Shown piece by piece: positions 1-64,000 of a stretch of DNA of 64,000 nt. This DNA comes from Tenuifilaceae bacterium CYCD. GTDB taxonomy: Bacteria; Bacteroidota; Bacteroidia; Bacteroidales; Tenuifilaceae. Both the position numbers and the translations under genes were made by a program. Every line of letters begins with the position of its first letter. Positions within the stretch are counted from its first letter, which is position 1. The notes under the pieces are model-generated. The model was given only the letters and a program-made list of their open reading frames with translations, was not told the DNA's origin and searched no databases. The DNA lies in NCBI GenBank assembly GCA_036322835.1, contig AP027304.1, positions 496,001 through 560,000 on the forward strand, read 5' to 3'.

Positions 1-2
1 CG

Positions 3-665
3 GAACTCGACTTTGAAAAAGGAGATTACCTGAAAGCCAACAGCAAAATTGAGACAGCTGAGGACATGCTATTATCGTCCTACAAAAGAACTTTTGACGA
101 TCTTGAGGAGTATTTTTCATCCCAACCATACTGGCGCAGACTAGTTAACAACACAATAGAAAATTCACGTAAAAATCAATCCACCGCGGTAATTGTTGAT
201 AAGTTTGCACGAAAACTATACATCTACCAATCTGGAGAAAAAAAATATGAGTACGAGGTTGAATTCGGTAAAAACTGGATGGGACGAAAAAGGTTAAAGG
301 GAGACAAGGCCACACCCGAAGGTATTTACTTGGTTAAAACCAAAATTCCCTCAAACAAAACAAAATACTATAGAGCGCTACTGCTTAATTACCCCAATAG
401 CGATGATATTGAGCGTTTCAATCGTGAAAAGGCGAATGGAACACTGCCTCGCAATGCTCAAATAGGCGGATTAATTGAAATACATGGGAACGGTGGAAAG
501 GGAACCAACTGGACCGATGGTTGTGTAGCACTAACCGATTCCAACATGCTAAAAATCTACAATTTTATTCAGGTAGGAACACCTGTTGTAATTGTTGGTT
601 CAATTGCTGATTTTAATAGTATTGCCAGCAATTATAACTTAAAGAGGATATCGAAAAGAGGTTAA
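3..665 (+). CDS. L,D-transpeptidase (YkuD family), 5' end cut by window
   Basis: The frame is open to the window edge, so the amino terminus is missing; the first internal ATG is at 66. The visible protein carries a YkuD catalytic domain. Counted from that ATG, His140 and Cys153 form the H-G ... D-G-C-V-A-L signature. The family cross-links peptidoglycan stems (3-3 links) or anchors proteins in the periplasm with this Cys nucleophile. The usual S/T-H-G-C is D-G-C here, a known variation. The stop is followed by the next transpeptidase at 667, so the two are almost certainly co-transcribed. The family call is firm; the substrate is unknown. Confidence 0.85.
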   Translation, partial: ELDFEKGDYLKANSKIETAEDMLLSSYKRTFDDLEEYFSSQPYWRRLVNNTIENSRKNQSTAVIVDKFARKLYIYQSGEKKYEYEVEFGKNWMGRKRLKGDKATPEGIYLVKTKIPSNKTKYYRALLLNYPNSDDIERFNREKANGTLPRNAQIGGLIEIHGNGGKGTNWTDGCVALTDSNMLKIYNFIQVGTPVVIVGSIADFNSIASNYNLKRISKRG

Positions 666-666
666 T

Positions 667-1383
667 ATGGGACAGACAATTGATAAAGAGAATATTGGTA
701 TTGAGCCTGAATCTACAAAGAAAAGAACAGCTCTAAGCATAGTTTTGGGAATATCTTCAAGTTTGCTTTTTGTTGCAGCATTGTTTCTTTTTACATTATA
801 CGCTCTTTCAGGAATAAAAGAAGCGTATCTTAAAACTAAGAAGGCACAAATTGTTGATTCAACAACCATTGATAAAAAATACTGCGCAAAACTTGATAAT
901 CTGATCAAGAAAAACTATCAGAAATACCAAGAGCTAACCCCTAATCAACCATACATTGTTGTAAACACAACCTACAACAGGTTTAAACTTTATAAAAACA
1001 AAAAATTAACTCGCGAGGGTTTTTGTAGCACAGGAAGTTATACGTTGCTCAAAAGCCACGACAAACGCCAATGGATATTTAAAACTCCTAGGGGGCTATA
1101 TAAAATCCTAGGTAAAGTAACAAAACCCGTTTGGAGAAGACCCGATTGGTCGTTTGTGGAGGAAGGACTTCCTATTCCTGCCGAGAATGATCCAGTACGC
1201 TGGGAGGCTGGCGTGTTAGGCGATTATGCGCTAAGCATTGGCGATGGATACTTAATTCACGGCACCATATACAAGCGATTCCTTGGAATGCCTGTAACCC
1301 ATGGATGCATAAGAATGAACGACGAGGATCTTGAGGTGGTATTCAAAACACTCGACTTCGGCTCAAAGGTTTATATTTACTGA
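667..1383 (+). CDS. Membrane-anchored L,D-transpeptidase (YkuD family)
   Basis: 238 residues. A single hydrophobic segment at about residues 20-45 anchors the protein in the inner membrane, and the YkuD domain fills about residues 90-238. His198 and the T-H-G-C-I-R motif with catalytic Cys214 are intact. It should act in the periplasm on peptidoglycan peptides. The start lies one base after the preceding transpeptidase stop, and a third membrane protein follows at 1400, giving a three-gene cell-envelope operon. The two enzymes are divergent, so they are not a recent duplication. Confidence 0.9.
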   Translation: MGQTIDKENIGIEPESTKKRTALSIVLGISSSLLFVAALFLFTLYALSGIKEAYLKTKKAQIVDSTTIDKKYCAKLDNLIKKNYQKYQELTPNQPYIVVNTTYNRFKLYKNKKLTREGFCSTGSYTLLKSHDKRQWIFKTPRGLYKILGKVTKPVWRRPDWSFVEEGLPIPAENDPVRWEAGVLGDYALSIGDGYLIHGTIYKRFLGMPVTHGCIRMNDEDLEVVFKTLDFGSKVYIY

Positions 1384-1399
1384 TAATGGCTACTGAATT

Positions 1400-2176
1400 A
1401 TGAAAAAAGTTAAGATATTGCTCATCATATTGGCATTAATCCTTTTGCTAATAATCTCCTACATATCTGTTCTGGAAATTTTATCAGTAAACCGCGCCAT
1501 CGATGAGTTTAACAATAAATTTGTAACTGAAGAAGTAAAAAGTAACATCGAATATCTGTCAACGTCCGATTCTACAGTGATGGACAATCAGTTTCGTCTT
1601 GCCTACCTATCATCTCAACTTATAGCAGCAAAATCAGATTCTATAATACTTCTCCTCAACTTCCCCGATAGCACTGCCGATTTAATGATCAAAGGCGTTG
1701 TTGTACATTCCGCCAGAATCGAAACCTATAAGTTAAGCCGATTTATTGATGCGGTTGACCAGTTGGCCCTACTCAAAATGCTATCTACCCCGCTTCAGGT
1801 TAACAAGCATAAATCTACAATTCGCAAAGTTCCCTTAATGGTAAAAATTGCCCCCAAGGATACTTCGGAGTACACTCCAGATGTTGTTCCCGATACTACC
1901 GACATTGATGCGGTAAACTATATTTTCGAAACCAACGCTGGCATACAGTTCTATTTTTACGAGAGTAATCCAAAAGAATCGGAGGATGGGCTAAAACAAT
2001 TCAAATTCGATTTACAGGATCGAATCCAAAGAGGTTATCTAGTGTTTAAAAATGCTGCTACTTTGAAAAAAACGGAGTACAAGCCAGAGGTTAGAATCAG
2101 GCTCAACAAACGGGATGCAAAAATTATATACAGAGCGTTACCAAGCAAAGCCTCAATTATTATTAAGTTAAAATAA
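1400..2176 (+). CDS. Hypothetical membrane-anchored envelope protein
   Basis: 258 residues, not recognised as a named family. An N-terminal hydrophobic segment (about residues 5-27) suggests an uncleaved anchor, with the remainder extracytoplasmic. No catalytic motif is visible. It starts 16 bases after the second L,D-transpeptidase and ends just before a terminator hairpin, so it is the last gene of the transpeptidase operon. That position suggests, but does not show, a role in wall assembly. Confidence 0.7.
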   Translation: MKKVKILLIILALILLLIISYISVLEILSVNRAIDEFNNKFVTEEVKSNIEYLSTSDSTVMDNQFRLAYLSSQLIAAKSDSIILLLNFPDSTADLMIKGVVVHSARIETYKLSRFIDAVDQLALLKMLSTPLQVNKHKSTIRKVPLMVKIAPKDTSEYTPDVVPDTTDIDAVNYIFETNAGIQFYFYESNPKESEDGLKQFKFDLQDRIQRGYLVFKNAATLKKTEYKPEVRIRLNKRDAKIIYRALPSKASIIIKLK

Positions 2177-2199
2177 AGGAAAACACAAGAATACAAAAG

Positions 2200-2219
2200 G
2201 CCTCATAACGAGGCTTTTT
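2200..2219 (+). terminator. Rho-independent terminator of the transpeptidase operon
   Basis: A GCCTC arm, 5-base loop and GAGGC arm are followed directly by five T. It sits 24 bases after the stop at 2176. An A-run on the other side lets it serve the convergent gene ending at 2228 as well. Confidence 0.8.
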
Positions 2220-2227
2220 AGTCAAAT

Positions 2228-2995
2228 CTAAGTCTGTTTTTCAATAAGATATTTCCAGAACCGTTTGGGTAACATCTGCATATGCAGTTTTGGATTAATC
2301 CGTTCCTTAATGCATATCGATTTAAAGTAACTTTTCCACATATCCTGAAATAATTGCTCATCGGTACCCATAATGCTTTGGTCAATTTTGCCCGTTGAAG
2401 CATCAATAAAGCTTTCGGCAAATTTAAATTCAGATGTGTTTTTTAAATCATAGTAAAACCCATAGTTTCTCCTTGTATCATAAATTATCCAACGTTGATC
2501 TGGAAAACGGTTTTCGAAATGCTTTGTAACCAAGGGTAAAACATTGTACTTGGGATCGAACGAGGCATAGTATATACCATCCTTTGTCTTTTGAAAACGA
2601 ACAAACATTCTAATTCGTTCCGCCTCACGAACAACTTTCCGGTCAATTTTGAGTAACTCCAAAACATCGCAATCACCAAAATTCAACTCAACACTCTCCT
2701 CTGAACCAAACGCTTTTCGGATATACCTTAAAAGCAAAAGTTCAATATCCTCAATCTCCGAGAGAAAAACGTAGTATATCATCTGGCAATTTGTGCTGGA
2801 AACTTTCTTATGCAATCCATCCCAAACCCTTTTTGCTCTTACTTCATCGGTTAAAACCTCATATTCGGGTTGAAACAATGAGAATTGAACATTTCCATAG
2901 CCAAGAATTCTATCAGGAAAAATCTTCTTTTGATAGCAGTCAAAAACTAAAGTGAGAAAACCCTCGAAGGTTTTGTCGTATATCCAAATAGCCAT
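2228..2995 (-). CDS. DUF4130-type DNA metabolism protein (TIGR03915 family)
   Basis: 255 residues from the ATG at 2995; the frame extends upstream only to a TTG that would overlap the preceding gene. The opening M-A-I-W-I-Y-D-K-T-F-E-G-F-L matches the start typical of TIGR03915 proteins, which contain DUF4130 and are nearly always paired with a radical SAM protein of TIGR03916. The C-terminal half, with its W and R/K-rich stretches, fits DUF4130, whose members resemble the uracil-DNA-glycosylase fold region. It starts 8 bases after the radical SAM stop, forming a two-gene operon. A role in DNA repair or base modification is a family prediction, not demonstrated. Confidence 0.8.
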   Translation of the reverse strand: MAIWIYDKTFEGFLTLVFDCYQKKIFPDRILGYGNVQFSLFQPEYEVLTDEVRAKRVWDGLHKKVSSTNCQMIYYVFLSEIEDIELLLLRYIRKAFGSEESVELNFGDCDVLELLKIDRKVVREAERIRMFVRFQKTKDGIYYASFDPKYNVLPLVTKHFENRFPDQRWIIYDTRRNYGFYYDLKNTSEFKFAESFIDASTGKIDQSIMGTDEQLFQDMWKSYFKSICIKERINPKLHMQMLPKRFWKYLIEKQT

Positions 2996-3002
2996 ATTTT
3001 GA

Positions 3003-4268
3003 TCAATCAGGAAAAACAAAGCTTAACTGTCCGGGATGTTTATCCTTCTTCTTAATTTCTTTTTTCGGCATAAACAGTTGCTTCATATTCTCGGGTTTAA
3101 TCTCGTTGATGGTTGACGAGCCAAGTTCATTGCAGGTGATAAAATATTTGGCTCGTTTCATAACCACCCCCATTTTTTGAAGCTGATACGAACTAATCCG
3201 ACCATAACGACGAGAAGTTAATATCAACTTTGCCGACCTTACACCAATCCCCGGAACACGAAGTATTAACTCATAAGGCGCCTTATTTACATCAACGGGG
3301 AACATCCAAGGATTACGAATGGCATAACTAAGCTTTGGGTCGATATCTAAATCAAGGTTTGGATGCCTATCGTTCACAATCTCATCAACCCTAAAAAAGT
3401 AAAAACGCATTAACCAATCCGATTGGTAGAGCCTATTCTCGCGTACCAAAGGAGGGGTAGATAGTACGGGTAATCGGCTATCGTTTGTGTTTATTGGAAT
3501 ATAGCCCGAGTAATAAACACGCTTTAAGTCTTGATGATTATAAAGTCCCGACGCAAGCGTGAGGATCTGATTATCGGTATCGGGCGTTGCACCAACAATT
3601 AGCTGAGTACTTTGTCCCGCGGGAACAAATTTAGGTGCCGAACGGAATTTACGCGTGTCCTCCTTGCTTACCAATATTCCCTGATGGATTGAGTTCATTG
3701 GAGTTAGTATACTCCTGTAATCCTTTTCAGGGGCAAGCATTTTCAGATTGGGTTCGGATGGGATTTCGATATTAACACTTAAGCGATCGGCATACAAGCC
3801 TGCCTCGCGAATTAACTCGGTACTTGCGCCTGGAATGCTTTTTAGGTGAATATAGCCATTGTAACGATGATTGGTTCTTAGTTCTTTTGCTACTCGTATT
3901 AGCAACGACATCGTATGATCGGGGCTCTTTACTACGCCAGAACTAAGGAATAATCCCTCGATATAGTTTCTACGGTAAAATTCAATGGTTAAATCTACAA
4001 TTTCCTTAACGGTGAATGCGGTACGCGGGACATCGTTGCTACGCCTATTAAGGCAGTATGCACAATCGTACATACAGTAATTGGTAAACATTATCTTAAG
4101 CAACGAAACGCATCGCCCATCCTCAGTAAAGCTATGGCAAATCCCCCACGGCGATGCATTTCCTAAACCCTTGCCACTGTTGCTCCTGTTGCTCCCACTC
4201 GATGCACAGGACACATCGTACTTTGCAGCACCCGCAAGAATTTCAAGTTTTTTTAACACATTGCTCAT
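3003..4268 (-). CDS. Putative DNA modification/repair radical SAM protein (TIGR03916 family)
   Basis: 421 residues. The radical SAM iron-sulfur ligands are Cys65, Cys69 and Cys72 (C-x3-C-x2-C), with further cysteines at about 44 and 53. A C-terminal helix-hairpin-helix-like stretch (around P-G-I-G-V-R-S-A-K-L) suggests DNA binding. This is the upstream partner of the DUF4130 gene. It is divergent from a LexA-like regulator, with inverted repeats in the 115-base spacer. Function is predicted only: a SAM-radical enzyme acting on DNA or on damaged bases. Confidence 0.85.
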   Translation of the reverse strand: MSNVLKKLEILAGAAKYDVSCASSGSNRSNSGKGLGNASPWGICHSFTEDGRCVSLLKIMFTNYCMYDCAYCLNRRSNDVPRTAFTVKEIVDLTIEFYRRNYIEGLFLSSGVVKSPDHTMSLLIRVAKELRTNHRYNGYIHLKSIPGASTELIREAGLYADRLSVNIEIPSEPNLKMLAPEKDYRSILTPMNSIHQGILVSKEDTRKFRSAPKFVPAGQSTQLIVGATPDTDNQILTLASGLYNHQDLKRVYYSGYIPINTNDSRLPVLSTPPLVRENRLYQSDWLMRFYFFRVDEIVNDRHPNLDLDIDPKLSYAIRNPWMFPVDVNKAPYELILRVPGIGVRSAKLILTSRRYGRISSYQLQKMGVVMKRAKYFITCNELGSSTINEIKPENMKQLFMPKKEIKKKDKHPGQLSFVFPD

Positions 4269-4291
4269 ACTGCAGTCTTAACTATTTTTAA

Positions 4292-4337
4292 ATCAAATTT
4301 GGTATTGAACCATTTAATCCCTAAATTTGATATCAAA
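4292..4337. promoter_or_regulatory. Candidate operator in the divergent rSAM / LexA-like spacer
   Basis: ATCAAATTT at 4292-4300 is repeated inverted as AAATTTGAT at 4323-4331, and the latter overlaps a perfect 12-base palindrome TTTGATATCAAA at 4326-4337. Repeated palindromic half-sites between a DNA-binding repressor and its divergent neighbour are what an autoregulatory operator would look like. Binding is inferred. Confidence 0.45.
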
Positions 4338-4383
4338 ATTACTAATATTTTTAGCATATAATATATTTTTAGTAAAATAATTT

Positions 4384-5178
4384 ATGAGCAAACAATTAGG
4401 GCTTAATATCAAATACTTACGCAAGGTCAGAAACCTAACCCAGGACCAACTAGCCGATAAGATTGGAGTTAACCGAGCAATGATAGGCTCATACGAGGAA
4501 GGGCGCGCAACGCCTAAACTACAAGCACTACAGATTCTATCGCACTACTTCAATACCAGTATCGATAATCTTGTAAACATCGATTTAAGTACCGTAAATG
4601 AATCGAGCAGTGAAAAGGGAAATGTTGATTCTGCAGGTAAAAACCTTAGGGTTTTGACAACGCTGGTTGATAGAGATGACAAGGAACTCATAACCCTTGT
4701 TCCGATTAAGGCATCTGCAGGATACACAAAGGGCTACTCCGACCCAGACTATGTGGAAACCTTGCCAAAATTTGACTTACCGTTTCCCGAACTGAGCAGG
4801 GAGCGAACATACAGGGCATTTCAAATAAGCGGCAACAGCATGGAGCCAATCCAATCGGGCGCATACATAATTTGTGAGTACCTCCAAAACTGGAATGATG
4901 TTAAAAGTGGAAAAACCTACGTTGTGATTACTATAGACGAAGGAATCATTTACAAACGTCTATATAGCAGCGACAACGATACTTTATTACTTAAATCCGA
5001 CAATCCCGAATACAACCCATACACAATTCAGCTAAACTCAATATCGGAAATATGGAAGGCAATAGGATATATTAGCTTTGCACTGCCTGAACCCGACGAA
5101 CTACATCTAGGAAAATTAGCCGCCATGGTATACAAAATGCAATCGGAATTGGATGAACTGAAGAAAAAGAATGACTAA
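4384..5178 (+). CDS. LexA-like transcriptional regulator (XRE HTH + S24 peptidase)
   Basis: 264 residues. An XRE helix-turn-helix occupies about residues 5-62. The C-terminal S24 domain has Ser152 (in G-N-S-M-E-P) and Lys191, 39 residues apart, matching the LexA/CI dyad. An Ala112-Gly113 pair in a suitable S-A-G-Y context lies 39-40 residues before the serine, as in LexA self-cleavage sites. Such proteins repress genes until DNA damage triggers autoproteolysis. It is divergent from the radical SAM/DUF4130 pair, and the spacer holds palindromic repeats, so it probably controls both itself and the pair. Confidence 0.88.
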   Translation: MSKQLGLNIKYLRKVRNLTQDQLADKIGVNRAMIGSYEEGRATPKLQALQILSHYFNTSIDNLVNIDLSTVNESSSEKGNVDSAGKNLRVLTTLVDRDDKELITLVPIKASAGYTKGYSDPDYVETLPKFDLPFPELSRERTYRAFQISGNSMEPIQSGAYIICEYLQNWNDVKSGKTYVVITIDEGIIYKRLYSSDNDTLLLKSDNPEYNPYTIQLNSISEIWKAIGYISFALPEPDELHLGKLAAMVYKMQSELDELKKKND

Positions 5179-5225
5179 AACTTCAGTATATCAATTGCAA
5201 CCAATAATTCGAATTTGAAATCCCT

Positions 5226-6470
5226 TTATTTTTTGCTCAAGTAATCGAGTATTATTTGCACTTCAGTTTTTACACCATTAACAAGCGCAGACTCATCAAT
5301 ATTAAATGCCGGATTATGGTTTGCACCGCCAGAACCAACGCCCAAAATCAGGAAACATTCTGGGGCAATATCGCTATAGTAAGCAAAATCTTCGCTGGCA
5401 GTCATCCGAGGAGCGTCAAACACACAATCGTTGCCTAAAACTTTAGCAACACTCTCCCTTGCAAACTTATTAAGAGCAATATCGTTCTGAATGGGTTTAT
5501 AGCTGAAAACGTAGTTGAGGTTACATGTAGCACCATTTGCCTTGGAAATATTGTCGACAACAATTTTTATACGATCTGCAATTAATTGGCGTGTAGATTC
5601 TGCAATTGTGCGAACAGTTCCTGATATTTCAACCCTATCAGGTATAACATTTGGAGCATCGCCAGCCTGAAATTGACCAACAGAAATAACGGCCATCTCG
5701 CCAGGAGTAACATTCCGTGAAATAATAGTTTGCAGCGCAGTAACAATTTCGGCTCCAGTAACAATAGGATCTATACCAAGGTGAGGCATGGAACCATGAG
5801 TACCCTTACCTTGTATGGTGAGATAAAAAAAATCAGCAGTGGTAGATGCCGCACCAGTGGGGAGAATGCCTACATGCCCTACCGGGTAATTGGAAAAAAC
5901 GTGAAGACCAAAAAAGGCTTCAACCTTGTTTAAAACTCCCGATTTAACTATCTCTTGAGCGCCGCCAGGATCTTGCTCCTCAGCATGCTGAAATATAAAA
6001 TATACCGTACCCATAAGATCTTTCTGCAATTTAGATAAGGTAGCAACAGTTCCAAGGAGTATTGCTGTATGAGCATCGTGACCACAAGCGTGGCTCACCC
6101 CAGAAACCGAAGATGAAAACGGAAGTCCGGTCTCTTCCTGAACAGGCAAAGCGTCCATATCCGCTCTAAAGGCTATAGTTTTTCCTGGTTTTGCACCATG
6201 TAAAATGCCAATTACACTTGTGGCCGTGGGACGTATCACCTCAATATTGCCAAAACTTTTTAATACTCCAGCAACATACTCCGATGTTTTAACTTCTTTA
6301 AACGACAACTCAGGGTTTTGATGAATGTGGCGACGCCACGCTATAACTTGGTCAATTGGAATGTTCGTTTCCCAATAAGGAGTTGGAATCACCTGGGCCA
6401 TATTGAATGAACTAATAAAACAAGCAAATAATAAAAATAAATATTTCTTAAATCTCATCGAACTTCTCAT
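5226..6470 (-). CDS. Secreted M20D-family amidohydrolase
   Basis: 414 residues from the ATG at 6470; a second ATG at 6458 is equally plausible. Either gives a signal peptide (M-R-F-K-K-Y-L-F-L-L-F...). A longer reading would run through tRNA-Pro and is rejected. Metal-site motifs of the M20D hippurate hydrolase/indole-acetyl-amino-acid hydrolase type are present: G-H-D-A-H and the H-A-E-E after a FIFQ stretch. It probably hydrolyses N-acyl amino acids outside the cytoplasm. Monocistronic, upstream of the tRNA-Pro terminator. Confidence 0.88.
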   Translation of the reverse strand: MRSSMRFKKYLFLLFACFISSFNMAQVIPTPYWETNIPIDQVIAWRRHIHQNPELSFKEVKTSEYVAGVLKSFGNIEVIRPTATSVIGILHGAKPGKTIAFRADMDALPVQEETGLPFSSSVSGVSHACGHDAHTAILLGTVATLSKLQKDLMGTVYFIFQHAEEQDPGGAQEIVKSGVLNKVEAFFGLHVFSNYPVGHVGILPTGAASTTADFFYLTIQGKGTHGSMPHLGIDPIVTGAEIVTALQTIISRNVTPGEMAVISVGQFQAGDAPNVIPDRVEISGTVRTIAESTRQLIADRIKIVVDNISKANGATCNLNYVFSYKPIQNDIALNKFARESVAKVLGNDCVFDAPRMTASEDFAYYSDIAPECFLILGVGSGGANHNPAFNIDESALVNGVKTEVQIILDYLSKK

Positions 6471-6550
6471 CTCTAATGTATTTGAATATTCACTATCAGA
6501 ATCGTATAAATATAGGCAATTTATTTTTCCCAATGGAGTCCACAAAATAA

Positions 6551-6583
6551 AAAACCCATGAATCATACGATTTATGGGTTTTT
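6551..6583 (-). terminator. Terminator downstream of tRNA-Pro
   Basis: An AAAACCCAT arm and ATGGGTTTT arm flank an AT-rich stem-loop, with T-rich sequence on the minus strand. It lies 24 bases beyond the 3' end of tRNA-Pro. Confidence 0.65.
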
Positions 6584-6606
6584 GCCTTAAAGCAGACATT
6601 ATATTG

Positions 6607-6679
6607 TCGGGGTGGGGCGACTCGAACGCCCGGCCTCTACGTCCCGAACGTAGCGCGCTACCAACTGCGCTACACCCCG
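6607..6679 (-). tRNA. tRNA-Pro (anticodon CGG)
   Basis: Cloverleaf on the minus strand. The 5' acceptor arm CGGGGTG pairs with CACCCCG. The D-arm contains AGTTGGTAG, the anticodon stem is CTACG/CGTAG with loop TTCGGGA (anticodon CGG), and the T-arm is GGGCG/CGCCC with loop TTCGAGT. The discriminator is A and the 3' CCA is not encoded. Confidence 0.95.
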
Positions 6680-6781
6680 TCCTTTGCGTTCGCAAAAGTA
6701 CAACTTTTTAAAGTGAAGTTCGTGATGAATCACCAAAATTGTTTAGATGAGTGTCAATTTTCAATTATTAAAAGTCAGACA

Positions 6782-8623
6782 CTACTTTAACTGAATAATC
6801 ATGGCAGTTTTGCCCTGAATATCTATTTTATTCAATAACGATATTGTTGCTCCTGAAATTACATCGACGCCTGAACTACGATTGCCTAAACACTCTGCAA
6901 AACGATTGGTTTCGATAGTCTTACCCTCTTTACTATTATTCAAAATAACCATCACAGATTGACTTCCACTTTGACGGAAATAAACGTAAACTCCATTCTG
7001 CGGATAGAAATGCTTCATTTGTCCATACTTAACAGCATCATTGTTTTTTCGCCAGGTTTGAATTTTCTTTAGATAATTTTGCGCATCAATCTGATCATTG
7101 CCAAGTCCTTGCTGCGTGAATGCATTAACATTGTCATCAGTCCATCCTCCCGGAAAATCAATACGCATCGCACCATCCCCCAATTTCTTATCGCCCAACA
7201 TCAAAAATTCGGATCCAGCATAAACCTGTGGAATACCACGGGTAGTAAGTAGCAATGCCATGGCCAACTTACAATTCAATAAGTTCTCGCTAATTTGAGT
7301 GTAGAAACGAGCCATGTCATGATTATCGGCAAATATCATCATGTTCATAGGGTTGCGGAACAAGAAATCTTGACTAAAATGATCGTACAATTTGTTCAAA
7401 TTATTGGTTGGATCATTCTCGTCGGAGAACACTTGCGGCAAAGCAAAGGTTAGCGGGAAATCCATAACTGTTGGCAAGTTGGAGTTAAATTCATCCAAAT
7501 TGGGAGCATCCTTCTGCCAGTATGCCACCATTGCCGGACTCTCGAGCCAAACCTCACCAACCATATTGAAATTGGGATATTCAGCAAGAATACGTTTTCC
7601 CCATTGACTAACAAAATACTTATCGGGAAATTGATGCGTATCGCTACGAATTCCACCAAGTCCGGCATACTCAATCCACCAAATCGTATTTTGAATAAGG
7701 TAGTTCGCCAAAAGAGGATTTCGCTGATTTAAATCGGGCATTGAACTGGCAAACCAGCCATCGGCCATTCCCTCCTGATCGACATTAGCTCGATGAGGAT
7801 CAAAATTAGTGGAAGCCTTAAAATTGCACATTTTAAAATCGGGATAGTTATTCACCCAATCATTCGAAGGTATATCCTCAAACAGCCACCACTCTGTCCC
7901 ACTGTGGTTTAGCACAACATCAATAATCAACTTTATACCACGCTTCTTGCACTCATCGGACAACTGACGATACAATTGATTACTACCAAACCTAGGATCA
8001 ACCTTATAGTAATCGGTAATGGCATAGCCATGATACGAACCCGAATGCATATTACTCTCCAACACTGGCGTAACCCAAATTGCGGTATATCCCATGGCGG
8101 AAATATAATCGAGGTGATTTATAATTCCCTGAATATCGCCACCATGCCTAGCATTTGGATTCAAGCGATTGGTGCTATCAGGATAACCTTTTACAAAATC
8201 GTTTTGCACATTGCCATTGCTAAATCGATCGGGGAAAATCTGATAAATAATATCACCACTATTGAACCCTAATCGATCGGCAGAATTAGCCTCTCGCGAT
8301 TTAAGTTCATACTTTAGAGTTTCCTCCTCCTTCCCGTTTCGCTTCAACTTAATATCGAAAACACCCGCATTTGCCTTCGGCGAAATGGTCAAATTCAAGA
8401 ACAGGTAGTTCTTATTATCAACCCGTTCTGTATTTACCAAAGTAACCTCGGGGTTACTTATTTCAGGAGTTAACCCCGAAAGATCATCCCCATATACCAA
8501 AATTTGAAGATTAGGATTATTCATTCCAACCCACCAGTTTAGGGGCTCTACGCGCTTCACCTTTGCGCATTGCAGTTCCAAAACGCTGAATAGAATGACA
8601 AATAGAATTACGAGTCTCTTCAT
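6782..8623 (-). CDS. GH13 alpha-amylase family protein (neopullulanase/cyclomaltodextrinase-like)
   Basis: 613 residues from the ATG at 8623, chosen because it opens a clean signal peptide; an upstream ATG at 8683 adds 20 residues. An N-terminal beta-sandwich domain (about residues 20-110) precedes the GH13 barrel. All four conserved regions are visible: D-V-V-L-N-H, G-G-I-R-S-D (nucleophile Asp near 327), G-E-V-W (acid/base Glu near 357) and D-N-H-D (near 434). The domain order matches neopullulanases and SusA-type periplasmic enzymes that cut maltooligosaccharides or cyclodextrins. No susCD pair is nearby, so it stands alone. Confidence 0.92.
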   Translation of the reverse strand: MKRLVILFVILFSVLELQCAKVKRVEPLNWWVGMNNPNLQILVYGDDLSGLTPEISNPEVTLVNTERVDNKNYLFLNLTISPKANAGVFDIKLKRNGKEEETLKYELKSREANSADRLGFNSGDIIYQIFPDRFSNGNVQNDFVKGYPDSTNRLNPNARHGGDIQGIINHLDYISAMGYTAIWVTPVLESNMHSGSYHGYAITDYYKVDPRFGSNQLYRQLSDECKKRGIKLIIDVVLNHSGTEWWLFEDIPSNDWVNNYPDFKMCNFKASTNFDPHRANVDQEGMADGWFASSMPDLNQRNPLLANYLIQNTIWWIEYAGLGGIRSDTHQFPDKYFVSQWGKRILAEYPNFNMVGEVWLESPAMVAYWQKDAPNLDEFNSNLPTVMDFPLTFALPQVFSDENDPTNNLNKLYDHFSQDFLFRNPMNMMIFADNHDMARFYTQISENLLNCKLAMALLLTTRGIPQVYAGSEFLMLGDKKLGDGAMRIDFPGGWTDDNVNAFTQQGLGNDQIDAQNYLKKIQTWRKNNDAVKYGQMKHFYPQNGVYVYFRQSGSQSVMVILNNSKEGKTIETNRFAECLGNRSSGVDVISGATISLLNKIDIQGKTAMIIQLK

Positions 8624-8893
8624 TGCTTTTAATTTTAGATTGTGAAGTATCCCGTAATACAAAGGAACCCTTCTCAACATCATTTTACTTTTCCAAAGGT
8701 AGTTACAGAATAGTTACATTTCAAACTATAAGTGATTGTTTAATCATTAAATAAATGGATGCGGAAAGTATTTCGGTTAGGCTTGAATACAAAAAAATTG
8801 AAAGTGGATCTTTATAGGTAGTTAATTATAGGGCAATGATCTATATGTCAATCTTTTTTACTATATTGATAGCAGATATAACCAACAAACAAA

Positions 8894-10186
8894 ATGAACG
8901 AATATCTGCTGCATTTTATCTGGAAATACAAGCCGTTTTTGTTCAATGGCATAAAAACCAATTCCACCGAGGCAATTGAGATAATTGACCCAGGAGAACA
9001 TAACCGCAACGCTGGCCCCGATTTCTTTAACGCTAAGGTAAAAATTGGCAATACCCTATGGGTTGGAAATGTTGAAATGCACATCGATGCATCGGATTGG
9101 TACGCTCACGGTCACCACACGGACAAAAGTTACAACAACGTAATCCTTCATGTTGTGGTTAACAATAATAGGCAAGCAAAAACATCATCAGGAATTGACA
9201 TTCCAACAATTACAATTCAGTATCCAACCAATTTAGAAGAAAACCTCAATAGTATTACCAATTCGGGAAATTGGGTTCCTTGCGCAAAGCAACTTGATGG
9301 AGTTAACCCTATAACAATCAAATCGTGGATTGAAAAAATGATGGTTGAACGATTAGAGCAAAAAATTTCGGAGGTAACCACATCCGTTTCAGAGTGCGGC
9401 AATAACTGGGAGGAAGCCTTCTACCGCTCAGTTGTCCGATGTTTTGGGTTGAAGATTAACGCCGTTCCAGCAGAACTACTCGCCAAGGCTACACCATTGA
9501 AATCGCTGGCGAAACACAAAAACAACCTGTTTCAGTTGGAAGCCATTATGTTTGGACAAGCAGGACTGCTCAACAACACAGAAACAAAGGATGAATATCA
9601 GCTTTCGCTTAAGATTGAGTATAACTATCTTCAACGTAAATTCAACCTCAAGCCTATTGATGGAGCAATGTGGAAATTTATGCGATTACGACCGCCAGCA
9701 TTCCCAACCGTCCGAATTGCACAGTTATCAATGCTAATCCATAAATCATCATCACTCTTTTCGCGAATAATCGAAGCAAACAACGTTAAGGAAATAGAAG
9801 GCTTGCTAACCGTTGATACCTCGGAATACTGGAAAGCCCATTACAACTTAGGGAATCAATCACCAGCCAGAGAAAAGCGGCTAGGGAAACAGACTGTTGA
9901 AACAATCATCTTAAATTCAGTTATTCCATTCATGTTTGCCTTCGGCGAAGCAAGAGGAAAGCCCGAATTAAAAGAAAAATCGCTGAATTTATTAGAAATG
10001 CTACCTGCCGAAAAAAATAGAATAATAGATAATTTTATTACCACAGGCATAAAACCCATGTCTGCTTTTGATTCCCAAGCCTTACTATACTTAAAAGCCA
10101 ACTACTGCGATTTACACAAATGTATTTTTTGTAACATAGGTTCCTCCATTATATTAAAAAGCAACCTATCTTTAGAACAAATTTGA
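8894..10186 (+). CDS. DUF2851 family protein
   Basis: 430 residues. The opening M-N-E-Y-L-L-H-F-I-W-K and the motif G-x-H-N-R-N-A-G-P-D-F are hallmarks of DUF2851, a soluble family widespread in Bacteroidota with no assigned function. There is no signal peptide or membrane segment. It lies 62 bases upstream of an SDR gene on the same strand and may be co-transcribed with it. Confidence 0.85.
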   Translation: MNEYLLHFIWKYKPFLFNGIKTNSTEAIEIIDPGEHNRNAGPDFFNAKVKIGNTLWVGNVEMHIDASDWYAHGHHTDKSYNNVILHVVVNNNRQAKTSSGIDIPTITIQYPTNLEENLNSITNSGNWVPCAKQLDGVNPITIKSWIEKMMVERLEQKISEVTTSVSECGNNWEEAFYRSVVRCFGLKINAVPAELLAKATPLKSLAKHKNNLFQLEAIMFGQAGLLNNTETKDEYQLSLKIEYNYLQRKFNLKPIDGAMWKFMRLRPPAFPTVRIAQLSMLIHKSSSLFSRIIEANNVKEIEGLLTVDTSEYWKAHYNLGNQSPAREKRLGKQTVETIILNSVIPFMFAFGEARGKPELKEKSLNLLEMLPAEKNRIIDNFITTGIKPMSAFDSQALLYLKANYCDLHKCIFCNIGSSIILKSNLSLEQI

Positions 10187-10248
10187 AAATAGATTTTAGA
10201 TACTGTAACCATCAATATTAACTCAGAGAAATTTTAAAAATTTCACCA

Positions 10249-11136
10249 ATGAGAATACTCGTAACCGGCGCAAATGGAATTGTAGGTAAAAAAGTTGTGA
10301 AACAACTTGTTGCTAGTGGAAACCACGAAGTTTATGCAACATCCCTTAAACGAATGCAACTCGAAGGGGCCCAAACATTCACATCGAACCTTCAGAATGC
10401 CGATATAAACAACCTAGTTGAACAGCTAAAACTCGAAACCATCATTCACTGCGCAGCACTCTCCAGTCCCGATGCCTGTGAGGTTGACCGGTTCATGTGC
10501 AAAAAAATGAATATTGAGGTTACGGCAAGAATTGCCGCTGCATGCAGGGATTACAGTGCCCATTTGGTATTCCTATCTACCGATTTCATATTCGATGGCA
10601 TTAAAGGCAATTACACCGAGGAAGATGCTATAAATCCAATTTCGTACTACGGAGAATCGAAGATGGAGTCGGAAAACATGCTAAGAACAATGGGTATACC
10701 CCATGCTGTTGTTCGGACCTCGCTGGTATATGGTTATGAGGAAAAACTATCGCGAGCCAACATACTTACAAGAGTAATTCAATACATGAAAAAGCAGCAG
10801 GCATACAGGGTCCCTGTAGATCAAATACGAACCCCAACACTTGCCGAAGATTTAGCAAAAGGAATTGCAACCATCTCCGAAAATAAAATTAATGGCCTTT
10901 ACCACATTGCTGGGGCCGATAGTATTTCGGTTGCCGATTTTGCAAACCAAATAGCAAAAACATTCAACCTAGACGAATCACTTTTACAGAGAGTTACAAC
11001 AAAAGAATTATCGGAACCCGCACCACGCCCCCTCAACTCATCGCTTGTAATTGAAAAGGCTCGCCAAGATTTAATCTACAACCCAACACCAATTATTGAA
11101 GGATTAAAAATTGTTAAATCTCAAATGGATTTATAG
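10249..11136 (+). CDS. SDR family oxidoreductase (dTDP-4-dehydrorhamnose reductase-like)
   Basis: 295 residues. The Rossmann motif T-G-A-N-G-I-V-G begins at residue 7, S-T-D-F-I-F-D-G is near residue 110, and the catalytic Y-x-x-x-K is Y-Y-G-E-S-K near residue 135. The pattern is that of RmlD-type extended/atypical SDRs that reduce nucleotide sugars, but no rml cluster is present, so the substrate cannot be assigned. It is followed by the rpsO promoter region. Confidence 0.85.
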   Translation: MRILVTGANGIVGKKVVKQLVASGNHEVYATSLKRMQLEGAQTFTSNLQNADINNLVEQLKLETIIHCAALSSPDACEVDRFMCKKMNIEVTARIAAACRDYSAHLVFLSTDFIFDGIKGNYTEEDAINPISYYGESKMESENMLRTMGIPHAVVRTSLVYGYEEKLSRANILTRVIQYMKKQQAYRVPVDQIRTPTLAEDLAKGIATISENKINGLYHIAGADSISVADFANQIAKTFNLDESLLQRVTTKELSEPAPRPLNSSLVIEKARQDLIYNPTPIIEGLKIVKSQMDL

Positions 11137-11268
11137 GTGATATTTAAAATATATTTTATAAACAATTCAACAATACAAAACACTATATTGCAATAATTTA
11201 ACATTAAAAACTATAATTACATGTTCGAAAAAAGATGGGTTGAATGAATAATTTCTGAAAAAAGGTTT

Positions 11269-11276
11269 TATCTTTG
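11269..11276 (+). promoter_or_regulatory. rpsO promoter, Bacteroidota -7 box
   Basis: TATCTTTG matches the phylum's TAnnTTTG -7 consensus, 43 bases before the rpsO start. The -33 element is not clear. Confidence 0.6.
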
Positions 11277-11319
11277 CACCTCAAATTAAGAGTTTATCTA
11301 CCCACTAATTATCAGTGTT

Positions 11320-11592
11320 ATGAATTACTTATCGGCAGAAAAGAAACAAGAGATTTTTAAGGATTACGGGAAGTCCAATACCGACACTGGTTCACCAGAG
11401 AGCCAGATTGCGTTATTCTCCTACCGTATCAACCACTTAACAGAGCACTTGAAAACCCATAGAAAAGACTATGGAACTCAACGTTCTCTATTAAAGTTGG
11501 TAGGTAAACGGAGAAGACTACTTGATTACTTAAAGGAAAACGATATTGAGAGATATCGAGCAGTGGTAAAAGCACTAAACTTGAGAAAGTAA
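11320..11592 (+). CDS. rpsO: 30S ribosomal protein S15
   Basis: 90 residues, the normal length of S15. It contains the conserved [10 protein letters not shown] and the C-terminal [10 protein letters not shown] motif. S15 binds 16S rRNA and organises the platform of the small subunit. It sits upstream of pnp as in many bacteria, but here a strong terminator and a separate promoter lie between them. Confidence 0.98.
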
Positions 11593-11599
11593 AAAATTC

Positions 11600-11628
11600 A
11601 AAAGGCAATTCTAAATTGCCTTTTTTTG
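11600..11628 (+). terminator. rpsO terminator
   Basis: Perfect stem AAAGGCAATT / AATTGCCTTT with a 3-base loop, followed by a run of seven T, 8 bases after the rpsO stop. Confidence 0.9.
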
Positions 11629-11695
11629 TAACAATATTTATCGTCGTAGGGAAATAAACAATTCCTTCGATTATATTTATAAAATCAAAATGCAG

Positions 11696-11703
11696 TAACT
11701 TTG
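11696..11703 (+). promoter_or_regulatory. pnp promoter, -7 box
   Basis: TAACTTTG fits TAnnTTTG, 31 bases before the pnp start. With the rpsO terminator this implies separate transcription of pnp. Confidence 0.6.
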
Positions 11704-11734
11704 TTTACCATTTAATTATCATATAAATTATAGT

Positions 11735-13873
11735 ATGCTAAAAGTTGTAAAAAAAACAATCGAACTAAGCGATGGAAGAACTATTGTTCTTGAAACTGGC
11801 AAACTTGCCAAGCAAGCTCACGGTTCGGTTGTACTAACAATGGGTAAAACCATGCTTCTCGCTACAGTTGTAAGCGCTCAGGAAGCAAAAGAAGATGTAG
11901 ATTTTATGCCACTCAGCGTGGAGTATAAGGAGAAATTCGCCGCAAGCGGACGCTTTCCTGGCGGCTTCATGAAACGCGAAGCAAAACCTTCTGATTACGA
12001 GATTCTGATTGCTCGCCTTATCGATCGCGCGCTTCGTCCCCTGTTCCCCGAAGATTACCACGCAGACACATTTGTTACGGTTAACCTAATTTCTGCAGAG
12101 AAAGACATTATGCCCGACTCATTGGCAGGATTAGCCGCCTCTGCAGCGCTTGCTGTTTCTGACGTTCCGTTTCACGGTCCAATATCCGAAGTTCGTGTAG
12201 CCCGCGTTAAGGGCAAGTTCATGATTAACCCAACATTCAAAGAGGTTGAGGAAGCTGATATTGATATGATAGTTGCAGCAACCTACGACAACATTCTCAT
12301 GGTTGAGGGCGAACTTAAAGAGGTTTCCGAAGCCGATATGCTCGAAGCCATTAAAACTGCCCACGACGCCATTAAACCCCAGTGCCTTGCGCAAATTGAA
12401 TTGGCCAAGGAGGTTGGTATTGCTAAACGTCAATACTGCCACGAAACAAACGATGAAGATCTAAAAGCAAAAGTACATGAGTTTTGCTACGACAAGGTTT
12501 ACAATGTGGCAAAATCGGTTCTTCCAAAGCACGAACGCACCGACGCATTCGATGCTATCAAAAAGTCTTTTATCGAAACCTTACCAGAGGAAGAACGCGA
12601 AGCAAAAACATTCCTGGTGAACCGCTACTACCATACGGTTGAGAAAGAAGCTATGCGCAATATGATTCTTAACGAAGGGGTACGCCTTGACGGCAGAAAA
12701 ACCAACGAAATTCGTCCCATCTGGTGCGAAGTGGATTATTTACCCATGGCTCACGGTTCCGCGATTTTTACCCGTGGTGAAACACAATCGTTAACCACCG
12801 TAACCATTGGAACCAAACTCGACGAAAAGATCATTGACGAGGTTTTGATGAAGGGAACAGAAAAGTTCACCCTACACTACAACTTTCCTCCTTTCTCAAC
12901 CGGTGAAGCAAAAGCATCACGTGGCGTAAGCCGTAGAGAGATTGGACACGGAAATCTTGCTCACAGAGCTTTGAAAAACATGATACCTCATCCTGACGAA
13001 AACCCTTACGCAATTCGTGTAGTAAGCGACATTCTTGAATCGAACGGGTCATCGTCGATGGCAACAGTTTGCGCAGGAACCCTTGCGCTAATGGATGCTG
13101 GTATTAAAATTAAGAAACCCGTATCGGGCATCGCCATGGGGCTAATCACCGAAAAGGGCTCATCAAGATTTGCAGTTCTTTCAGATATTCTAGGTGATGA
13201 GGATCACTTGGGTGACATGGACTTTAAAGTTACCGGAACCCGCGATGGTATCACTGCTACACAAATGGACATAAAGGTTGAAGGCCTATCCTACGAAGTG
13301 CTTGCCAAAGCATTACATCAAGCTCACGAGGGAAGAATGCACATTCTCGGCAAAATTCTTGAAACTATTCCAGAACCACGCGCTGAATTTAAACCTCACG
13401 CTCCACGAATTGAGCAATTCAGCATTCCTCGCGACTCCATAGGAGCAGTTATTGGCCCTGGCGGTAAAGTAATTCAGGAAATTCAACGCGAAACCCTAAC
13501 AACAATCACCATCGAGGAAATTAACAACCATGGAGTAGTTAGTGTATTTGCAGAATCGGCCGACAGTATAAGCGCTGCCGTAAAATGGATTAAAGGCATT
13601 GTGGCTGTTCCCGAAGTAGGAGAAATTTACCACGGCAAAGTAAAATCAATAATGCCTTTCGGTGCTTTCATCGAAATCATGCCCAATAAGGACGGACTTC
13701 TACACATCTCTGAAATAGACTGGAAACGCATTGAGAAAGTAGAAGATGTACTTAAAGAAGGCGATGAACTTGATGTTAAACTAATAGAAATTGATAAGAA
13801 GACTGGCAAACTTAAACTTTCAAGAAAGGTTTTACTAGAAAAACCAGAAAGTAAAAAGAAAGAACAGCAGTAA
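11735..13873 (+). CDS. pnp: Polyribonucleotide nucleotidyltransferase (PNPase)
   Basis: 712 residues, standard length. Two RNase PH-like domains (about 1-220 and 310-545) flank an alpha-helical linker, followed by a KH domain (around [11 protein letters not shown] near 570) and an S1 RNA-binding domain (about 625-700). The enzyme degrades RNA 3' to 5' phosphorolytically. The C-terminal region ends in a short Lys/Glu-rich tail. Confidence 0.98.
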
Positions 13874-13884
13874 TGATATAAGTT

Positions 13885-13915
13885 AAAGGGAGTTTAAAAC
13901 TCCCTTTTCTTTTTT
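13885..13915 (+). terminator. pnp terminator
   Basis: An 11-bp stem AAAGGGAGTTT / AAACTCCCTTT with a very short loop, followed by TCTTTTTT, just after the pnp stop. Confidence 0.88.
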
Positions 13916-14025
13916 AATCAGTCAACAAATAAAACATCAATATCAACTTTATTGAACCATAACTATGCTTATGATTACAGGATGATAATTTATTGACAAA
14001 ACAAAATGGTTTTAATAAATTTATG

Positions 14026-14033
14026 TATTTTTG
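14026..14033 (+). promoter_or_regulatory. Promoter -7 box for the prolyl oligopeptidase gene
   Basis: TATTTTTG fits TAnnTTTG and lies 34 bases before the start codon. Confidence 0.5.
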
Positions 14034-14067
14034 TAGTACGTTCTAACTTAACGTTAAATAGCATATA

Positions 14068-16182
14068 ATGAAAAAGATTGCTGTAATCCTAATAGTTTTT
14101 GTTCCAATGGTGTTTGTTGCTTGTAATAGTAACAGGGTAAAATATCCCGAAACCAAGAAAGTTGATGTTGTTGATGATTATTTCGGAACAAAGGTTTCCG
14201 ACCCTTATCGTTGGCTCGAAGATGATAAATCCCCCGAAGTAGCAGAATGGGTAAAATCCCAAAATGAAATTACATCCAACTACCTCAACCAAATACCCTT
14301 CCGTACAAAAATTAAAAATCGCTTAACCGAAATATGGAATTACACATCAATGGGTGTACCTTTTAAAGAAGGCGGCCGTTACTATTTTTACAAAAAGGAT
14401 GGACTTCAGAACCAAAGCATCCTTTATACTATGGAATCGTTAGAATCCGAGCCCAAAGTTCTGCTCGATCCCAATACATTAAGTGCAGATGGAACCGTAG
14501 CGCTATCATCTGTAGTTCCATCACGCGATGGCAAGTACATGGCCTACACCACCAACGATGGCGGTTCTGATTGGCAGAAAATCAACATTATGGATCTTGC
14601 TACTGGCAAAAATTTGACCGATGAAATTAAGTGGGTAAAAATTTCGTCAATTGCATGGTACAAAAATGGTTTCTTTTACAGTAGGTATGATGCTCCTAAA
14701 GATGGATCGGAACTTTCAAACATAAACCAAAACCATAAAGTTTACTATCACACTATTGGAACAAATCCAGAAACCGATGAACTAATATTTTCGAATAAGC
14801 AATACCCTTTACGAAACTACACAACCCAAACAACCGAGGATGAAAAGTACCTTATCATCTACGAAACAGAATCAACCTACGGAAATTCAATCTATATCAA
14901 AAATTTATCGGATAAAAAAACTGATTTTTCCCAACTAACAACTGGATTTGAATTCGAATACACCATTCTTGATCATATAAACGACAATCTTATCGTTCTA
15001 ACCAACTACAAAGCTCCCAAATACAAGCTAATCAAGATAAATATTAATAGCCTTGAGGTTGGAAACTGGAAAGATTTACTCCCCGAACGAAAAGATGTTC
15101 TTAGCAACTGTGCCCTAATAGGGGGAAAGGTTGTTGCAACCTACATTGTAGATGCAAAAAGCAAGGTTGAGGTATATAACCTTGATGGAAATAAAATTTC
15201 TGATATCGAATTTCCGACTTTGGGCACAATAGGTGGAATTAGTGGATCAATTAACGACAGCATCGCATTCTATAACTTCTCTTCATTTACAGTACCTTCG
15301 GTTGTTTACAAGTACAATATCGAAAAAAACCAATCAACCGAATTCTTTAAACCTGAGATTAATTTCAACTTCAACGATTACGAAACAAAGCAAGTATTCT
15401 ACACAAGCAAGGATGGCACTTTGGTTCCTATGTTTATAGTGCACAAAAAAGGAATAGAACTCAATGGAGAAAACCCAACCCTACTATATGGATACGGCGG
15501 TTTTAACATTAGTTTGATGCCTTACTTCAGCACCGCACGTTTGTTGTGGCTCGAGAATGGTGGAGTTTTTGCAATGGCCAACCTACGTGGCGGTGGTGAG
15601 TATGGCGAGAACTGGTATAGAGCGGGCACAAAACTCAACAAGCAGAATGTATTTGATGATTTTATTGCCGCAGCGGAATATCTTATCAAAGAAAAATATA
15701 CATCGCCAAAGAAATTAGCAATCCAGGGAGGTTCAAATGGAGGACTTCTAGTTGGAGCCGTTATTAATCAACGCCCCGATCTTTTTAAAGTGGCCATTCC
15801 GCAAGTTGGAGTAATGGATATGCTACGTTTCCACAAATTCACCATTGGATGGAACTGGATTAACGATTTCGGATCGAGTGAGGATTCAATCCAATTTCTG
15901 AATTTGTACAGGTTTTCACCTATTCACAATATTCAGCAAGGGGTAAAATATCCTGCAATAATGGTTACTACCGCCGATCATGATGACAGGGTTGTTCCAG
16001 CCCACTCGTTCAAGTATATTGCCACCATGCAGGATAAGAATAAACGAGCTAAAAATCCCGCAATAATAAGGATTCAAACCCGTGCAGGACATGGCGCAGG
16101 AACACCAACCGCGCTGATGATTGATGAGTACACCGATATTTATTCCTTTATATTTTATAACATGGGAATCGATCTTCAATAG
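14068..16182 (+). CDS. Prolyl oligopeptidase family lipoprotein (S9A)
   Basis: 704 residues. A lipoprotein signal ends at Cys19 (F-V-A-C), so the enzyme is probably anchored in the cell envelope. An N-terminal seven-bladed propeller (about 80-420) precedes the alpha/beta-hydrolase domain. The catalytic triad is visible: Ser556 in G-G-S-N-G-G, Asp639 in D-H-D-D-R-V, and His675 in R-A-G-H-G. It cleaves after proline in short peptides. Monocistronic, with its own -7 box and terminator. Confidence 0.95.
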   Translation: MKKIAVILIVFVPMVFVACNSNRVKYPETKKVDVVDDYFGTKVSDPYRWLEDDKSPEVAEWVKSQNEITSNYLNQIPFRTKIKNRLTEIWNYTSMGVPFKEGGRYYFYKKDGLQNQSILYTMESLESEPKVLLDPNTLSADGTVALSSVVPSRDGKYMAYTTNDGGSDWQKINIMDLATGKNLTDEIKWVKISSIAWYKNGFFYSRYDAPKDGSELSNINQNHKVYYHTIGTNPETDELIFSNKQYPLRNYTTQTTEDEKYLIIYETESTYGNSIYIKNLSDKKTDFSQLTTGFEFEYTILDHINDNLIVLTNYKAPKYKLIKININSLEVGNWKDLLPERKDVLSNCALIGGKVVATYIVDAKSKVEVYNLDGNKISDIEFPTLGTIGGISGSINDSIAFYNFSSFTVPSVVYKYNIEKNQSTEFFKPEINFNFNDYETKQVFYTSKDGTLVPMFIVHKKGIELNGENPTLLYGYGGFNISLMPYFSTARLLWLENGGVFAMANLRGGGEYGENWYRAGTKLNKQNVFDDFIAAAEYLIKEKYTSPKKLAIQGGSNGGLLVGAVINQRPDLFKVAIPQVGVMDMLRFHKFTIGWNWINDFGSSEDSIQFLNLYRFSPIHNIQQGVKYPAIMVTTADHDDRVVPAHSFKYIATMQDKNKRAKNPAIIRIQTRAGHGAGTPTALMIDEYTDIYSFIFYNMGIDLQ

Positions 16183-16202
16183 GATCATTAACTAAAATAT
16201 CC

Positions 16203-16236
16203 AAGGGTTAAGCCATTGTGCTTAGCCCTTTTTTTT
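16203..16236 (+). terminator. Terminator of the prolyl oligopeptidase gene
   Basis: An AAGGGTTAAG arm and CTTAGCCCTT arm (one G-T pair) with an 8-base loop and a run of eight T. Confidence 0.88.
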
Positions 16237-16302
16237 ATTAACAATGAGAAAAAGAAATACCTATTCTTTTAACTTAGCATTTTTAAATCTATTCGAACTA
16301 AA

Positions 16303-16932
16303 ATGCAATATCTTGTTATTGAAGGAAATATTGGCGCAGGAAAAACAACGCTAGCCACAATGCTAGCAAACGACTTAAACGCAAAACTCATTCTTGAACA
16401 GTTTGCCGATAATCCATTTCTTCCCAGATTTTACGAGAATCCAGAGAGATATAGCTTTCCACTAGAACTCTCGTTTTTAGCAGAAAGGTATAAGCAACTA
16501 AACATTGATTTAAGAACAGGCTCCCTATTCCAAAACCTTTCCATTGCCGACTATTTTTTTATGAAATCCCTCATTTTTGCACAAAATACCCTAAGCGGAG
16601 ACGAACTACAACTATACAAACAAATTTTCTCGATAATCTACAATACGCTACCAAAGCCAAACCTTTACGTATATTTACACTTACCCACAAATAAACTAAT
16701 TCAAAACATACAGAAAAGGGGAAGAACATACGAGCAATCAATATCCCCTGAATATCTAAATAATTTAACCCAAGGGTACTTTGATTTCTTCAAGCAACAT
16801 CCCGACTATACCTTTTTAATTATAGACACAAGCAACATAGATTTTGTAGAAAAAATCGAGGATTACCAAAAAATCAAAAGTATTATTTTTGACAAAACAT
16901 ATAATAAAGGTGTCAATCGCGTGACTTTCTAG
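16303..16932 (+). CDS. Deoxynucleoside kinase
   Basis: 209 residues. The P-loop G-N-I-G-A-G-K-T lies at residues 8-15, followed by an E-x-F-A-D-N-P-F-L substrate-site motif and a Y-L-x-L-P-T stretch, the pattern of the deoxyadenosine/deoxyguanosine kinase (dNK) family. It phosphorylates salvaged deoxynucleosides in the cytoplasm. The R-G-R-x-Y-E lid motif is present near residue 145. Base preference cannot be read from sequence alone. Confidence 0.92.
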   Translation: MQYLVIEGNIGAGKTTLATMLANDLNAKLILEQFADNPFLPRFYENPERYSFPLELSFLAERYKQLNIDLRTGSLFQNLSIADYFFMKSLIFAQNTLSGDELQLYKQIFSIIYNTLPKPNLYVYLHLPTNKLIQNIQKRGRTYEQSISPEYLNNLTQGYFDFFKQHPDYTFLIIDTSNIDFVEKIEDYQKIKSIIFDKTYNKGVNRVTF

Positions 16933-16983
16933 TGCAAAATAGCTATCTTAGCGGATGCATTTTTTTTTTAATGAAAAGTATGC

Positions 16984-16991
16984 TATGTTTG
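16984..16991 (+). promoter_or_regulatory. Promoter -7 box for the OmpA/TPR lipoprotein
   Basis: TATGTTTG fits TAnnTTTG, 44 bases upstream of the start at 17036. Confidence 0.55.
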
Positions 16992-17035
16992 TATGCATTA
17001 ATCATGTTGAACAATAAACAACTAACCAATTTAAT

Positions 17036-18739
17036 ATGAAAATGAAAGGTTTAAAATTTGCAATCATCGCGTTAGCAGCCCTAGTATTAGGCGGTTGCGG
17101 TGGTGTGGAAAAAATGAAAGAGCTACCAGCCGGTTTTACTCTAAAGGTAACCCCAAACCCTATGGAAGTACACGGCAATAAAGTAAAAGCTACCATCGAG
17201 GGTGCAATTCCTGCAAAGTATTTTAACAAAAAAGCTATTGTAGAAATTACCCCAGTTATCGTTTATAAAGGTGGTGAGTTAACATTACCCGTTAAAGTTC
17301 TTCAAGGTGAAGACGTTCAGGCTAACAACCAAGTAATTAACTACGAAGCAGGTGGATCATGGAAACATGATGTAGAGTTTGATTATAAAAACGAAATGTT
17401 CAGTTGCACACTTGAGTGCCGTTTTGTAATCACCTACAAGGACAAGAAAGTTCCTTTCGATGCTCCTCAAAAAGTTGGCATTGGCACCTTGGCAACCTAC
17501 AAATTGGTTGACATTGATCCAAAACCAATCATGTTATCCGATAAATTTGTTCGCGTAAATCCTGAGGAAAAAGAAGCTCAGATCAATTTCGTAATCCAGA
17601 AATCTGATATTCGTAAATCGGAACTTACCAAGGACGAACTTAAGGTATTAAACGACTTCCTAGTTGCTGCTTCTCAAGCAAAGAACAAAGAAGTTAAGGA
17701 AATTAAAGTATCCGCTTATGCATCTCCTGATGGTCCAGAAAAACTTAACGAAAAACTTTCTCAAGATCGCGGTAAGAATACCGATAAATATTTAGCAGAT
17801 GTTTTCAAAAAGGCAAAAGTAAAAGATGCTAAGGCTGCTACTGTAGAAACTACTACAGAAGACTGGGACGGTTTCCAAAAGGCTGTTCAAGCATCGGATG
17901 TTGAAGATAAAGAATTAATTATCCGTGTTCTTTCCATGTATTCTGATCCTGAAGTTCGTGAAAAAGAAATCAAAAACTTATCAAAAGTTTACAAAGTATT
18001 AGCAGAAAAGATTCTTCCTCAACTACGTAGATCAAAAATGATTGCAAAAGTTGATGTAATTGGTTTCTCTGATGATACATTAAAGTACATGGTTGAAAAC
18101 AATGCTTACGATAGTCTAAACGTTGAAGAAATGCTTTACGCTGCAACTCTTGTAACCGATGTTAATAAGAAGATCGAAGTTTACATGAAGGCTGGCGAAA
18201 AGTTCAACTGCCCACGTGGATACAACAATGCTGCATACTTGCACCTTAACAATAAAGACGTTGCCGCTGCAAAGGCTGCCCTTGATAAAATTCCTGCTGA
18301 TCAAAAGATTCCTGCTGTTACTAACAACCGCGGTTGCGTAGCTTTAATGGAAGGTAATGTTGATGAAGCAGAAAAACTATTCACCGAAGCTGCTAATGCT
18401 GGTAATGAAGTAAAATACAACCTTGGTATCATTGCTATCATAAAGAACCAATACCCTGCTGCTGCTGATTATTTTGCAGGTAGCGACTCATTCAACCTTG
18501 GCTTAGCTCTTCTACTTAACGCAAAAGTTGACGCTGCTAAAAATACCTTTGCAAAGGTTGAAACAGCTAAAGGTTACTATGGCCGTGCAATTGTAGGTGC
18601 TCGTTTACAAGAAGAGGCAACTGTTCTTGATAACCTTCGTACTGCTATTGGTAAAGATGCTAGCCTAAAGGATCGTGCTAAGGAAGATGTTGAATTCCGC
18701 AACTATTTCCAAAACGAAGCTTTCAAGGCAATTTTCTAG
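17036..18739 (+). CDS. Outer-membrane-type lipoprotein with OmpA-like and TPR regions
   Basis: 567 residues. The lipobox L-V-L-G-G-C places lipidated Cys at 21. Residues of about 215-265 (A-S-P-D-G-P-E-x-L-N-x-x-L-S-x-x-R) resemble the peptidoglycan-binding OmpA_C motif. The C-terminal third consists of tetratricopeptide-like helices (A-A-Y-L-H-L-N-N ... A-x-x-A-L). The gene uses GCT/GTT-rich codons and has a strong terminator, suggesting high expression. It probably tethers the outer membrane to the wall. Confidence 0.85.
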   Translation: MKMKGLKFAIIALAALVLGGCGGVEKMKELPAGFTLKVTPNPMEVHGNKVKATIEGAIPAKYFNKKAIVEITPVIVYKGGELTLPVKVLQGEDVQANNQVINYEAGGSWKHDVEFDYKNEMFSCTLECRFVITYKDKKVPFDAPQKVGIGTLATYKLVDIDPKPIMLSDKFVRVNPEEKEAQINFVIQKSDIRKSELTKDELKVLNDFLVAASQAKNKEVKEIKVSAYASPDGPEKLNEKLSQDRGKNTDKYLADVFKKAKVKDAKAATVETTTEDWDGFQKAVQASDVEDKELIIRVLSMYSDPEVREKEIKNLSKVYKVLAEKILPQLRRSKMIAKVDVIGFSDDTLKYMVENNAYDSLNVEEMLYAATLVTDVNKKIEVYMKAGEKFNCPRGYNNAAYLHLNNKDVAAAKAALDKIPADQKIPAVTNNRGCVALMEGNVDEAEKLFTEAANAGNEVKYNLGIIAIIKNQYPAAADYFAGSDSFNLGLALLLNAKVDAAKNTFAKVETAKGYYGRAIVGARLQEEATVLDNLRTAIGKDASLKDRAKEDVEFRNYFQNEAFKAIF

Positions 18740-18762
18740 CAAATAATAATTGATACATATAG

Positions 18763-18791
18763 AAAGACCTGCCAGTTGGCAGGTCTTTTTT
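18763..18791 (+). terminator. Terminator of the OmpA/TPR lipoprotein gene
   Basis: A perfect 11-bp stem AAAGACCTGCC / GGCAGGTCTTT around an AGTT loop, followed by T. Confidence 0.92.
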
Positions 18792-18806
18792 AATATTATT
18801 CTGTTT

Positions 18807-19346
18807 TTACTTACTCAATTTCGAGAAGAAATCCCAAAGCACGATACCTGCCGAAACAGAGATATTGAAAGAATGCTTTGTCCCAAACTGCGGTATTTCG
18901 ATACATTCATCGGATAAATCAACTACTTCCTGCTCAACTCCACGCAGTTCATTTCCGAATACTAATGCATATTTCGCATTAGGCTCTGGTTGATACGATA
19001 TCAAATTATGGCTATTTTCGGCTTGTTCTATTGATATTACCTTATAACCATTCGCTTTTAGTTGCTCTACAGCAATTACGGTTCTATCAATATACTCCCA
19101 ACTAACAGAATTCTCGGCACCAAGTGCAGTTCGGTGAATCTCATTATCTGGGGGCGTTCCGGTTATTCCGCAAAGCAAAATTTTCTCAACCAATAGCGCA
19201 TCAGCGGTTCTAAAAACCGATCCTACATTATTTAAACTCCTTATATTATCCAGCACCACAACAATAGGCAGTTTACCCGCTGTCTTATATTCATCTACAC
19301 TCTTACGGTTTAACTCTTCGTTAGCCAATTTCCTATTTTTCATCAT
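18807..19346 (-). CDS. TrmH/SpoU family RNA 2'-O-methyltransferase
   Basis: 179 residues, the short form lacking an N-terminal substrate-binding domain. The three SpoU motifs are present: N-N-V-G-S-V-F-R-T-A-D, F-G-N-E-L-R-G-V-E and S-F-N-I-S-V-S-A-G. These build the knotted SAM site. The substrate (tRNA or rRNA) is not determinable. Start taken at the first of two adjacent ATGs; the second (19343) is equally good. Confidence 0.92.
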   Translation of the reverse strand: MMKNRKLANEELNRKSVDEYKTAGKLPIVVVLDNIRSLNNVGSVFRTADALLVEKILLCGITGTPPDNEIHRTALGAENSVSWEYIDRTVIAVEQLKANGYKVISIEQAENSHNLISYQPEPNAKYALVFGNELRGVEQEVVDLSDECIEIPQFGTKHSFNISVSAGIVLWDFFSKLSK

Positions 19347-19426
19347 AAAGAATTAATTTGATTGCAAATGTACTTATTCATTTTTTGTAAATTTAGTAAG
19401 TCAATAATCTATAAACATACTTTTCG

Positions 19427-20614
19427 ATGAATTTACATGAGTATCAATCAAAAGCATTACTGAAAAAATCTGGGGTTCCTGTGCCGTTAGGTTTTATAGC
19501 ATTTTCATCTAATGAGGCTGTTGATGCTGCAAAATCAATAATAGCAACAACAGGGATTAACTCTATTGCTGTAAAGGCTCAAATTCATGCCGGGGGAAGA
19601 GGAAAAGGTGGAGGTGTAAAAATTGCCAGCTCTATTGCTGATATTGAAAAGTATGCTAATGAAATAATTGGAATGACCTTAGTTACCCATCAAACCAGCC
19701 CAAATGGAAAGTTAGTACGAAAAGTACTTGTCGAAGAAGGAATTTACCAACCTGGTCCATCGGAAATAAAAGAATTTTACATTAGTATTCTGCTTAATAG
19801 AGCAACAGGAAGGAACATAATTATTTACTCTCCACAAGGAGGTATGGATATTGAAAGCGTTGCAGAAGAAACTCCGCACTTAATTTTCAGGGAAGAAGTA
19901 AATCCAGTTGGAATTCAATCGCATCAGACCCGTAAAATCGCATTCAACCTAGGATTGACAGGCAAAGCCTACTCGCAAATGGTAAAGTTTATACTATCTA
20001 TTTACGATGCATTTATCACCAATGATCTATCCCTACTCGAAATTAATCCTGTTGTTAAAACATCAAATGATGATATAATTGCAGCTGACGCAAAATGCAC
20101 AATAGACGATAATGCGTTGTTTCGCCATCCCGATTTAGCAGAACAAAGGGATATTGATGAGGAAAACCCATCGGAAATTGAGGCCGAAGAAAACAGCCTC
20201 AACTTTGTTAAACTGGATGGGAATGTTGGTTGCATGGTAAATGGTGCCGGACTTGCAATGGCAACAATGGATATCATTAAACTGTCGGGTGGCGAACCTG
20301 CCAACTTTCTTGATGTTGGTGGCGGGGCCAATGCAAAAACGGTTGCTGCAGGGTTTCGGATCATCCTTAAGGATCCAAACGTTAAAGTAATTCTTATCAA
20401 TATTTTTGGGGGAATTGTTCGTTGTAATAGGGTTGCGCAGGGAGTTGTTGATGCCTACAACGAAATTGGAGATATTCCTGTGCCTGTAATTGTAAGGTTA
20501 CAGGGGACAAACGCCCCTGAAGGGAAAAAAATCATTGATGAGTCGGGACTTAAAGTCCACAGCGCAATTACGCTTGAAGATGCAGCTGCACTGGTAAGTC
20601 AAATGGTTAACTAG
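19427..20614 (+). CDS. sucC: Succinate-CoA ligase (ADP-forming) subunit beta
   Basis: 395 residues. It opens M-N-L-H-E-Y-Q-S-K-x-L-L as in SucC, with an ATP-grasp domain (A-G-G-R-G-K-G-G-G-V near 55) and a C-terminal CoA-ligase domain (G-G-I-V-R-C near 330). It forms succinate plus ATP from succinyl-CoA with the alpha subunit SucD. Unusually, sucD is not downstream: the next gene is a convergent DUF2892 protein after a terminator. The alpha subunit must be encoded elsewhere. Confidence 0.95.
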   Translation: MNLHEYQSKALLKKSGVPVPLGFIAFSSNEAVDAAKSIIATTGINSIAVKAQIHAGGRGKGGGVKIASSIADIEKYANEIIGMTLVTHQTSPNGKLVRKVLVEEGIYQPGPSEIKEFYISILLNRATGRNIIIYSPQGGMDIESVAEETPHLIFREEVNPVGIQSHQTRKIAFNLGLTGKAYSQMVKFILSIYDAFITNDLSLLEINPVVKTSNDDIIAADAKCTIDDNALFRHPDLAEQRDIDEENPSEIEAEENSLNFVKLDGNVGCMVNGAGLAMATMDIIKLSGGEPANFLDVGGGANAKTVAAGFRIILKDPNVKVILINIFGGIVRCNRVAQGVVDAYNEIGDIPVPVIVRLQGTNAPEGKKIIDESGLKVHSAITLEDAAALVSQMVN

Positions 20615-20640
20615 CTAATAAAAGTATGATGGATAAAAAA

Positions 20641-20665
20641 ACCGAAGCGATTGCTTCGGTTCTTC
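20641..20665. terminator. Bidirectional terminator between sucC and the DUF2892 gene
   Basis: ACCGAAGC / GCTTCGGT around a GATT loop, with A-run on the left and TTCTT on the right, so it can act on both convergent transcripts. Confidence 0.85.
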
Positions 20666-20666
20666 T

Positions 20667-20855
20667 TTACTTTTTAGCGAGACAAGTATTTATCCCCAAT
20701 ACGGTATAAAGCCCACAGAAACTCATAAATGCTGTGGCTAATGGCACAATGGCAAGTAATCCCCACCAACTCTGGTAGTATATACCTGCTGCGGCAATAC
20801 TAACGCCTATAACAATCCTAATTACCTTATCGGTTGTTCCAACGTTCTTTTTCAT
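20667..20855 (-). CDS. DUF2892 (YgaP-like) small membrane protein
   Basis: 62 residues that match DUF2892: M-K-K-N-V-G-T-T-D-K-V-I-R start, then two hydrophobic helices separated by Y-Y-Q-S-W-W-G. The C-terminal C-G-L-Y-T-V-L-G-I-N-T-C carries the conserved cysteines. It is an inner-membrane protein of unknown role, sometimes fused to rhodanese domains in other species. Monocistronic and convergent with sucC. Confidence 0.9.
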   Translation of the reverse strand: MKKNVGTTDKVIRIVIGVSIAAAGIYYQSWWGLLAIVPLATAFMSFCGLYTVLGINTCLAKK

Positions 20856-20912
20856 ACTTAGATATTTATATGTTTTTCACTATAAACATCTAGGTTGAAA
20901 TAATGTTCGATA

Positions 20913-22184
20913 TTACCACTTAACCGATTTTCGCCTTACGGGCATAGTCATGCATCGCGCACCACCGCCACCACGAGGTAACTCACTACCATCAATTGTT
21001 ACCACATACCTGGAGTAGCTGTTCAGATCAACCTTATCGGCAACCACATCCTTGGCTCGAATTATCTCGAAACCATACTTGTTCATCTCGTTCATGGTAT
21101 TAACATTGCGAGCATAGCCAATAACCTTTCCGGGGCCAATTGCCACAAAGTTTGCTCCGCTGTGCCATTGCTCACGGTCCTGGGTCCAACGATCCTTTGC
21201 TCCACCACACATAATTGGCTGCAAATCCATACCTAATTTCTTTAAGGCAACCAAAAGATTATCCACAGTTTTAATCTCCAAAACCTTACCCTTTTCAATG
21301 GTAATCTGAACGGTTTGGTAACGGTTTGGCTGGAGTATGATTGGATCGTATATCATGCACTTATCAACATCGAGGAGGGTGAAAACCATATCGAGGTGAA
21401 TGAACGACTCCGGCTTGCTTGGTAATTCCTGAACCAAGATGTATCGACGTTGCTTATCGCTTCGGGCAAGGAATCTACTTAAAATAAAATCGATGGCATG
21501 GGTATTGGTTCTAACACCGTTTCCAATCAAGAGGATATCCTCCCTGGCCACCAGCACATCGCCGCCCTCAATGGTTACATTGTCAACCAAATTGTAGGAG
21601 TTTGGATTTATGGTTTGCGTGTTAAACATCCCGGATTTAGAGAATATTGCCTCCATGATAATGCTTTCGCGATCGCGAACCGCATTAGCCATTTTAGCGA
21701 TCAGTATATCCTCTCCGATAGAGATTGATGCATCGCGCGTGAAGTAAAAGTTGTACAAGGGCTTTAACGAAAAACGTTCGTGGCTTAAAAAGTTCGTGAG
21801 GCTATTCTTAACAAGCGGGACACCCTCAATAAGTATCCGGGCTAACTCTTTGGGTTTAATATCCAACAATTCATCGGCAAGCATTAGCGCATTCTCTTGC
21901 TTACAGATATCGAGAATTAATTCATTTTTTGTTCTTTCGTTGCATAAAACTTTCTCGAGTAAATCCATTACCTCGTAAGTTTTAGTAACCTTCGAGAGCA
22001 CCCCGGCAAGCTGAGCATACTCTTTTTTAGCAACGCTTAAATTAAGAATATCACTATATAACGCACGCTGAGCATTTGCGGGGGTCATATTTTCAACTTC
22101 AGCACCGGGCGTATGTAGAATAACACCCTCCAACTCTCCAATTTCGGACTGAATATTAACCGACAACTTTTCCATAAACTTCAT
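20913..22184 (-). CDS. arcA: Arginine deiminase
   Basis: 423 residues from the ATG at 22184; another ATG at 22175 gives a start closer to the family norm. It has E-I-G-E-L-E-G-V-I-L-H-T-P-G, T-R-D near residue 150, and the catalytic cysteine near the end in G-G-G-G-A-R-C-M-T-M-P. The enzyme converts arginine to citrulline and ammonia. No arcB, arcC or antiporter gene is adjacent, so the complete ATP-yielding ADI pathway is not shown here. A -7 box sits directly upstream. Confidence 0.95.
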   Translation of the reverse strand: MKFMEKLSVNIQSEIGELEGVILHTPGAEVENMTPANAQRALYSDILNLSVAKKEYAQLAGVLSKVTKTYEVMDLLEKVLCNERTKNELILDICKQENALMLADELLDIKPKELARILIEGVPLVKNSLTNFLSHERFSLKPLYNFYFTRDASISIGEDILIAKMANAVRDRESIIMEAIFSKSGMFNTQTINPNSYNLVDNVTIEGGDVLVAREDILLIGNGVRTNTHAIDFILSRFLARSDKQRRYILVQELPSKPESFIHLDMVFTLLDVDKCMIYDPIILQPNRYQTVQITIEKGKVLEIKTVDNLLVALKKLGMDLQPIMCGGAKDRWTQDREQWHSGANFVAIGPGKVIGYARNVNTMNEMNKYGFEIIRAKDVVADKVDLNSYSRYVVTIDGSELPRGGGGARCMTMPVRRKSVKW

Positions 22185-22198
22185 TTTCAATCTTGATG

Positions 22199-22206
22199 CA
22201 AAGTTA
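22199..22206 (-). promoter_or_regulatory. arcA promoter, -7 box
   Basis: On the minus strand the sequence reads TAACTTTG, a TAnnTTTG match. Its closeness to 22184 implies a very short leader and makes the ATG at 22175 a real alternative start. Confidence 0.55.
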
Positions 22207-22387
22207 ATGGATATAAGTTGAAAAGCATATCTGTTTAATAGCAGACCAAAATAAAGCGAAATCCACGCTAAAATTTATACATGGATTACCGTTGCATACT
22301 AACAATATTTTTTAGCCGTAGCGGTACGGGAGGTAAAATACCACCCATACAAATTTGGCCGCACCGCTGCAGCAGGGTAGTTTTATT

Positions 22388-22598
22388 GGATGCAAATGAG
22401 CGGTAACTCTGCGGAATGCATTCTTTACTGGTTGCAGGTATGTAGTAGTACTACGAGATGCCTTCTGCTTTAGGTGCAAGTATCTAGTAGTGCTACGAGC
22501 TACTTTCGGCACTCGGCGCAAGTATTCCGTAGTGCTACCGCCTACAATCGGCACTCGGCGCAGGGCTGTAGTAGTACAACGGTTTAAAATCTGCTGGG
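22388..22598. repeat. Five imperfect 42-bp tandem repeats between arcA and gcvP
   Basis: Units begin at 22388, 22430, 22473, 22515 and 22557. Each starts GG-(T/C/A)-GCA and has a core related to GTAGTGCTACGAG. The core is near-palindromic (GTAGTACTAC in one unit). Because 42 is a multiple of three, the minus-strand frame reads as a 14-residue repeat (R-S-T-T-x-Y-L) in an 80-codon frame, 22312-22554. No start signal or homology supports that frame. The 476-base gap otherwise holds the arcA promoter, the gcvP terminator and nothing else recognisable. Confidence 0.7.
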
Positions 22599-22616
22599 GC
22601 GGACATGTAACCGCGA

Positions 22617-22646
22617 ATAAAAAAGGGTAGGAAACTCCTACCCTTT
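22617..22646 (-). terminator. gcvP terminator
   Basis: Stem AAAGGGTAGGA / TCCTACCCTTT with a 3-base loop, with a T-run on the minus strand, 20 bases after the gcvP stop. Confidence 0.88.
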
Positions 22647-22666
22647 CGCTATTCTATCTATATAGA

Positions 22667-25537
22667 TTACATGTAATCCTCAATTGGAGCGCAGGTGCAA
22701 ACAAGGTTTCTGTCGCCGTAACCCGAATCGATCTTGGTTACGTATGGCCAGAACTTGTTGGCAGCAATCCAAGGCAATGGGTACGCTGCTTGCTGACGGG
22801 TGTAGGCATGCTTCCACTCATCGGCACTTACCTCAACTGCTGTGTGAGGTGCGTTTGCAATTACGTTATCCACCTTATCGGCCTTACCAGCCTTGATTTC
22901 TTCCAGTTCGCCCAGAATCGAAATCATTGCATCGATAAAGCGATCGAGCTCCTGCATCGACTCGCTCTCGGTGGGCTCAACCATCAAACTCTCGTGAACC
23001 GGGAACGATACGGTTGGCGCATGGAATCCGTAGTCCATTAAACGACGGGCTACATCGCCGGTATCAACTCCATAGGTCTGTTTAAAGTGGTGGCAATCCA
23101 AAATCATCTCGTGAGCAACACGGCCAGCCTCGCCGGTGTATAGAATTTTATAGTGATTTTTGATTTTTGATGCCATGTAGTTTGCATTCAGAATGGCCAT
23201 TTTGGTAACATTGGCCAAGCCTTCGGCACCCAACATCAAAATATACCCGTAGGAAATGGTTGCAACGCTAACGCTTCCCCAAGGAGCAGCAGCAACGGCA
23301 CGAATAGCCTTATCGCCACCTGTTTTAACAACTGAATGACCCGGAAGGAATGGCGCTAAATGCTTTGCAGCACCAATAGGACCAACGCCAGGGCCACCAC
23401 CACCGTGAGGAATAGCGAATGTTTTGTGTAGATTCAAGTGGCAAACATCGGCACCTATTTCGCCTGGGCTGGTTAAACCAACCTGTGCGTTCATGTTTGC
23501 ACCGTCCATATATACTAAACCGCCATTCTTATGAATAATATCCACCATTTCGCGGATTTTGCTCTCGAACACTCCGTGAGTTGAAGGGTATGTTACCATG
23601 AATGCAGATAAAGTATCCTTATATTGCTCGGCCTTGGCTTTTAAATCGTCAACGTTGATATTGCCTTTCTCGTCGCAAGCCACAACCACAACCTGCATAC
23701 CTGCAAACGCAGCGCTGGCAGGGTTTGTTCCGTGAGCCGACGCTGGAATTAACGCAACATTACGGTGCGAATCGCCACGGCTAATGTGGTACTGACGAAT
23801 TACCATTAATCCAGTATACTCGCCAGCTGCACCAGAGTTTGGCTGAAGCGATACTGCATGAAAACCAGTAATCTCGGCCAATTGACCTTCCAGCTCCTTA
23901 ATCATCTCCATATAGCCCTGAGCCTGTTCGGCAGGAACGAATGGATGCATATTTCCAAATTCTGCCCAGCTCAATGGAAGCATGGTTGTTGCAGGGTTAA
24001 GTTTCATGGTACAGCTACCCAACGAAATCATGCTATGATTAAGGGCGATATCTCTGCGCTCTAACTTCTTGATGTAACGCATCATCTCAGTTTCGGAATG
24101 GAAACTATTGAATACCTTTTCGGTTAGGTAAGCACTGGTGCGCTTAAGATTTGATGGAACGGTGCAAGCCTCGTTAATCGATTTAACTTCTGTAGCAGCT
24201 TTGCCAGCAGCTTTTGCAAATACAGCAAGCAACTTGTTTACATCTGTTAATCCTGTAGCCTCATCAATACTTAAACCTACGGTTCCGTTCTCCTTATAGT
24301 TAAGGTTGATTTCCGATTCTAACGCTAACTTGCGTAGGTTGTCAACCTTAACATTTGAGGGTAGAGTAAACTCCAAAGTATCGAAATAGCTTTTTACATT
24401 CTGTGTGTAACCTAACTTAACCAACTCGTTGGTAACCAAAACCGCTACGCTGTGAATGTACGATGCAATTCTCTTGATCCCTTCCTGTCCGTGATAAACA
24501 GCATACATACCAGCCATTGTGGCTAGCAATGCTTGAGCAGTACAAATATTTGAAGTGGCACGCTCACGTTTAATGTGCTGCTCACGGGTTTGAAGCGCCA
24601 TACGCAAAGCCTTATTGCCGTTTCGGTCAACTGAAACGCCAATTAAACGGCCAGGCATGCTACGCTTGTACTCGTCCTTGCAGGCAAAGTAAGCAGCATG
24701 TGGACCACCAAATCCCATAGGAATTCCCAAGCGCTGTGTTGAACCGAAAGCAATATCGGCACCCCACTCTGCAGGAGGAGTTAGTAGGGCCAAGCTCATA
24801 ATGTCGGCAGCTACGGCAACCAAAACGCCAGCCTCGTGCGATTTTGCCACAAACGCAGCATAATCGCGAACAGTTCCTTTAGCAGAAGGATACTGAACAA
24901 TTGCACCAAACTCACGACCTGTAAAAGTATATTCACTGTAGCATCCTGTTACCACCTCGATTCCAAGAGGAGCCGAACGGGTAATGATAACATCGAGTGT
25001 TTGAGGGAAAATGTCCTTATCAACAAAAACTACGTTCTTACCAGCCTTAACCGCATCGCGGCTACGAAGGTTGAACATCATAATCATAGCCTCAGCAGCA
25101 GCAGTAGCCTCGTCGAGTAACGATGCGTTGGCTATCTGCATCCCGGTTAGGTCAATTATTACGGTTTGGAAGTTCAATAGCGCCTCCAAACGACCCTGAC
25201 TAATTTCGGCCTGATAAGGAGTGTATGATGTGTACCAGCTAGGGTTCTCGAAAATATTACGAAGAATTACCGAAGGGGTAACAGTTCCGTAATACCCCAT
25301 GCCAATGTAAGTTTTGAATAGCTTATTTTTAGCAGCAATCCCCTTGATTTTAGCAAGATACTCATACTCGGTTAAAGGGGCTGGCAAATTGAGGGGCTTT
25401 TTCAACCTAATGTTCTTGGGAACAGTTTGATCTATCAGCTCATCAACCGATGAGACTCCTATTACCTTTAACATCTCATTAATCTCATGATCGCGAGGAC
25501 CATTATGGCGTGAAATGAACTTATCGGTGTACATCAT
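22667..25537 (-). CDS. gcvP: Glycine dehydrogenase (decarboxylating), P-protein
   Basis: 956 residues, the full-length single-chain form of the PLP-dependent P-protein. Both halves are visible: the N-terminal degenerate aminotransferase domain and the C-terminal catalytic one, with the PLP lysine in N-L-H-K-T-F next to the glycine-rich G-G-G-G-P-G-V-G-P. It decarboxylates glycine and passes the aminomethyl group to H-protein. gcvT and gcvH are not adjacent. Start taken at the first of two adjacent ATGs. Confidence 0.97.
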   Translation of the reverse strand: MMYTDKFISRHNGPRDHEINEMLKVIGVSSVDELIDQTVPKNIRLKKPLNLPAPLTEYEYLAKIKGIAAKNKLFKTYIGMGYYGTVTPSVILRNIFENPSWYTSYTPYQAEISQGRLEALLNFQTVIIDLTGMQIANASLLDEATAAAEAMIMMFNLRSRDAVKAGKNVVFVDKDIFPQTLDVIITRSAPLGIEVVTGCYSEYTFTGREFGAIVQYPSAKGTVRDYAAFVAKSHEAGVLVAVAADIMSLALLTPPAEWGADIAFGSTQRLGIPMGFGGPHAAYFACKDEYKRSMPGRLIGVSVDRNGNKALRMALQTREQHIKRERATSNICTAQALLATMAGMYAVYHGQEGIKRIASYIHSVAVLVTNELVKLGYTQNVKSYFDTLEFTLPSNVKVDNLRKLALESEINLNYKENGTVGLSIDEATGLTDVNKLLAVFAKAAGKAATEVKSINEACTVPSNLKRTSAYLTEKVFNSFHSETEMMRYIKKLERRDIALNHSMISLGSCTMKLNPATTMLPLSWAEFGNMHPFVPAEQAQGYMEMIKELEGQLAEITGFHAVSLQPNSGAAGEYTGLMVIRQYHISRGDSHRNVALIPASAHGTNPASAAFAGMQVVVVACDEKGNINVDDLKAKAEQYKDTLSAFMVTYPSTHGVFESKIREMVDIIHKNGGLVYMDGANMNAQVGLTSPGEIGADVCHLNLHKTFAIPHGGGGPGVGPIGAAKHLAPFLPGHSVVKTGGDKAIRAVAAAPWGSVSVATISYGYILMLGAEGLANVTKMAILNANYMASKIKNHYKILYTGEAGRVAHEMILDCHHFKQTYGVDTGDVARRLMDYGFHAPTVSFPVHESLMVEPTESESMQELDRFIDAMISILGELEEIKAGKADKVDNVIANAPHTAVEVSADEWKHAYTRQQAAYPLPWIAANKFWPYVTKIDSGYGDRNLVCTCAPIEDYM

Positions 25538-25653
25538 AATATGATATTGTTATTGTAGTTAATAATGAAAAATTGTTAACAAAAGTATCAATTTGGTTTC
25601 GATTTGAAACGATGTAACGCAATTATTATTAATGTTTTTGAGCAACTGTTTTA

Positions 25654-26289
25654 CTACCTCAAGTACGGATTGCTAATCCGCTCTTTTCCAATAGTTGTGG
25701 ATGGCCCATGACCAGGAAAAACCTTTATATCATCGGGAAGCGTTAAAAGCTTCGCTGTAATACTTTTGATAATTGAATCGTAGTTTCCACCAGCCAGGTC
25801 GGTACGACCAATTGAGCCTTGAAATAGTGTATCGCCCGAAAAAAGAATTCTATCCGACTCGGAGTAAAAGCAAACACAGCCACGGGTATGCCCTGGCGTG
25901 TGAATTACCTGTAACGATGTGTTGCCAAACTTAATGGTATCGCCATCATCGATTGTTTTTTCGATTTGAGGGATCGCATCTATTTCGAGCCCAAACATTA
26001 TAGCCTGTGTTGGAACCGATTGTAGCATCGGGAGTTCTTCACGGTGCGCATAGCAATCAACTCCATACAGCTTACACAGCGCATTTACGCCAATAACATG
26101 ATCGATATGGCAGTGTGTATTCACCAAAAATTTCACAGTCAACCTGTTTTCATCGGCAAACCGCTTTATTTCGTCCACATCCGACGATGTATAGGAGCCA
26201 GCGTCAATAATGATAGCATCTCCAGTGTCGTCATAAACTAAATATGTGTTCTCCTGAAAAGGATTCTGCACAAACTGTTTGATTTTCAT
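25654..26289 (-). CDS. MBL-fold metallo-hydrolase (glyoxalase II-like)
   Basis: 211 residues. The metal-binding T-H-C-H-I-D-H-V-I-G motif lies near residues 58-67, followed by H-T-P-G-H-T, S-G-D-T-L-F and the late F-P-G-H-G. This is the pattern of short glyoxalase-II-type hydrolases acting on thioesters. The C-terminal helical domain of true glyoxalase II is absent, so the substrate is open. It lies 102 bases downstream of pcm on the same strand. Confidence 0.9.
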   Translation of the reverse strand: MKIKQFVQNPFQENTYLVYDDTGDAIIIDAGSYTSSDVDEIKRFADENRLTVKFLVNTHCHIDHVIGVNALCKLYGVDCYAHREELPMLQSVPTQAIMFGLEIDAIPQIEKTIDDGDTIKFGNTSLQVIHTPGHTRGCVCFYSESDRILFSGDTLFQGSIGRTDLAGGNYDSIIKSITAKLLTLPDDIKVFPGHGPSTTIGKERISNPYLR

Positions 26290-26391
26290 TTTATACGTTA
26301 AAAGTTAGACGTGAATTGTTGTTCGTTGTTCGTAATAAATCTGACAACCAATAGTATCATTATCAAATTATCTAAATTTTCAAATTAAGAG

Positions 26392-27042
26392 TTACTTACT
26401 TGTCCCTTTTAACAACGGAACAAATATAAAGTTGCCATGCGTTGTGGTTTTAATTTCGGTAGGGCTTACCTTCTCTATTAGGGTCATAACCTGACCACCC
26501 TCATCGCCAACAGGAATAACCATTCGACCCCCAACGGCCAGCTGAGCGACCAATGCATCGGGCACCTGAGCGGCACCTGCCGTTACCAGTATTTTGTTGT
26601 ATGGGCTATAGCCCGAAACCCCCTTATAACCATCGCCATAAAAAAAATGGGGATGGTACCCCATCTCCTCCAGCAAAGCCTTTGCATTTAGGTAAAGCTC
26701 TCGCTGACGTTCAATGGTATATACCCGTGCTTTCATCTCAAGCAGAATGGCAGTTTGGTAACCCGATCCGGTACCAACCTCCAAAATCTTATCCATGGGC
26801 TTAATATCCAACAACTGGGTTTGGAATGCCACCGTGTAGGGCTGCGATATAGTTTGCCCTGCTCCAATGGGGAAAGCCTGATCGCTGTATGCAAACTTCA
26901 GAAACCCGCTTTCCATGAAAAAGTGACGAGGAACCCTCAGAATCGCATCCAAAACATGCTCATCGGTAATTCCTTTGTCTCGGATTTCGTCTACTAATTT
27001 TTTCCTAAGCCCCTTATGCTGAAATGTATCCTGCTGCAACAT
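26392..27042 (-). CDS. pcm: Protein-L-isoaspartate O-methyltransferase
   Basis: 216 residues from the ATG at 27042; only a TTG lies further upstream. The SAM motif I is V-G-T-G-S-G-Y-Q-T-A, preceded by the family signature I-G-x-G-Q-T-I-S-Q-P-Y. It repairs isoaspartyl residues in aged proteins. It is divergent from the gene at 27194. Confidence 0.94.
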   Translation of the reverse strand: MLQQDTFQHKGLRKKLVDEIRDKGITDEHVLDAILRVPRHFFMESGFLKFAYSDQAFPIGAGQTISQPYTVAFQTQLLDIKPMDKILEVGTGSGYQTAILLEMKARVYTIERQRELYLNAKALLEEMGYHPHFFYGDGYKGVSGYSPYNKILVTAGAAQVPDALVAQLAVGGRMVIPVGDEGGQVMTLIEKVSPTEIKTTTHGNFIFVPLLKGTSK

Positions 27043-27193
27043 TATCAATTCGAAATAATATATACAAAGATAGAATCAATTTTTGATGTGGCTACTAGGT
27101 AAATGTTATTAAAAGGTTGATAAATACCAACCGGTCGATTAATCCCATACGTATAAAATGTCTTATGTTTGTTGCAAAGTAATTTGACCAATT

Positions 27194-28021
27194 ATGCGTA
27201 AACTAGGTTTTTCCCTGAGAACTTTAAAACAGATTGATCGGATTAATGCAATTCTTAGCAATTCTGACTCTCTTTGCTCGGGATTATGGGTTGAGGATTC
27301 AAGCCTAGAGACCGAGAGTTTGGAACATAAACTCTTCAAAAATATCGACGAACTCATTGCTAATTCTGACATATTAATTATCGACTCTACCGACGATTTA
27401 AAATTTGAAATAGCCTCCAAAGCAATAAAAAAAGGCGTTACACCAATTTTAAACAACGTATATGGGGTATCGGGTTCTGCACTAAATCAACTACAGCAGT
27501 TAGCCCTGGAAATGGGAATAATTATTGGAATTGATCAACTAGGCATAAACTATAGCGATGTTACTGTACCCGTTGATATTCCATTCATAGCCCATTTTAA
27601 ACGATTCATATCGGATGAAACAATAAGTTTCCAAACATTTAAACGTACACTCCTATTCGATTTGGCATCGGCCCTTAAAATTTCAAAACTTGATATCCGA
27701 AAAGTTAGAGCTTACAGTATCCCTTTATACGCATCAGAACCAAACAGCCTAATGGTTCTTATTGATTTTAGCAACAATTCTGTTATTACTTACACTTTAC
27801 AAACAAATATTGAAAATAACAGTTTAGACATTGAAGTATGCACTAGCGAAAATGACCAAAATTTTAAGCACACTTATAAAAGTTCAATTCACAATTTAAG
27901 TGGAGAATTTGCTTTTACCAATCTTAGTTTATTCAACAAGATTAAAACTTCGGAAAACATAGACTTAGCAATAGCTACGACACAAGTTGCAGATACTGTA
28001 TTGTCAAAAATTAAGCAATAA
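27194..28021 (+). CDS. Hypothetical Rossmann-like protein (degenerate Gfo/Idh/MocA?)
   Basis: 275 residues, not firmly recognised. Residues 50-105 (an N-S-D-I-L-I-I-D-S-T-D-D then K-A-I-K-K-G-V-T-P-I-L-N-N) alternate strand and helix as in a Rossmann nucleotide domain. No G-x-G-x-x-G is visible, and the N-terminus is shorter than in Gfo/Idh/MocA oxidoreductases. A -7 box (TATGTTTG, 27164-27171) precedes it. It is 32 bases upstream of a lipid-linked sugar transferase, so a role in exopolysaccharide assembly is possible. Confidence 0.5.
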   Translation: MRKLGFSLRTLKQIDRINAILSNSDSLCSGLWVEDSSLETESLEHKLFKNIDELIANSDILIIDSTDDLKFEIASKAIKKGVTPILNNVYGVSGSALNQLQQLALEMGIIIGIDQLGINYSDVTVPVDIPFIAHFKRFISDETISFQTFKRTLLFDLASALKISKLDIRKVRAYSIPLYASEPNSLMVLIDFSNNSVITYTLQTNIENNSLDIEVCTSENDQNFKHTYKSSIHNLSGEFAFTNLSLFNKIKTSENIDLAIATTQVADTVLSKIKQ

Positions 28022-28053
28022 ATCACATCCTACGGTTTGAGGCTAGCCATAAA

Positions 28054-29502
28054 ATGGCTAACTTGGCAAATTCAAAAATTAGGATTGTGAGTAAGCAGGT
28101 ACAAGTTTTCAAGTATATTCTTTTCGATTTTTTGGGAAGTGCTTTTGCATGGGTTCTTTTTAACATTTATCGTAAGAAGATTATTGAATCCCAACTTTTT
28201 GGCATTGAAATTCCATTCTCTCCAAACTTAAAGTTCTACCTAGGGGTACTGATTTTCCCAATATTCTGGGTATCCTTATTCGGTTTGGCCGGTTTTTACC
28301 ACGATGTTTTCCGAAAATCAAGATTAAAAGAGTTAAGCGCATCAATTGGATTTACGATACTTGGCTGCTTACTGTTCTTCTTTGCCATGCTTCTAGACGA
28401 CTACATTGTTTCGTATAAAAGCTACTATAAAATTCTACTAAGCCTATTCTCACTGATATTAGCCTTCACCTATTTCCCCCGATTGGTACTCACAACAAAA
28501 ACAATCCATAGGGTACACAAAAGAATAATTGGGTACCCATCAATAATTGTTGGGAACGGACAAAAAGCCTTCGATTTATTCAACGAACTTGAAGCTGAGG
28601 AGAAATCGCAAGGATACAGGTTGCTCGGCTATATCTCCATTAGCAAAAAAAATCCTGATTTGCTTGAAGGGAAACTGCCCTGTCTCGGAAAATTAGTATC
28701 AATTGGCGAGATTGTGAGGAAATCAAATATCGAAGAGGTATTACTGGCAACAGACAACGAAAATCCCGAAACACTCACCAGAATAATCAACGAATTGCTT
28801 CCACTAAATGTTCAAATCAAGGCAATTCCTAGCATGTACGACCACCTCTCGGGAAGGGTTAAAATGACAGGGATTCTTAGTGCTCCGCTACTAAATATTT
28901 CTTTTGAGTTGATGCCACCATGGCAAGCGAACCTAAAGCAAATGATAGACTATTCTTTTGGTACTCTTGCTCTGATTCTAGCTTTGCCACTTATCGTTGC
29001 TTTAACAATAATAATTAAGTTTTCATCAAAAGGCCCCATACTTTTTAAGCAAGAGCGAATTGGACAATACGGCAAGCCTTTTATGCTGCTAAAATTCCGC
29101 AGCATGTACTGCGATGCTGAAGCAAAAGGGCCTGCTCTGTCGAGTAAAAACGATCCCCGCGTAACACCCGTGGGCAGGTTTATGCGAAAAACTAGGCTTG
29201 ATGAGATTCCTAATTTTATTAACGTTATAAAAGGAGATATGTCGCTGGTGGGACCTCGTCCCGAACGACAACACTATATTGATCAGATTTTGCAGGTTGC
29301 TCCTCATTATATTCATCTCCAAAAAGTAAAACCAGGAATCACATCTTGGGGACAAGTAAAGTATGGCTATGCAGAGAATGTGAACCAAATGGTTGAGCGG
29401 CTTAAATACGATTTGCTTTACCTGGAAAACATGTCGTTATTCGTGGATTTCAAAATAATAATCTACACATTGATAACGGTTGTTCGTGGTCGAGGGGTTT
29501 AG
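28054..29502 (+). CDS. Undecaprenyl-phosphate sugar phosphotransferase (WbaP/WcaJ type)
   Basis: 482 residues. Four N-terminal transmembrane helices lie within about residues 20-150, followed by a soluble CoA-binding-like domain (about 155-290) and a fifth hydrophobic segment near 300-325. The C-terminal bacterial sugar transferase domain has F-K-Q-E-R-I-G, K-F-R-S-M and D-E-I-P-N. It starts polysaccharide synthesis by moving a hexose-1-phosphate onto the membrane lipid carrier. No glycosyltransferase cluster is adjacent. The last four bases overlap the convergent ThpR gene. Confidence 0.92.
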   Translation: MANLANSKIRIVSKQVQVFKYILFDFLGSAFAWVLFNIYRKKIIESQLFGIEIPFSPNLKFYLGVLIFPIFWVSLFGLAGFYHDVFRKSRLKELSASIGFTILGCLLFFFAMLLDDYIVSYKSYYKILLSLFSLILAFTYFPRLVLTTKTIHRVHKRIIGYPSIIVGNGQKAFDLFNELEAEEKSQGYRLLGYISISKKNPDLLEGKLPCLGKLVSIGEIVRKSNIEEVLLATDNENPETLTRIINELLPLNVQIKAIPSMYDHLSGRVKMTGILSAPLLNISFELMPPWQANLKQMIDYSFGTLALILALPLIVALTIIIKFSSKGPILFKQERIGQYGKPFMLLKFRSMYCDAEAKGPALSSKNDPRVTPVGRFMRKTRLDEIPNFINVIKGDMSLVGPRPERQHYIDQILQVAPHYIHLQKVKPGITSWGQVKYGYAENVNQMVERLKYDLLYLENMSLFVDFKIIIYTLITVVRGRGV

Positions 29503-30065
29503 CTATTCTTCAAATCAATAATATCGATAGATTTGTAAATTGAGCCATGCGGAGTTAAAGTACTTTGGTAGAAAACAACCTTATCTATATTCGCATTCTG
29601 CAAAATGGGTTCCTTATTCTGAACAACAAAACTTTTCAGTTCTATTCTACTATTTAAGAATTTTATTCGTCCAAGTGTAAGATGTGGTGAAAATACCTTA
29701 TTCTCATCTTCGTAACCAAATGGGGCTAAAGCCCTATCAACAGTATTTTTCAGATTATCTAATGATTGACACGACTCAATACCAAGCCAAATCACCTTTG
29801 GATCTGGTTTCCCAAAGGTACCCAATCCTTTAACGCATAACCGAAATTCAGAAATATTGGTAAGGTTATCCCTTAATGCTCTCGATATATCCTCAACCTG
29901 ACTAATTTGAGTTTCTCCTAAAAACAAAAGTGTAAGATGAATAGTATTGGTATCAACCCAATTAATGCTATCATTTTTCAGCATCGCCTTGAGTTTGCCA
30001 CATAACTCAACTATGGGCTTTTCGGGCTTAATATCAACAGCGATGAAAGTTCTAATGGAATTCAT
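29499..30065 (-). CDS. thpR: RNA 2',3'-cyclic phosphodiesterase
   Basis: 188 residues from the ATG at 30065, which opens the typical M-N-S-I-R-T-F-I-A-V-D. The two H-x-T motifs of the 2H phosphoesterase superfamily are present, in I-H-L-T-L and P-H-L-T-L. It hydrolyses 2',3'-cyclic phosphate RNA ends and was earlier called 2'-5' RNA ligase. It is convergent with the sugar transferase, sharing 4 bases, and divergent from elbB. Confidence 0.9.
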   Translation of the reverse strand: MNSIRTFIAVDIKPEKPIVELCGKLKAMLKNDSINWVDTNTIHLTLLFLGETQISQVEDISRALRDNLTNISEFRLCVKGLGTFGKPDPKVIWLGIESCQSLDNLKNTVDRALAPFGYEDENKVFSPHLTLGRIKFLNSRIELKSFVVQNKEPILQNANIDKVVFYQSTLTPHGSIYKSIDIIDLKNS

Positions 30066-30130
30066 TTTGTATAGTATAAATTGACAACAAATAAACAAAA
30101 AGTAGTATATTGTATCAAAAATAATTATCT

Positions 30131-30790
30131 ATGAGCAATCAAAAAAAATTTGCCGTTGTTTTATCAGGCTGCGGTGTTTTCGATGGTTCCGAAATTCACG
30201 AGGCAGTAATGACTCTTTACGCGATAGCCCTAAATGGTTGTTCATATCAGGTCTTTGCTCCTAATACACCGCAGCATCACGTTATCAATCACATCAATGG
30301 GAACATCATGAACGAGTCCCGAAATGTAATGGTGGAGTCTGCTCGCATTTCGAGAGGGAACATTAAACCGCTATCAGAATTCAACCCCGAACTGTACGAC
30401 GCTTTAATATTCCCTGGTGGTTATGGAGTGGCAAAAAACTTATCCAGCTGGGCTTTTGATGGCATAAATTGTAATGTGATTGAGGAGGTTAGCAGGGCTA
30501 TTAAAGGAATGCATGTTCAGCACAAACCGATAGGAGCGCTATGTATATCGCCCGTATTATTGGCAAAAACACTAGGCAACGTTACCATTACTTTTGGGAA
30601 AGATGCATCAACCGCTAAGGCTGTTGAGAGCATTGGTGCCAAGCACCTACAAACCGGACATGCACAGGTTGTTATGGACGAACGCAATATGATATTCACA
30701 ACGCCTTGCTATATGCTCGATGCAACAATAGTTGACATTGCAGATGGCGCAAAAGCAATTGTTACCGAAATGCTTAAATGGATGAGATAA
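30131..30790 (+). CDS. elbB: ElbB-type glyoxalase (DJ-1/PfpI superfamily)
   Basis: 219 residues. It begins K-F-A-V-V-L-S-G-C-G-V-F-D-G-S-E-I-H-E, the signature of ElbB (isoprenoid biosynthesis protein with amidotransferase-like fold). A nucleophile-elbow cysteine is in G-A-L-C-I-S near residue 140. E. coli ElbB has glyoxalase activity in vitro; the physiological role is uncertain. Likely co-transcribed with the downstream lipoprotein gene. Confidence 0.9.
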   Translation: MSNQKKFAVVLSGCGVFDGSEIHEAVMTLYAIALNGCSYQVFAPNTPQHHVINHINGNIMNESRNVMVESARISRGNIKPLSEFNPELYDALIFPGGYGVAKNLSSWAFDGINCNVIEEVSRAIKGMHVQHKPIGALCISPVLLAKTLGNVTITFGKDASTAKAVESIGAKHLQTGHAQVVMDERNMIFTTPCYMLDATIVDIADGAKAIVTEMLKWMR

Positions 30791-30803
30791 CCAATACAAT
30801 GTT

Positions 30804-31310
30804 ATGATGATAAAAAAAACAAGAATAATACTAATACTGAGCCTGGCTATCGCCTGCCAGTGCTGTATATTATCGGATGAATGTGATGATTGCTTCACCC
30901 CTCCCAGTCCAGTTTGGTTTAAAATTGTAAACGCCAACGATACGCTCCAAAACCTTATAACCAAGGATTTTTATTCTATAGATTCAATTAAAATGTGGTA
31001 TGAAGAGAACTCTCAAAAGAAATACGTTGATCTTGTACTAATTAATACGGAGAACTTTGAGAATATTATTCAAAGTACCGCCACATTTTACTGTATCAAC
31101 GGAGAGCCCCGTGATTTTTACCTTTACTTAAACAACTCCGATACAGACACTATTCAACTACAGGTTACCGCACACTCCGACGGATGCTGCACATCGTTCA
31201 GTCTAGAATCTATAAAATTTAATGGAGAAGAGCCACCCTTCGATTCTGTAAATTATGCCTACTTATTAAAGAAAAAATTAAGCATAAATCAAAGTAATCC
31301 TTGCTCATAA
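30804..31310 (+). CDS. Hypothetical cysteine-rich exported protein, possible lipoprotein
   Basis: 168 residues, unrecognised. A hydrophobic leader ends in a cysteine cluster (about residues 18-31: C-Q-C-C ... C-D-D-C) that could hold a weak lipobox at Cys18 or Cys20. Further paired cysteines (G-C-C) occur near 130. The 13-base spacing to elbB suggests one transcript. The final 22 bases overlap the convergent DUF4294 gene. Confidence 0.6.
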   Translation: MMIKKTRIILILSLAIACQCCILSDECDDCFTPPSPVWFKIVNANDTLQNLITKDFYSIDSIKMWYEENSQKKYVDLVLINTENFENIIQSTATFYCINGEPRDFYLYLNNSDTDTIQLQVTAHSDGCCTSFSLESIKFNGEEPPFDSVNYAYLLKKKLSINQSNPCS

Positions 31311-31882
31311 AGAATTATCAAATCATTCAAAACCTTATCCTCGCCGTTGGGATCGAACTTTGTCTTTAAGTTAGACCCAAATACACGTGCTACCCCTTGC
31401 CAGAATCCAGCAGAAAATCCACCTTTAAGTTCCTTAACAAGTTCGTACGATGTTTGCCCGGTTTCCCTATCAATCAACTTAATCAGCATTTTCCCTTGCG
31501 AAATAGTCAGCTTAACTAACTGCTTTTCAAATTCAGCGCGAACCTCCTTTTCAGTATCTTTAATGTAAGCATCAATCTCTCTTTTAGAGTGAAGCGTTTT
31601 TATGTGCTCATTCATCTCTATGAGCTTTGCATTGGCAACTTTGGCGTACGGGTAGGTTTTTTTCAGATTGTATATCATTTTATAGTACTGCCGCATTTCC
31701 ACTTTACTCTTAAACCTGCGCCTCCCCCGCTTCACCACCTCTTTAATCTGAATATGTGCAATGGTATCGCCATCAATAATAGTAGAAGGAAAAATCAAAT
31801 TAGTCGAAATCTCACTGTAATTCTGAGCTTTTACGTCCAGAACCATTACCAATACGACCAACAGTGTAACCAAGTTTTTCAT
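31289..31882 (-). CDS. DUF4294 domain-containing exported protein
   Basis: 197 residues from the ATG at 31882 (a GTG lies one codon further out). A signal peptide of about 19 residues is followed by the DUF4294 core: K-R-G-R-R-R-F-K-S-K then Y-N-L-K-K-T-Y-P-Y-A-K-V-A. The family is essentially restricted to Bacteroidota and has no known function. The charged central part looks helical. Its 3' end overlaps the convergent lipoprotein gene. Confidence 0.85.
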   Translation of the reverse strand: MKNLVTLLVVLVMVLDVKAQNYSEISTNLIFPSTIIDGDTIAHIQIKEVVKRGRRRFKSKVEMRQYYKMIYNLKKTYPYAKVANAKLIEMNEHIKTLHSKREIDAYIKDTEKEVRAEFEKQLVKLTISQGKMLIKLIDRETGQTSYELVKELKGGFSAGFWQGVARVFGSNLKTKFDPNGEDKVLNDLIILYEQGLL

Positions 31883-32067
31883 CACCCCTAACTACAAATA
31901 ATTTAAACGGAAAAAACGATCTCTCAGATTCAAAAATAAGAATTAAGACTGAGCAAAATTACCACAATTTATTCAATCAAATGTTAAGCCATAGATTAAA
32001 GAACCAGCAAACATTTCTAAGTAGTTTTTGGAAAATTTAGTCCGCAAAAAATTCCTAAAAATTTGAG

Positions 32068-32075
32068 TAACTTTG
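32068..32075 (+). promoter_or_regulatory. gpmI promoter, -7 box
   Basis: TAACTTTG fits TAnnTTTG, 71 bases before the gpmI start. Confidence 0.5.
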
Positions 32076-32146
32076 ATGCCGAAATATGAACCTTTAAAAG
32101 GTAAAGATGTTAAGTGATGTAGAATAGAAACAAAAATCAATTTAGT

Positions 32147-33670
32147 ATGACAAACAGTAAGGTACTTTTGATGATTCTTGATGGTTGGGGAATTGGAAAC
32201 CACGATAAATCTGATGTTATTTTTAGCACGCCTACTCCATATATTGATGGACTAATCCAAAAATATCCAAATTCGCAATTGCTTACTTGTGGCGAGTATG
32301 TTGGCCTACCCGATGGCCAAATGGGAAACTCGGAGGTTGGGCACCTAAACATTGGAGCAGGTAGAGTAGTTTACCAGGATTTGGTTCGTATAAACAAGGA
32401 TATAAAGGAAAATCAACTGGAAAAGATGCCGGTTCTGGTCGATGCACTTAAATATGCTAAGGAAAAGAATGTTGCCGTTCATTTTCTGGGTTTAGTTTCC
32501 GATGGAGGCGTTCACTCGCTCGACAAGCATCTATATAGACTTTGTGATATTACAAAGGAATACGGATTAACCAACGTCTTTATTCATGCGCTAACCGATG
32601 GAAGAGATACCGATCCACAGAGCGGTTTGGGATTTGTTCGCGAACTCGAAAATCACCTAAAAACAAGTAACGGAACCATAGCATCGCTCGTTGGAAGATA
32701 CTACACAATGGATAGGGACAAACGCTGGGAGCGCGTTAAAGAAGGTTACGACCTTTTGGTTCATGGCAAAGGAAAAGCAACTACTGATATAGTAAAGTCG
32801 ATTGAGGAATCGTACAAAGAAGGCGTTACCGATGAGTTTATCAAACCAATTGTAAGGGTTGACAATCAGGGTAATCCAGTAGGATTAGTTAAAAAAGGTG
32901 ATGTGGTTATATGCTTTAACTTCCGTACCGATCGCTTACGCGAAATCACCGTTGCTCTTACCCAAAAAGATATGCCCGAATTTGGAATGAAAACCATTCC
33001 TTTGCATTACGTTACAATGACCTGTTACGACGACACCTTCAAGAATGTTAACGTTATCTACGAAAAGGACAATTTGCTCAACACTCTTGGCGAAGTTGTT
33101 TCAAATAACGGCCTAAAACAATTAAGAATTGCTGAAACAGAAAAATACGCACACGTTACATTCTTCTTTTCTGGTGGCCGCGAGAAAGAGTTTGATGGCG
33201 AAAGTAGAATTTTAATTCCATCGCCTAAGGTTGCCACATACGATCTTCAACCCGAAATGAGTGCATTCCTTGTGAAGGATGCCATTGTTGGCGAACTTAA
33301 TAAAAAAACTCACGACTTTATCTGCCTCAACTTTGCCAACGGCGATATGGTTGGTCATACCGGAATATACAGCGCAATTCAAAAAGCAGTTCAAGCAGTT
33401 GACCACTGTGTTACCGAAGTTGTTGAAGCCGCAAAGGCAAATGGATATACCGTAATAATTATAGCCGACCATGGCAATGCAGATTATGCGTTAAATCCCG
33501 ATGGTACACCAAATACAGCACACTCGCTCAATCCTGTTCCAATTATTTTAGTATCCGACAAGTACAAATCTATCGGAAAAGGAATTTTGGCCGATGTTGC
33601 TCCAACAATTCTGTCGATTATGGGATTACCAATTCCTGCAGAAATGACAGGGAAATCGCTCTGCCATTAA
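32147..33670 (+). CDS. gpmI: 2,3-bisphosphoglycerate-independent phosphoglycerate mutase
   Basis: 507 residues, normal for the two-manganese enzyme. The phosphatase-fold metal motif L-D-G-W-G is at residues 11-15 and the phosphorylated Ser62 sits in M-G-N-S-E-V-G-H. Late ligands are in D-M-V-G-H-T and D-H-G-N-A-D. It interconverts 3- and 2-phosphoglycerate in glycolysis. It heads a probable operon with a DUF3109 gene and a dipeptidase. Confidence 0.97.
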
Positions 33671-33683
33671 TATAGGTTTGAAT

Positions 33684-34265
33684 ATGATGATTCAAATTGA
33701 CGATAAAGTTGTTAGTAGCGAAATCCTTAAAAATAAATTTTGCTGCGATATAACTCAATGCAACGGATTGTGCTGCGTTCACGGATCTTCGGGAGCCCCC
33801 TTAACCAAACAGGAGGGTTCCATTCTTGAAAAAATATTGCCAAAGGTTACTCCATACATGGTTCCGGAGGGAATTAAAGCCGTTAAACAACAAGGGACAT
33901 CAGTAATCGACGCCGACAATGATTTGGTCACCCCATTGGTCGATGACAAGGAATGCGCCTATGTAGTTTTTGAGAATGGAATTGCCATCTGTGCAATTGA
34001 AAAAGCATGGTTCGATAAAAAGGTAGACTTCCGAAAACCACTCTCTTGCCACCTCTACCCTATTCGGGTTAAAGAGTATCCTACCTTTACCGCGCTAAAC
34101 TATGATGTATGGGATGTTTGTGCTCCCGCTCGCAAGTTGGGAGAAAGCAAGGGGTTGCCTGTATACCGATTTCTAAAAGATGCTCTTATCAGAGCCTATG
34201 GCAACGATTTTTACAACCAACTCGAAGAGGCTGAAAAATTGATAAATTCACAATCAAAAGAATAA
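33684..34265 (+). CDS. DUF3109 family cysteine-rich protein
   Basis: 193 residues from the ATG at 33684; only a TTG precedes it. An N-terminal C-C-D-I-T-Q-C-N-G-L-C-C cluster, a later C-A-Y/C-A-I and a C-H-L-Y-P-I-R motif suggest bound metal, possibly an iron-sulfur cluster. DUF3109 is common in Bacteroidota and relates to YkgJ-type zinc/iron-chelating proteins; function unknown. It lies between gpmI and the dipeptidase with short spacers. Confidence 0.85.
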   Translation: MMIQIDDKVVSSEILKNKFCCDITQCNGLCCVHGSSGAPLTKQEGSILEKILPKVTPYMVPEGIKAVKQQGTSVIDADNDLVTPLVDDKECAYVVFENGIAICAIEKAWFDKKVDFRKPLSCHLYPIRVKEYPTFTALNYDVWDVCAPARKLGESKGLPVYRFLKDALIRAYGNDFYNQLEEAEKLINSQSKE

Positions 34266-34282
34266 ATTTAACCAACAAAACC

Positions 34283-35656
34283 ATGGAATATATCAAAACA
34301 TACATCGAGGCTAACAAAGAACGCTTCCTTGATGAATTATTCGGTTTGCTCCAAATACCTTCAATAAGTTCGCTTTCCGATCATAAAAATGATATGGTAA
34401 AGGCCGCCGAGTACTGGAAGGAATCCATTCTAAACGCAGGAGCCGATAAAGCAATGGTAATGCCCACCGCAGGAAACCCCGTGGTTTATGGCGAAAAAAT
34501 TATCGACCCAAAACTTCCTACAGTTTTAGTATATGCCCATTATGATGTAATGCCTGTTGATCCCATTGAACTATGGCAATCGAAACCCTTTGAACCCGAA
34601 ATTAGAGACGGTAGAATCTGGGCTCGCGGTGCCGACGATGATAAGGGCCAAGGATTTATGCACGCAAAAGCATTTGAACTAATGGTGAAAACCAACACTC
34701 TTCCGTGCAACGTGAAGTTCATGATTGAAGGCGAAGAAGAAATTGGATCCACCAACCTTGGTATATTCTGTGCCGACAACAAGGAGATGCTCAAAGCCGA
34801 TATCATACTTGTTTCAGACACATCTATGATAGGTAAAGACATTCCTTCTATCACCACAGGTTTGAGAGGATTAGCATACGTAGAAGTTGAAGTTACTGGG
34901 CCGAATAAGGACCTTCATTCAGGACTATTTGGTGGCGCCGTTGCTAACCCGGCAAACATTCTTGCAAAAATGATAGCCTCGTTACACGACGAAAACAATA
35001 AGATTACTGTTCCCGGTTTCTATGATGACGTGGTGGAGGTCAGCCCAGAGGAACGTAAGGATATGGCACGGGCTCCTTTCAACCTAGAAAATTACAAGAA
35101 GTCGTTAGATATTAATGAAATTCATGGAGAAAAGGGCTATACCACCATTGAGCGAACCGGTATCAGGCCTACCTTAGATGTAAATGGAATGTGGAGTGGC
35201 TACATTGGAGAAGGTGCAAAAACAGTTCTCCCCTCAAAGGCTTATGCCAAGGTATCAATGCGCCTTGTACCCAACCAAGATCACCATAAAATAGCAGAAC
35301 TCTTCAAAAAGCACTTTGAAGCAATTGCACCAGAATATGTTAAGGTAAAGGTTACACCTCATCACGGTGGCCAAGGATATGTTGCCCCCACCAATACCAC
35401 AGGATATTTGGCTGCTAGCAAAGCAATAGAAGAAGCCTACGGGAAAAAGCCTGTTCCATTCCGCAGCGGTGGAAGCATTCCAATAGTAAGTACCTTCGAG
35501 CATGTTCTTGGCATCAAATCAATCCTTTTAGGATTCGGCTTGGAGGCCGACGCCATCCACTCGCCTAACGAAAGCTACGCACTGGAGCAATTCTTCAAAG
35601 GAATCGAGGTTATTCCACTGTTCTATAAGCACTTTGCCGAACTGAGCAAAAAATAG
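34283..35656 (+). CDS. M20 family dipeptidase (CNDP-like)
   Basis: 457 residues. Metal-binding motifs of M20 peptidases are present: Y-A-H-Y-D-V-M-P-V-D, W-A-R-G-A-D-D-D-K-G and the E-G-E-E-E-I-G catalytic glutamate. The cytosolic nonspecific dipeptidase/carnosinase group is the best fit; there is no signal peptide. A terminator closes the gpmI operon behind it. Confidence 0.92.
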   Translation: MEYIKTYIEANKERFLDELFGLLQIPSISSLSDHKNDMVKAAEYWKESILNAGADKAMVMPTAGNPVVYGEKIIDPKLPTVLVYAHYDVMPVDPIELWQSKPFEPEIRDGRIWARGADDDKGQGFMHAKAFELMVKTNTLPCNVKFMIEGEEEIGSTNLGIFCADNKEMLKADIILVSDTSMIGKDIPSITTGLRGLAYVEVEVTGPNKDLHSGLFGGAVANPANILAKMIASLHDENNKITVPGFYDDVVEVSPEERKDMARAPFNLENYKKSLDINEIHGEKGYTTIERTGIRPTLDVNGMWSGYIGEGAKTVLPSKAYAKVSMRLVPNQDHHKIAELFKKHFEAIAPEYVKVKVTPHHGGQGYVAPTNTTGYLAASKAIEEAYGKKPVPFRSGGSIPIVSTFEHVLGIKSILLGFGLEADAIHSPNESYALEQFFKGIEVIPLFYKHFAELSKK

Positions 35657-35660
35657 TGTT

Positions 35661-35685
35661 AAAAGGGGATTCAAGTCCCCTTTTT
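35661..35685 (+). terminator. Terminator of the gpmI-DUF3109-dipeptidase operon
   Basis: AAAAGGGGA / TCCCCTTTT arms with a 6-base loop and trailing T, 5 bases after the stop. Confidence 0.85.
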
Positions 35686-35753
35686 CATTTTCTGGAATAG
35701 TATTATTTCGTTTTTTCTCGTAACTTTAGCATGAATCCAAATTACATAAAGCT

Positions 35754-36263
35754 ATGAAAGTGAATTTTTCAATTTTGATAACGGCTATCCTTTCAATAGT
35801 TGTACTAACATCATGTAGCAAATCATCAAAGCCTGATCAAAAAACACCCTCCGATAAAGCTAAGGAAAACATTAATGGATGGATGATGTCAAAAACAAGC
35901 GAATACCCCAGTTACAAGTCTATTGGTTTTGGAGAACTCACCCCGCGATATCAAAAGAGTAACAGAACATACCAACTGTACAATTTGATAGAACAAGAAA
36001 AAGCAAAGTCAACCCCAAATAAAAATACTATTGATAGTTTAGAGAATCTATTGAACTCAAATAAAGGAGAGTTCCTAGGATATACAATAACTCACAAGTA
36101 CTACATAAAATCAATTGCAGGAGAAACTATCGAAAACGAAAATCTTTTCTTTCTTGACTCATTATTCAGAATTATTACCATTCTAAATGCTGATGCATAC
36201 GACCAGATAATGGACGAAAAGTTAATCTTCAGGCAAGAAGCAACGGACTCAACCAAACAATAA
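35754..36263 (+). CDS. Hypothetical lipoprotein
   Basis: 169 residues, unrecognised. The signal ends in V-V-L-T-S-C, giving lipidated Cys21. The mature part is charged and predicted helical, with no motif. A hairpin follows that doubles as the tRNA-Phe terminator. Confidence 0.65.
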   Translation: MKVNFSILITAILSIVVLTSCSKSSKPDQKTPSDKAKENINGWMMSKTSEYPSYKSIGFGELTPRYQKSNRTYQLYNLIEQEKAKSTPNKNTIDSLENLLNSNKGEFLGYTITHKYYIKSIAGETIENENLFFLDSLFRIITILNADAYDQIMDEKLIFRQEATDSTKQ

Positions 36264-36270
36264 TCTTACA

Positions 36271-36303
36271 AATAAAAGACCCTCGTAGTTTTACGAGGGT
36301 CTT
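36271..36303 (-). terminator. Terminator of tRNA-Phe, shared with the convergent lipoprotein gene
   Basis: A perfect 12-bp stem AAGACCCTCGTA / TACGAGGGTCTT with a GTTT loop; the T-rich tail is on the minus strand. The stem's first base is the last base of the encoded tRNA CCA. Confidence 0.85.
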
Positions 36304-36378
36304 GGTGGTGCCACCAGGAATCGAACCGGGGACACAAGGATTTTCAGTCCTTTGCTCTACCAACTGAGCTATGGCACC
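36303..36378 (-). tRNA. tRNA-Phe (anticodon GAA)
   Basis: The acceptor GGTGCCA pairs with TGGCACC, followed by A-CCA encoded at 36303-36305. The D-arm is GCTCAGTTGGTAGAGC, the anticodon stem AAGGA/TCCTT has loop CTGAAAA (anticodon GAA), and the T-loop is TTCGATT. 76 bases. Confidence 0.96.
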
Positions 36379-36514
36379 AGCGCTTAATTGCGGTGCAAAT
36401 ATATATGTTTTTTCCTTTCTTCCAAAATCAATAAATCCTTTTGAGAAAAATATTTTTGCTATTTTAAATATCTTATTAAAAATGAATCTCTTAAACTATC
36501 AACAAAAATAATAA

Positions 36515-36546
36515 TTTTGCACCTTGTCAACATTTGCATAGCTTTG
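36515..36546 (+). promoter_or_regulatory. Promoter of the M16 peptidase gene
   Basis: TTTTG at 36515-36519 and TAGCTTTG at 36539-36546 are 19 bases apart, a good match to the Bacteroidota TTTG-N19-TAnnTTTG promoter, 16 bases before the start codon. A second -7-like TAATTTTG overlaps the upstream element. Confidence 0.65.
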
Positions 36547-36562
36547 CACCTTTATCATAACC

Positions 36563-37783
36563 ATGGATTTTGAACTGTACACCTTAAGTAACGGTATTCG
36601 GATTGCCCATAAACGAGTTAACTCTCCCGTGGCATACTGCTGCATTATGGTTAATACTGGCACTCGCGATGAACTAGAGGAAGAGCACGGAATGGCTCAT
36701 TTTATTGAACACGTAATTTTTAAAGGAACAAAGAAACGACGTGCATACCATATAATGAGTAGGTTGGAGGATGTTGGGGGCGAATTAAACGCATACACAA
36801 CAAAAGAAGAAACCGTAGTTCATGCCACATTCCTTAAAAATGATTACAGCAGAGCAATAGAACTTATTTCGGATATAGTGTTTCGTTCAACCTTTCCCGA
36901 AAAGGAAATAAAGAAGGAAAAGGATGTTATAATTGACGAGATCAACTCTTATAAGGACAATCCATCGGAACTAATCTACGACGATTTCGAGGATCTTGTT
37001 TACGAGGGCCATTCTTTTGGTCGTAACATACTTGGAACTAAGCGTCATTTAAAAACGTTCTCACGCAAACATATTAACGAATTTATTGCCCGGAACTACA
37101 ACACCGACCAAATTATATTCTGCTCGGTTGGGGATATCTCTTTCAGCAGAGTAAAAAAACTTGCTGAAAGAAATCTTGGATGGATATCAGCAAATTACCG
37201 GAAGAATAAACGGACTGCAATAAACATCTATCATCCAAAATCTAAAAGTATAAGCAAATCAACCTATCAGGCTCACTGCATAATAGGCACAGTTGCCTAT
37301 GATTTGCAAAATCCCAAGCGAATTAGCATGTTCTTACTAAACAATATTCTTGGAGGACCAGGCTCTAACTCCAGATTGAATCTTGCACTTCGCGAAAAGC
37401 ATGGTTATGCTTACAACGTAGAATCAATGTACACACCATATACCGATACTGGACTTTTTACAATATATTTTGGCACCGATAAGGATAACCTTGAAAAAGC
37501 ATACTCAACGGTAATTAAAGAGTTAAATAAAATAAGGGATCAACGATTAGGCGTAATGCAACTATCCAAAGCCAAACGGCAACTCATCGGCCAAATGGCC
37601 ATATCTGCCGAAAGCAATGAAAATCTTATGCTATCAGCCGCAAAAAGTTTTCTTGTTTATGCACAACCTGACAACTTATTGACTATCTTTAACCAAATTG
37701 AGAACATTACTTCTTCAGAGATAATTGAAGTAGCAAACGAAATTGTTGTTCCTAATTTACTTTCTACACTCATTTATAGGTAG
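36563..37783 (+). CDS. M16 family zinc peptidase
   Basis: 406 residues. The inverted zinc motif H-F-I-E-H (His46, Glu49, His50) and the distal Glu126 in D-E-I-N-S-Y match the H-x-x-E-H-x76-E rule exactly. No signal peptide is seen. M16 peptidases of this single-domain size act on short peptides or presequence-like substrates, often as dimers. It is tightly coupled to an O-methyltransferase gene whose start lies 2 bases after the stop. Confidence 0.93.
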   Translation: MDFELYTLSNGIRIAHKRVNSPVAYCCIMVNTGTRDELEEEHGMAHFIEHVIFKGTKKRRAYHIMSRLEDVGGELNAYTTKEETVVHATFLKNDYSRAIELISDIVFRSTFPEKEIKKEKDVIIDEINSYKDNPSELIYDDFEDLVYEGHSFGRNILGTKRHLKTFSRKHINEFIARNYNTDQIIFCSVGDISFSRVKKLAERNLGWISANYRKNKRTAINIYHPKSKSISKSTYQAHCIIGTVAYDLQNPKRISMFLLNNILGGPGSNSRLNLALREKHGYAYNVESMYTPYTDTGLFTIYFGTDKDNLEKAYSTVIKELNKIRDQRLGVMQLSKAKRQLIGQMAISAESNENLMLSAAKSFLVYAQPDNLLTIFNQIENITSSEIIEVANEIVVPNLLSTLIYR

Positions 37784-37785
37784 AT

Positions 37786-38433
37786 ATGGATAGATTAGAC
37801 AATGACCTTGAGTTATATATAACAAAGCACACAACTCCGTTAGATTCTACCTTGGAGGAGCTAACGAGAGTTACACATCTCACTACCTATAATCCAAGAA
37901 TGATTAGTGGCCATGCTCAAGGAATGTTTTTAGAATTTATTTGTCATATGGTTAAGCCTGAACGAATTTTAGAAATTGGAACATTTACAGGTTATTCCAC
38001 TATTTGCATGGCAAAAGCCATTGGCGAAAACGCAGTAATAGATACCATAGAAGTAAACGATGAACTACAAGATACAATTTCTGAATTCATTCAGAAAGCA
38101 GGAGTCAACAACAAAGTTAATCTACATTTTGGAGACGCGCGTCAAATCATCCCAACGCTGCAATTCCATTATGATTTAGTATTTATTGATGGAGATAAGC
38201 GAGAATACCCTCAATACTATGATCTAATCTTTCCTTTGGTCAAAGATGAAGGATATATTCTTGCCGATAATGTACTATGGAATGGCAAGGTTTTAGATAA
38301 AAATGCAACAGATGTTCACACTCTGGCCATTCTGGAGTTCAACAATTTGGTGCAGAATGACAAGCGAGTAGAAAATGTTTTACTACCCATTCGCGATGGG
38401 CTTATGTTCATCCGAAAACTTTCCACCCCTTAA
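37786..38433 (+). CDS. Class I SAM-dependent O-methyltransferase
   Basis: 215 residues. The SAM-binding I-L-E-I-G-T-F-T-G-Y-S-T and the D-L-V-F-I-D-G-D-K motif are those of the caffeoyl-CoA/catechol O-methyltransferase family (Methyltransf_3). The metal site is provided by Asp in I-D-G-D and D-N-V-L-W. The acceptor is unknown. It is translationally coupled to the M16 gene. Confidence 0.92.
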   Translation: MDRLDNDLELYITKHTTPLDSTLEELTRVTHLTTYNPRMISGHAQGMFLEFICHMVKPERILEIGTFTGYSTICMAKAIGENAVIDTIEVNDELQDTISEFIQKAGVNNKVNLHFGDARQIIPTLQFHYDLVFIDGDKREYPQYYDLIFPLVKDEGYILADNVLWNGKVLDKNATDVHTLAILEFNNLVQNDKRVENVLLPIRDGLMFIRKLSTP

Positions 38434-38498
38434 TAGCCGTTAAACCTTTTATAAGAATATTTAGTTAAATTATTGATCTATAATGTAACACGTATTCT

Positions 38499-39389
38499 AT
38501 GGCTCAATACACGATTAAACAAATGGAGCTGTTATCCGGCATCAGAGCAGCAACCATTAGAATGTGGGAAAAGCGATATACAATATTTTCCCCTCAAAGA
38601 ACCGACACAAACATCCGGAGGTATAACGATGATGATATTCGGTTCATCATAAACATCTCATTACTACTCAAAAAAGGGTTCAGGATTAGTAAACTTGCTA
38701 GCCTTTCTCTAGAAGAACTATCCGACTTAGCCTCAAAATTTGTTACTGATTACAAGTATGGTAACAATAATATAGAGCCGATAGTGTCGGCAACGCTTGA
38801 GTTTAACGAGATGGGAATAATCCAACCCATAAACGAAAGTTCTGCTAAGCATGGCATTGAATATACATTCGAGGCATTGGTGTTGCCATTCCTAAAACAA
38901 CTTGGCGAATTGTGGCAAACTGGAGCAATATCAACTGCACATGAACATTTTGCAAGCAATATTATACGCAATCAAATTAGTAATATTTACAAGAACTCTA
39001 TCAAACCCGATATAGGTAAAGATTCTCCCATCGTATTCTTCCTTCCCGAAGGAGAGTTTCACGAAATTGGATTAATATACTTTGCCTATATAGCCAAAAA
39101 TGCTGGTTACAAAACTATATACCTTGGACAATCAACACCCATTAATGATGCTATTAAGGTTGCAAAAGATCTCAAGTGCAAGATGGTGTTTACTTCATTT
39201 TCTTCCTCGGTTAATACAAGCCCAGAAGAAATTATTGAAGAACTAACTAAGGAATTGCCCTCCGTTCAAATCATTGCAACAGGATACGCTCTTACCGAAA
39301 TAACAATACCTACAAGTATAAACTTTGTTGCCAACGCCCAGGATTTGATTAAGGTTTTTGGGAAAATTGATCCGACCATGGTTCTATAA
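38499..39389 (+). CDS. MerR-family regulator with B12-binding photoreceptor motifs (CarH-like)
   Basis: 296 residues. A MerR helix-turn-helix (about 3-70) is followed by a helical bundle containing W139-x9-E149-H150, the W-x9-E-H motif of CarH/LitR, and a cobalamin-binding Rossmann domain with E186-x-H188-x-x-G191, where His188 would be the lower axial ligand. In characterised CarH, adenosylcobalamin assembles a repressor tetramer that light disrupts. All diagnostic residues are present, so light- or B12-responsive repression is a strong prediction. It is followed by its own terminator and then an ECF sigma gene. Confidence 0.88.
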   Translation: MAQYTIKQMELLSGIRAATIRMWEKRYTIFSPQRTDTNIRRYNDDDIRFIINISLLLKKGFRISKLASLSLEELSDLASKFVTDYKYGNNNIEPIVSATLEFNEMGIIQPINESSAKHGIEYTFEALVLPFLKQLGELWQTGAISTAHEHFASNIIRNQISNIYKNSIKPDIGKDSPIVFFLPEGEFHEIGLIYFAYIAKNAGYKTIYLGQSTPINDAIKVAKDLKCKMVFTSFSSSVNTSPEEIIEELTKELPSVQIIATGYALTEITIPTSINFVANAQDLIKVFGKIDPTMVL

Positions 39390-39408
39390 TAATTGCATTA
39401 AGAAATAA

Positions 39409-39437
39409 AAAAATCCTGCAATAAGCAGGATTTTTTT
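39409..39437 (+). terminator. Terminator of the CarH-like gene
   Basis: AAAAATCCTGC / GCAGGATTTTT with a 5-base loop and seven T. Confidence 0.9.
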
Positions 39438-39622
39438 ATTTAGATGTAATTTATATAAAAACCATAAACATCTTGTTTAAATTAATATCTACAGATGATT
39501 TTATTTAGAACGATTATAAAATAAAGGGCGACTGGCTTCTGTGTATTTGTTTTTTATTTAGACTTATTCTAAATTTGAAATGTTAATTTATTTATAATTA
39601 GTCTAACTAAAAACAAAACTAT

Positions 39623-40120
39623 ATGTCACAGCAAGAATTCAATACCGCACTGGTTGAACTTGAGCCAAACCTTGAACGTTTTGCTTACAGTCTTACCGCT
39701 GATCGCGAAGATGCAAGAGATTTATTACAAGAAACTTACCTCAAAGCTTTAACTTATAAGGATAAATTTGAAGATAATACCAATATCAAGGCTTGGACTT
39801 TCACTATTATGAAAAACACATTCATTAATAACTACAGAAAGTCTGTTAAGCAAAACACCACGTTCGACTCGAGTGATAATCAATTCATGATTAACAGCAA
39901 ATCAGAAAACTATGGGCCAGACTCAATGTACTCCCATAGTGAAATTAGTAAGAAGATTGATTCCCTTGAGGATGACTTTAAACTTCCTTTCCAAATGCAT
40001 ACATCGGGATACAAGTATAAAGAAATTGCGGATAAACTTAACCTGAAAATCGGAACGGTAAAAAGCAGAATATTTTTTTCTAGACAAAAATTAATGACCG
40101 CACTAAAAGATTACGAATAA
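39623..40120 (+). CDS. ECF-type RNA polymerase sigma factor
   Basis: 165 residues. Region 2 (about 10-75, with D-L-L-Q-E-T-Y-L-K-A) and region 4 (about 105-160, with K-L-N-L-K-I-G-T-V-K-S-R-I-F) are both complete. No anti-sigma gene follows. In many Bacteroidota a sigma factor of this type neighbours CarH-like regulators and light or carotenoid genes, so control by the upstream regulator is plausible. Pigment genes are not in the window. Confidence 0.92.
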   Translation: MSQQEFNTALVELEPNLERFAYSLTADREDARDLLQETYLKALTYKDKFEDNTNIKAWTFTIMKNTFINNYRKSVKQNTTFDSSDNQFMINSKSENYGPDSMYSHSEISKKIDSLEDDFKLPFQMHTSGYKYKEIADKLNLKIGTVKSRIFFSRQKLMTALKDYE

Positions 40121-40140
40121 CCATAAATCTAATCAAACCA

Positions 40141-40175
40141 AAATATCCGGGCAGAACACCTGGATATTTTATTTT
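40141..40175 (+). terminator. Terminator of the ECF sigma gene
   Basis: AAATATCCGGG / CCTGGATATTT (one G-T pair), 7-base loop, then TTATTTT. Confidence 0.8.
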
Positions 40176-40278
40176 CTCAAGCATATCAGAAAAAAATGAA
40201 ATTTCCTTCAATTTTCAGGTAACAATTTTAAAGGCATCCTTATAAAACGGTGATATTTATAAAATGAGGTTATGTCAC

Positions 40279-40395
40279 AAAAGGGAATAGGTAACCATTC
40301 AACCAATGAGCCATACTTTCTTTAACCTTTTTCAACACATTCCTATTCCCTTTTTTTACCAAACATACCCACATTTTCTGTAGGTATGTTTTTAA
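40279..40395 (+). other. Two consecutive hairpins: possible small RNA ending in a terminator
   Basis: AAAAGGGAATAGG (40279-40291) pairs with CCTATTCCC plus T (40342-40354) across a roughly 50-base loop. It is followed by AAACATACC / GGTATGTTT (40361-40391) and a T-rich tail. No open frame of note overlaps. The gap 40121-40489 otherwise holds the sigma-gene terminator and the left end of the insertion sequence. Confidence 0.4.
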
Positions 40396-40429
40396 TATTT
40401 CTAAACACCAACGAAAATATCCTATAATT

Positions 40430-40437
40430 TAATTTTA
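40430..40437. repeat. Left target-site duplication of the IS1595-family element
   Basis: TAATTTTA, repeated exactly at 41437-41444. Eight bases is the duplication length of IS1595-family elements. Confidence 0.85.
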
Positions 40438-41436
40438 TATGCATATCCGCTAATGTACCAAAATAATTATCTTTACAAAAACACTTGAGATGAATTTTAT
40501 CGATTTTGTAAAGAAATATCCAGATGAAGCCAGCTGCATAAGACACTTTCGAACCGTTAAGGAGCGAAAAGGAGTCGTCTGCAAGAAGTGTGGCAATACG
40601 CATCATTACTGGAACAAAACCTACAATTCGCACGATTGCAGCAGCTGTGGATACAGAACCACCTTACGAAGCGGCACCGTTATGGAGTCATCGAAGCTAC
40701 CTTTTCAGTACTGGTTGTACGCCATTTACCTGATGACCATGACCAAAAAAGGGATCTCTGCTGCTGAGGTTCAGCGGCAGCTTGGCCATAAGCGCTACGA
40801 ACCGATTTGGGCCATGATGCACAAGATCAGATCGGTCATGGGATTGCGCGATGAGCGGTATGAATTGGAGGGCGTTGTCGAGCTGGACGATGCCTTTTTC
40901 AGAACCCATGCAGAGGACGAAAATGACGAGCTGACCAAAAGAGGAAGAGGCAGTCAGCGGCAAAGCAAAGTTCTAGTTATGGCCAAAGTTGATCCCAGGC
41001 GGGGGCGACCTCGCAGGAACAAAAAGCCATCAGCATTCCGATACGTAAAGATGGTTGTCATTCCGGACTCTTCGTCGAAAACGATGAACAAAGTAGTCTC
41101 AGCGAGCACCAGCTCTTCATCGGTGATTAAGAGTGATGGCTGGCGTGGTTTTAACAAAATCAAAGAGATAAGCTCCAGACATATCAAAAAGATAGTACCA
41201 CCCGAGGAGGCTTCAAGAGTACTCCCATGGGTGCATACCATGATTAGCAATGCAAAGAGAAACTTCTTAGGAGTCAATCACAAAATAAAAGACGTGTACC
41301 TGCAAAACTATCTGGACGAGTTTTGTTATAAAACCAATCGAAGATATTTTGGCAAAGAGTTGTTTGAACGACTTATGGTTGCTGCTGTAGAAGATACTTG
41401 GTATGGTAAAATAAGGTATAATTGCGGATAATCATA
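40438..41436 (+). mobile_element. Complete IS1595-family insertion sequence (999 bp)
   Basis: The left end TATGCATATCCGCTAAT and the right end, read inward as TATGATTATCCGCAAT, are imperfect terminal inverted repeats. The element is bounded by perfect 8-bp duplications and contains one transposase gene whose stop lies inside the right repeat. Length, duplication size and transposase type all agree with IS1595. It separates the two ECF sigma loci. Confidence 0.9.
40490..41431 (+). CDS. IS1595-family transposase
   Basis: 313 residues. An N-terminal zinc ribbon (C-K-K-C near 31-34 and C-S-S-C near 49-52) is followed by the ISXO2-like DDE domain, with acidic residues in V-E-L-D-D-A and K-S-D-G-W. 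No frameshift or stop interrupts it, so the element is probably active. The stop codon overlaps the right inverted repeat. Confidence 0.93.
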   Translation: MNFIDFVKKYPDEASCIRHFRTVKERKGVVCKKCGNTHHYWNKTYNSHDCSSCGYRTTLRSGTVMESSKLPFQYWLYAIYLMTMTKKGISAAEVQRQLGHKRYEPIWAMMHKIRSVMGLRDERYELEGVVELDDAFFRTHAEDENDELTKRGRGSQRQSKVLVMAKVDPRRGRPRRNKKPSAFRYVKMVVIPDSSSKTMNKVVSASTSSSSVIKSDGWRGFNKIKEISSRHIKKIVPPEEASRVLPWVHTMISNAKRNFLGVNHKIKDVYLQNYLDEFCYKTNRRYFGKELFERLMVAAVEDTWYGKIRYNCG

Positions 41437-41444
41437 TAATTTTA
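41437..41444. repeat. Right target-site duplication of the IS1595-family element
   Basis: TAATTTTA, identical to 40430-40437. Confidence 0.85.
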
Positions 41445-41807
41445 AATACTAGAAATCAACTTTACTCAAACTCCATCGTCCCTAAGGACGATAATATTTA
41501 AACCAGTCATAACTACAGTTACTCTACGTTTATCTCTTTCGCATACTTGGTTACATAATTATTCTATTTATAGCACACGTAAAGTTCAGCAATGATATTT
41601 TTCATTTCACAAAAAAATGGATACACAAAATATGGTTTAATGAGAATAGACGTTCAATTGTTACCCGAAAAGATGAGAAATTTTTAGCAAAACAAAGTTT
41701 CAATGTTTTATATCATATTTTCAAGTTTTTAGTCAAGCATTATAATGATATTTTTGAAGTATTTGATATTTTTGTTGATACTCGATTAATTTTCAGTTAA
41801 AAGCCGT
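41445..41807 (+). promoter_or_regulatory. Intergenic region upstream of the second ECF sigma gene
   Basis: 363 bases without a gene. It contains a small hairpin ATCGTCC-CTAA-GGACGAT near 41479-41496 and two TATTTTTG boxes (41749-41756 and 41767-41774) that fit TAnnTTTG, 18 bases apart. They are candidate promoters for the sigma gene at 41808. Nothing else is recognised. Confidence 0.45.
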
Positions 41808-42422
41808 ATGCGAGAATTTACCGATGATGAAATAATAGATTGCCTGAGAAATAGGCAAAGTCATGTTGTTCGATATTTATCGGATAGATACTTGCCCATG
41901 ATTCGTTTAATGGTGCATCAGGCGGGAGGGACTCCCGATGACGCTAAAGACATTTTTCAGGACGGATTAATTATCATGATCGAGAAAATAGATCGAGATG
42001 ATTTTGCACTAACCTGTAAGTTTAAGACCTTTCTTTTTAGCGTTTGCAAAAATTTATGGCGAAGCGTTCTAGAAAAAAGAAGAGCCGCCGCGAACTATCT
42101 TAACCGAAGACTAGACGATTCGGCAATCAATGATTTTTCGGAAGAATACGACCATAAGCTTTATCAGGATTTAATATACGATATATTTGAAACACTTGAT
42201 CCTGTGTGCCAGCAAATCCTAAGGATGTACTGGGAAGAATATTCACCAAGGGAAATTGCCGAGAAGTTAGGCTACACCTATGGTTATGTTCGTAAAAAGA
42301 AGTGTGAATGCCAAGCCGAACTAATCAGCAAGATCCAGAATCATCCTGACTACAAATTGATAAGAAGGACTGAAGAAAATTTCCAAAGACAAATCAACCC
42401 TAAACCAACATTTACCCCATGA
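41808..42422 (+). CDS. ECF-type sigma factor, first gene of the sigma/anti-sigma pair
   Basis: 204 residues. Region 2 (about 20-90, with D-A-K-D-I-F-Q-D-G-L) and region 4 (about 130-180, with Y-S-P-R-E-I-A-E-K-L-G-Y-T-Y-G-Y-V) are intact. The stop overlaps the start of the next gene by 4 bases (ATGA), the classic coupling of an ECF sigma gene to its anti-sigma. It is unlike the sigma factor at 39623 and not a recent copy. The TPR-CHAT protease and leader peptide genes converge on this pair. Confidence 0.9.
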   Translation: MREFTDDEIIDCLRNRQSHVVRYLSDRYLPMIRLMVHQAGGTPDDAKDIFQDGLIIMIEKIDRDDFALTCKFKTFLFSVCKNLWRSVLEKRRAAANYLNRRLDDSAINDFSEEYDHKLYQDLIYDIFETLDPVCQQILRMYWEEYSPREIAEKLGYTYGYVRKKKCECQAELISKIQNHPDYKLIRRTEENFQRQINPKPTFTP

Positions 42423-43441
42423 AAAACTTCGCTCAATACATCATTGATTACACCGAAGGAAATCTTTCCAATGCTGATCGTATAAAGTTCGAGACCGAAC
42501 TCATTCAAAACAAAGACCTGAAAGATGAATATGAACTTTTTCTGCTTGTTAATGAAGTAATGCAAGGGAATATAGACATAGAAGAAATAAATGCAGAAAC
42601 ATCTTTATCCAATGTTGATGAGCAAACAAAACAAATGATAGTTGAATTCAAAAAAGAACCATCAAAATATAAAAGCATCCAAAACTTTGTTGAAAACTCA
42701 CTATATGAGGAAGAGCAAAAAATTGAAAAAGAAATAAACCTAATCACAAAAGAAATCAACGAAAATAAAGTTGACGATATTACTAAAACTTGGGTTAAAG
42801 ATTGGGACAACAGCCAAACTGGCAATGCAAGTTTAAAGCATAAAGAGGTCATACATTTTGTCTCGTCCTCTCTTTCGGATGAGAACAATAAATCTAAGGC
42901 AATTGTAGAACCCAAAATTACGTGGTATAAAAATTCTGCGGTTAAGATAGTAAGCATAGCTGCTGCAGCCTCTCTTGTGTTAATTTTTGTGGTTCGTTCC
43001 CTTCTTATTCCATCTAACCCGGAAAATCTATATGAAACTAACTATAAGCCATACGAAGCATTTACGTCAATAACCAGAGGGGCTGATGATGACTTAACCA
43101 ATAGATATAACCAAGCGATTGTAAACTACAGACAGGGAAACTACGAATTAGCCGCAATGGAATTCGAGATGATTATGAAGAGTGATACCTTTAGCTCTGC
43201 TCCAAAATTTTTTGCTGGTCTATCGCAAATAGAGCTAGGTGATTATGCGAAAGCAATAAACCTGCTTAACAACGTTGTGCAAAACAATGCAGATTACGCC
43301 ACTGAGGCAAAATGGTACTTAGGGTTAACCTACATCAAAACTGGGGATAACAATAAAGCGATACCATATTTTAAAGATTTATCCCAGACACCAGGCTATT
43401 ACCAAAGAGAAGCCAAAAAAATGGTAAAAAAACTAAGATAA
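42419..43441 (+). CDS. Membrane anti-sigma-like protein with C-terminal TPRs
   Basis: 340 residues. The N-terminal half is acidic and helical, with an opening (F-A-Q-Y-I-I-D-Y-T-E-G-N-L) like zinc-less anti-sigma domains. One transmembrane helix spans about 173-196. The exported C-terminal part (about 215-340) has TPR-type helices (Y-R-Q-G-N-Y-E-L-A-A-M-E-F-E). The layout puts a sigma-binding domain in the cytoplasm and a protein-interaction scaffold outside. It starts inside the sigma gene and its 3' end overlaps the convergent CHAT gene by 9 bases. No known anti-sigma family can be named. Confidence 0.75.
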   Translation: MKNFAQYIIDYTEGNLSNADRIKFETELIQNKDLKDEYELFLLVNEVMQGNIDIEEINAETSLSNVDEQTKQMIVEFKKEPSKYKSIQNFVENSLYEEEQKIEKEINLITKEINENKVDDITKTWVKDWDNSQTGNASLKHKEVIHFVSSSLSDENNKSKAIVEPKITWYKNSAVKIVSIAAAASLVLIFVVRSLLIPSNPENLYETNYKPYEAFTSITRGADDDLTNRYNQAIVNYRQGNYELAAMEFEMIMKSDTFSSAPKFFAGLSQIELGDYAKAINLLNNVVQNNADYATEAKWYLGLTYIKTGDNNKAIPYFKDLSQTPGYYQREAKKMVKKLR

Positions 43442-46162
43442 TCGTCTCCTTCTGAAGTAAAATAAGCAAAAAAAAGAAATTAGGAATACCCCTGCTATAG
43501 AAATATATACTTTAACATTGCGCTTAACAGGCGATTTATCACCCATTACTTGATAAGCAGCCCAGTAGTATGGATTTGCATAAGTAGGCGTTGAATTTTT
43601 CAGATAATTCAACTTTGCCAATCGCATTGCCTCATCTTTATCCATTCCTTTCGATAGGTTATGATAAAAACTCGAGATTATTGGTGAACTCGCTTCATCA
43701 TTTACATCCCATAAAGTATTCACCACTGAGGGAACTCCCGCAAGAAAGAAACTCCGTGATAAACTCATAATTCCTTCACCATGATATAAATCGCCAGTTC
43801 CAGTATTGCATGCGCTAAGAACCACCATCGGCGACGATATTTTACTCATGCTTATCTCGTAACTATACAGCCTCCCATCCTCAACTGAATCTTGTATAGA
43901 ATCGAAAATTAAGTATGAATACTTTGAATTAACGGTATCGGTACTAGAGTGCATTGCTAAATGAAGAACTGCAGGTTTTAAGCATAAATGCTTAAAATTA
44001 CTTTCAGTAGCAAATCCATTAGTATAGTTAATGCTGGTAAATCCTCTGCTAATTGAGACTACCTCATTCTTTGCTCCAATTAGTTTAGACTTAGTTGCAT
44101 TACTTGCATAATCGGGCAAAAAAGCAACAACCTTACTCGTATTGACCTTTTTCTTGGAAAAAACAAGTGACGATGAATATGCGTATGAAATAGAATAATT
44201 CCGAAGTAAGTAGTTCAAACCATCAAAGCGCACACTGGGATTGGTAGGTAAATCCTGAACAAACGCATCGAAGGGAAGATACGCAATCTCCTCATCGGGA
44301 ATCACAATAATTTTCGTTCCTGCTAAATCATTTTTAATAGGTTTTATCAAGGTATTATACATATAAGAAAGGGCAATGAGATAACTACGATAGGCCTTTG
44401 GGGAGTTAATAAAATTGGACTTAACTGCGCTTTGTTTTATAATATTAACATTGTAAGCAAACATTGTATCAACCTGCAAAGATTTGAACCGTAATCTATC
44501 CCTTGTAATAGTAAAAATATATAAATCACGCCACCCCTGAGAATAATTATGAGGGATGAAATATTCTACAACAGTCTCATTCCTATTAAGGTTAGCCTGA
44601 AGATCTTTAAGGTTGACGGGCTCTGTTATACTAGCAAGATCTCTATATTGCGTAGAAACCGTTTTAATTTTATCGTAAAGAGTATCGTTACTTCTATTCA
44701 GTTCAAACAATTTATCATTCCAAAACTCTATTTTTAGCGAATCCGGTTTGGCTTTCTGGCTCTCATCCTGAATTAACTTGTTGTACGATGAAATCTGCAT
44801 TCTAAGATAATTACGCTGTATTAGAATAGAATCGGGCGAACTTTTGCTATAAAGAATTTCATTCTCATTCACCTCATCGCTCAATACTCTCGATTTACTT
44901 AATGTTGATATGCTGTACATTTTTTCGATGTACACAGGATCATTTGTTAAAGTGTAAATTTCCTTTGAGATCTCAATCGCCGACAAATACGTAGCCTTCT
45001 CGTTTTCTGCCAAGTACAACTTACTATCATACGATGTGTAGTTATTTCTAATCCTCTCTATCAGCTGTAATGCAAGATTTATAGTTTCATAGCTATGCTC
45101 CATTACCTTTAACTGATTTGTTTTTTGCTGCTGAAGCGCAAACATTTTAAGAGCCTGAGATTTACTTTTAAGATTATCGAGAAGCCTATAGTTAAATATA
45201 GCCGAACTAATTGATGGATTAGAGAAAATGCACGTGTCGTTAAAATCGTTAACAACCGCAATCAACGATTTCTGATAGTACTGAAGCGCCTCCCCATAAT
45301 TTGATTCATTGTAAAAATAGTCGCCTAAGTGTTTGTACGCTAACGAAACAAAAGGATGCTTAGCACCATAGTTCTGAAAACTTATAGCAAGAGCTTTCTG
45401 ATAAATATTAAGAGCCTCCTGATTTCTCCCAATAGAATTAAGGAAAAGCCCATAATCAAACAAAGCACTAGTTATCCTGTAATAATTAGAACCATACTCT
45501 TTCTCAAACCAATAAATACTTTGTTTAAAGCATTTCTCGGCTTTTGAATATTCTTTTGTTTCTACATAAACCTTTGCAATGTTTAAATAAGGCAGTTCTT
45601 TTTCAGTTAAACCATATGCATTTTTAAGATCGAGGCTTTTGAACAGATAGATAAGTGCATCTTTGAAATTTCTATTTTCATATAAGGTTAGTCCTAAATT
45701 CAAGTATGCTGAAGAAACCTTAAAATAATTACTATTATTCTTGTTTAAGCTTCGATATAGTTTCAAACTTTGATTTAAATAGTCAATGGATTTATTATAA
45801 TCTCTTATAATTCCATAAACCCTTGCCTTATTAATATAAACATCCCCTAACTCCTCCGAATACAATGATCTATTATCAATTAATTTTTCTGCCAAACTGT
45901 AATAATGCAAAGACTTATCATATCTACCCAACTTATTATTTATTACTCCTAGATTATTACAAATAGCAACCTTAGACCTGTCTAACAACGAATCTTCGGA
46001 TTCTAAAACATTTAAAAGGCATTTCTCGGCTTTAACAAAATCACCCTGCTCAAAAAAGAATGTAAAATCATTTATACTCTGAACAGAAGTTCTATTCTGA
46101 GCAATTGAAGTGATACTAATAATTAAACAAAAAAACAAAAAGGAGAAGCCACTTATTCGCAT
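43433..46162 (-). CDS. TPR-CHAT protein: exported caspase-like cysteine protease
   Basis: 909 residues from the ATG at 46162, chosen because it opens a signal peptide (M-R-I-S-G-F-S-F-L-F-F...); an upstream ATG at 46204 adds 14 residues. About ten tetratricopeptide repeats fill residues 40-330, a helical linker follows, and a CHAT domain (about 590-870) has the caspase-like dyad His738 (H-L-A-M-H) and Cys785 (S-A-C-N-T-G). A final transmembrane helix and R-R-R-R tail anchor the C-terminus. The domains should therefore face the periplasm. It is co-oriented with the small leader-peptide gene, 70 bases downstream of it. Confidence 0.9.
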   Translation of the reverse strand: MRISGFSFLFFCLIISITSIAQNRTSVQSINDFTFFFEQGDFVKAEKCLLNVLESEDSLLDRSKVAICNNLGVINNKLGRYDKSLHYYSLAEKLIDNRSLYSEELGDVYINKARVYGIIRDYNKSIDYLNQSLKLYRSLNKNNSNYFKVSSAYLNLGLTLYENRNFKDALIYLFKSLDLKNAYGLTEKELPYLNIAKVYVETKEYSKAEKCFKQSIYWFEKEYGSNYYRITSALFDYGLFLNSIGRNQEALNIYQKALAISFQNYGAKHPFVSLAYKHLGDYFYNESNYGEALQYYQKSLIAVVNDFNDTCIFSNPSISSAIFNYRLLDNLKSKSQALKMFALQQQKTNQLKVMEHSYETINLALQLIERIRNNYTSYDSKLYLAENEKATYLSAIEISKEIYTLTNDPVYIEKMYSISTLSKSRVLSDEVNENEILYSKSSPDSILIQRNYLRMQISSYNKLIQDESQKAKPDSLKIEFWNDKLFELNRSNDTLYDKIKTVSTQYRDLASITEPVNLKDLQANLNRNETVVEYFIPHNYSQGWRDLYIFTITRDRLRFKSLQVDTMFAYNVNIIKQSAVKSNFINSPKAYRSYLIALSYMYNTLIKPIKNDLAGTKIIVIPDEEIAYLPFDAFVQDLPTNPSVRFDGLNYLLRNYSISYAYSSSLVFSKKKVNTSKVVAFLPDYASNATKSKLIGAKNEVVSISRGFTSINYTNGFATESNFKHLCLKPAVLHLAMHSSTDTVNSKYSYLIFDSIQDSVEDGRLYSYEISMSKISSPMVVLSACNTGTGDLYHGEGIMSLSRSFFLAGVPSVVNTLWDVNDEASSPIISSFYHNLSKGMDKDEAMRLAKLNYLKNSTPTYANPYYWAAYQVMGDKSPVKRNVKVYISIAGVFLISFFCLFYFRRRRLS

Positions 46163-46232
46163 AGCTATTATGCATAAACTATGCAATAATACAAAAAAGG
46201 ACATTCATTTAATTGAATGTCCAAATCTTTAA

Positions 46233-46430
46233 CTATTTAGGTTTGGTAGTTGTAGTTGTAGTCGTAGGAATTGGTATAGGAATTATAATATCAGCACCAC
46301 CATTATCCTCACCATCGCCACCTCTAACCGCATTCATCTTGTTAAGATCTAGCTCTTGGTTTTCGTTAAGTAAGTTTTTCAGGTTATCTAAAGTGTTAAC
46401 CAAATTCTCGTGTTTGTTCATTCTTTTCAT
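46233..46430 (-). CDS. Small double-glycine-leader peptide (putative secreted peptide precursor)
   Basis: 65 residues. Residues 1-38 are charged and helical, ending L-D-L-N-K-M-N-A-V-R-G-G, a classic double-glycine leader like the GG-Bacteroidales natural-product precursors. The remainder is Gly/Asp-rich, then I-I-I-P-I-P-I-P, seven threonines and K-P-K. Such leaders are usually cut after GG by C39 peptidase-transporters, none of which is nearby. The gene directly precedes the TPR-CHAT protease, so the protease could act on it. Function is unproven. Confidence 0.7.
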   Translation of the reverse strand: MKRMNKHENLVNTLDNLKNLLNENQELDLNKMNAVRGGDGEDNGGADIIIPIPIPTTTTTTTKPK

Positions 46431-46648
46431 GGCTGTAACAGTTTAAGTTAAGTTTTACCGTTACATTCGAATGGATAAGAATATGTTACCTTTCATATTG
46501 AGAAATTTTCTAGCACAATTTAGTTATTTCACTGTTAATCAACACAAACAACAATAATTTTTATTTAAAAAATTTTTTATGAGGTAACAATTTAACCAGG
46601 CTCCATATTAAACACCAAAAATCAATTAATAAACCCAAAACACATAAT

Positions 46649-46897
46649 ATGTCCAAGTTTTACTTAACCAAAAAAACCAGTCTCACGGGGTCACATTCTA
46701 TCCACAAAGAGGGATGCCCTTTCCTTCAAAACGCTGATAAAAATATTGCACTTGGAGAATTTGAATTCAGCAACGATGCGGTCTGGAAAGCCAGAATGAT
46801 TTTTCACAACTCAAAAGCATGCATCTTCTGCTCAAAAGAAAGTATGGCAATGGCTGCCCCGTCATACTATGAATGGAATATGTTTTCGACATCATAG
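46649..46897 (+). CDS. Hypothetical small Cys/His protein
   Basis: 82 residues, unrecognised. H-x3-C-P-F-L near 19-25 and C-I-F-C near 58-61 form a possible metal site resembling zinc-binding tails with H...C...C-x2-C spacing. No signal peptide. It ends 9 bases before the hairpin that marks the former tRNA terminator and is the last chromosomal gene before the integrated element. Confidence 0.6.
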   Translation: MSKFYLTKKTSLTGSHSIHKEGCPFLQNADKNIALGEFEFSNDAVWKARMIFHNSKACIFCSKESMAMAAPSYYEWNMFSTS

Positions 46898-46905
46898 AAA
46901 ACAGA

Positions 46906-46931
46906 AAAGCCTCTGATTTCTCAGAGGCTTT
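46906..46931 (-). terminator. Terminator of the disrupted tRNA gene
   Basis: A perfect 11-bp stem AAAGCCTCTGA / TCAGAGGCTTT around TTTC. On the minus strand it follows the tRNA 3' fragment directly, so it is probably the original terminator of that tRNA. It can also stop the plus-strand gene ending at 46897. Confidence 0.75.
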
Positions 46932-46952
46932 CCGTACCCGGGGCGGGACTTT
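46932..46952 (-). other. Attachment site: 3' fragment of a tRNA gene (probably tRNA-Leu)
   Basis: On the minus strand the sequence reads AAGT-CCCGC-CCCGGGT-A-CGG: end of a T-loop, T-stem 3' arm, acceptor 3' arm and discriminator A. The rest of the tRNA is missing, and unrelated AT-rich sequence follows on the integrase side. CCCGGGT with discriminator A suits tRNA-Leu genes that begin GCCCGGG. This is the expected product of integration into the 3' end of a tRNA gene. Confidence 0.75.
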
Positions 46953-47120
46953 AATCTATTATACCTCATTTTACTTATATATATTTATTTACTTGTTTTT
47001 CTGTGTTTTACAATTTGCATATTTGGAATATATAACTCATTTTACTACATTTGATAAATTATTAGCACCTATTTAGCACCTACTTTTCACTTAACCCAAT
47101 CTGATAAAAATGACATAATT

Positions 47121-48395
47121 ATGGCAAATATCATATTTTATCTTAAATCAGAAAAATTAGATAAGAATGGAAAGGTATCTCTCCTTGCACAAATTACAAG
47201 TGAGTATAAACCTTATAGAATGAAACTGGGGAAGGTTAGGAAACGTGACTGGAACAAAAAGACACAGCGATTAAAGCTTACCTCCTTAACCGAAAAGGAA
47301 TATGAGGAGAATATAAGGTTTAATGTACTAATCGATGAAATAGAGTTTAAAGCAAAAGAACTTTTCAACAAAACTATTAAGGAGAAAAGAAAACCAAGCG
47401 AATTTGAACTAACCAACCTCTTGATTAAACCCCAAGAAGAGGCCATTTTAAAATCAAGTTCATTTCTTGATGTGTTTTCAGATTTTATAGAATCGAACAA
47501 AGCAGATAAGGCAGAGCGTACAATTAAAGGATACATAACCGTTAAAAATTTTCTGATCAGATTTCAGAAAGGAACATCATTCATAATAACCTGGGATAAT
47601 ATTGATGTAAAGTTCTTAGACAAACTCAAGAACTTTACTTTTATTACTTTGAAAAAAGAACTTGGATACTATGCTAAAATAACAAGGGTAATTGCAACTT
47701 TTTTGCATTGGGCGGAAGAAAGGAGTTACTACAATGGGAATATTTATGATAAACTAAGGGTTGATGAACCCGAAAAGGAAGTGATATTTTTAAGTATGGA
47801 AGAAATATTTACCCTTCTCAACTATGACTTTAAAAATAGTAGGCTTGAAAAGGTTAGAGATTTGTACTGCTTTGCCTGTTTTACAGGTTTAAGGTATAGC
47901 GATGTGATTTCACTGAAAAGAGAGCATTTCAACGGTAAACTAATAACAAAAACACAAGTTAAAACAGGAGATGTAAAAACTCTCCCACTTAACAAATTTG
48001 CATTGGAAATTTTGACAAAATATGAATCAGAAAAATCTCCCCTTCCCAAAATATCTATTCAAAACCTAAATGCTTATATTAAAGAAGCTTGCAAGCTAAT
48101 TGCATCTGGACAACCAGAAAAAACAGGCTTTAATAGGCTGGTGATAAAAAAAACAGTTATAGGAAGTGAATCAACTGAGGAAGCCATCCCTCTTTATGAT
48201 GCTATTAAATTTCATACTGCTAGAAAAACCTTTATCACAAATAGCATTATGCTTGGAGTTAACCTTAAGGCCTTACAAGATATGGGTGCTCCAAAAAAAG
48301 AGAAGGATTTAAAAAAGTATCTAAAGATAACAGATGCTTTTAAAAGTCAAGTAATGGATGACTCTTGGAATCTTGTCAATACTTCCCGGTTTTAG
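47121..48395 (+). CDS. Tyrosine recombinase / integrase of the element
   Basis: 424 residues. An arm-DNA-binding domain (about 1-95) and SAM-like core-binding domain (about 110-205) precede the catalytic domain. Active-site residues are Arg258 (F-T-G-L-R-Y), His365 and Arg368 (F-H-T-A-R-K) and Tyr400 (K-K-Y-L-K-I-T). The Bacteroidota phage-integrase family fits. Its position beside the tRNA fragment identifies it as the enzyme that integrated the element. Confidence 0.94.
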   Translation: MANIIFYLKSEKLDKNGKVSLLAQITSEYKPYRMKLGKVRKRDWNKKTQRLKLTSLTEKEYEENIRFNVLIDEIEFKAKELFNKTIKEKRKPSEFELTNLLIKPQEEAILKSSSFLDVFSDFIESNKADKAERTIKGYITVKNFLIRFQKGTSFIITWDNIDVKFLDKLKNFTFITLKKELGYYAKITRVIATFLHWAEERSYYNGNIYDKLRVDEPEKEVIFLSMEEIFTLLNYDFKNSRLEKVRDLYCFACFTGLRYSDVISLKREHFNGKLITKTQVKTGDVKTLPLNKFALEILTKYESEKSPLPKISIQNLNAYIKEACKLIASGQPEKTGFNRLVIKKTVIGSESTEEAIPLYDAIKFHTARKTFITNSIMLGVNLKALQDMGAPKKEKDLKKYLKITDAFKSQVMDDSWNLVNTSRF

Positions 48396-48609
48396 TGAAC
48401 TTTTTTTTCTCAACAGCAAAAAAATCAAGCATTAGTTTCTAACAAAACCAAAAAAAATCTCACTCTAGTTATCTCAAAATTTTAACTAATTACCAATATG
48501 AGGATGCTGATATTTCTATATCGACAACCTATCAACTTGTTAGTTTTCGGATTAAACGTACTCAACTTTCGCAAACTACCATCATATTGATTGTTAGACT
48601 TAATGTTTC

Positions 48610-50271
48610 TTAGTTAAATAGATTTAATCCAAGCTCATTAAACAACTTTGGAATCATAAAATACCTCTTTTTAATTACATAATCACTAACAAAAGTTGAG
48701 AATGATATAAGAAATCTATCATTTAACTTATTATAACTGTTAATAAGCGATTCTAAACATAAACTTTTATTTTGAAATCTTTCATGGTTCAATATGAAAG
48801 TATTAATATCAACTATTACTACATCATTCACAAGAGAAATATCTATGCCCTCATTCTCAAGTTTTTTTAGTTCTGCATTAAACCACGTTTTTACCAGAAA
48901 ATCAACACCGGGAGTATTATATATGTTATAATGAACTAATAAGATCGGATAAATTGACAATTTAGCCTGCATATGATTATCCCAAGGACAATTTGGCCCT
49001 AAAATTCGTTTAATATTATTAATCAGTTGCATAACCCCAACATCCTTTCTTGCTCCTTCTTTAAAGTAGTGATAGAATTTGGTTTTTAATCCGTTTTCAA
49101 TTTTTGCAAAATCATGTGATTGTTTTATTTTTTTTTCAATAAGAACATCTTTTGATTCAAATAAATATACTTTGTTCTTTTTCCTAACATAATAATCAGG
49201 TTCAGCATCTATTGTTGCATCAAGTCCCAATATATCTTGGCCTGAAAGTTTAATGAAACTTTTAGGGAATGACCTACCAAGCACATTATATACAAGAGTC
49301 TTTTCAGAAAACTCGTCACAAAAAGTACTTCTGAAATTTAAAAATCCATCATGAATATCGTCGTTAATTTTTGACATTGTAAAGTACAATCCATTGTATA
49401 GTTTTTCAATTACAAAAAGAACATGTATAATCCTATATTTTCCATTGTCCAGTTTAAAAAATGGCTTACTACGGCATGTTAAGAAGTCAAAATCATCAAT
49501 AGTATACTCATTATTTACTATCAAATTTTCAAGAAATTTGCAATTAGCCTCAAAATTTTTGTCCTCAGGAACAACTAAATCAATTGGTTTCGAGAGATCT
49601 GAGTTTAGTATAGAGTGAAAAATTGGCATATATTTCTTCAAATATGCTTTCCAATCTTTAATTTGTTCTTGTTTGTAAAATTCCTCAAGTATTCTTTTTG
49701 ACGTAGCATTATGGGTTTCAAGAAATTTAAAAAAAAGTGATGCTTTTATGAACTGTGATATTTCAAGTTCATTAACCTTGAAATTGTTCAAATCATAATC
49801 ACAAAAAGCGGCAGTAAGTAGTAAACAGGGCAACTTTGCTTTGGCATCAAGATCTTTGGTGCTATCACCAATAGTCTTATCTCTAAGGTTGAAATCTTGA
49901 TTTAATGCTAATACGGATTTAAATAATTGAATTTCAAATTCATTTTCTGAAATAGTAGTTTCTTCCGGATTATTCAACAATATGAATTCAAATATTTTCA
50001 ATATGTTAAATACAACAATTAATTTGATATTCTTTTCCTTTAATAATTTTAATTTTGAAATAATTTCATTTGAAAACTTCTCGTTTTTATCTGAAAACCA
50101 TTTCTCAATCTGATATTTTGGATCAACAGTTTCCTTTCCCCATATTGTTGTAGAAACAAATAAGGTACAAAATTTTACAATATCCTTTTTCCCAATCTTT
50201 GCAAGATATTCCTTAAAATCTCTCACTTCATCATCGAAAAAATCTTTGTATTCAAGAAGATAATAGGTCAT
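48610..50271 (-). CDS. Hypothetical PD-(D/E)XK nuclease-like protein
   Basis: 553 residues, not a named family. Residues 355-375 carry P-D359-Y-Y-V then E372-S-K374 in a predicted strand (V-Y-L-F-E-S-K-D), the spacing of PD-(D/E)XK nucleases. The N-terminal 330 residues are helical without motif. It is a single gene on the strand opposite its neighbours, next to the integrase, with AT-rich composition. A role as a restriction or abortive-infection nuclease is plausible from position; other nuclease roles are not excluded. Confidence 0.55.
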   Translation of the reverse strand: MTYYLLEYKDFFDDEVRDFKEYLAKIGKKDIVKFCTLFVSTTIWGKETVDPKYQIEKWFSDKNEKFSNEIISKLKLLKEKNIKLIVVFNILKIFEFILLNNPEETTISENEFEIQLFKSVLALNQDFNLRDKTIGDSTKDLDAKAKLPCLLLTAAFCDYDLNNFKVNELEISQFIKASLFFKFLETHNATSKRILEEFYKQEQIKDWKAYLKKYMPIFHSILNSDLSKPIDLVVPEDKNFEANCKFLENLIVNNEYTIDDFDFLTCRSKPFFKLDNGKYRIIHVLFVIEKLYNGLYFTMSKINDDIHDGFLNFRSTFCDEFSEKTLVYNVLGRSFPKSFIKLSGQDILGLDATIDAEPDYYVRKKNKVYLFESKDVLIEKKIKQSHDFAKIENGLKTKFYHYFKEGARKDVGVMQLINNIKRILGPNCPWDNHMQAKLSIYPILLVHYNIYNTPGVDFLVKTWFNAELKKLENEGIDISLVNDVVIVDINTFILNHERFQNKSLCLESLINSYNKLNDRFLISFSTFVSDYVIKKRYFMIPKLFNELGLNLFN

Positions 50272-50487
50272 ATCATTAATAGTATTTAGTTTGCAGAATG
50301 CATAAATTAAATTGTACCAAACTCTATTATCAATAAACTTTTTTGATTTTTTGCTCTTGGCTTTATTTAACTAAAAGTAATAAGAAAGTTCAGTTGTCAA
50401 AACTTGAATTCAATTTAAATGTATACAAATACAAAACAAATTCAAATGATTTTATACAGGCTATTCGTCATTTGAGCATATTCTCTC

Positions 50488-50690
50488 ATTTTCATCCTGT
50501 TAAGCACCAAAAATCGAAAGTGGAGATTTTGTCAAGGGCGATGATACCATAAAATTATACAACAATATCATCGCTCTGTATTACCCTTGACAAAAGCGGA
50601 ACGGAGATTACCTTTGCGGCTCAGGATGAAAATGTTAGAAAAAACATCAAGTGCAGATGTAGTGCACGGAGTCTGCTCTTGATACCTTAT
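50488..50690 (+). ncRNA. Putative structured RNA with nested long stems
   Basis: Three nested perfect stems occur: ATTTTCATCCTG 50488-50499 with 50622-50633 (12 bp), TTTTGTCAAGGG 50527-50538 with 50584-50595 (12 bp) and CGATGATA 50539-50546 with 50566-50573 (8 bp), separated by a symmetric 27/26-base internal loop. A second hairpin (ATCAAG-TGCAG with CTGCT-CTTGAT) follows near 50646-50682. A terminator comes next. The strand is assumed from the terminator. The 587-base gap 50272-50858 contains no convincing protein gene. Confidence 0.5.
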
Positions 50691-50693
50691 GGC

Positions 50694-50750
50694 TAGGCTT
50701 TTCTATCTACTCATCTTTTCTGAGTAGATTGTAAAGCCTATCTATTTTTT
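50694..50750 (+). terminator. Terminator after the putative structured RNA
   Basis: TAGGCTTT (50694-50701) pairs with AAAGCCTA (50733-50740), and inside it ATCTACTCA pairs with TGAGTAGAT. TCTATTTTTT follows. Confidence 0.75.
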
Positions 50751-50858
50751 ATGTTCTTTTAAAAACTCAATTGGGCACTTCATCAATTAAAGCAATGAGT
50801 TTAAACAAACTTTAAGAATATTGTATAATTTTAAGTGCTTTATGCAAAGTAAATCGAA

Positions 50859-52640
50859 ATGAAACAAATTGTACTTCCTGCAATCATAGTATTTACACTA
50901 TCATCTTTAAGCATTTTAGGCCAAGATGTAATATCAACAAAAACAACCTCTAAGAATTTCAGGATGACTCCTGAGTTTGTTAAGCCAAGCCTACCTCCTG
51001 TGCTTTACATTGAGATGGATTTTGTTGATGCCAATGAGAATGGAGTTTTAGAGGCAGAAGAGAGTTCCCTTCTAAAACTGAAAATTCTGAACAAAGGCAA
51101 AGGAAATGCTCAAGGGATTAAAGCAAAACTTATAAACCAAAACAACACTGCGGGGCTAAAACTTGGCAAAGAGGTTTATATACGAGAAATTTATCCCGAT
51201 GAAACCAAAGAGGTAATAATTCCAATTGATGCAGACCTAAATTTAACTTCAGGAGAAAGCAAAATACAAATTCAGGTAACAGAGCATTTTGGCTACGACC
51301 TAGACCCTGCCTTTTTGGTTTTAAATACCTACGAGTACCAAAAGCCTAAACTTGTATTTGCTGGAATGGAGATTTTCGATTCCATTGAGGGCACATTTGC
51401 TGTTGTTAAGGATGGGCTGTTGCAGCCTGGGGAGAAAGCGAAAGTAAAGTGTGTTGTTCAGAATATTGGAAATAATATAGCAAAGGATGTTCAGTACAAT
51501 ATCGAATCGCGCGATGCTAATATTTTTGTAGAGAATAGCAGTGGATTACTAGGCGATTTAAAGATTGGAGAAGTGAAGGAGTTCTGGGTGTCCATAAGTC
51601 CAAATAAACGGGTAAATGCAACAGAAAACCTTCCACTTTTCATAAACATAACCGATAGTAGAAAGGGAACATCGTACAGTGGAAGTTTAATTGGACATAA
51701 CATCCCTATTTCTCTCAATAAGAAAGTGGCAGAACCCGAGGTTTACGCTGTAAAAGCCGATATCAACAAAATAAAGGTTCAGGTTAGCAGGTTTGAGTAC
51801 AACTCCGACAAGTACAAGTCGCAAGTTTCAGCTAAGAATATCAACTTAATTCCAAAGGTTAAATCCAGCAAACCCAATGCTGTTGCGGTGGTTATAGGTG
51901 TAGAAAAGTATAAAAACATTGTACCTGCTCCATTCGCTAGCAACGATGCAAAAATTGTTGCCCGCTACTTTAAGGATGTTTTAGGTATTCCTACAGTTAT
52001 AACTCATATTGATAGTGAGGTATCGGGTTTCTTCTTTGATGATATTTTTAACCCACAAAGCGGTCAACTGGCAAAAATAGTCGATAAGGATAAAACCGAC
52101 CTGTATATCTACTATTCTGGACACGGAATCCCTGAGAAGGATGGTAACGATGTGTACCTTTTCCCCTTCGATGGAAAGGTTGACTTGCTCGATAAACAGG
52201 GCTATAGCCTAAACACCCTTTACCAAAACCTTAGTCAACTAAATGCAAACAGCGTAACGGTTATACTCGATGCTTGCTTTAGCGGTTCATCTAGGGCTAC
52301 ATCGTCATTGTCGCCCGAGAATATATCAAATACAAAGGGTGTGAAGGTTCGCCCAAGGAGAATTCAGCCCTGGCTCAACAACCCTAAATTTACCGTTATT
52401 ACATCGTCAACCGACGAACAAACATCGCTAGGGTTTGAGCAATCAGAAACAGGCCTGTTTACATACTACTTTGCTCTAGGACTTCAGGGAGAAGCAGATT
52501 TGGACAATGACAAAAAAGTTACCCTAAAGGAACTCACGGATTACATTTTTAAAAATGTAACAGAAACCTCCAAGAAGATTAGGGGTGAACAAACACCTCA
52601 GTTCTACGGGTTGAACGATGATGTTTTAGTTGAATTTTAA
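50859..52640 (+). CDS. Secreted caspase-family (C14) protease with N-terminal CARDB-like domains
   Basis: 593 residues. After a signal peptide (about 1-21) come two beta-sandwich CARDB-like regions (about 45-285) and a C14 caspase domain (about 340-593). The dyad is His422 in Y-S-G-H-G and Cys473 in L-D-A-C-F-S-G, both intact. A V-I-G-V-E-K-Y strand opens the domain. It should work outside the cytoplasm. Genes at 52659 and 53504 follow closely, forming one operon of exported products. Substrate unknown. Confidence 0.92.
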   Translation: MKQIVLPAIIVFTLSSLSILGQDVISTKTTSKNFRMTPEFVKPSLPPVLYIEMDFVDANENGVLEAEESSLLKLKILNKGKGNAQGIKAKLINQNNTAGLKLGKEVYIREIYPDETKEVIIPIDADLNLTSGESKIQIQVTEHFGYDLDPAFLVLNTYEYQKPKLVFAGMEIFDSIEGTFAVVKDGLLQPGEKAKVKCVVQNIGNNIAKDVQYNIESRDANIFVENSSGLLGDLKIGEVKEFWVSISPNKRVNATENLPLFINITDSRKGTSYSGSLIGHNIPISLNKKVAEPEVYAVKADINKIKVQVSRFEYNSDKYKSQVSAKNINLIPKVKSSKPNAVAVVIGVEKYKNIVPAPFASNDAKIVARYFKDVLGIPTVITHIDSEVSGFFFDDIFNPQSGQLAKIVDKDKTDLYIYYSGHGIPEKDGNDVYLFPFDGKVDLLDKQGYSLNTLYQNLSQLNANSVTVILDACFSGSSRATSSLSPENISNTKGVKVRPRRIQPWLNNPKFTVITSSTDEQTSLGFEQSETGLFTYYFALGLQGEADLDNDKKVTLKELTDYIFKNVTETSKKIRGEQTPQFYGLNDDVLVEF

Positions 52641-52658
52641 CATTGAAAATATTAGGTC

Positions 52659-53495
52659 ATGTTTAGGAATTCCTTTTTAGCACTACTTATTATTACAATT
52701 TCAGCAAATGCTTTCTCGCAGAAGGTTTCCAATGCCGATTTCCAGAAACAGGGGAATAGCATTGAGATAACCTATACCCTTAACGGCTTAAAGTACAACC
52801 AAACCTGTATTGTTGATATAGCTGTAAGTACCGATGGCGGTGCAACCTTTTCGAAGCCCTTGAAATATGTAAAGGGTGACGTTGGACTTGTGGAGTCCAA
52901 CGGTTCTAAAAAAGTGGTATGGAATGTTTTTGACGAGTTTGAAAGCTTTGAGGGAAACATTGTATTTGATATAAAGGCGAGGGTTGAAAAGAAAAAGATA
53001 CCCGCAAAAACATTTGCCAGCTACAGCTTTAGCCCTTACTCACCGTTTGGAATTATGGTAGGTAGAGTTTCACGCTGGGGAGGCTATGTTAGAATTAAGC
53101 TGAATGGCAATTTTACCAGAAACGATTATTCCTTTAAGAATGGAACTATAACAGATTACAACGGAACAGGGTACTACGAGTTTAACAGTACAAAAAACTA
53201 CTCTGTTTATGGGGTTATGCTGGGTGGCATTAAACGAATTTCAAGGAACTTATTCCTTTACACAGGTGTTGGTTACGGAAATAAGACTTTGCTGTGGAGT
53301 ATAGATGAGTACTCATACGTTGACTTTCAAAAAACTGGCGATGCCTGGGTAAAAAACGAAGAAAAAAGTTTTAATGGCTTGGAGTTTGAGGCTGGAGGTA
53401 TTCTCCAGTACAAGCGGATGATATTTAGTGCTGGAGCAAGCACCTTTAATGGTAGCGAATGGGAGTTAATTGCGGGTATTGGGTTTATGTTTTAA
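52659..53495 (+). CDS. Hypothetical exported, possibly outer-membrane, protein
   Basis: 278 residues. A signal peptide (about 1-20) is followed by a short beta domain (about 25-110, with V-D-I-A-V-S-T-D-G-G-A-T-F) resembling modules found on Bacteroidota surface proteins. The second half alternates aromatic and small residues and ends in F (I-G-F-M-F), as outer-membrane barrels do. It lies 18 bases after the caspase gene. Function is not known. Confidence 0.65.
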   Translation: MFRNSFLALLIITISANAFSQKVSNADFQKQGNSIEITYTLNGLKYNQTCIVDIAVSTDGGATFSKPLKYVKGDVGLVESNGSKKVVWNVFDEFESFEGNIVFDIKARVEKKKIPAKTFASYSFSPYSPFGIMVGRVSRWGGYVRIKLNGNFTRNDYSFKNGTITDYNGTGYYEFNSTKNYSVYGVMLGGIKRISRNLFLYTGVGYGNKTLLWSIDEYSYVDFQKTGDAWVKNEEKSFNGLEFEAGGILQYKRMIFSAGASTFNGSEWELIAGIGFMF

Positions 53496-53503
53496 AATTT
53501 TCG

Positions 53504-56500
53504 ATGATGAACAGAAGTAAATTATATCTAATTGGTCTGGCAGTAATTACTGTTACTGCTGCGGTAATTATCTCGTGCGAGAAGGATGAGGATTCCAAAC
53601 CACCTGTAGGTATCACAAATAGAATAGATATTAAAGCCGATAGTATAAAAAACATACTATACCGAGATGCTAAGGCCTACGGCTCTGTTGGCGATTACAA
53701 GAATATAACATTTAGCCAGTATGGACATTGCTGGGATACCATTGAAACACCCACAATCGACAACAATAAAACAGAATTCCAGAACCTAACTGCAAAATCA
53801 GTATTTACAAGTAATTTAACAAACCTAAAGCCCAATAAAACCTACTACATAAGAAGCTACGCTAAAACAAACAGCATTACCATTTACAGCGAAATTGTAA
53901 ATTTCCAGACACGAGCACTTGAAGCACCAGTGGTTACAACCGATTCAACCACACAAATTGCATCTACAAGTGCAAATATTTGGGGTGCTATAGCGCTGGA
54001 TGGAGGAACTGATATTTCTGCCAAGGGTGTTTGCTGGGGAATTACCGAGAATCCAACTTTACAGAACCAGCATGCAGAGTTTACAGGAGCTCAGGATACA
54101 TTTAAAGTGCCAGTAACAGGGCTTGAAAAGTACACCACCTACTATGCCCGTATTTACGCAGTAAACCAAACGGGTACAGGTTACGGTAATAGCATTACAT
54201 TTAAAACCCTTGCGGAACAACCCCAACTAACAACTGCGGAAGTTACCAGCATTTCAGCCTACACTGCAACAGGCGGTGGAACTATAACAAGCAATGGTGG
54301 TGCAGAAATAACCACATGTGGAATTTGCTGGGGATTAGACCCAAACCCAACTACAAGCAACAATCAATGTGTTGCAACCGTAGGTACCTATACCTACTCC
54401 TGTAACCTTACAAACTTACAACCTGGTAAAATTTACCATGTAAGGGCATTTGCAACAAATGTTTCGGGGACTGCCTACGGAAACGATGTTACATTTACAA
54501 CCCCACCAGTGTTGCCAACAGTTACAACTACCCAGATAACAGATGTTACCGCAAATTCTGCAACAACAGGCGGTAACGTAACTTACGATGGTGGTGCAAC
54601 AGTAACCGCAAGGGGCGTTTGCTGGAGTACCTCTGAGAATCCAACAATTACCGACCCGCACACAACCAATGGCAGTGGTATTGGCACTTATAGCAGTAGT
54701 ATTACAGGCATTGCCTTTGCAACAAAGTACTACGTTAGAGCATACACTACAAACATTGCAGGCACTAGTTATGGCGAACAGCTAAGTTTTACAACAAGTG
54801 CAGTGCAGCCAACAGTTGCAACAAATAGTATTTCCAGCATTACAGGAACATCTGCCATTGTAAGTAGCGAGGTGTTAACCGATGGTGGTGCTTCTATTAC
54901 CGAAAGGGGAATTTGCTGGAGTATAAATGAAAACCCCACTTTAAACGAAAATAAAGTAACGGGTGGTTCTGGCACAGGAGAGTACCAATGTTCAATTACT
55001 GGACTGGCAAACGGCACAACCTACCATGTACGTGCCTACGCCGTTAACTCAGTAGGCACTGTATATGGCACAGATATAACATTTACAACACATAGTTTAC
55101 CAACAGTTACTACAAGCGATGCCACAGGTATTACCACAACAGCAGTTCAAACAGGTGGAAATGTAACATCCGATGGAGGCTCAACAATAACAGCAAAAGG
55201 AGTGTGCTGGAGCACAACTCAAAACCCAACATTGACCAACGGTTTTACCAGTAATGGAATTGGAACAGGAGTTTATACAAGCAATATTTCAAACTTAACA
55301 CCTAATACTAATTACTATTTAAGGGCTTATGCCACAAATAGCGTTGGTACATCTTATGGGGATGAAAAAGCATTTAAAACATTAGATTTAATTGCAATAA
55401 CAACCGTAACTCCAACAAATATTACTGCAACAACAGCAACTTGCGGTGGAAGCATTACCTCCGATGGAGGTGCCTCAATTACCGCTCGTGGAATTGTTTG
55501 GAGTACCACAGAGAATCCTACGGTTGATAATTATTTGGGAATAACCAATAATGGTACTGGAATTGGCAGTTATACCAGTAGTTTAACGAATCTAACAAAA
55601 TCTACCACTTACTACATTAGGGCTTATGCCACAAATGTTGCAGGAACTGTTTATGGAAGCCAACAAACAATAACTACTCTCAACGGTGTAATAACATTAA
55701 CTACTACAACACCAACGAATATAACTGCCACAACTGCAATTAGTGGAGGTAATATTACATCTGATGGTGGAGCATCAATTACTTATAGAGGAATAGTATG
55801 GAGCACTACCGAGAATCCTACTCTTGAGAATAATTTAGGTATGACAACTGACGGGACTGGTATTGGAAGTTATTCTAGTAATTTAAACAATCTTACCTTA
55901 AATACCATATATTATGTTAGAGCCTATGCAACAAATAATTTTGGTACAGCATATGCTATTCAAGAAAACTTTACTACATCAATAGATGGCCCTGGAAGTA
56001 AAATTGTGGATGCAGATGGTAATGAATATAATACTGTTTGGATTGGAGGAAAACTTTGGATGAAAGAAAACCTAAAAACCACTAAATACAATGATGGCAC
56101 TATAATTCCCTTATTAACATATTATGGAGATTGGATTAACCTAAGTACACCTGCTTACTGTTGGTATAACAATGACCAGACTTCTTATGGTGATAGGTAT
56201 GGCGCATTGTACAATTGGCATACCATAAATACCGGGAAACTCTGCCCTACCGGTTGGCATATCCCAACAAATACAGAGTGGGTTGCTTTAACCTTATATG
56301 TTGGGGGAGAATCTATTTCTGGGAAAAAACTAAAATCAATTAGTGGTAATGGAACTGATGACTACGGGTTCTCTGCATTACTTGGGGGAGATAGGAGTGG
56401 TAGCCTTGGTGAATTTTATGACTTGGGCGGTATCGGTTATTTTTGGAGTAGCACCGCAGAAAATGAGACGAGAGCTTTTAGGCTTGGATTATTCTCTGAT

Positions 56501-56572
56501 AGTGATTTAACAACAAATGTTAGCGGCCTAAAGAGTTCAGGATTCTCAGTTCGTTGCTTATATGACAACTAA
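53504..56572 (+). CDS. Large surface lipoprotein: Fn3-like repeats plus FISUMP domain
   Basis: 1022 residues from the double ATG at 53504; an ATG at 53459 lies inside the preceding gene. The signal ends I-I-S-C, giving a lipidated Cys near residue 22. One divergent and seven clear repeats of about 97 residues follow, each with D-G-G-x-x-I-T-x-R-G-(V/I)-C-W and a closing Y-V-R-A-Y-A-T-N-x-x-G-T-x-Y-G. The C-terminal 190 residues are a FISUMP (TIGR02145) domain. It is probably displayed on the cell surface, and is last in the caspase operon. Confidence 0.88.
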   Translation: MMNRSKLYLIGLAVITVTAAVIISCEKDEDSKPPVGITNRIDIKADSIKNILYRDAKAYGSVGDYKNITFSQYGHCWDTIETPTIDNNKTEFQNLTAKSVFTSNLTNLKPNKTYYIRSYAKTNSITIYSEIVNFQTRALEAPVVTTDSTTQIASTSANIWGAIALDGGTDISAKGVCWGITENPTLQNQHAEFTGAQDTFKVPVTGLEKYTTYYARIYAVNQTGTGYGNSITFKTLAEQPQLTTAEVTSISAYTATGGGTITSNGGAEITTCGICWGLDPNPTTSNNQCVATVGTYTYSCNLTNLQPGKIYHVRAFATNVSGTAYGNDVTFTTPPVLPTVTTTQITDVTANSATTGGNVTYDGGATVTARGVCWSTSENPTITDPHTTNGSGIGTYSSSITGIAFATKYYVRAYTTNIAGTSYGEQLSFTTSAVQPTVATNSISSITGTSAIVSSEVLTDGGASITERGICWSINENPTLNENKVTGGSGTGEYQCSITGLANGTTYHVRAYAVNSVGTVYGTDITFTTHSLPTVTTSDATGITTTAVQTGGNVTSDGGSTITAKGVCWSTTQNPTLTNGFTSNGIGTGVYTSNISNLTPNTNYYLRAYATNSVGTSYGDEKAFKTLDLIAITTVTPTNITATTATCGGSITSDGGASITARGIVWSTTENPTVDNYLGITNNGTGIGSYTSSLTNLTKSTTYYIRAYATNVAGTVYGSQQTITTLNGVITLTTTTPTNITATTAISGGNITSDGGASITYRGIVWSTTENPTLENNLGMTTDGTGIGSYSSNLNNLTLNTIYYVRAYATNNFGTAYAIQENFTTSIDGPGSKIVDADGNEYNTVWIGGKLWMKENLKTTKYNDGTIIPLLTYYGDWINLSTPAYCWYNNDQTSYGDRYGALYNWHTINTGKLCPTGWHIPTNTEWVALTLYVGGESISGKKLKSISGNGTDDYGFSALLGGDRSGSLGEFYDLGGIGYFWSSTAENETRAFRLGLFSDSDLTTNVSGLKSSGFSVRCLYDN
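53930..55985 (+). repeat. Seven tandem coding repeats of about 290 bp
   Basis: DNA-level repeats encode the Fn3-like modules of the surface lipoprotein. The last two units are the most alike and replace the G-V-C-W core by G-I-V-W, losing the cysteine. Confidence 0.8.
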
Positions 56573-56699
56573 TATTTAATTCTAAGTTTTTGATATTATC
56601 ATTTTAAATATTTGTAAACATACGCATCAATTCCTTTAAAATATTACAGTACAAAGGAATTGAAAGGATAAATTCTATAAAAAGTAAAAATAACACAAT

Positions 56700-56975
56700 A
56701 TGGCGTGGGTTCGTAGAAAATCAATTTATGTTTCATACAAAAAGCAGGGCTCTATTATCTATCGTAAAGTTGACAGTAACTACATTGCAGAGATTTCATT
56801 AATCAAAGATGTTGTTGGTTGTAAAATCAAAACTGAAGATGGCAATGATGAGTTTATGCTAATACCAGAAAATAAAACAATTATATCTCAGAGTACTGAA
56901 GATTTAGATAATCTCATTGATGAGTATTTAAAAAGTCATTTTGTGGGAATGATTACTTTAAAAAATCTTTTATAA
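56700..56975 (+). CDS. Hypothetical small protein, partner of the SIR2-domain gene
   Basis: 91 residues, unrecognised, basic N-terminus (M-A-W-V-R-R-K-S), beta-rich middle and acidic end. No signal peptide, cysteine pair or helix-turn-helix. It ends 14 bases before the SIR2 gene start, so the two are very probably one transcription unit. It may be a regulator, inhibitor or sensor of that protein. Confidence 0.55.
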   Translation: MAWVRRKSIYVSYKKQGSIIYRKVDSNYIAEISLIKDVVGCKIKTEDGNDEFMLIPENKTIISQSTEDLDNLIDEYLKSHFVGMITLKNLL

Positions 56976-56989
56976 AATTAATACTCTGA

Positions 56990-58201
56990 ATGAAAACTAT
57001 TGATAAAGTTTTACTATTCACAGGGTCAGGTGTAAACTTTCCATGGAACGGGGCAACTTCTGAGGCTATTACAAAAAAATTAACAGATAACAATCGTTTT
57101 TATGGTTTAATAAAGGAATGTCTATCAAAGAATATTGAACGACCTATTAATTTTGAAGATATTATTAGCACAATAGATAATTTATTCCTTTTTTACAGAG
57201 GTAAACAACATCTAATAGATTCAGAAATTCCAATAATTTTTGAAGTAAAAAGTGACCTTGCCGAATATATTAACCGGCGTTGTTCCACAGGGAATCAACT
57301 CGATTTTATTGAAGAAATGTTTTATGGAGCAATTAATATTATCGTAAAACAAATTAGTGATTACTCAATCATAATTGATGAAAAAGGAGAAAGCAATGAT
57401 TTGCTTGCAGATTTTCTTAAAAGGATTAACAAGAATAATATAATTAGGGCATACACCACAAACTACGATAGGCTTTTTATTGATGTTTGCAATCAATCAA
57501 AAAATCACAAAATAACTTTTTCAGATGGTTTTATAATAGATACAAACATTAAGTCTTCTGGTTCAGAAAACATTGATGAAGGAGAACGATTAAGAGGCTT
57601 AAGGTTAGAAAATGTTCTTAACCAACGCAATATTAACTGTTATTACAATCTGCATGGTTCAATTTATTGGGATTGGAATCATGAGGAAAAACAGTTTATG
57701 CTTGCCATTAAACCTATAGATCTTCATTTGCATTCAGTCAATTTAAGAAAAGACTCTATTGAAACTGGAAATCCCAATGAGCCTTTTTTATTATCTCCAA
57801 TTATAACAGGTTTTAAAAAAACACAACGGTTGAGTCTCCCTCCTTTCAACGCATATAATAACTCTTTTTTTAATGACTGTTTAGAATGTGATACCTGGTT
57901 AATTATTGGTTACTCATTCTCAGATAGCCATTTAAATAATTTAATGAAAACGGCAATTAGCCATAGGCGAGAAATTCCCAAAATAATATATATTGATAAG
58001 CAAGACGGAAATAATTTAAAAAACGGATATAACTTGAATGCTAACTTTCAAGATATATTCAATAGTCAAGTTTACAAAATATTCGACAAATACAAGCATT
58101 TAGATGATTATCTGTTCTGCTCAAACGACAACAAGATATTCTTGTATTTTGATGGGTTTGAAACATTTCTAAAAAATAACATATGGCATTCTATACTTTA
58201 A
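56990..58201 (+). CDS. SIR2-like NAD-binding domain protein (candidate defence effector)
   Basis: 403 residues. A SIR2_2-type fold is indicated by the N-terminal T-G-S-G-V-N (11-16), the T-T-N158-Y-D160 motif, N-L-H222-G-S and a late I-G-Y-S-F-S-D. Asn158, Asp160 and His222 correspond to NAD-site residues of SIR2 enzymes. Prokaryotic stand-alone SIR2 proteins of this kind are often anti-phage NAD-degrading effectors. No second effector domain is obvious. It pairs with the 91-residue gene upstream. Confidence 0.82.
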   Translation: MKTIDKVLLFTGSGVNFPWNGATSEAITKKLTDNNRFYGLIKECLSKNIERPINFEDIISTIDNLFLFYRGKQHLIDSEIPIIFEVKSDLAEYINRRCSTGNQLDFIEEMFYGAINIIVKQISDYSIIIDEKGESNDLLADFLKRINKNNIIRAYTTNYDRLFIDVCNQSKNHKITFSDGFIIDTNIKSSGSENIDEGERLRGLRLENVLNQRNINCYYNLHGSIYWDWNHEEKQFMLAIKPIDLHLHSVNLRKDSIETGNPNEPFLLSPIITGFKKTQRLSLPPFNAYNNSFFNDCLECDTWLIIGYSFSDSHLNNLMKTAISHRREIPKIIYIDKQDGNNLKNGYNLNANFQDIFNSQVYKIFDKYKHLDDYLFCSNDNKIFLYFDGFETFLKNNIWHSIL

Positions 58202-58216
58202 TATCCATTCAGTTTG

Positions 58217-58744
58217 CTAGAATTTATGCTTTAACTCCAATGTTTTACCATACATCTGCAACAAATACCACATACCATTAACGGGTTTATAGTACAAGGT
58301 AAAGCAAACGTACTGGTAAGGGTCGTTTGGATTTCTACCTTTAAGTTTTTCAATAATAAGGTACTGAGCGTTACTCCCCTTAAAGAAAACGGAAGTTATT
58401 TTTCCCTGCGCACATAATTTTGGAGAATCATCCTCATAAATAATTTCATCCTTGGTTAAATTGCAGTCAATGTATTTTACTTTGGCTAAAGCAAAAAGTT
58501 TATCATTCTTTGAATCAACTGAATCGGGTATAAAGGCCGAGATTATATTTAGTGTATCGTTAGATGCCCACATAATAACTTTTTTGTCGGGAAAAAGACG
58601 AGCAATGTTATTTTCAATGGAATGTTCTTCATTAACACAATACATCTCTGTAAGTGTAAAGAAATCGACAACCTCATCGTCTTGAGCAAAACAGCCAAAA
58701 CCTACCGCTAAGGTTAGTAATGCTATTAATGTTAAATTTTTCAT
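58217..58744 (-). CDS. Hypothetical exported protein
   Basis: 175 residues from the ATG at 58744; a TTG lies two codons further out. A signal peptide ends near G-C-F-A-Q-D. The rest is a mixed alpha/beta protein of unknown family, with repeated aromatic residues in the last third. It is convergent with the SIR2 gene and stands alone. Confidence 0.65.
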   Translation of the reverse strand: MKNLTLIALLTLAVGFGCFAQDDEVVDFFTLTEMYCVNEEHSIENNIARLFPDKKVIMWASNDTLNIISAFIPDSVDSKNDKLFALAKVKYIDCNLTKDEIIYEDDSPKLCAQGKITSVFFKGSNAQYLIIEKLKGRNPNDPYQYVCFTLYYKPVNGMWYLLQMYGKTLELKHKF

Positions 58745-58825
58745 TATCAACAGTATTAGTGCGTATCGAATTTAATAAAAATTCACAAGAGATATGGCAT
58801 AATCATAAAAAATTACGATTTTCCT

Positions 58826-58860
58826 TTAAAAAAAGAAAAGGCTGGATTATAAATCCAGCC
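58826..58860 (-). terminator. Terminator of the TAC operon
   Basis: GGCTGGATT / AATCCAGCC around ATA; the minus strand continues TTTTCTTTTTTT. It lies 87 bases after the SecB-like stop. Confidence 0.85.
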
Positions 58861-58946
58861 TAAGAGATATTACCTCCAATAATTTATACCAATGCATCCA
58901 ACCATACAGGTCTTAATACGAGTGCAATCAGGTTCAGTTAAATAGT

Positions 58947-59387
58947 TTATTTTTCTGTATGAAAAGACCTAGGGTCGATAATTGGTAAAAAAGAATGATG
59001 CAAAAATGTTCCTTTCAACTGGGAGAATAAAATGCCCCTTGTGGTTGAAATAGCAATGCTGTTTATACTTGTTATAAATGGCTCAGGAAAGTCAAATAGG
59101 TCTTTATCCTTAGCGACAAAATGCTCCAAATCTTTTACCTCAAAAGCATAGTTCACTGTTATTGAGCCAAATTTAAAATCTTTTTCTTTGCTGTATATGT
59201 CAACATGAATTATGGCCAACACCATTTTGTTTTCTTTATTTACTCGGTGCTGTATCCCTATGTCGAAGGTTATAGTATTAGTGTCAACGGTGGCGGTATT
59301 GGGTCGAGATAGTGCAAAATCCACAAGTTCAATCCCCTTTAAGGAAAATTCCACACTCAATTTAGCCGATTCCTGCTTCTTTGCCAT
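58947..59387 (-). CDS. SecB-like chaperone of a toxin-antitoxin-chaperone system
   Basis: 146 residues, SecB size. The central D-I-Y-S-K-E-K-D-F-K-F-G-S-I-T-V-N-Y-A-F strand pattern and the later I-S-T-T-R-G-I-L-F-S-Q-L-K-G-T-F resemble SecB beta-strands and its R-G motif. It is the third gene after a toxin-like and an XRE antitoxin-like gene, the order found in TAC systems, where the chaperone folds and protects the antitoxin. Sequence similarity to housekeeping SecB is weak, as expected for TAC chaperones. Confidence 0.72.
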   Translation of the reverse strand: MAKKQESAKLSVEFSLKGIELVDFALSRPNTATVDTNTITFDIGIQHRVNKENKMVLAIIHVDIYSKEKDFKFGSITVNYAFEVKDLEHFVAKDKDLFDFPEPFITSINSIAISTTRGILFSQLKGTFLHHSFLPIIDPRSFHTEK

Positions 59388-59389
59388 AA

Positions 59390-59812
59390 TTAGTTTATTG
59401 CATTTGTACTTTGAGTAAATTTCGTATTAAAAATTTCCTTGTAGTTATTGTAATAACTGTCCTCGTAAGAGGTATCTGTAGCACTGGATGAAATAGAGAG
59501 TGTCCAATTGTTTATAATAACTGTGTCCTCGCTTTTTTCCCTACTAAAAATGCATGTGTCCAAAACTTTTTCAAGGTCAAAAAGAGTGTCGGAAGTAAAG
59601 TTATGTGTTCCACTTAACCACTTTGAAATTTCAGAAGGTGATTTGCCTATAGCCTTAGCCAAATCTTTTGCTTTCCAGCCTTTACGCTTCATAGCATCTT
59701 CAATTTGGGCTGCCAACAGCATCCTTTTCTCTGTTTTTTCAAGTTCCTCGGGTGAAGTTTCCTGAAAAAGTTCATCTATAAGATTACTTGTGTATAATTT
59801 TGCTTTACTCAT
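59390..59812 (-). CDS. XRE-family antitoxin (HigA-like) with C-terminal extension
   Basis: 140 residues. The helix-turn-helix spans about 35-90 (G-W-K-A-K-D-L-A-K-A-I-G-K-S-P-S-E-I-S-K-W). A 50-residue tail after it is Ser/Tyr/Asn-rich with hydrophobic patches and could be the chaperone-addiction segment typical of TAC antitoxins. Its start overlaps the toxin gene by 8 bases, and its stop lies 2 bases from the chaperone start. Confidence 0.82.
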   Translation of the reverse strand: MSKAKLYTSNLIDELFQETSPEELEKTEKRMLLAAQIEDAMKRKGWKAKDLAKAIGKSPSEISKWLSGTHNFTSDTLFDLEKVLDTCIFSREKSEDTVIINNWTLSISSSATDTSYEDSYYNNYKEIFNTKFTQSTNAIN

Positions 59813-60305
59813 TTTCGTCTGTGTTAAAGTCTAGTTCGCCTTCCAAGTCTTTAAAATTATTGACAAACCAAATATCCTTGTTTTTAAGTCGTTCTGTTAT
59901 TGTTTTTGAAACTTCTCGTAAAATATAGTTTTCTTTCTTTAGTTTTGGGTTTTCCTGTAAAGCCCTTATATTTTTTGGTTTATTGCCTCCACCTCCCAAT
60001 ACTACCAATGCTGTTCCATATCTTATACAGTATAGCCTTAAATTGCTATCGGGGTTATCGTATAAAGCACAAACACCGTCGCCTGGGTTGCCTTCATTTA
60101 TTTTAAAAAATACTTCTCTTGCTCCTGTTTTGGTCCCTATAGCTATTAAACGATTATTGATATCTTTTAGTTCACTTAAAAATAAACTTTTATTTTCTTC
60201 TATGAAAGTTTCAAACAAAGTTTTTTCTTCTACATTATCATACAATGTATATATAGAAGCCTTCTCTCCGCTATACCTCTCAAGTTTTACTAGGGTTAGA
60301 TTCAT
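59805..60305 (-). CDS. RelE/HigB-like toxin
   Basis: 166 residues. The central part (about 60-145: A-R-E-V-F-F-K, then L-R-L-Y-C-I-R-Y-G and L-G-G-G-G-N-K-P-K) has the strand and basic-residue layout of RelE/ParE-fold toxins, with Lys/Arg residues that could contact mRNA. It is longer than typical HigB. It is first in the operon, ahead of antitoxin and chaperone. RNase activity is inferred, not seen. Confidence 0.68.
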   Translation of the reverse strand: MNLTLVKLERYSGEKASIYTLYDNVEEKTLFETFIEENKSLFLSELKDINNRLIAIGTKTGAREVFFKINEGNPGDGVCALYDNPDSNLRLYCIRYGTALVVLGGGGNKPKNIRALQENPKLKKENYILREVSKTITERLKNKDIWFVNNFKDLEGELDFNTDENE

Positions 60306-60441
60306 TGTTAAAATCGGTTGGCAAATATATAAAAATTAACTTATAAGTAAATTTTTTGACCAAGAAAATTCATTAATTCTTCTTAAATGAAACTTAAATT
60401 TAACTAAAATTTCTTCACACAATCAAATCTGACTGCTTTGA

Positions 60442-61104
60442 CTAATTCTTATTGTATTTATCTTTTAGTTTTTGTAGTTCTTCTTTTGCTTTTTTAGCCT
60501 CAAGTTCCTTTTGCCTAGCAATAACATTAGCTTCGTTCATTCTGCGGATTTCCTCTTCACGTTTAACCACAAAGGCCTCAAGGTCTTTCTTGTTGCTAGA
60601 GTAGTAATCATCAATGCTATAAACTAAATCGGTGGTATTCTCTATTCGCTTCCTCAAGTATTCAATATCAAAACTGCTCAACTTTAGGTATCGATACTTA
60701 AAATCATTAGGTTGTAAAATATTTATTGTTTCTTTCAACTTTACATTTCGGTATATCACAAATAAACATATTGAAGTACTTACCAAGAAGTAAAGAACCA
60801 CAGCAATAATCCACTTTTGTGGTTTCTTAATCTCTATAAACCTATGTACAACTTCTGATTGTTTTTTACTAAGAATATCTCTTAGATTTCGTAAAGAATC
60901 GCTTATGCTCTTATATTCTGAATCTTTAGAGATACTGGCATAGTTAAGTTTCTGCAAGTTTTCCTTCATACTATCAAGCCTCTCGCCAATAGGAGACAAA
61001 TCTATATTTGAGTTATTTGCAGGACGGTTAATCGCTTTCTTGATTTCGTTTAGTTGATTGGAAACTTCCTCCATTGCAGCTAATAGTTGTTCTTCGTTTG
61101 TCAT
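60442..61104 (-). CDS. Membrane coiled-coil protein of the mobilization region
   Basis: 220 residues. An N-terminal coiled coil (about 1-90), one transmembrane helix (about 105-128), and a long charged C-terminal coiled coil (about 165-220, rich in K, E and R) are visible. It starts 11 bases after the relaxase stop, so it belongs to the mob operon. Similar proteins often accompany relaxases in Bacteroidota mobilizable elements; the role is unknown. Confidence 0.65.
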   Translation of the reverse strand: MTNEEQLLAAMEEVSNQLNEIKKAINRPANNSNIDLSPIGERLDSMKENLQKLNYASISKDSEYKSISDSLRNLRDILSKKQSEVVHRFIEIKKPQKWIIAVVLYFLVSTSICLFVIYRNVKLKETINILQPNDFKYRYLKLSSFDIEYLRKRIENTTDLVYSIDDYYSSNKKDLEAFVVKREEEIRRMNEANVIARQKELEAKKAKEELQKLKDKYNKN

Positions 61105-61115
61105 AAGTTTAGTTT

Positions 61116-61901
61116 TTATATTCCGTGACTAATTCCCTTTACTATAAGTTTTGTTGCTATTCTTAACGCAGGACTTAAATTGCTACAGAGTGCTTTGTAA
61201 GCAAACCTCTTTCCTAAGTCAGAGCCCTTATAGGTATTGCCACCAACCTTAAAGTTTACTCCATACTCCTTGCCTGTTTTGGAGTGCTTAAGAATTTCCA
61301 TGTCAACACCTTTCTCCCGTAGTTTTAGTGATAGTTCTTCCAGAGATTTAATGCCTTTGCCTTCTAAAGTTTTAGAGATAGTTTCCTTTAAGAATTCTTT
61401 ATCAGGTATTAACTCTTTTGTTTTTTCAACCTTTCTGACTTTTGCTTTTTCCTGAACCGAAGTAAGTCCATACTCTTTTTCCAACTCCTTAGCCCATTGA
61501 ACCGATTTTGATTTAAAGAAGGAGTCACTAACAGCCCTTCCATCAAATCCGACTCTATTGGCAACTATATGGCAATGAGTATGTCCTGCATCGTTGTGTT
61601 TAACAACAAAAAATTGGTTATTATCTTTAGTAAAGCCCGCTTTTTCCATAAATCGTTGGGCTATTTCAGCCATTTTTTCGTTTGTAATATTGTCCTCCTT
61701 TGCAAAAGAAAGTGAAGTGTGCCATGCCGGTTTAGAAATGTTAGAGTTTTCGCTACGAATAGCCTCAAACTCCTGAATAAGACCTTGCGGTTCGCTACTA
61801 ACGAGGCCGTTAGAAAATAGAATTTCAGAGTTTTTCTCCTTCTCGAAATTGTAGTAGACAACCCTCTTAAATCCTGAACCTGTTCTAGTTTTACCTACCA
61901 T
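61116..61901 (-). CDS. MobA-type relaxase / mobilization nuclease
   Basis: 261 residues. The three-histidine metal motif is His107, His109 and His111 (H-T-H-C-H-I-V-A-N), preceded by His102. Tyr16/Tyr17 are candidates for the nicking tyrosine. This is the MOBP-type relaxase pattern of Bacteroidota elements, on the short side because it lacks a C-terminal extension. It nicks DNA at oriT and pilots the strand. The start overlaps the MobC-type gene by 11 bases. Confidence 0.88.
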   Translation of the reverse strand: MVGKTRTGSGFKRVVYYNFEKEKNSEILFSNGLVSSEPQGLIQEFEAIRSENSNISKPAWHTSLSFAKEDNITNEKMAEIAQRFMEKAGFTKDNNQFFVVKHNDAGHTHCHIVANRVGFDGRAVSDSFFKSKSVQWAKELEKEYGLTSVQEKAKVRKVEKTKELIPDKEFLKETISKTLEGKGIKSLEELSLKLREKGVDMEILKHSKTGKEYGVNFKVGGNTYKGSDLGKRFAYKALCSNLSPALRIATKLIVKGISHGI

Positions 61902-62208
61902 TGCTAATTAATCTTTGAACTAATATTTTTATTTCCACAAGAACTTTATCGAGTTCTATGTACATTCTATCACCAACATTATATCGCTTTGCGATTTGGT
62001 TCATATTATTGGCCAACCCTACTAACGTTTTATAAAGTGCCTTTTCTTCCTCTGAAAAATGCTTAGGCTTTATCTCTACCCCTAATGCGGCCTCCCTTAC
62101 AAACCTTGATTGAGTTCTACCTGCATCTTTTGCCTTTCGCTTTATTAGGGCATTTTCAGCAAACGAAAGCCTTACTCTGAATATTTTTGTTCTTTTGACT
62201 ACTGCCAT
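61891..62208 (-). CDS. MobC-type relaxosome accessory protein
   Basis: 105 residues. A basic ribbon-helix-helix start (K-R-T-K-I-F-R-V-R-L-S) is followed by R-F-V-R-E-A-A-L-G and the L-V-G-L-A-N-N-M-N-Q-I-A-K-R motif typical of MobC. It binds DNA near oriT and helps the relaxase. It is the first gene of the mob operon. Confidence 0.88.
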   Translation of the reverse strand: MAVVKRTKIFRVRLSFAENALIKRKAKDAGRTQSRFVREAALGVEIKPKHFSEEEKALYKTLVGLANNMNQIAKRYNVGDRMYIELDKVLVEIKILVQRLISNGR

Positions 62209-62213
62209 TTTCT

Positions 62214-62333
62214 TAGTTCTTAATTTGCGAACGAAGTGAGCAAATCCATTTTCAAGCGAAGCGAGAAAATCGAGAAAGGCTTACAAAGCCACTATCTCGC
62301 AGATACCCCTCCGCTACCTCCAAAGGAACGATT
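62214..62333 (-). other. Candidate oriT region upstream of mobC
   Basis: The 125-base gap is GC-richer than its surroundings and contains near-repeats GCGAACGAAGTGAGCAAAT and GCGAAGCGAGAAAATCGAG, a GGCTT-ACA-AAGCC hairpin near 62278-62290, and inverted GC-rich motifs. Location between primase and mob genes is where oriT usually lies. No nic consensus could be recognised. Confidence 0.4.
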
Positions 62334-63152
62334 CTAGATAGAGTCATTTAGATCCTTGAAATCTGAATACCTGATAGACATATCTTCAACATAATCGACC
62401 TCCAATCCTTTCAAATCTTTGCTTGCATTCTTCCCTGCATTATCATTGTCTAAATAGAGATAAACCTCTGGATAACTCAACATTAACTGCTTGCCCTTAC
62501 TTAAGAATGAAAGTGTATTCAGAATCAAAAAATCTTGCCTACCAGAAAAAAAGAACGGACTTGAAAACCAAGACAAAAAATCTACAAACCCTTCGAAAAC
62601 AAGCAGTTTTCCTGAATCGTTCTTTATCAGCGTAATATCCTTTGGAGTGCAAGAACTTTTGAAATATTTTGTCCTAAGTTCAAATCCTCCTGAATTATTT
62701 TTGAATCCTATTGCATAATACCTTTTCTGATTAAGCAAGAATGTAACTTCATTGCAATAACTCTTTGCTATATCAATGTCAATTCTTCTTTGATTTAGAT
62801 AGTTCAATAGATTTATGCTTGACAAATCTTTAACCTCAAGAATATTGATAGATGAATCCTCTGTATAATTTGTAAGACTATGGGATAGATGAGAGTAACT
62901 TGATAATAATTTCAAAGCATCAGGGTAGTTCACTTTAAACATCATACAAACCAGTTTTATAATGTCACCGCCCTCCCCAATACCAAAGTCAAACCAAATG
63001 TTTTTATATCTATTTACCTTGAATGAGGCTGTCTTTTCTTCTCTTAGAGGTGATTTGTACCAATAATTAACACCTTGTATTGAATCCTTATCTATACCGT
63101 TCTTACTTAGAAACGATACAATATCTATTTGTTTTGCTTCCTTACAGTTCAT
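62334..63152 (-). CDS. Toprim domain primase-like protein
   Basis: 272 residues from the ATG at 63152. The N-terminus resembles the CHC2 region of DnaG-like primases (Y-K-S-P-L-R-E-E-K-T-A-S-F-K, then F-G-x-G-E-G-G-D-I-I) but the zinc-binding C-H-C-C residues are not all present. The toprim half has L-V-F-E-G-F-V-D and Y-L-Y-L-D-N-D-N-A-G-K. Such short proteins are standard on Bacteroidota mobilizable elements. It follows the winged-helix gene with 2 bases between. Confidence 0.82.
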   Translation of the reverse strand: MNCKEAKQIDIVSFLSKNGIDKDSIQGVNYWYKSPLREEKTASFKVNRYKNIWFDFGIGEGGDIIKLVCMMFKVNYPDALKLLSSYSHLSHSLTNYTEDSSINILEVKDLSSINLLNYLNQRRIDIDIAKSYCNEVTFLLNQKRYYAIGFKNNSGGFELRTKYFKSSCTPKDITLIKNDSGKLLVFEGFVDFLSWFSSPFFFSGRQDFLILNTLSFLSKGKQLMLSYPEVYLYLDNDNAGKNASKDLKGLEVDYVEDMSIRYSDFKDLNDSI

Positions 63153-63154
63153 AT

Positions 63155-63727
63155 TTACAATTCTTTTGGCCAAATGGATAATTGGTGCTGGTCTGTGTTT
63201 ATCAAATTCCTTTTCTTCCGCTTAACATATGAATCAGCAAACGTGATTCTATCGCCATTAAAAACTACCAAAGGATTTATATAATACTTGTATGGATTTT
63301 TTGACCTCGCAATAATTCCTTGGTTAACCAAACAAGACAATCCTGTTCTAATAATATTATTAGCGGAATAGCCTGTAAACGTCTTAGCTTCATCAAAGTC
63401 TATATAGAACATATCTTTGTTAGGAATAACACATTTTGTAAGGATATACCCAAAAACCTTCATTGCCGCTTTATTCAAATCGTAAAATGCAGCAAATCGG
63501 CTTAAGTAGACTTTAACAAACAAACTTTCATCAACCTCAATCGTTCTTAAAAATGCACTGTGCCCAATTACCTCCCCGTTGTCATTTATTACCTGATTTA
63601 AAACGGTTTTACTTCCCTTCACAAAAACTTTTTTCTTTATCGAATGATCATTGATTTCTTGAATGGCATTTTCCATAAATGGATTCTCATCATATTCTGG
63701 AAAATTGTTTAAGGGAATGTATTTCAT
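63155..63727 (-). CDS. Winged-helix replication-type protein of the element
   Basis: 190 residues. The middle (about 75-165) has a helix-turn-helix/wing arrangement (A-A-M-K-V-F-G-Y-I-L, then T-G-Y-S-A-N-N-I-I-R-T-G) like plasmid replication initiators and related regulators. No catalytic motif. It is first in an operon with the toprim gene, and a palindrome plus half-site lies upstream. A replication initiator is likely but not certain. Confidence 0.6.
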   Translation of the reverse strand: MKYIPLNNFPEYDENPFMENAIQEINDHSIKKKVFVKGSKTVLNQVINDNGEVIGHSAFLRTIEVDESLFVKVYLSRFAAFYDLNKAAMKVFGYILTKCVIPNKDMFYIDFDEAKTFTGYSANNIIRTGLSCLVNQGIIARSKNPYKYYINPLVVFNGDRITFADSYVKRKKRNLINTDQHQLSIWPKEL

Positions 63728-63805
63728 ACGAATACCTTTTTAGTTTAAAAATGATACCTTAAGCGAAACTTGTTATTACCTGTTAAGTAACTTTCCTTAT
63801 TAAAA

Positions 63806-63859
63806 TAGATACTTATAGAATATCAATCACATACCTACAAAGTATCTAGTAGATACTTT
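63806..63859. promoter_or_regulatory. Palindromic operator or iteron upstream of the replication-type gene
   Basis: AAAGTATCTA-G-TAGATACTTT at 63839-63859 is a perfect 10-bp inverted repeat, and its half TAGATACTT recurs at 63806-63814. Repeated half-sites before a replication-type gene suggest autoregulation or an origin. Confidence 0.5.
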
Positions 63860-63881
63860 TGGTATATTGATAATAAAGTAA

Positions 63882-63998
63882 TTAAGACTTCTTCTTCTTA
63901 TCTTCTTTATTACCTTTTTTAATAAGATCTATGATTTCGCTTCTTAGGAAGAATAGACTATCGTTGATGTAATAGCCCTTTATTATATTATCATCCAT
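63882..63998 (-). CDS. Hypothetical small protein or 3' end of a gene cut by the window
   Basis: A minus-strand frame of 38 residues runs from an ATG at 63998 to a stop at 63882 (M-D-D-N-I-I-K-G-Y-Y ... K-K-K-K-S). It remains open to the window edge, so it may be the C-terminal part of a longer protein. The lysine-rich tail suggests a DNA-associated product, perhaps a small excisionase-like protein. Not identified. Confidence 0.4.
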   Translation of the reverse strand: MDDNIIKGYYINDSLFFLRSEIIDLIKKGNKEDKKKKS

Positions 63999-64000
63999 CC

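Follow-up and report, generated by a model that had tools for sequence, protein, structure and literature searches.

The window, as we call the whole 64-kb stretch of DNA analysed here, carries a conserved locus that joins an ECF sigma factor, a TPR membrane protein presumed to be its anti-sigma factor, a TPR-CHAT protease and a double-glycine (GG) leader peptide. A promoter-like motif of this locus recurs ahead of GG-peptide and RiPP genes elsewhere in the genome (3.92 Mb). The best-supported account of these features, in which we place moderate confidence, is a peptide-linked proteolytic switch for the ECF sigma factor.

Results

Genes of the locus

The locus contains the following genes:

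41808..42422, + strand: ECF sigma factor gene, 204 aa (Sigma70_r2; TIGR02937 above cutoff)
42419..43441, + strand: TPR membrane protein, presumed anti-sigma, 340 aa (TPR models, predicted topology, overlap with the sigma gene)
43433..46204, - strand: TPR-CHAT protease, 923 aa (PF12770, dyad, predicted model, fold search)
46233..46430, - strand: GG-leader peptide gene, 65 aa, leader 1-38 and core 39-65 (conserved upstream of CHAT)
46649..46897, + strand: 82-aa protein, fifth conserved gene of window-type loci (conserved His and Cys)

All four genes named in the initial annotation (sigma factor, TPR membrane protein, TPR-CHAT and GG peptide) are present in the window. The overlap that it claimed between the sigma and TPR genes measures 4 nt. 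The TPR-CHAT gene converges on this pair, and its end overlaps that of the TPR gene by 9 nt. The GG peptide gene lies on the CHAT strand, 28 nt upstream, and the 82-aa ORF is divergent from it. The 82-aa protein gave no match in Pfam and NCBIfam scans; its family is found beside 12 distinct window-type loci, a term that we use for loci of one layout, in which sigma and anti-sigma genes converge on CHAT and the peptide gene is on the CHAT strand. This fifth gene was absent from the initial annotation, as were the promoter motif, the link to C39 exporters and the RiPP targets described below.

Just upstream of the locus lie the genes of a MerR protein with B12-binding domains (38499-39389) and of a second ECF sigma factor (39623-40120), and ORFs of both sizes recur in locus L067 of genome G002. 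A 553-aa ORF without a Pfam match (48610-50271) adjoins a phage-type integrase gene (47121-48395).

Sigma factor and presumed anti-sigma factor

The sigma protein matched Sigma70_r2 (32.3 bits, cutoff 24) and TIGR02937 (62.1, cutoff 42.9). Its region 4 scored 25.0 bits against Sigma70_r4_2, slightly below the cutoff of 25.7, and the protein is assigned to the ECF sigma factors on regions 2 and 4, the latter marginally below the Pfam cutoff.

In the TPR membrane protein, TPR_6, TPR_16 and TPR_2 were above cutoff. The predicted model (pLDDT 83.8, pTM 0.47) comprises a helical cytoplasmic part, a TM segment (the helix at about 175-195), a linker and a TPR solenoid, which would be extracytoplasmic. 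The linker carries the pattern L[FY]xxYYxP...VTR, whose juxtamembrane Arg (R220) is present in 37 of 39 aligned sequences. The protein had been labelled anti-sigma-like beforehand. Gene position and topology, namely the overlap with the sigma gene and the single TM segment, are the reason why we keep the name; an anti-sigma domain was matched neither by Pfam nor by fold. The structure search matched TPR only, and assignment by that route was dropped for this reason; the result also counts against the switch. We refer to the protein as the presumed anti-sigma factor.

TPR-CHAT protease

The CHAT protein matched PF12770 at 168 bits (cutoff 24). The His/Cys dyad, reported earlier as intact, consists of H748/H752 and C799, which are invariant across 32 aligned sequences and place the protein among the CHAT proteases; the C785 of the initial annotation is the same Cys counted from Met15. 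The protein had also been described as exported. A hydrophobic segment is present at the N-terminus and a TM segment with a basic tail at the C-terminus, and from these segments CHAT is predicted to be membrane-anchored and to face outward; they also suggest export.

The top structural match of the predicted CHAT model (pLDDT 84.1) was Craspase Csx29 (Z 28.9 over 577 residues, rmsd 6.3), which supports the earlier analogy with Craspase at the level of fold. The second match was the separase protease domain (Z 26.0 over 304 residues, rmsd 3.1), and the anti-sigma factor DdvA came lower (Z 21.3, 448 residues, rmsd 14.2). The TPR part aligned to RapI (Z 21.4) and PlcR (Z 20.2), as it did to many TPR proteins. 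A shared fold is no proof of a shared function. Release of sigma by a CHAT cut in the anti-sigma ectodomain would fit the topology and the conserved juxtamembrane Arg. Clostripain and separase prefer Arg, and the Arg of the anti-sigma linker may be the cut site. The window's genome has three other CHAT genes, without a TM tail and without sigma, anti-sigma or peptide genes nearby, and they rule out, for this genome, that any CHAT would do.

Conservation among relatives

The sample comprised 118 distinct CHAT proteins of at least 800 aa. After 24 were dropped for short flanks, 94 with adequate flanks were left, 86 with a C-terminal TM segment and 8 without. Part of the loci were chosen partly by anti-sigma matches, and 80 further loci were picked by CHAT alone from named genomes; the loci of near relatives come from Bacteroidota or Bacteroidales MAGs.

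Matches to the CHAT and TPR proteins fell side by side in related genomes. Of the 86 TM-anchored CHATs, 74 had an anti-sigma-like gene in their neighbourhood, 54 had a sigma gene and 10 had a C39 protein; the corresponding counts for the 8 CHATs without the TM tail were 4, 2 and 0, with no peptide. The 48 full-flank loci picked by CHAT alone gave 41 with anti-sigma, 39 with sigma, 14 with the peptide and 3 with C39. A GG peptide was found within 1.2 kb upstream of 42 of the 86 TM-anchored CHATs versus 5 of 246 control genes lying more than 3 kb away from CHAT (Fisher p 1e-23), and the loci are related to each other, which makes this and the following p value a rough guide only. Paralogues inflate these totals, as genomes G005 and G016 contribute 23 loci, 20 of them with the peptide; when both were excluded, the peptide was upstream of 22 of 65 CHATs (p 2e-12). 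A lack of conservation of the four genes as a set had been named beforehand as one of two outcomes that would refute the initial annotation, and they do recur together in relatives. A chance neighbourhood is ruled out by the conservation of the set and of the peptide as a protein.

The loci differ in layout. Window-type CHATs are about 910-950 aa long with a same-strand peptide (the window-type contigs of G001 and G022 stop short of the peptide). The 23 paralogous CHATs of G005 and G016 (L074-L106) mostly have an anti-sigma-like gene and a divergent GG peptide. The upstream peptide, present at 20 of the 23, mostly lies within 90 nt; in L112 and L113 the distance reaches 240 nt, and in L109, the only one of these loci with an adjacent sigma gene, it is about 1.1 kb. 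L086 has a dozen tandem peptides plus a broken CHAT copy. In G048, a distant relative, short GGDGD peptides with a proline run and HGG at the end adjoin sigma and CHAT (L091-L093, L098). In L097 and L221 of G040, sigma, anti-sigma, a C39 exporter and HlyD stand in a row, and CHAT was not found in the fetched stretch. Many long-CHAT loci have GTATTACC- or GGGTAACC-type boxes ahead of sigma.

Two of these layouts speak against the switch. Many CHAT/anti-sigma sets of G005 and G016 are without an adjacent sigma gene, and the loci of long CHATs (at least 1030 aa) are mostly without a peptide, which is upstream in 4 of 36. A 405-aa secreted protein is found beside 24 of these 36 long CHATs; in L157, L164-L178 and L182-L201 it is encoded upstream of CHAT, in the place of the peptide. 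It is conceivable from this replacement, and from the exporter genes among the motif targets, that TPR-CHAT and the TPR anti-sigma sense secretion or envelope stress, such as jammed export or misfolded cargo, and that the peptide serves as tracer or cargo and is no pheromone. We judge this rather unlikely, because the conserved peptide core at window-type loci and the retention of peptides at nearly all paralogous CHATs of G005 and G016 suit specific recognition.

GG peptide and C39 exporters

The window peptide scored 15.5 bits against Bacteroid_pep, below the cutoff of 25, and was 33-62% identical to those of four relatives. The GG is conserved among the aligned peptides, a leader type shared with double-glycine pheromone circuits. 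A profile built from five peptides and run on 60 whole genomes (E up to 0.1) gave 21 matches, five of which were the profile's own rows. CHAT loci account for nine of the other 16: G048 has three of these, G009 has two, G016:C12, G005:C16 and G040 have one each, and in G019 a second peptide was matched. The seven matches away from CHAT loci comprise three close to a C39 protein in G016:C14, single ones in G018, G038 and G041, and one in G003 at the end of a contig. The pattern used to search for GG peptides was our own, and miscalls are possible.

The window-type core in the nearest relatives, e.g. DGEDNGGxDIIIPxPK, is free of Cys and without an adjacent maturase, as would suit a plain signal. 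The precursors among the motif targets are often Cys-rich and accompanied by maturases, which fits products.

C39 exporters cut at GG. None adjoins the window locus; they are near 10 of the 86 related CHAT loci, nine times with HlyD, and the only one detected in the window's genome is inside a motif-led operon. These exporters bear on the possibility that the GG peptide is matured by CHAT, which leaves the anti-sigma factor alone, the trimmed peptide then binding the anti-sigma TPR part and releasing sigma. Peptide and CHAT are neighbours or form one operon, many of the peptides are acidic after GG, and the window locus itself has no adjacent C39 exporter, all of which would suit such a role. 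Against it stand the GG cutters beside CHAT loci and in the window's genome, and the long-CHAT loci, which retain CHAT and anti-sigma mostly without a peptide. We consider maturation by CHAT unlikely.

Promoter motif

A promoter-like motif, GTAACA-N12-TTC-NN-AT-NN-AAC, precedes all 16 same-strand peptide genes, its end lying 25-46 nt before the ATG. At least 12 of its 14 fixed letters were matched in 15 genes and 11 in L067, and shuffles reached 12 in 0.1%. Ahead of divergent peptides the motif was not found, the best matches having 8-10 of 14 letters, the same as shuffles. The window contains these sites:

46460..46489, - strand: perfect copy of the ECF-type promoter motif, ahead of the peptide-CHAT operon, with 29 nt to the ATG of the peptide gene
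46584..46613, + strand: copy with 1 mismatch, 35 nt upstream of the 82-aa gene
41635..41664, - strand: promoter motif, perfect, divergent from sigma, here towards an insertion sequence and in relatives towards a PAS-histidine kinase gene
40219..40248, + strand: copy with 1 mismatch, likewise directed at this insertion sequence

These were the only matches above score 12 in the 64 kb, all within 40.2-46.7 kb, and the reversed control gave none. The insertion sequence is of the IS1595 type (40435-41437, PF12762 81 bits), with identical copies in L311 and L316; it sits between the two sites that read towards it, where relatives have the PAS-histidine kinase gene.

The 35 sites used for a weight matrix include some that share a locus, so that only its zero counts (27 loci and reversed sequence) are independent. 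With scores above 20 the matrix gave 30 matches, which fell in 15 of the 17 window-type loci, L144 and L146 being the exceptions, versus none in the reversed sequence and none in 27 other CHAT loci (505 kb). A single motif for all CHAT loci is ruled out by its absence from these 27 loci and from the divergent peptides. Behind the matches lie the peptide and CHAT genes, in L138 and L140 the Cys/His gene, and in eight loci, divergent from sigma, genes of PAS-histidine kinase type; the one such gene scanned (L142) has HisKA and HATPase_c. The weight matrix search saw no motif ahead of the locus sigma gene, and autoregulation of sigma through the motif was dropped for that reason. Against the switch stand this absence and the lack of the motif in divergent-peptide and long-CHAT loci and in L144/L146.

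Perfect copies were found in all seven genomes with a window-type locus (six each in G000 and G022, five each in G011 and G033, four in G019, two in G002 and one in G001) versus 1 of 53 others, G009, with a single copy (Fisher p 2e-8). Because perfect copies track the window-type locus in this way, we infer from the correlation between genomes that the locus sigma factor reads the motif. Other ECF sigma genes of the genome, such as that at 39623-40120, could also read it, which is a further point against the switch. The locus sigma would then have a small local or unknown regulon. ECF sigma factors are numerous in Bacteroidota, and the motif is missing before the locus sigma gene; yet the 7/7 distribution of perfect copies and the position of all four window matches at this locus count against another sigma factor, which we regard as quite improbable.

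Motif targets

The window's genome contains 19 motif sites with at most 1 mismatch versus 5 for the backwards pattern. Four of the 19 are inside ORFs of more than 500 aa and look like chance. Six of the remaining 15 directly head GG-peptide or RiPP genes, including this locus (542460). The site at 3793095 leads an HTH gene, behind which come three GG precursors, a radical-SAM protein and, with HlyD, the one C39 exporter detected in this genome. Those at 3844915 and 3797737 head two grasp-with-spasm sets; at 2644953 the HTH gene is accompanied by three GG precursors and one radical-SAM/SPASM gene; and the site at 2738459 heads a GG peptide of 70 aa. A further site, 3840786, is 0.7 kb ahead of an HTH and GG-peptide set that has its own 2-mismatch site, and 542584 and 2300924 precede the Cys/His gene and its paralogue. 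The last six sites lead to other or unclear genes or an insertion sequence.

In G019, one site heads a lanthipeptide cluster, in which an HTH gene and a GG precursor stand with LanC (165 bits) and a split LanB (481 and 230 bits), and another heads radical-SAM maturases (TIGR04148 323 bits, cutoff 300). In the reverse check on the seven window-type genomes, 4 of 7 matches to TIGR04192 (grasp-with-spasm) or LanC had the motif upstream, one weakly (score 23.2), and in the other 3 of 7 it was missing, which counts against the switch. The first gene behind the motif, ahead of the GG precursors, often encodes a small HTH protein of about 90-110 aa (L225, L226, L235, L299, L300, L303 and L306; one with HTH_11). 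These proteins may be cluster-specific regulators.

Discussion

In the switch that we favor, the TPR anti-sigma factor would hold sigma at the inner membrane, which would also anchor the outward-facing TPR-CHAT protease. A C39 ABC exporter would export the GG peptide and remove its leader, and one of the two TPR parts, that of CHAT or that of the anti-sigma factor, would then sense the peptide. Activated CHAT would cut the anti-sigma factor just outside the membrane, most likely in the YYxP...VTR segment, and further proteolysis would then free sigma. The freed sigma would transcribe the peptide-CHAT operon, which provides feedback, and the 82-aa Cys/His gene, as well as the PAS-histidine kinase gene in relatives and unlinked GG-leader RiPP clusters. 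Gene set, orientation, dyad, membrane segments, motif, motif targets and fold come from the computation; the binding of sigma by the TPR protein, the cut, the role of the peptide as the signal and the sign of the feedback are what we infer. The interpretation given in the initial annotation, release of sigma by CHAT processing of the peptide or the anti-sigma TPR domain, is as a whole partly supported.

A more specific form of this account is tentative. In it, the membrane-anchored, caspase-like TPR-CHAT protease would be the receptor of a Gram-negative peptide-pheromone circuit: once the exported GG peptide binds it, it would cut the anti-sigma factor after the conserved juxtamembrane Arg, and sigma would then switch RiPP clusters of the lanthipeptide, graspetide and radical-SAM kinds and their exporter across the genome, with positive feedback on peptide and protease.

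Parts of this design are known from other systems. Type III-E CASP couples the TPR-CHAT protein Csx29, Csx30 and CASP-sigma, as described in the accessible text of PMC10028731. Like CASP as outlined there, the present locus ties a TPR-CHAT of the same fold (Z 28.9) to an ECF sigma factor and a presumed inhibitor and has several motif sites; it differs in the predicted membrane anchors of CHAT and inhibitor, in its GG peptide and in the RiPP genes among the motif targets. Proteolytic sigma release of the RseA/DegS type, named in the same text, also has a membrane anti-sigma with an extracytoplasmic domain and an outward-facing first protease, which here would be a CHAT cysteine protease standing where DegS does.

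Since Craspase has the fold closest to CHAT, the locus could also be taken for a CRISPR-free defence module, with CHAT as a conflict protease and the peptide as a toxin or its trigger. This is very improbable: RiPP genes are motif targets, and no cas genes were found among the ten proteins scanned around the locus (38.5-50.3 kb), which also separates it from type III-E CASP/Craspase. DdvS/DdvA of Myxococcus xanthus reportedly controls a type III CRISPR-Cas. DdvA, the anti-sigma factor of the ECF sigma DdvS in the sections of PMC4374960 available, is the transmembrane chain (8rot, 8rw5) that the TPR-CHAT model of the window matched (Z 21.3). DdvA combines anti-sigma, TM and TPR-CHAT-like parts in one chain, whereas here anti-sigma and TPR-CHAT are two proteins encoded by two genes, plus the peptide. 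In Myxococcus and relatives, metacaspase operons with sigma factors likewise place a protease of caspase fold next to sigma factor genes; these proteases are metacaspases, not CHAT, and the portion of PMC3501461 available mentions no GG peptide.

The pneumococcal GG pheromones Com and Blp induce bacteriocin genes, according to the accessible part of PMC7595303. The present locus resembles them in its GG peptide and, as proposed here, in the use of a C39-type exporter and in a putative induction of bacteriocin-type genes with feedback; of such an induction, the sequence shows a promoter motif shared by the peptide and RiPP genes. Com and Blp use a histidine kinase and a response regulator, whereas CHAT, anti-sigma and ECF sigma factors are proposed here; a PAS-histidine kinase gene adjoins sigma in relatives of the window. 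RRNPP receptors are cytosolic TPR regulators that bind an imported peptide; the TPR part of CHAT aligns to RapI and PlcR, as to many TPR proteins, and the prediction for CHAT is a membrane-anchored, outward-facing protein.

In the literature covered, which is mostly without subscription papers, none joins CHAT, GG peptide, ECF sigma/anti-sigma and RiPP targets. By term search, the word 'sigma' is absent from a survey of Bacteroidales RiPPs (PMC10352776), and both 'sigma' and 'CHAT' are absent from a graspetide survey (PMC8939145). Judged by these two term searches, the control of GG-leader RiPP production in Bacteroidota is a largely open question. If the switch is true, the motif and the sigma factor would provide a direct handle to switch on silent peptide clusters, and the control of ECF sigma factors by CHAT proteases, known from a CRISPR system, would be part of a wider, outward-facing signalling design.
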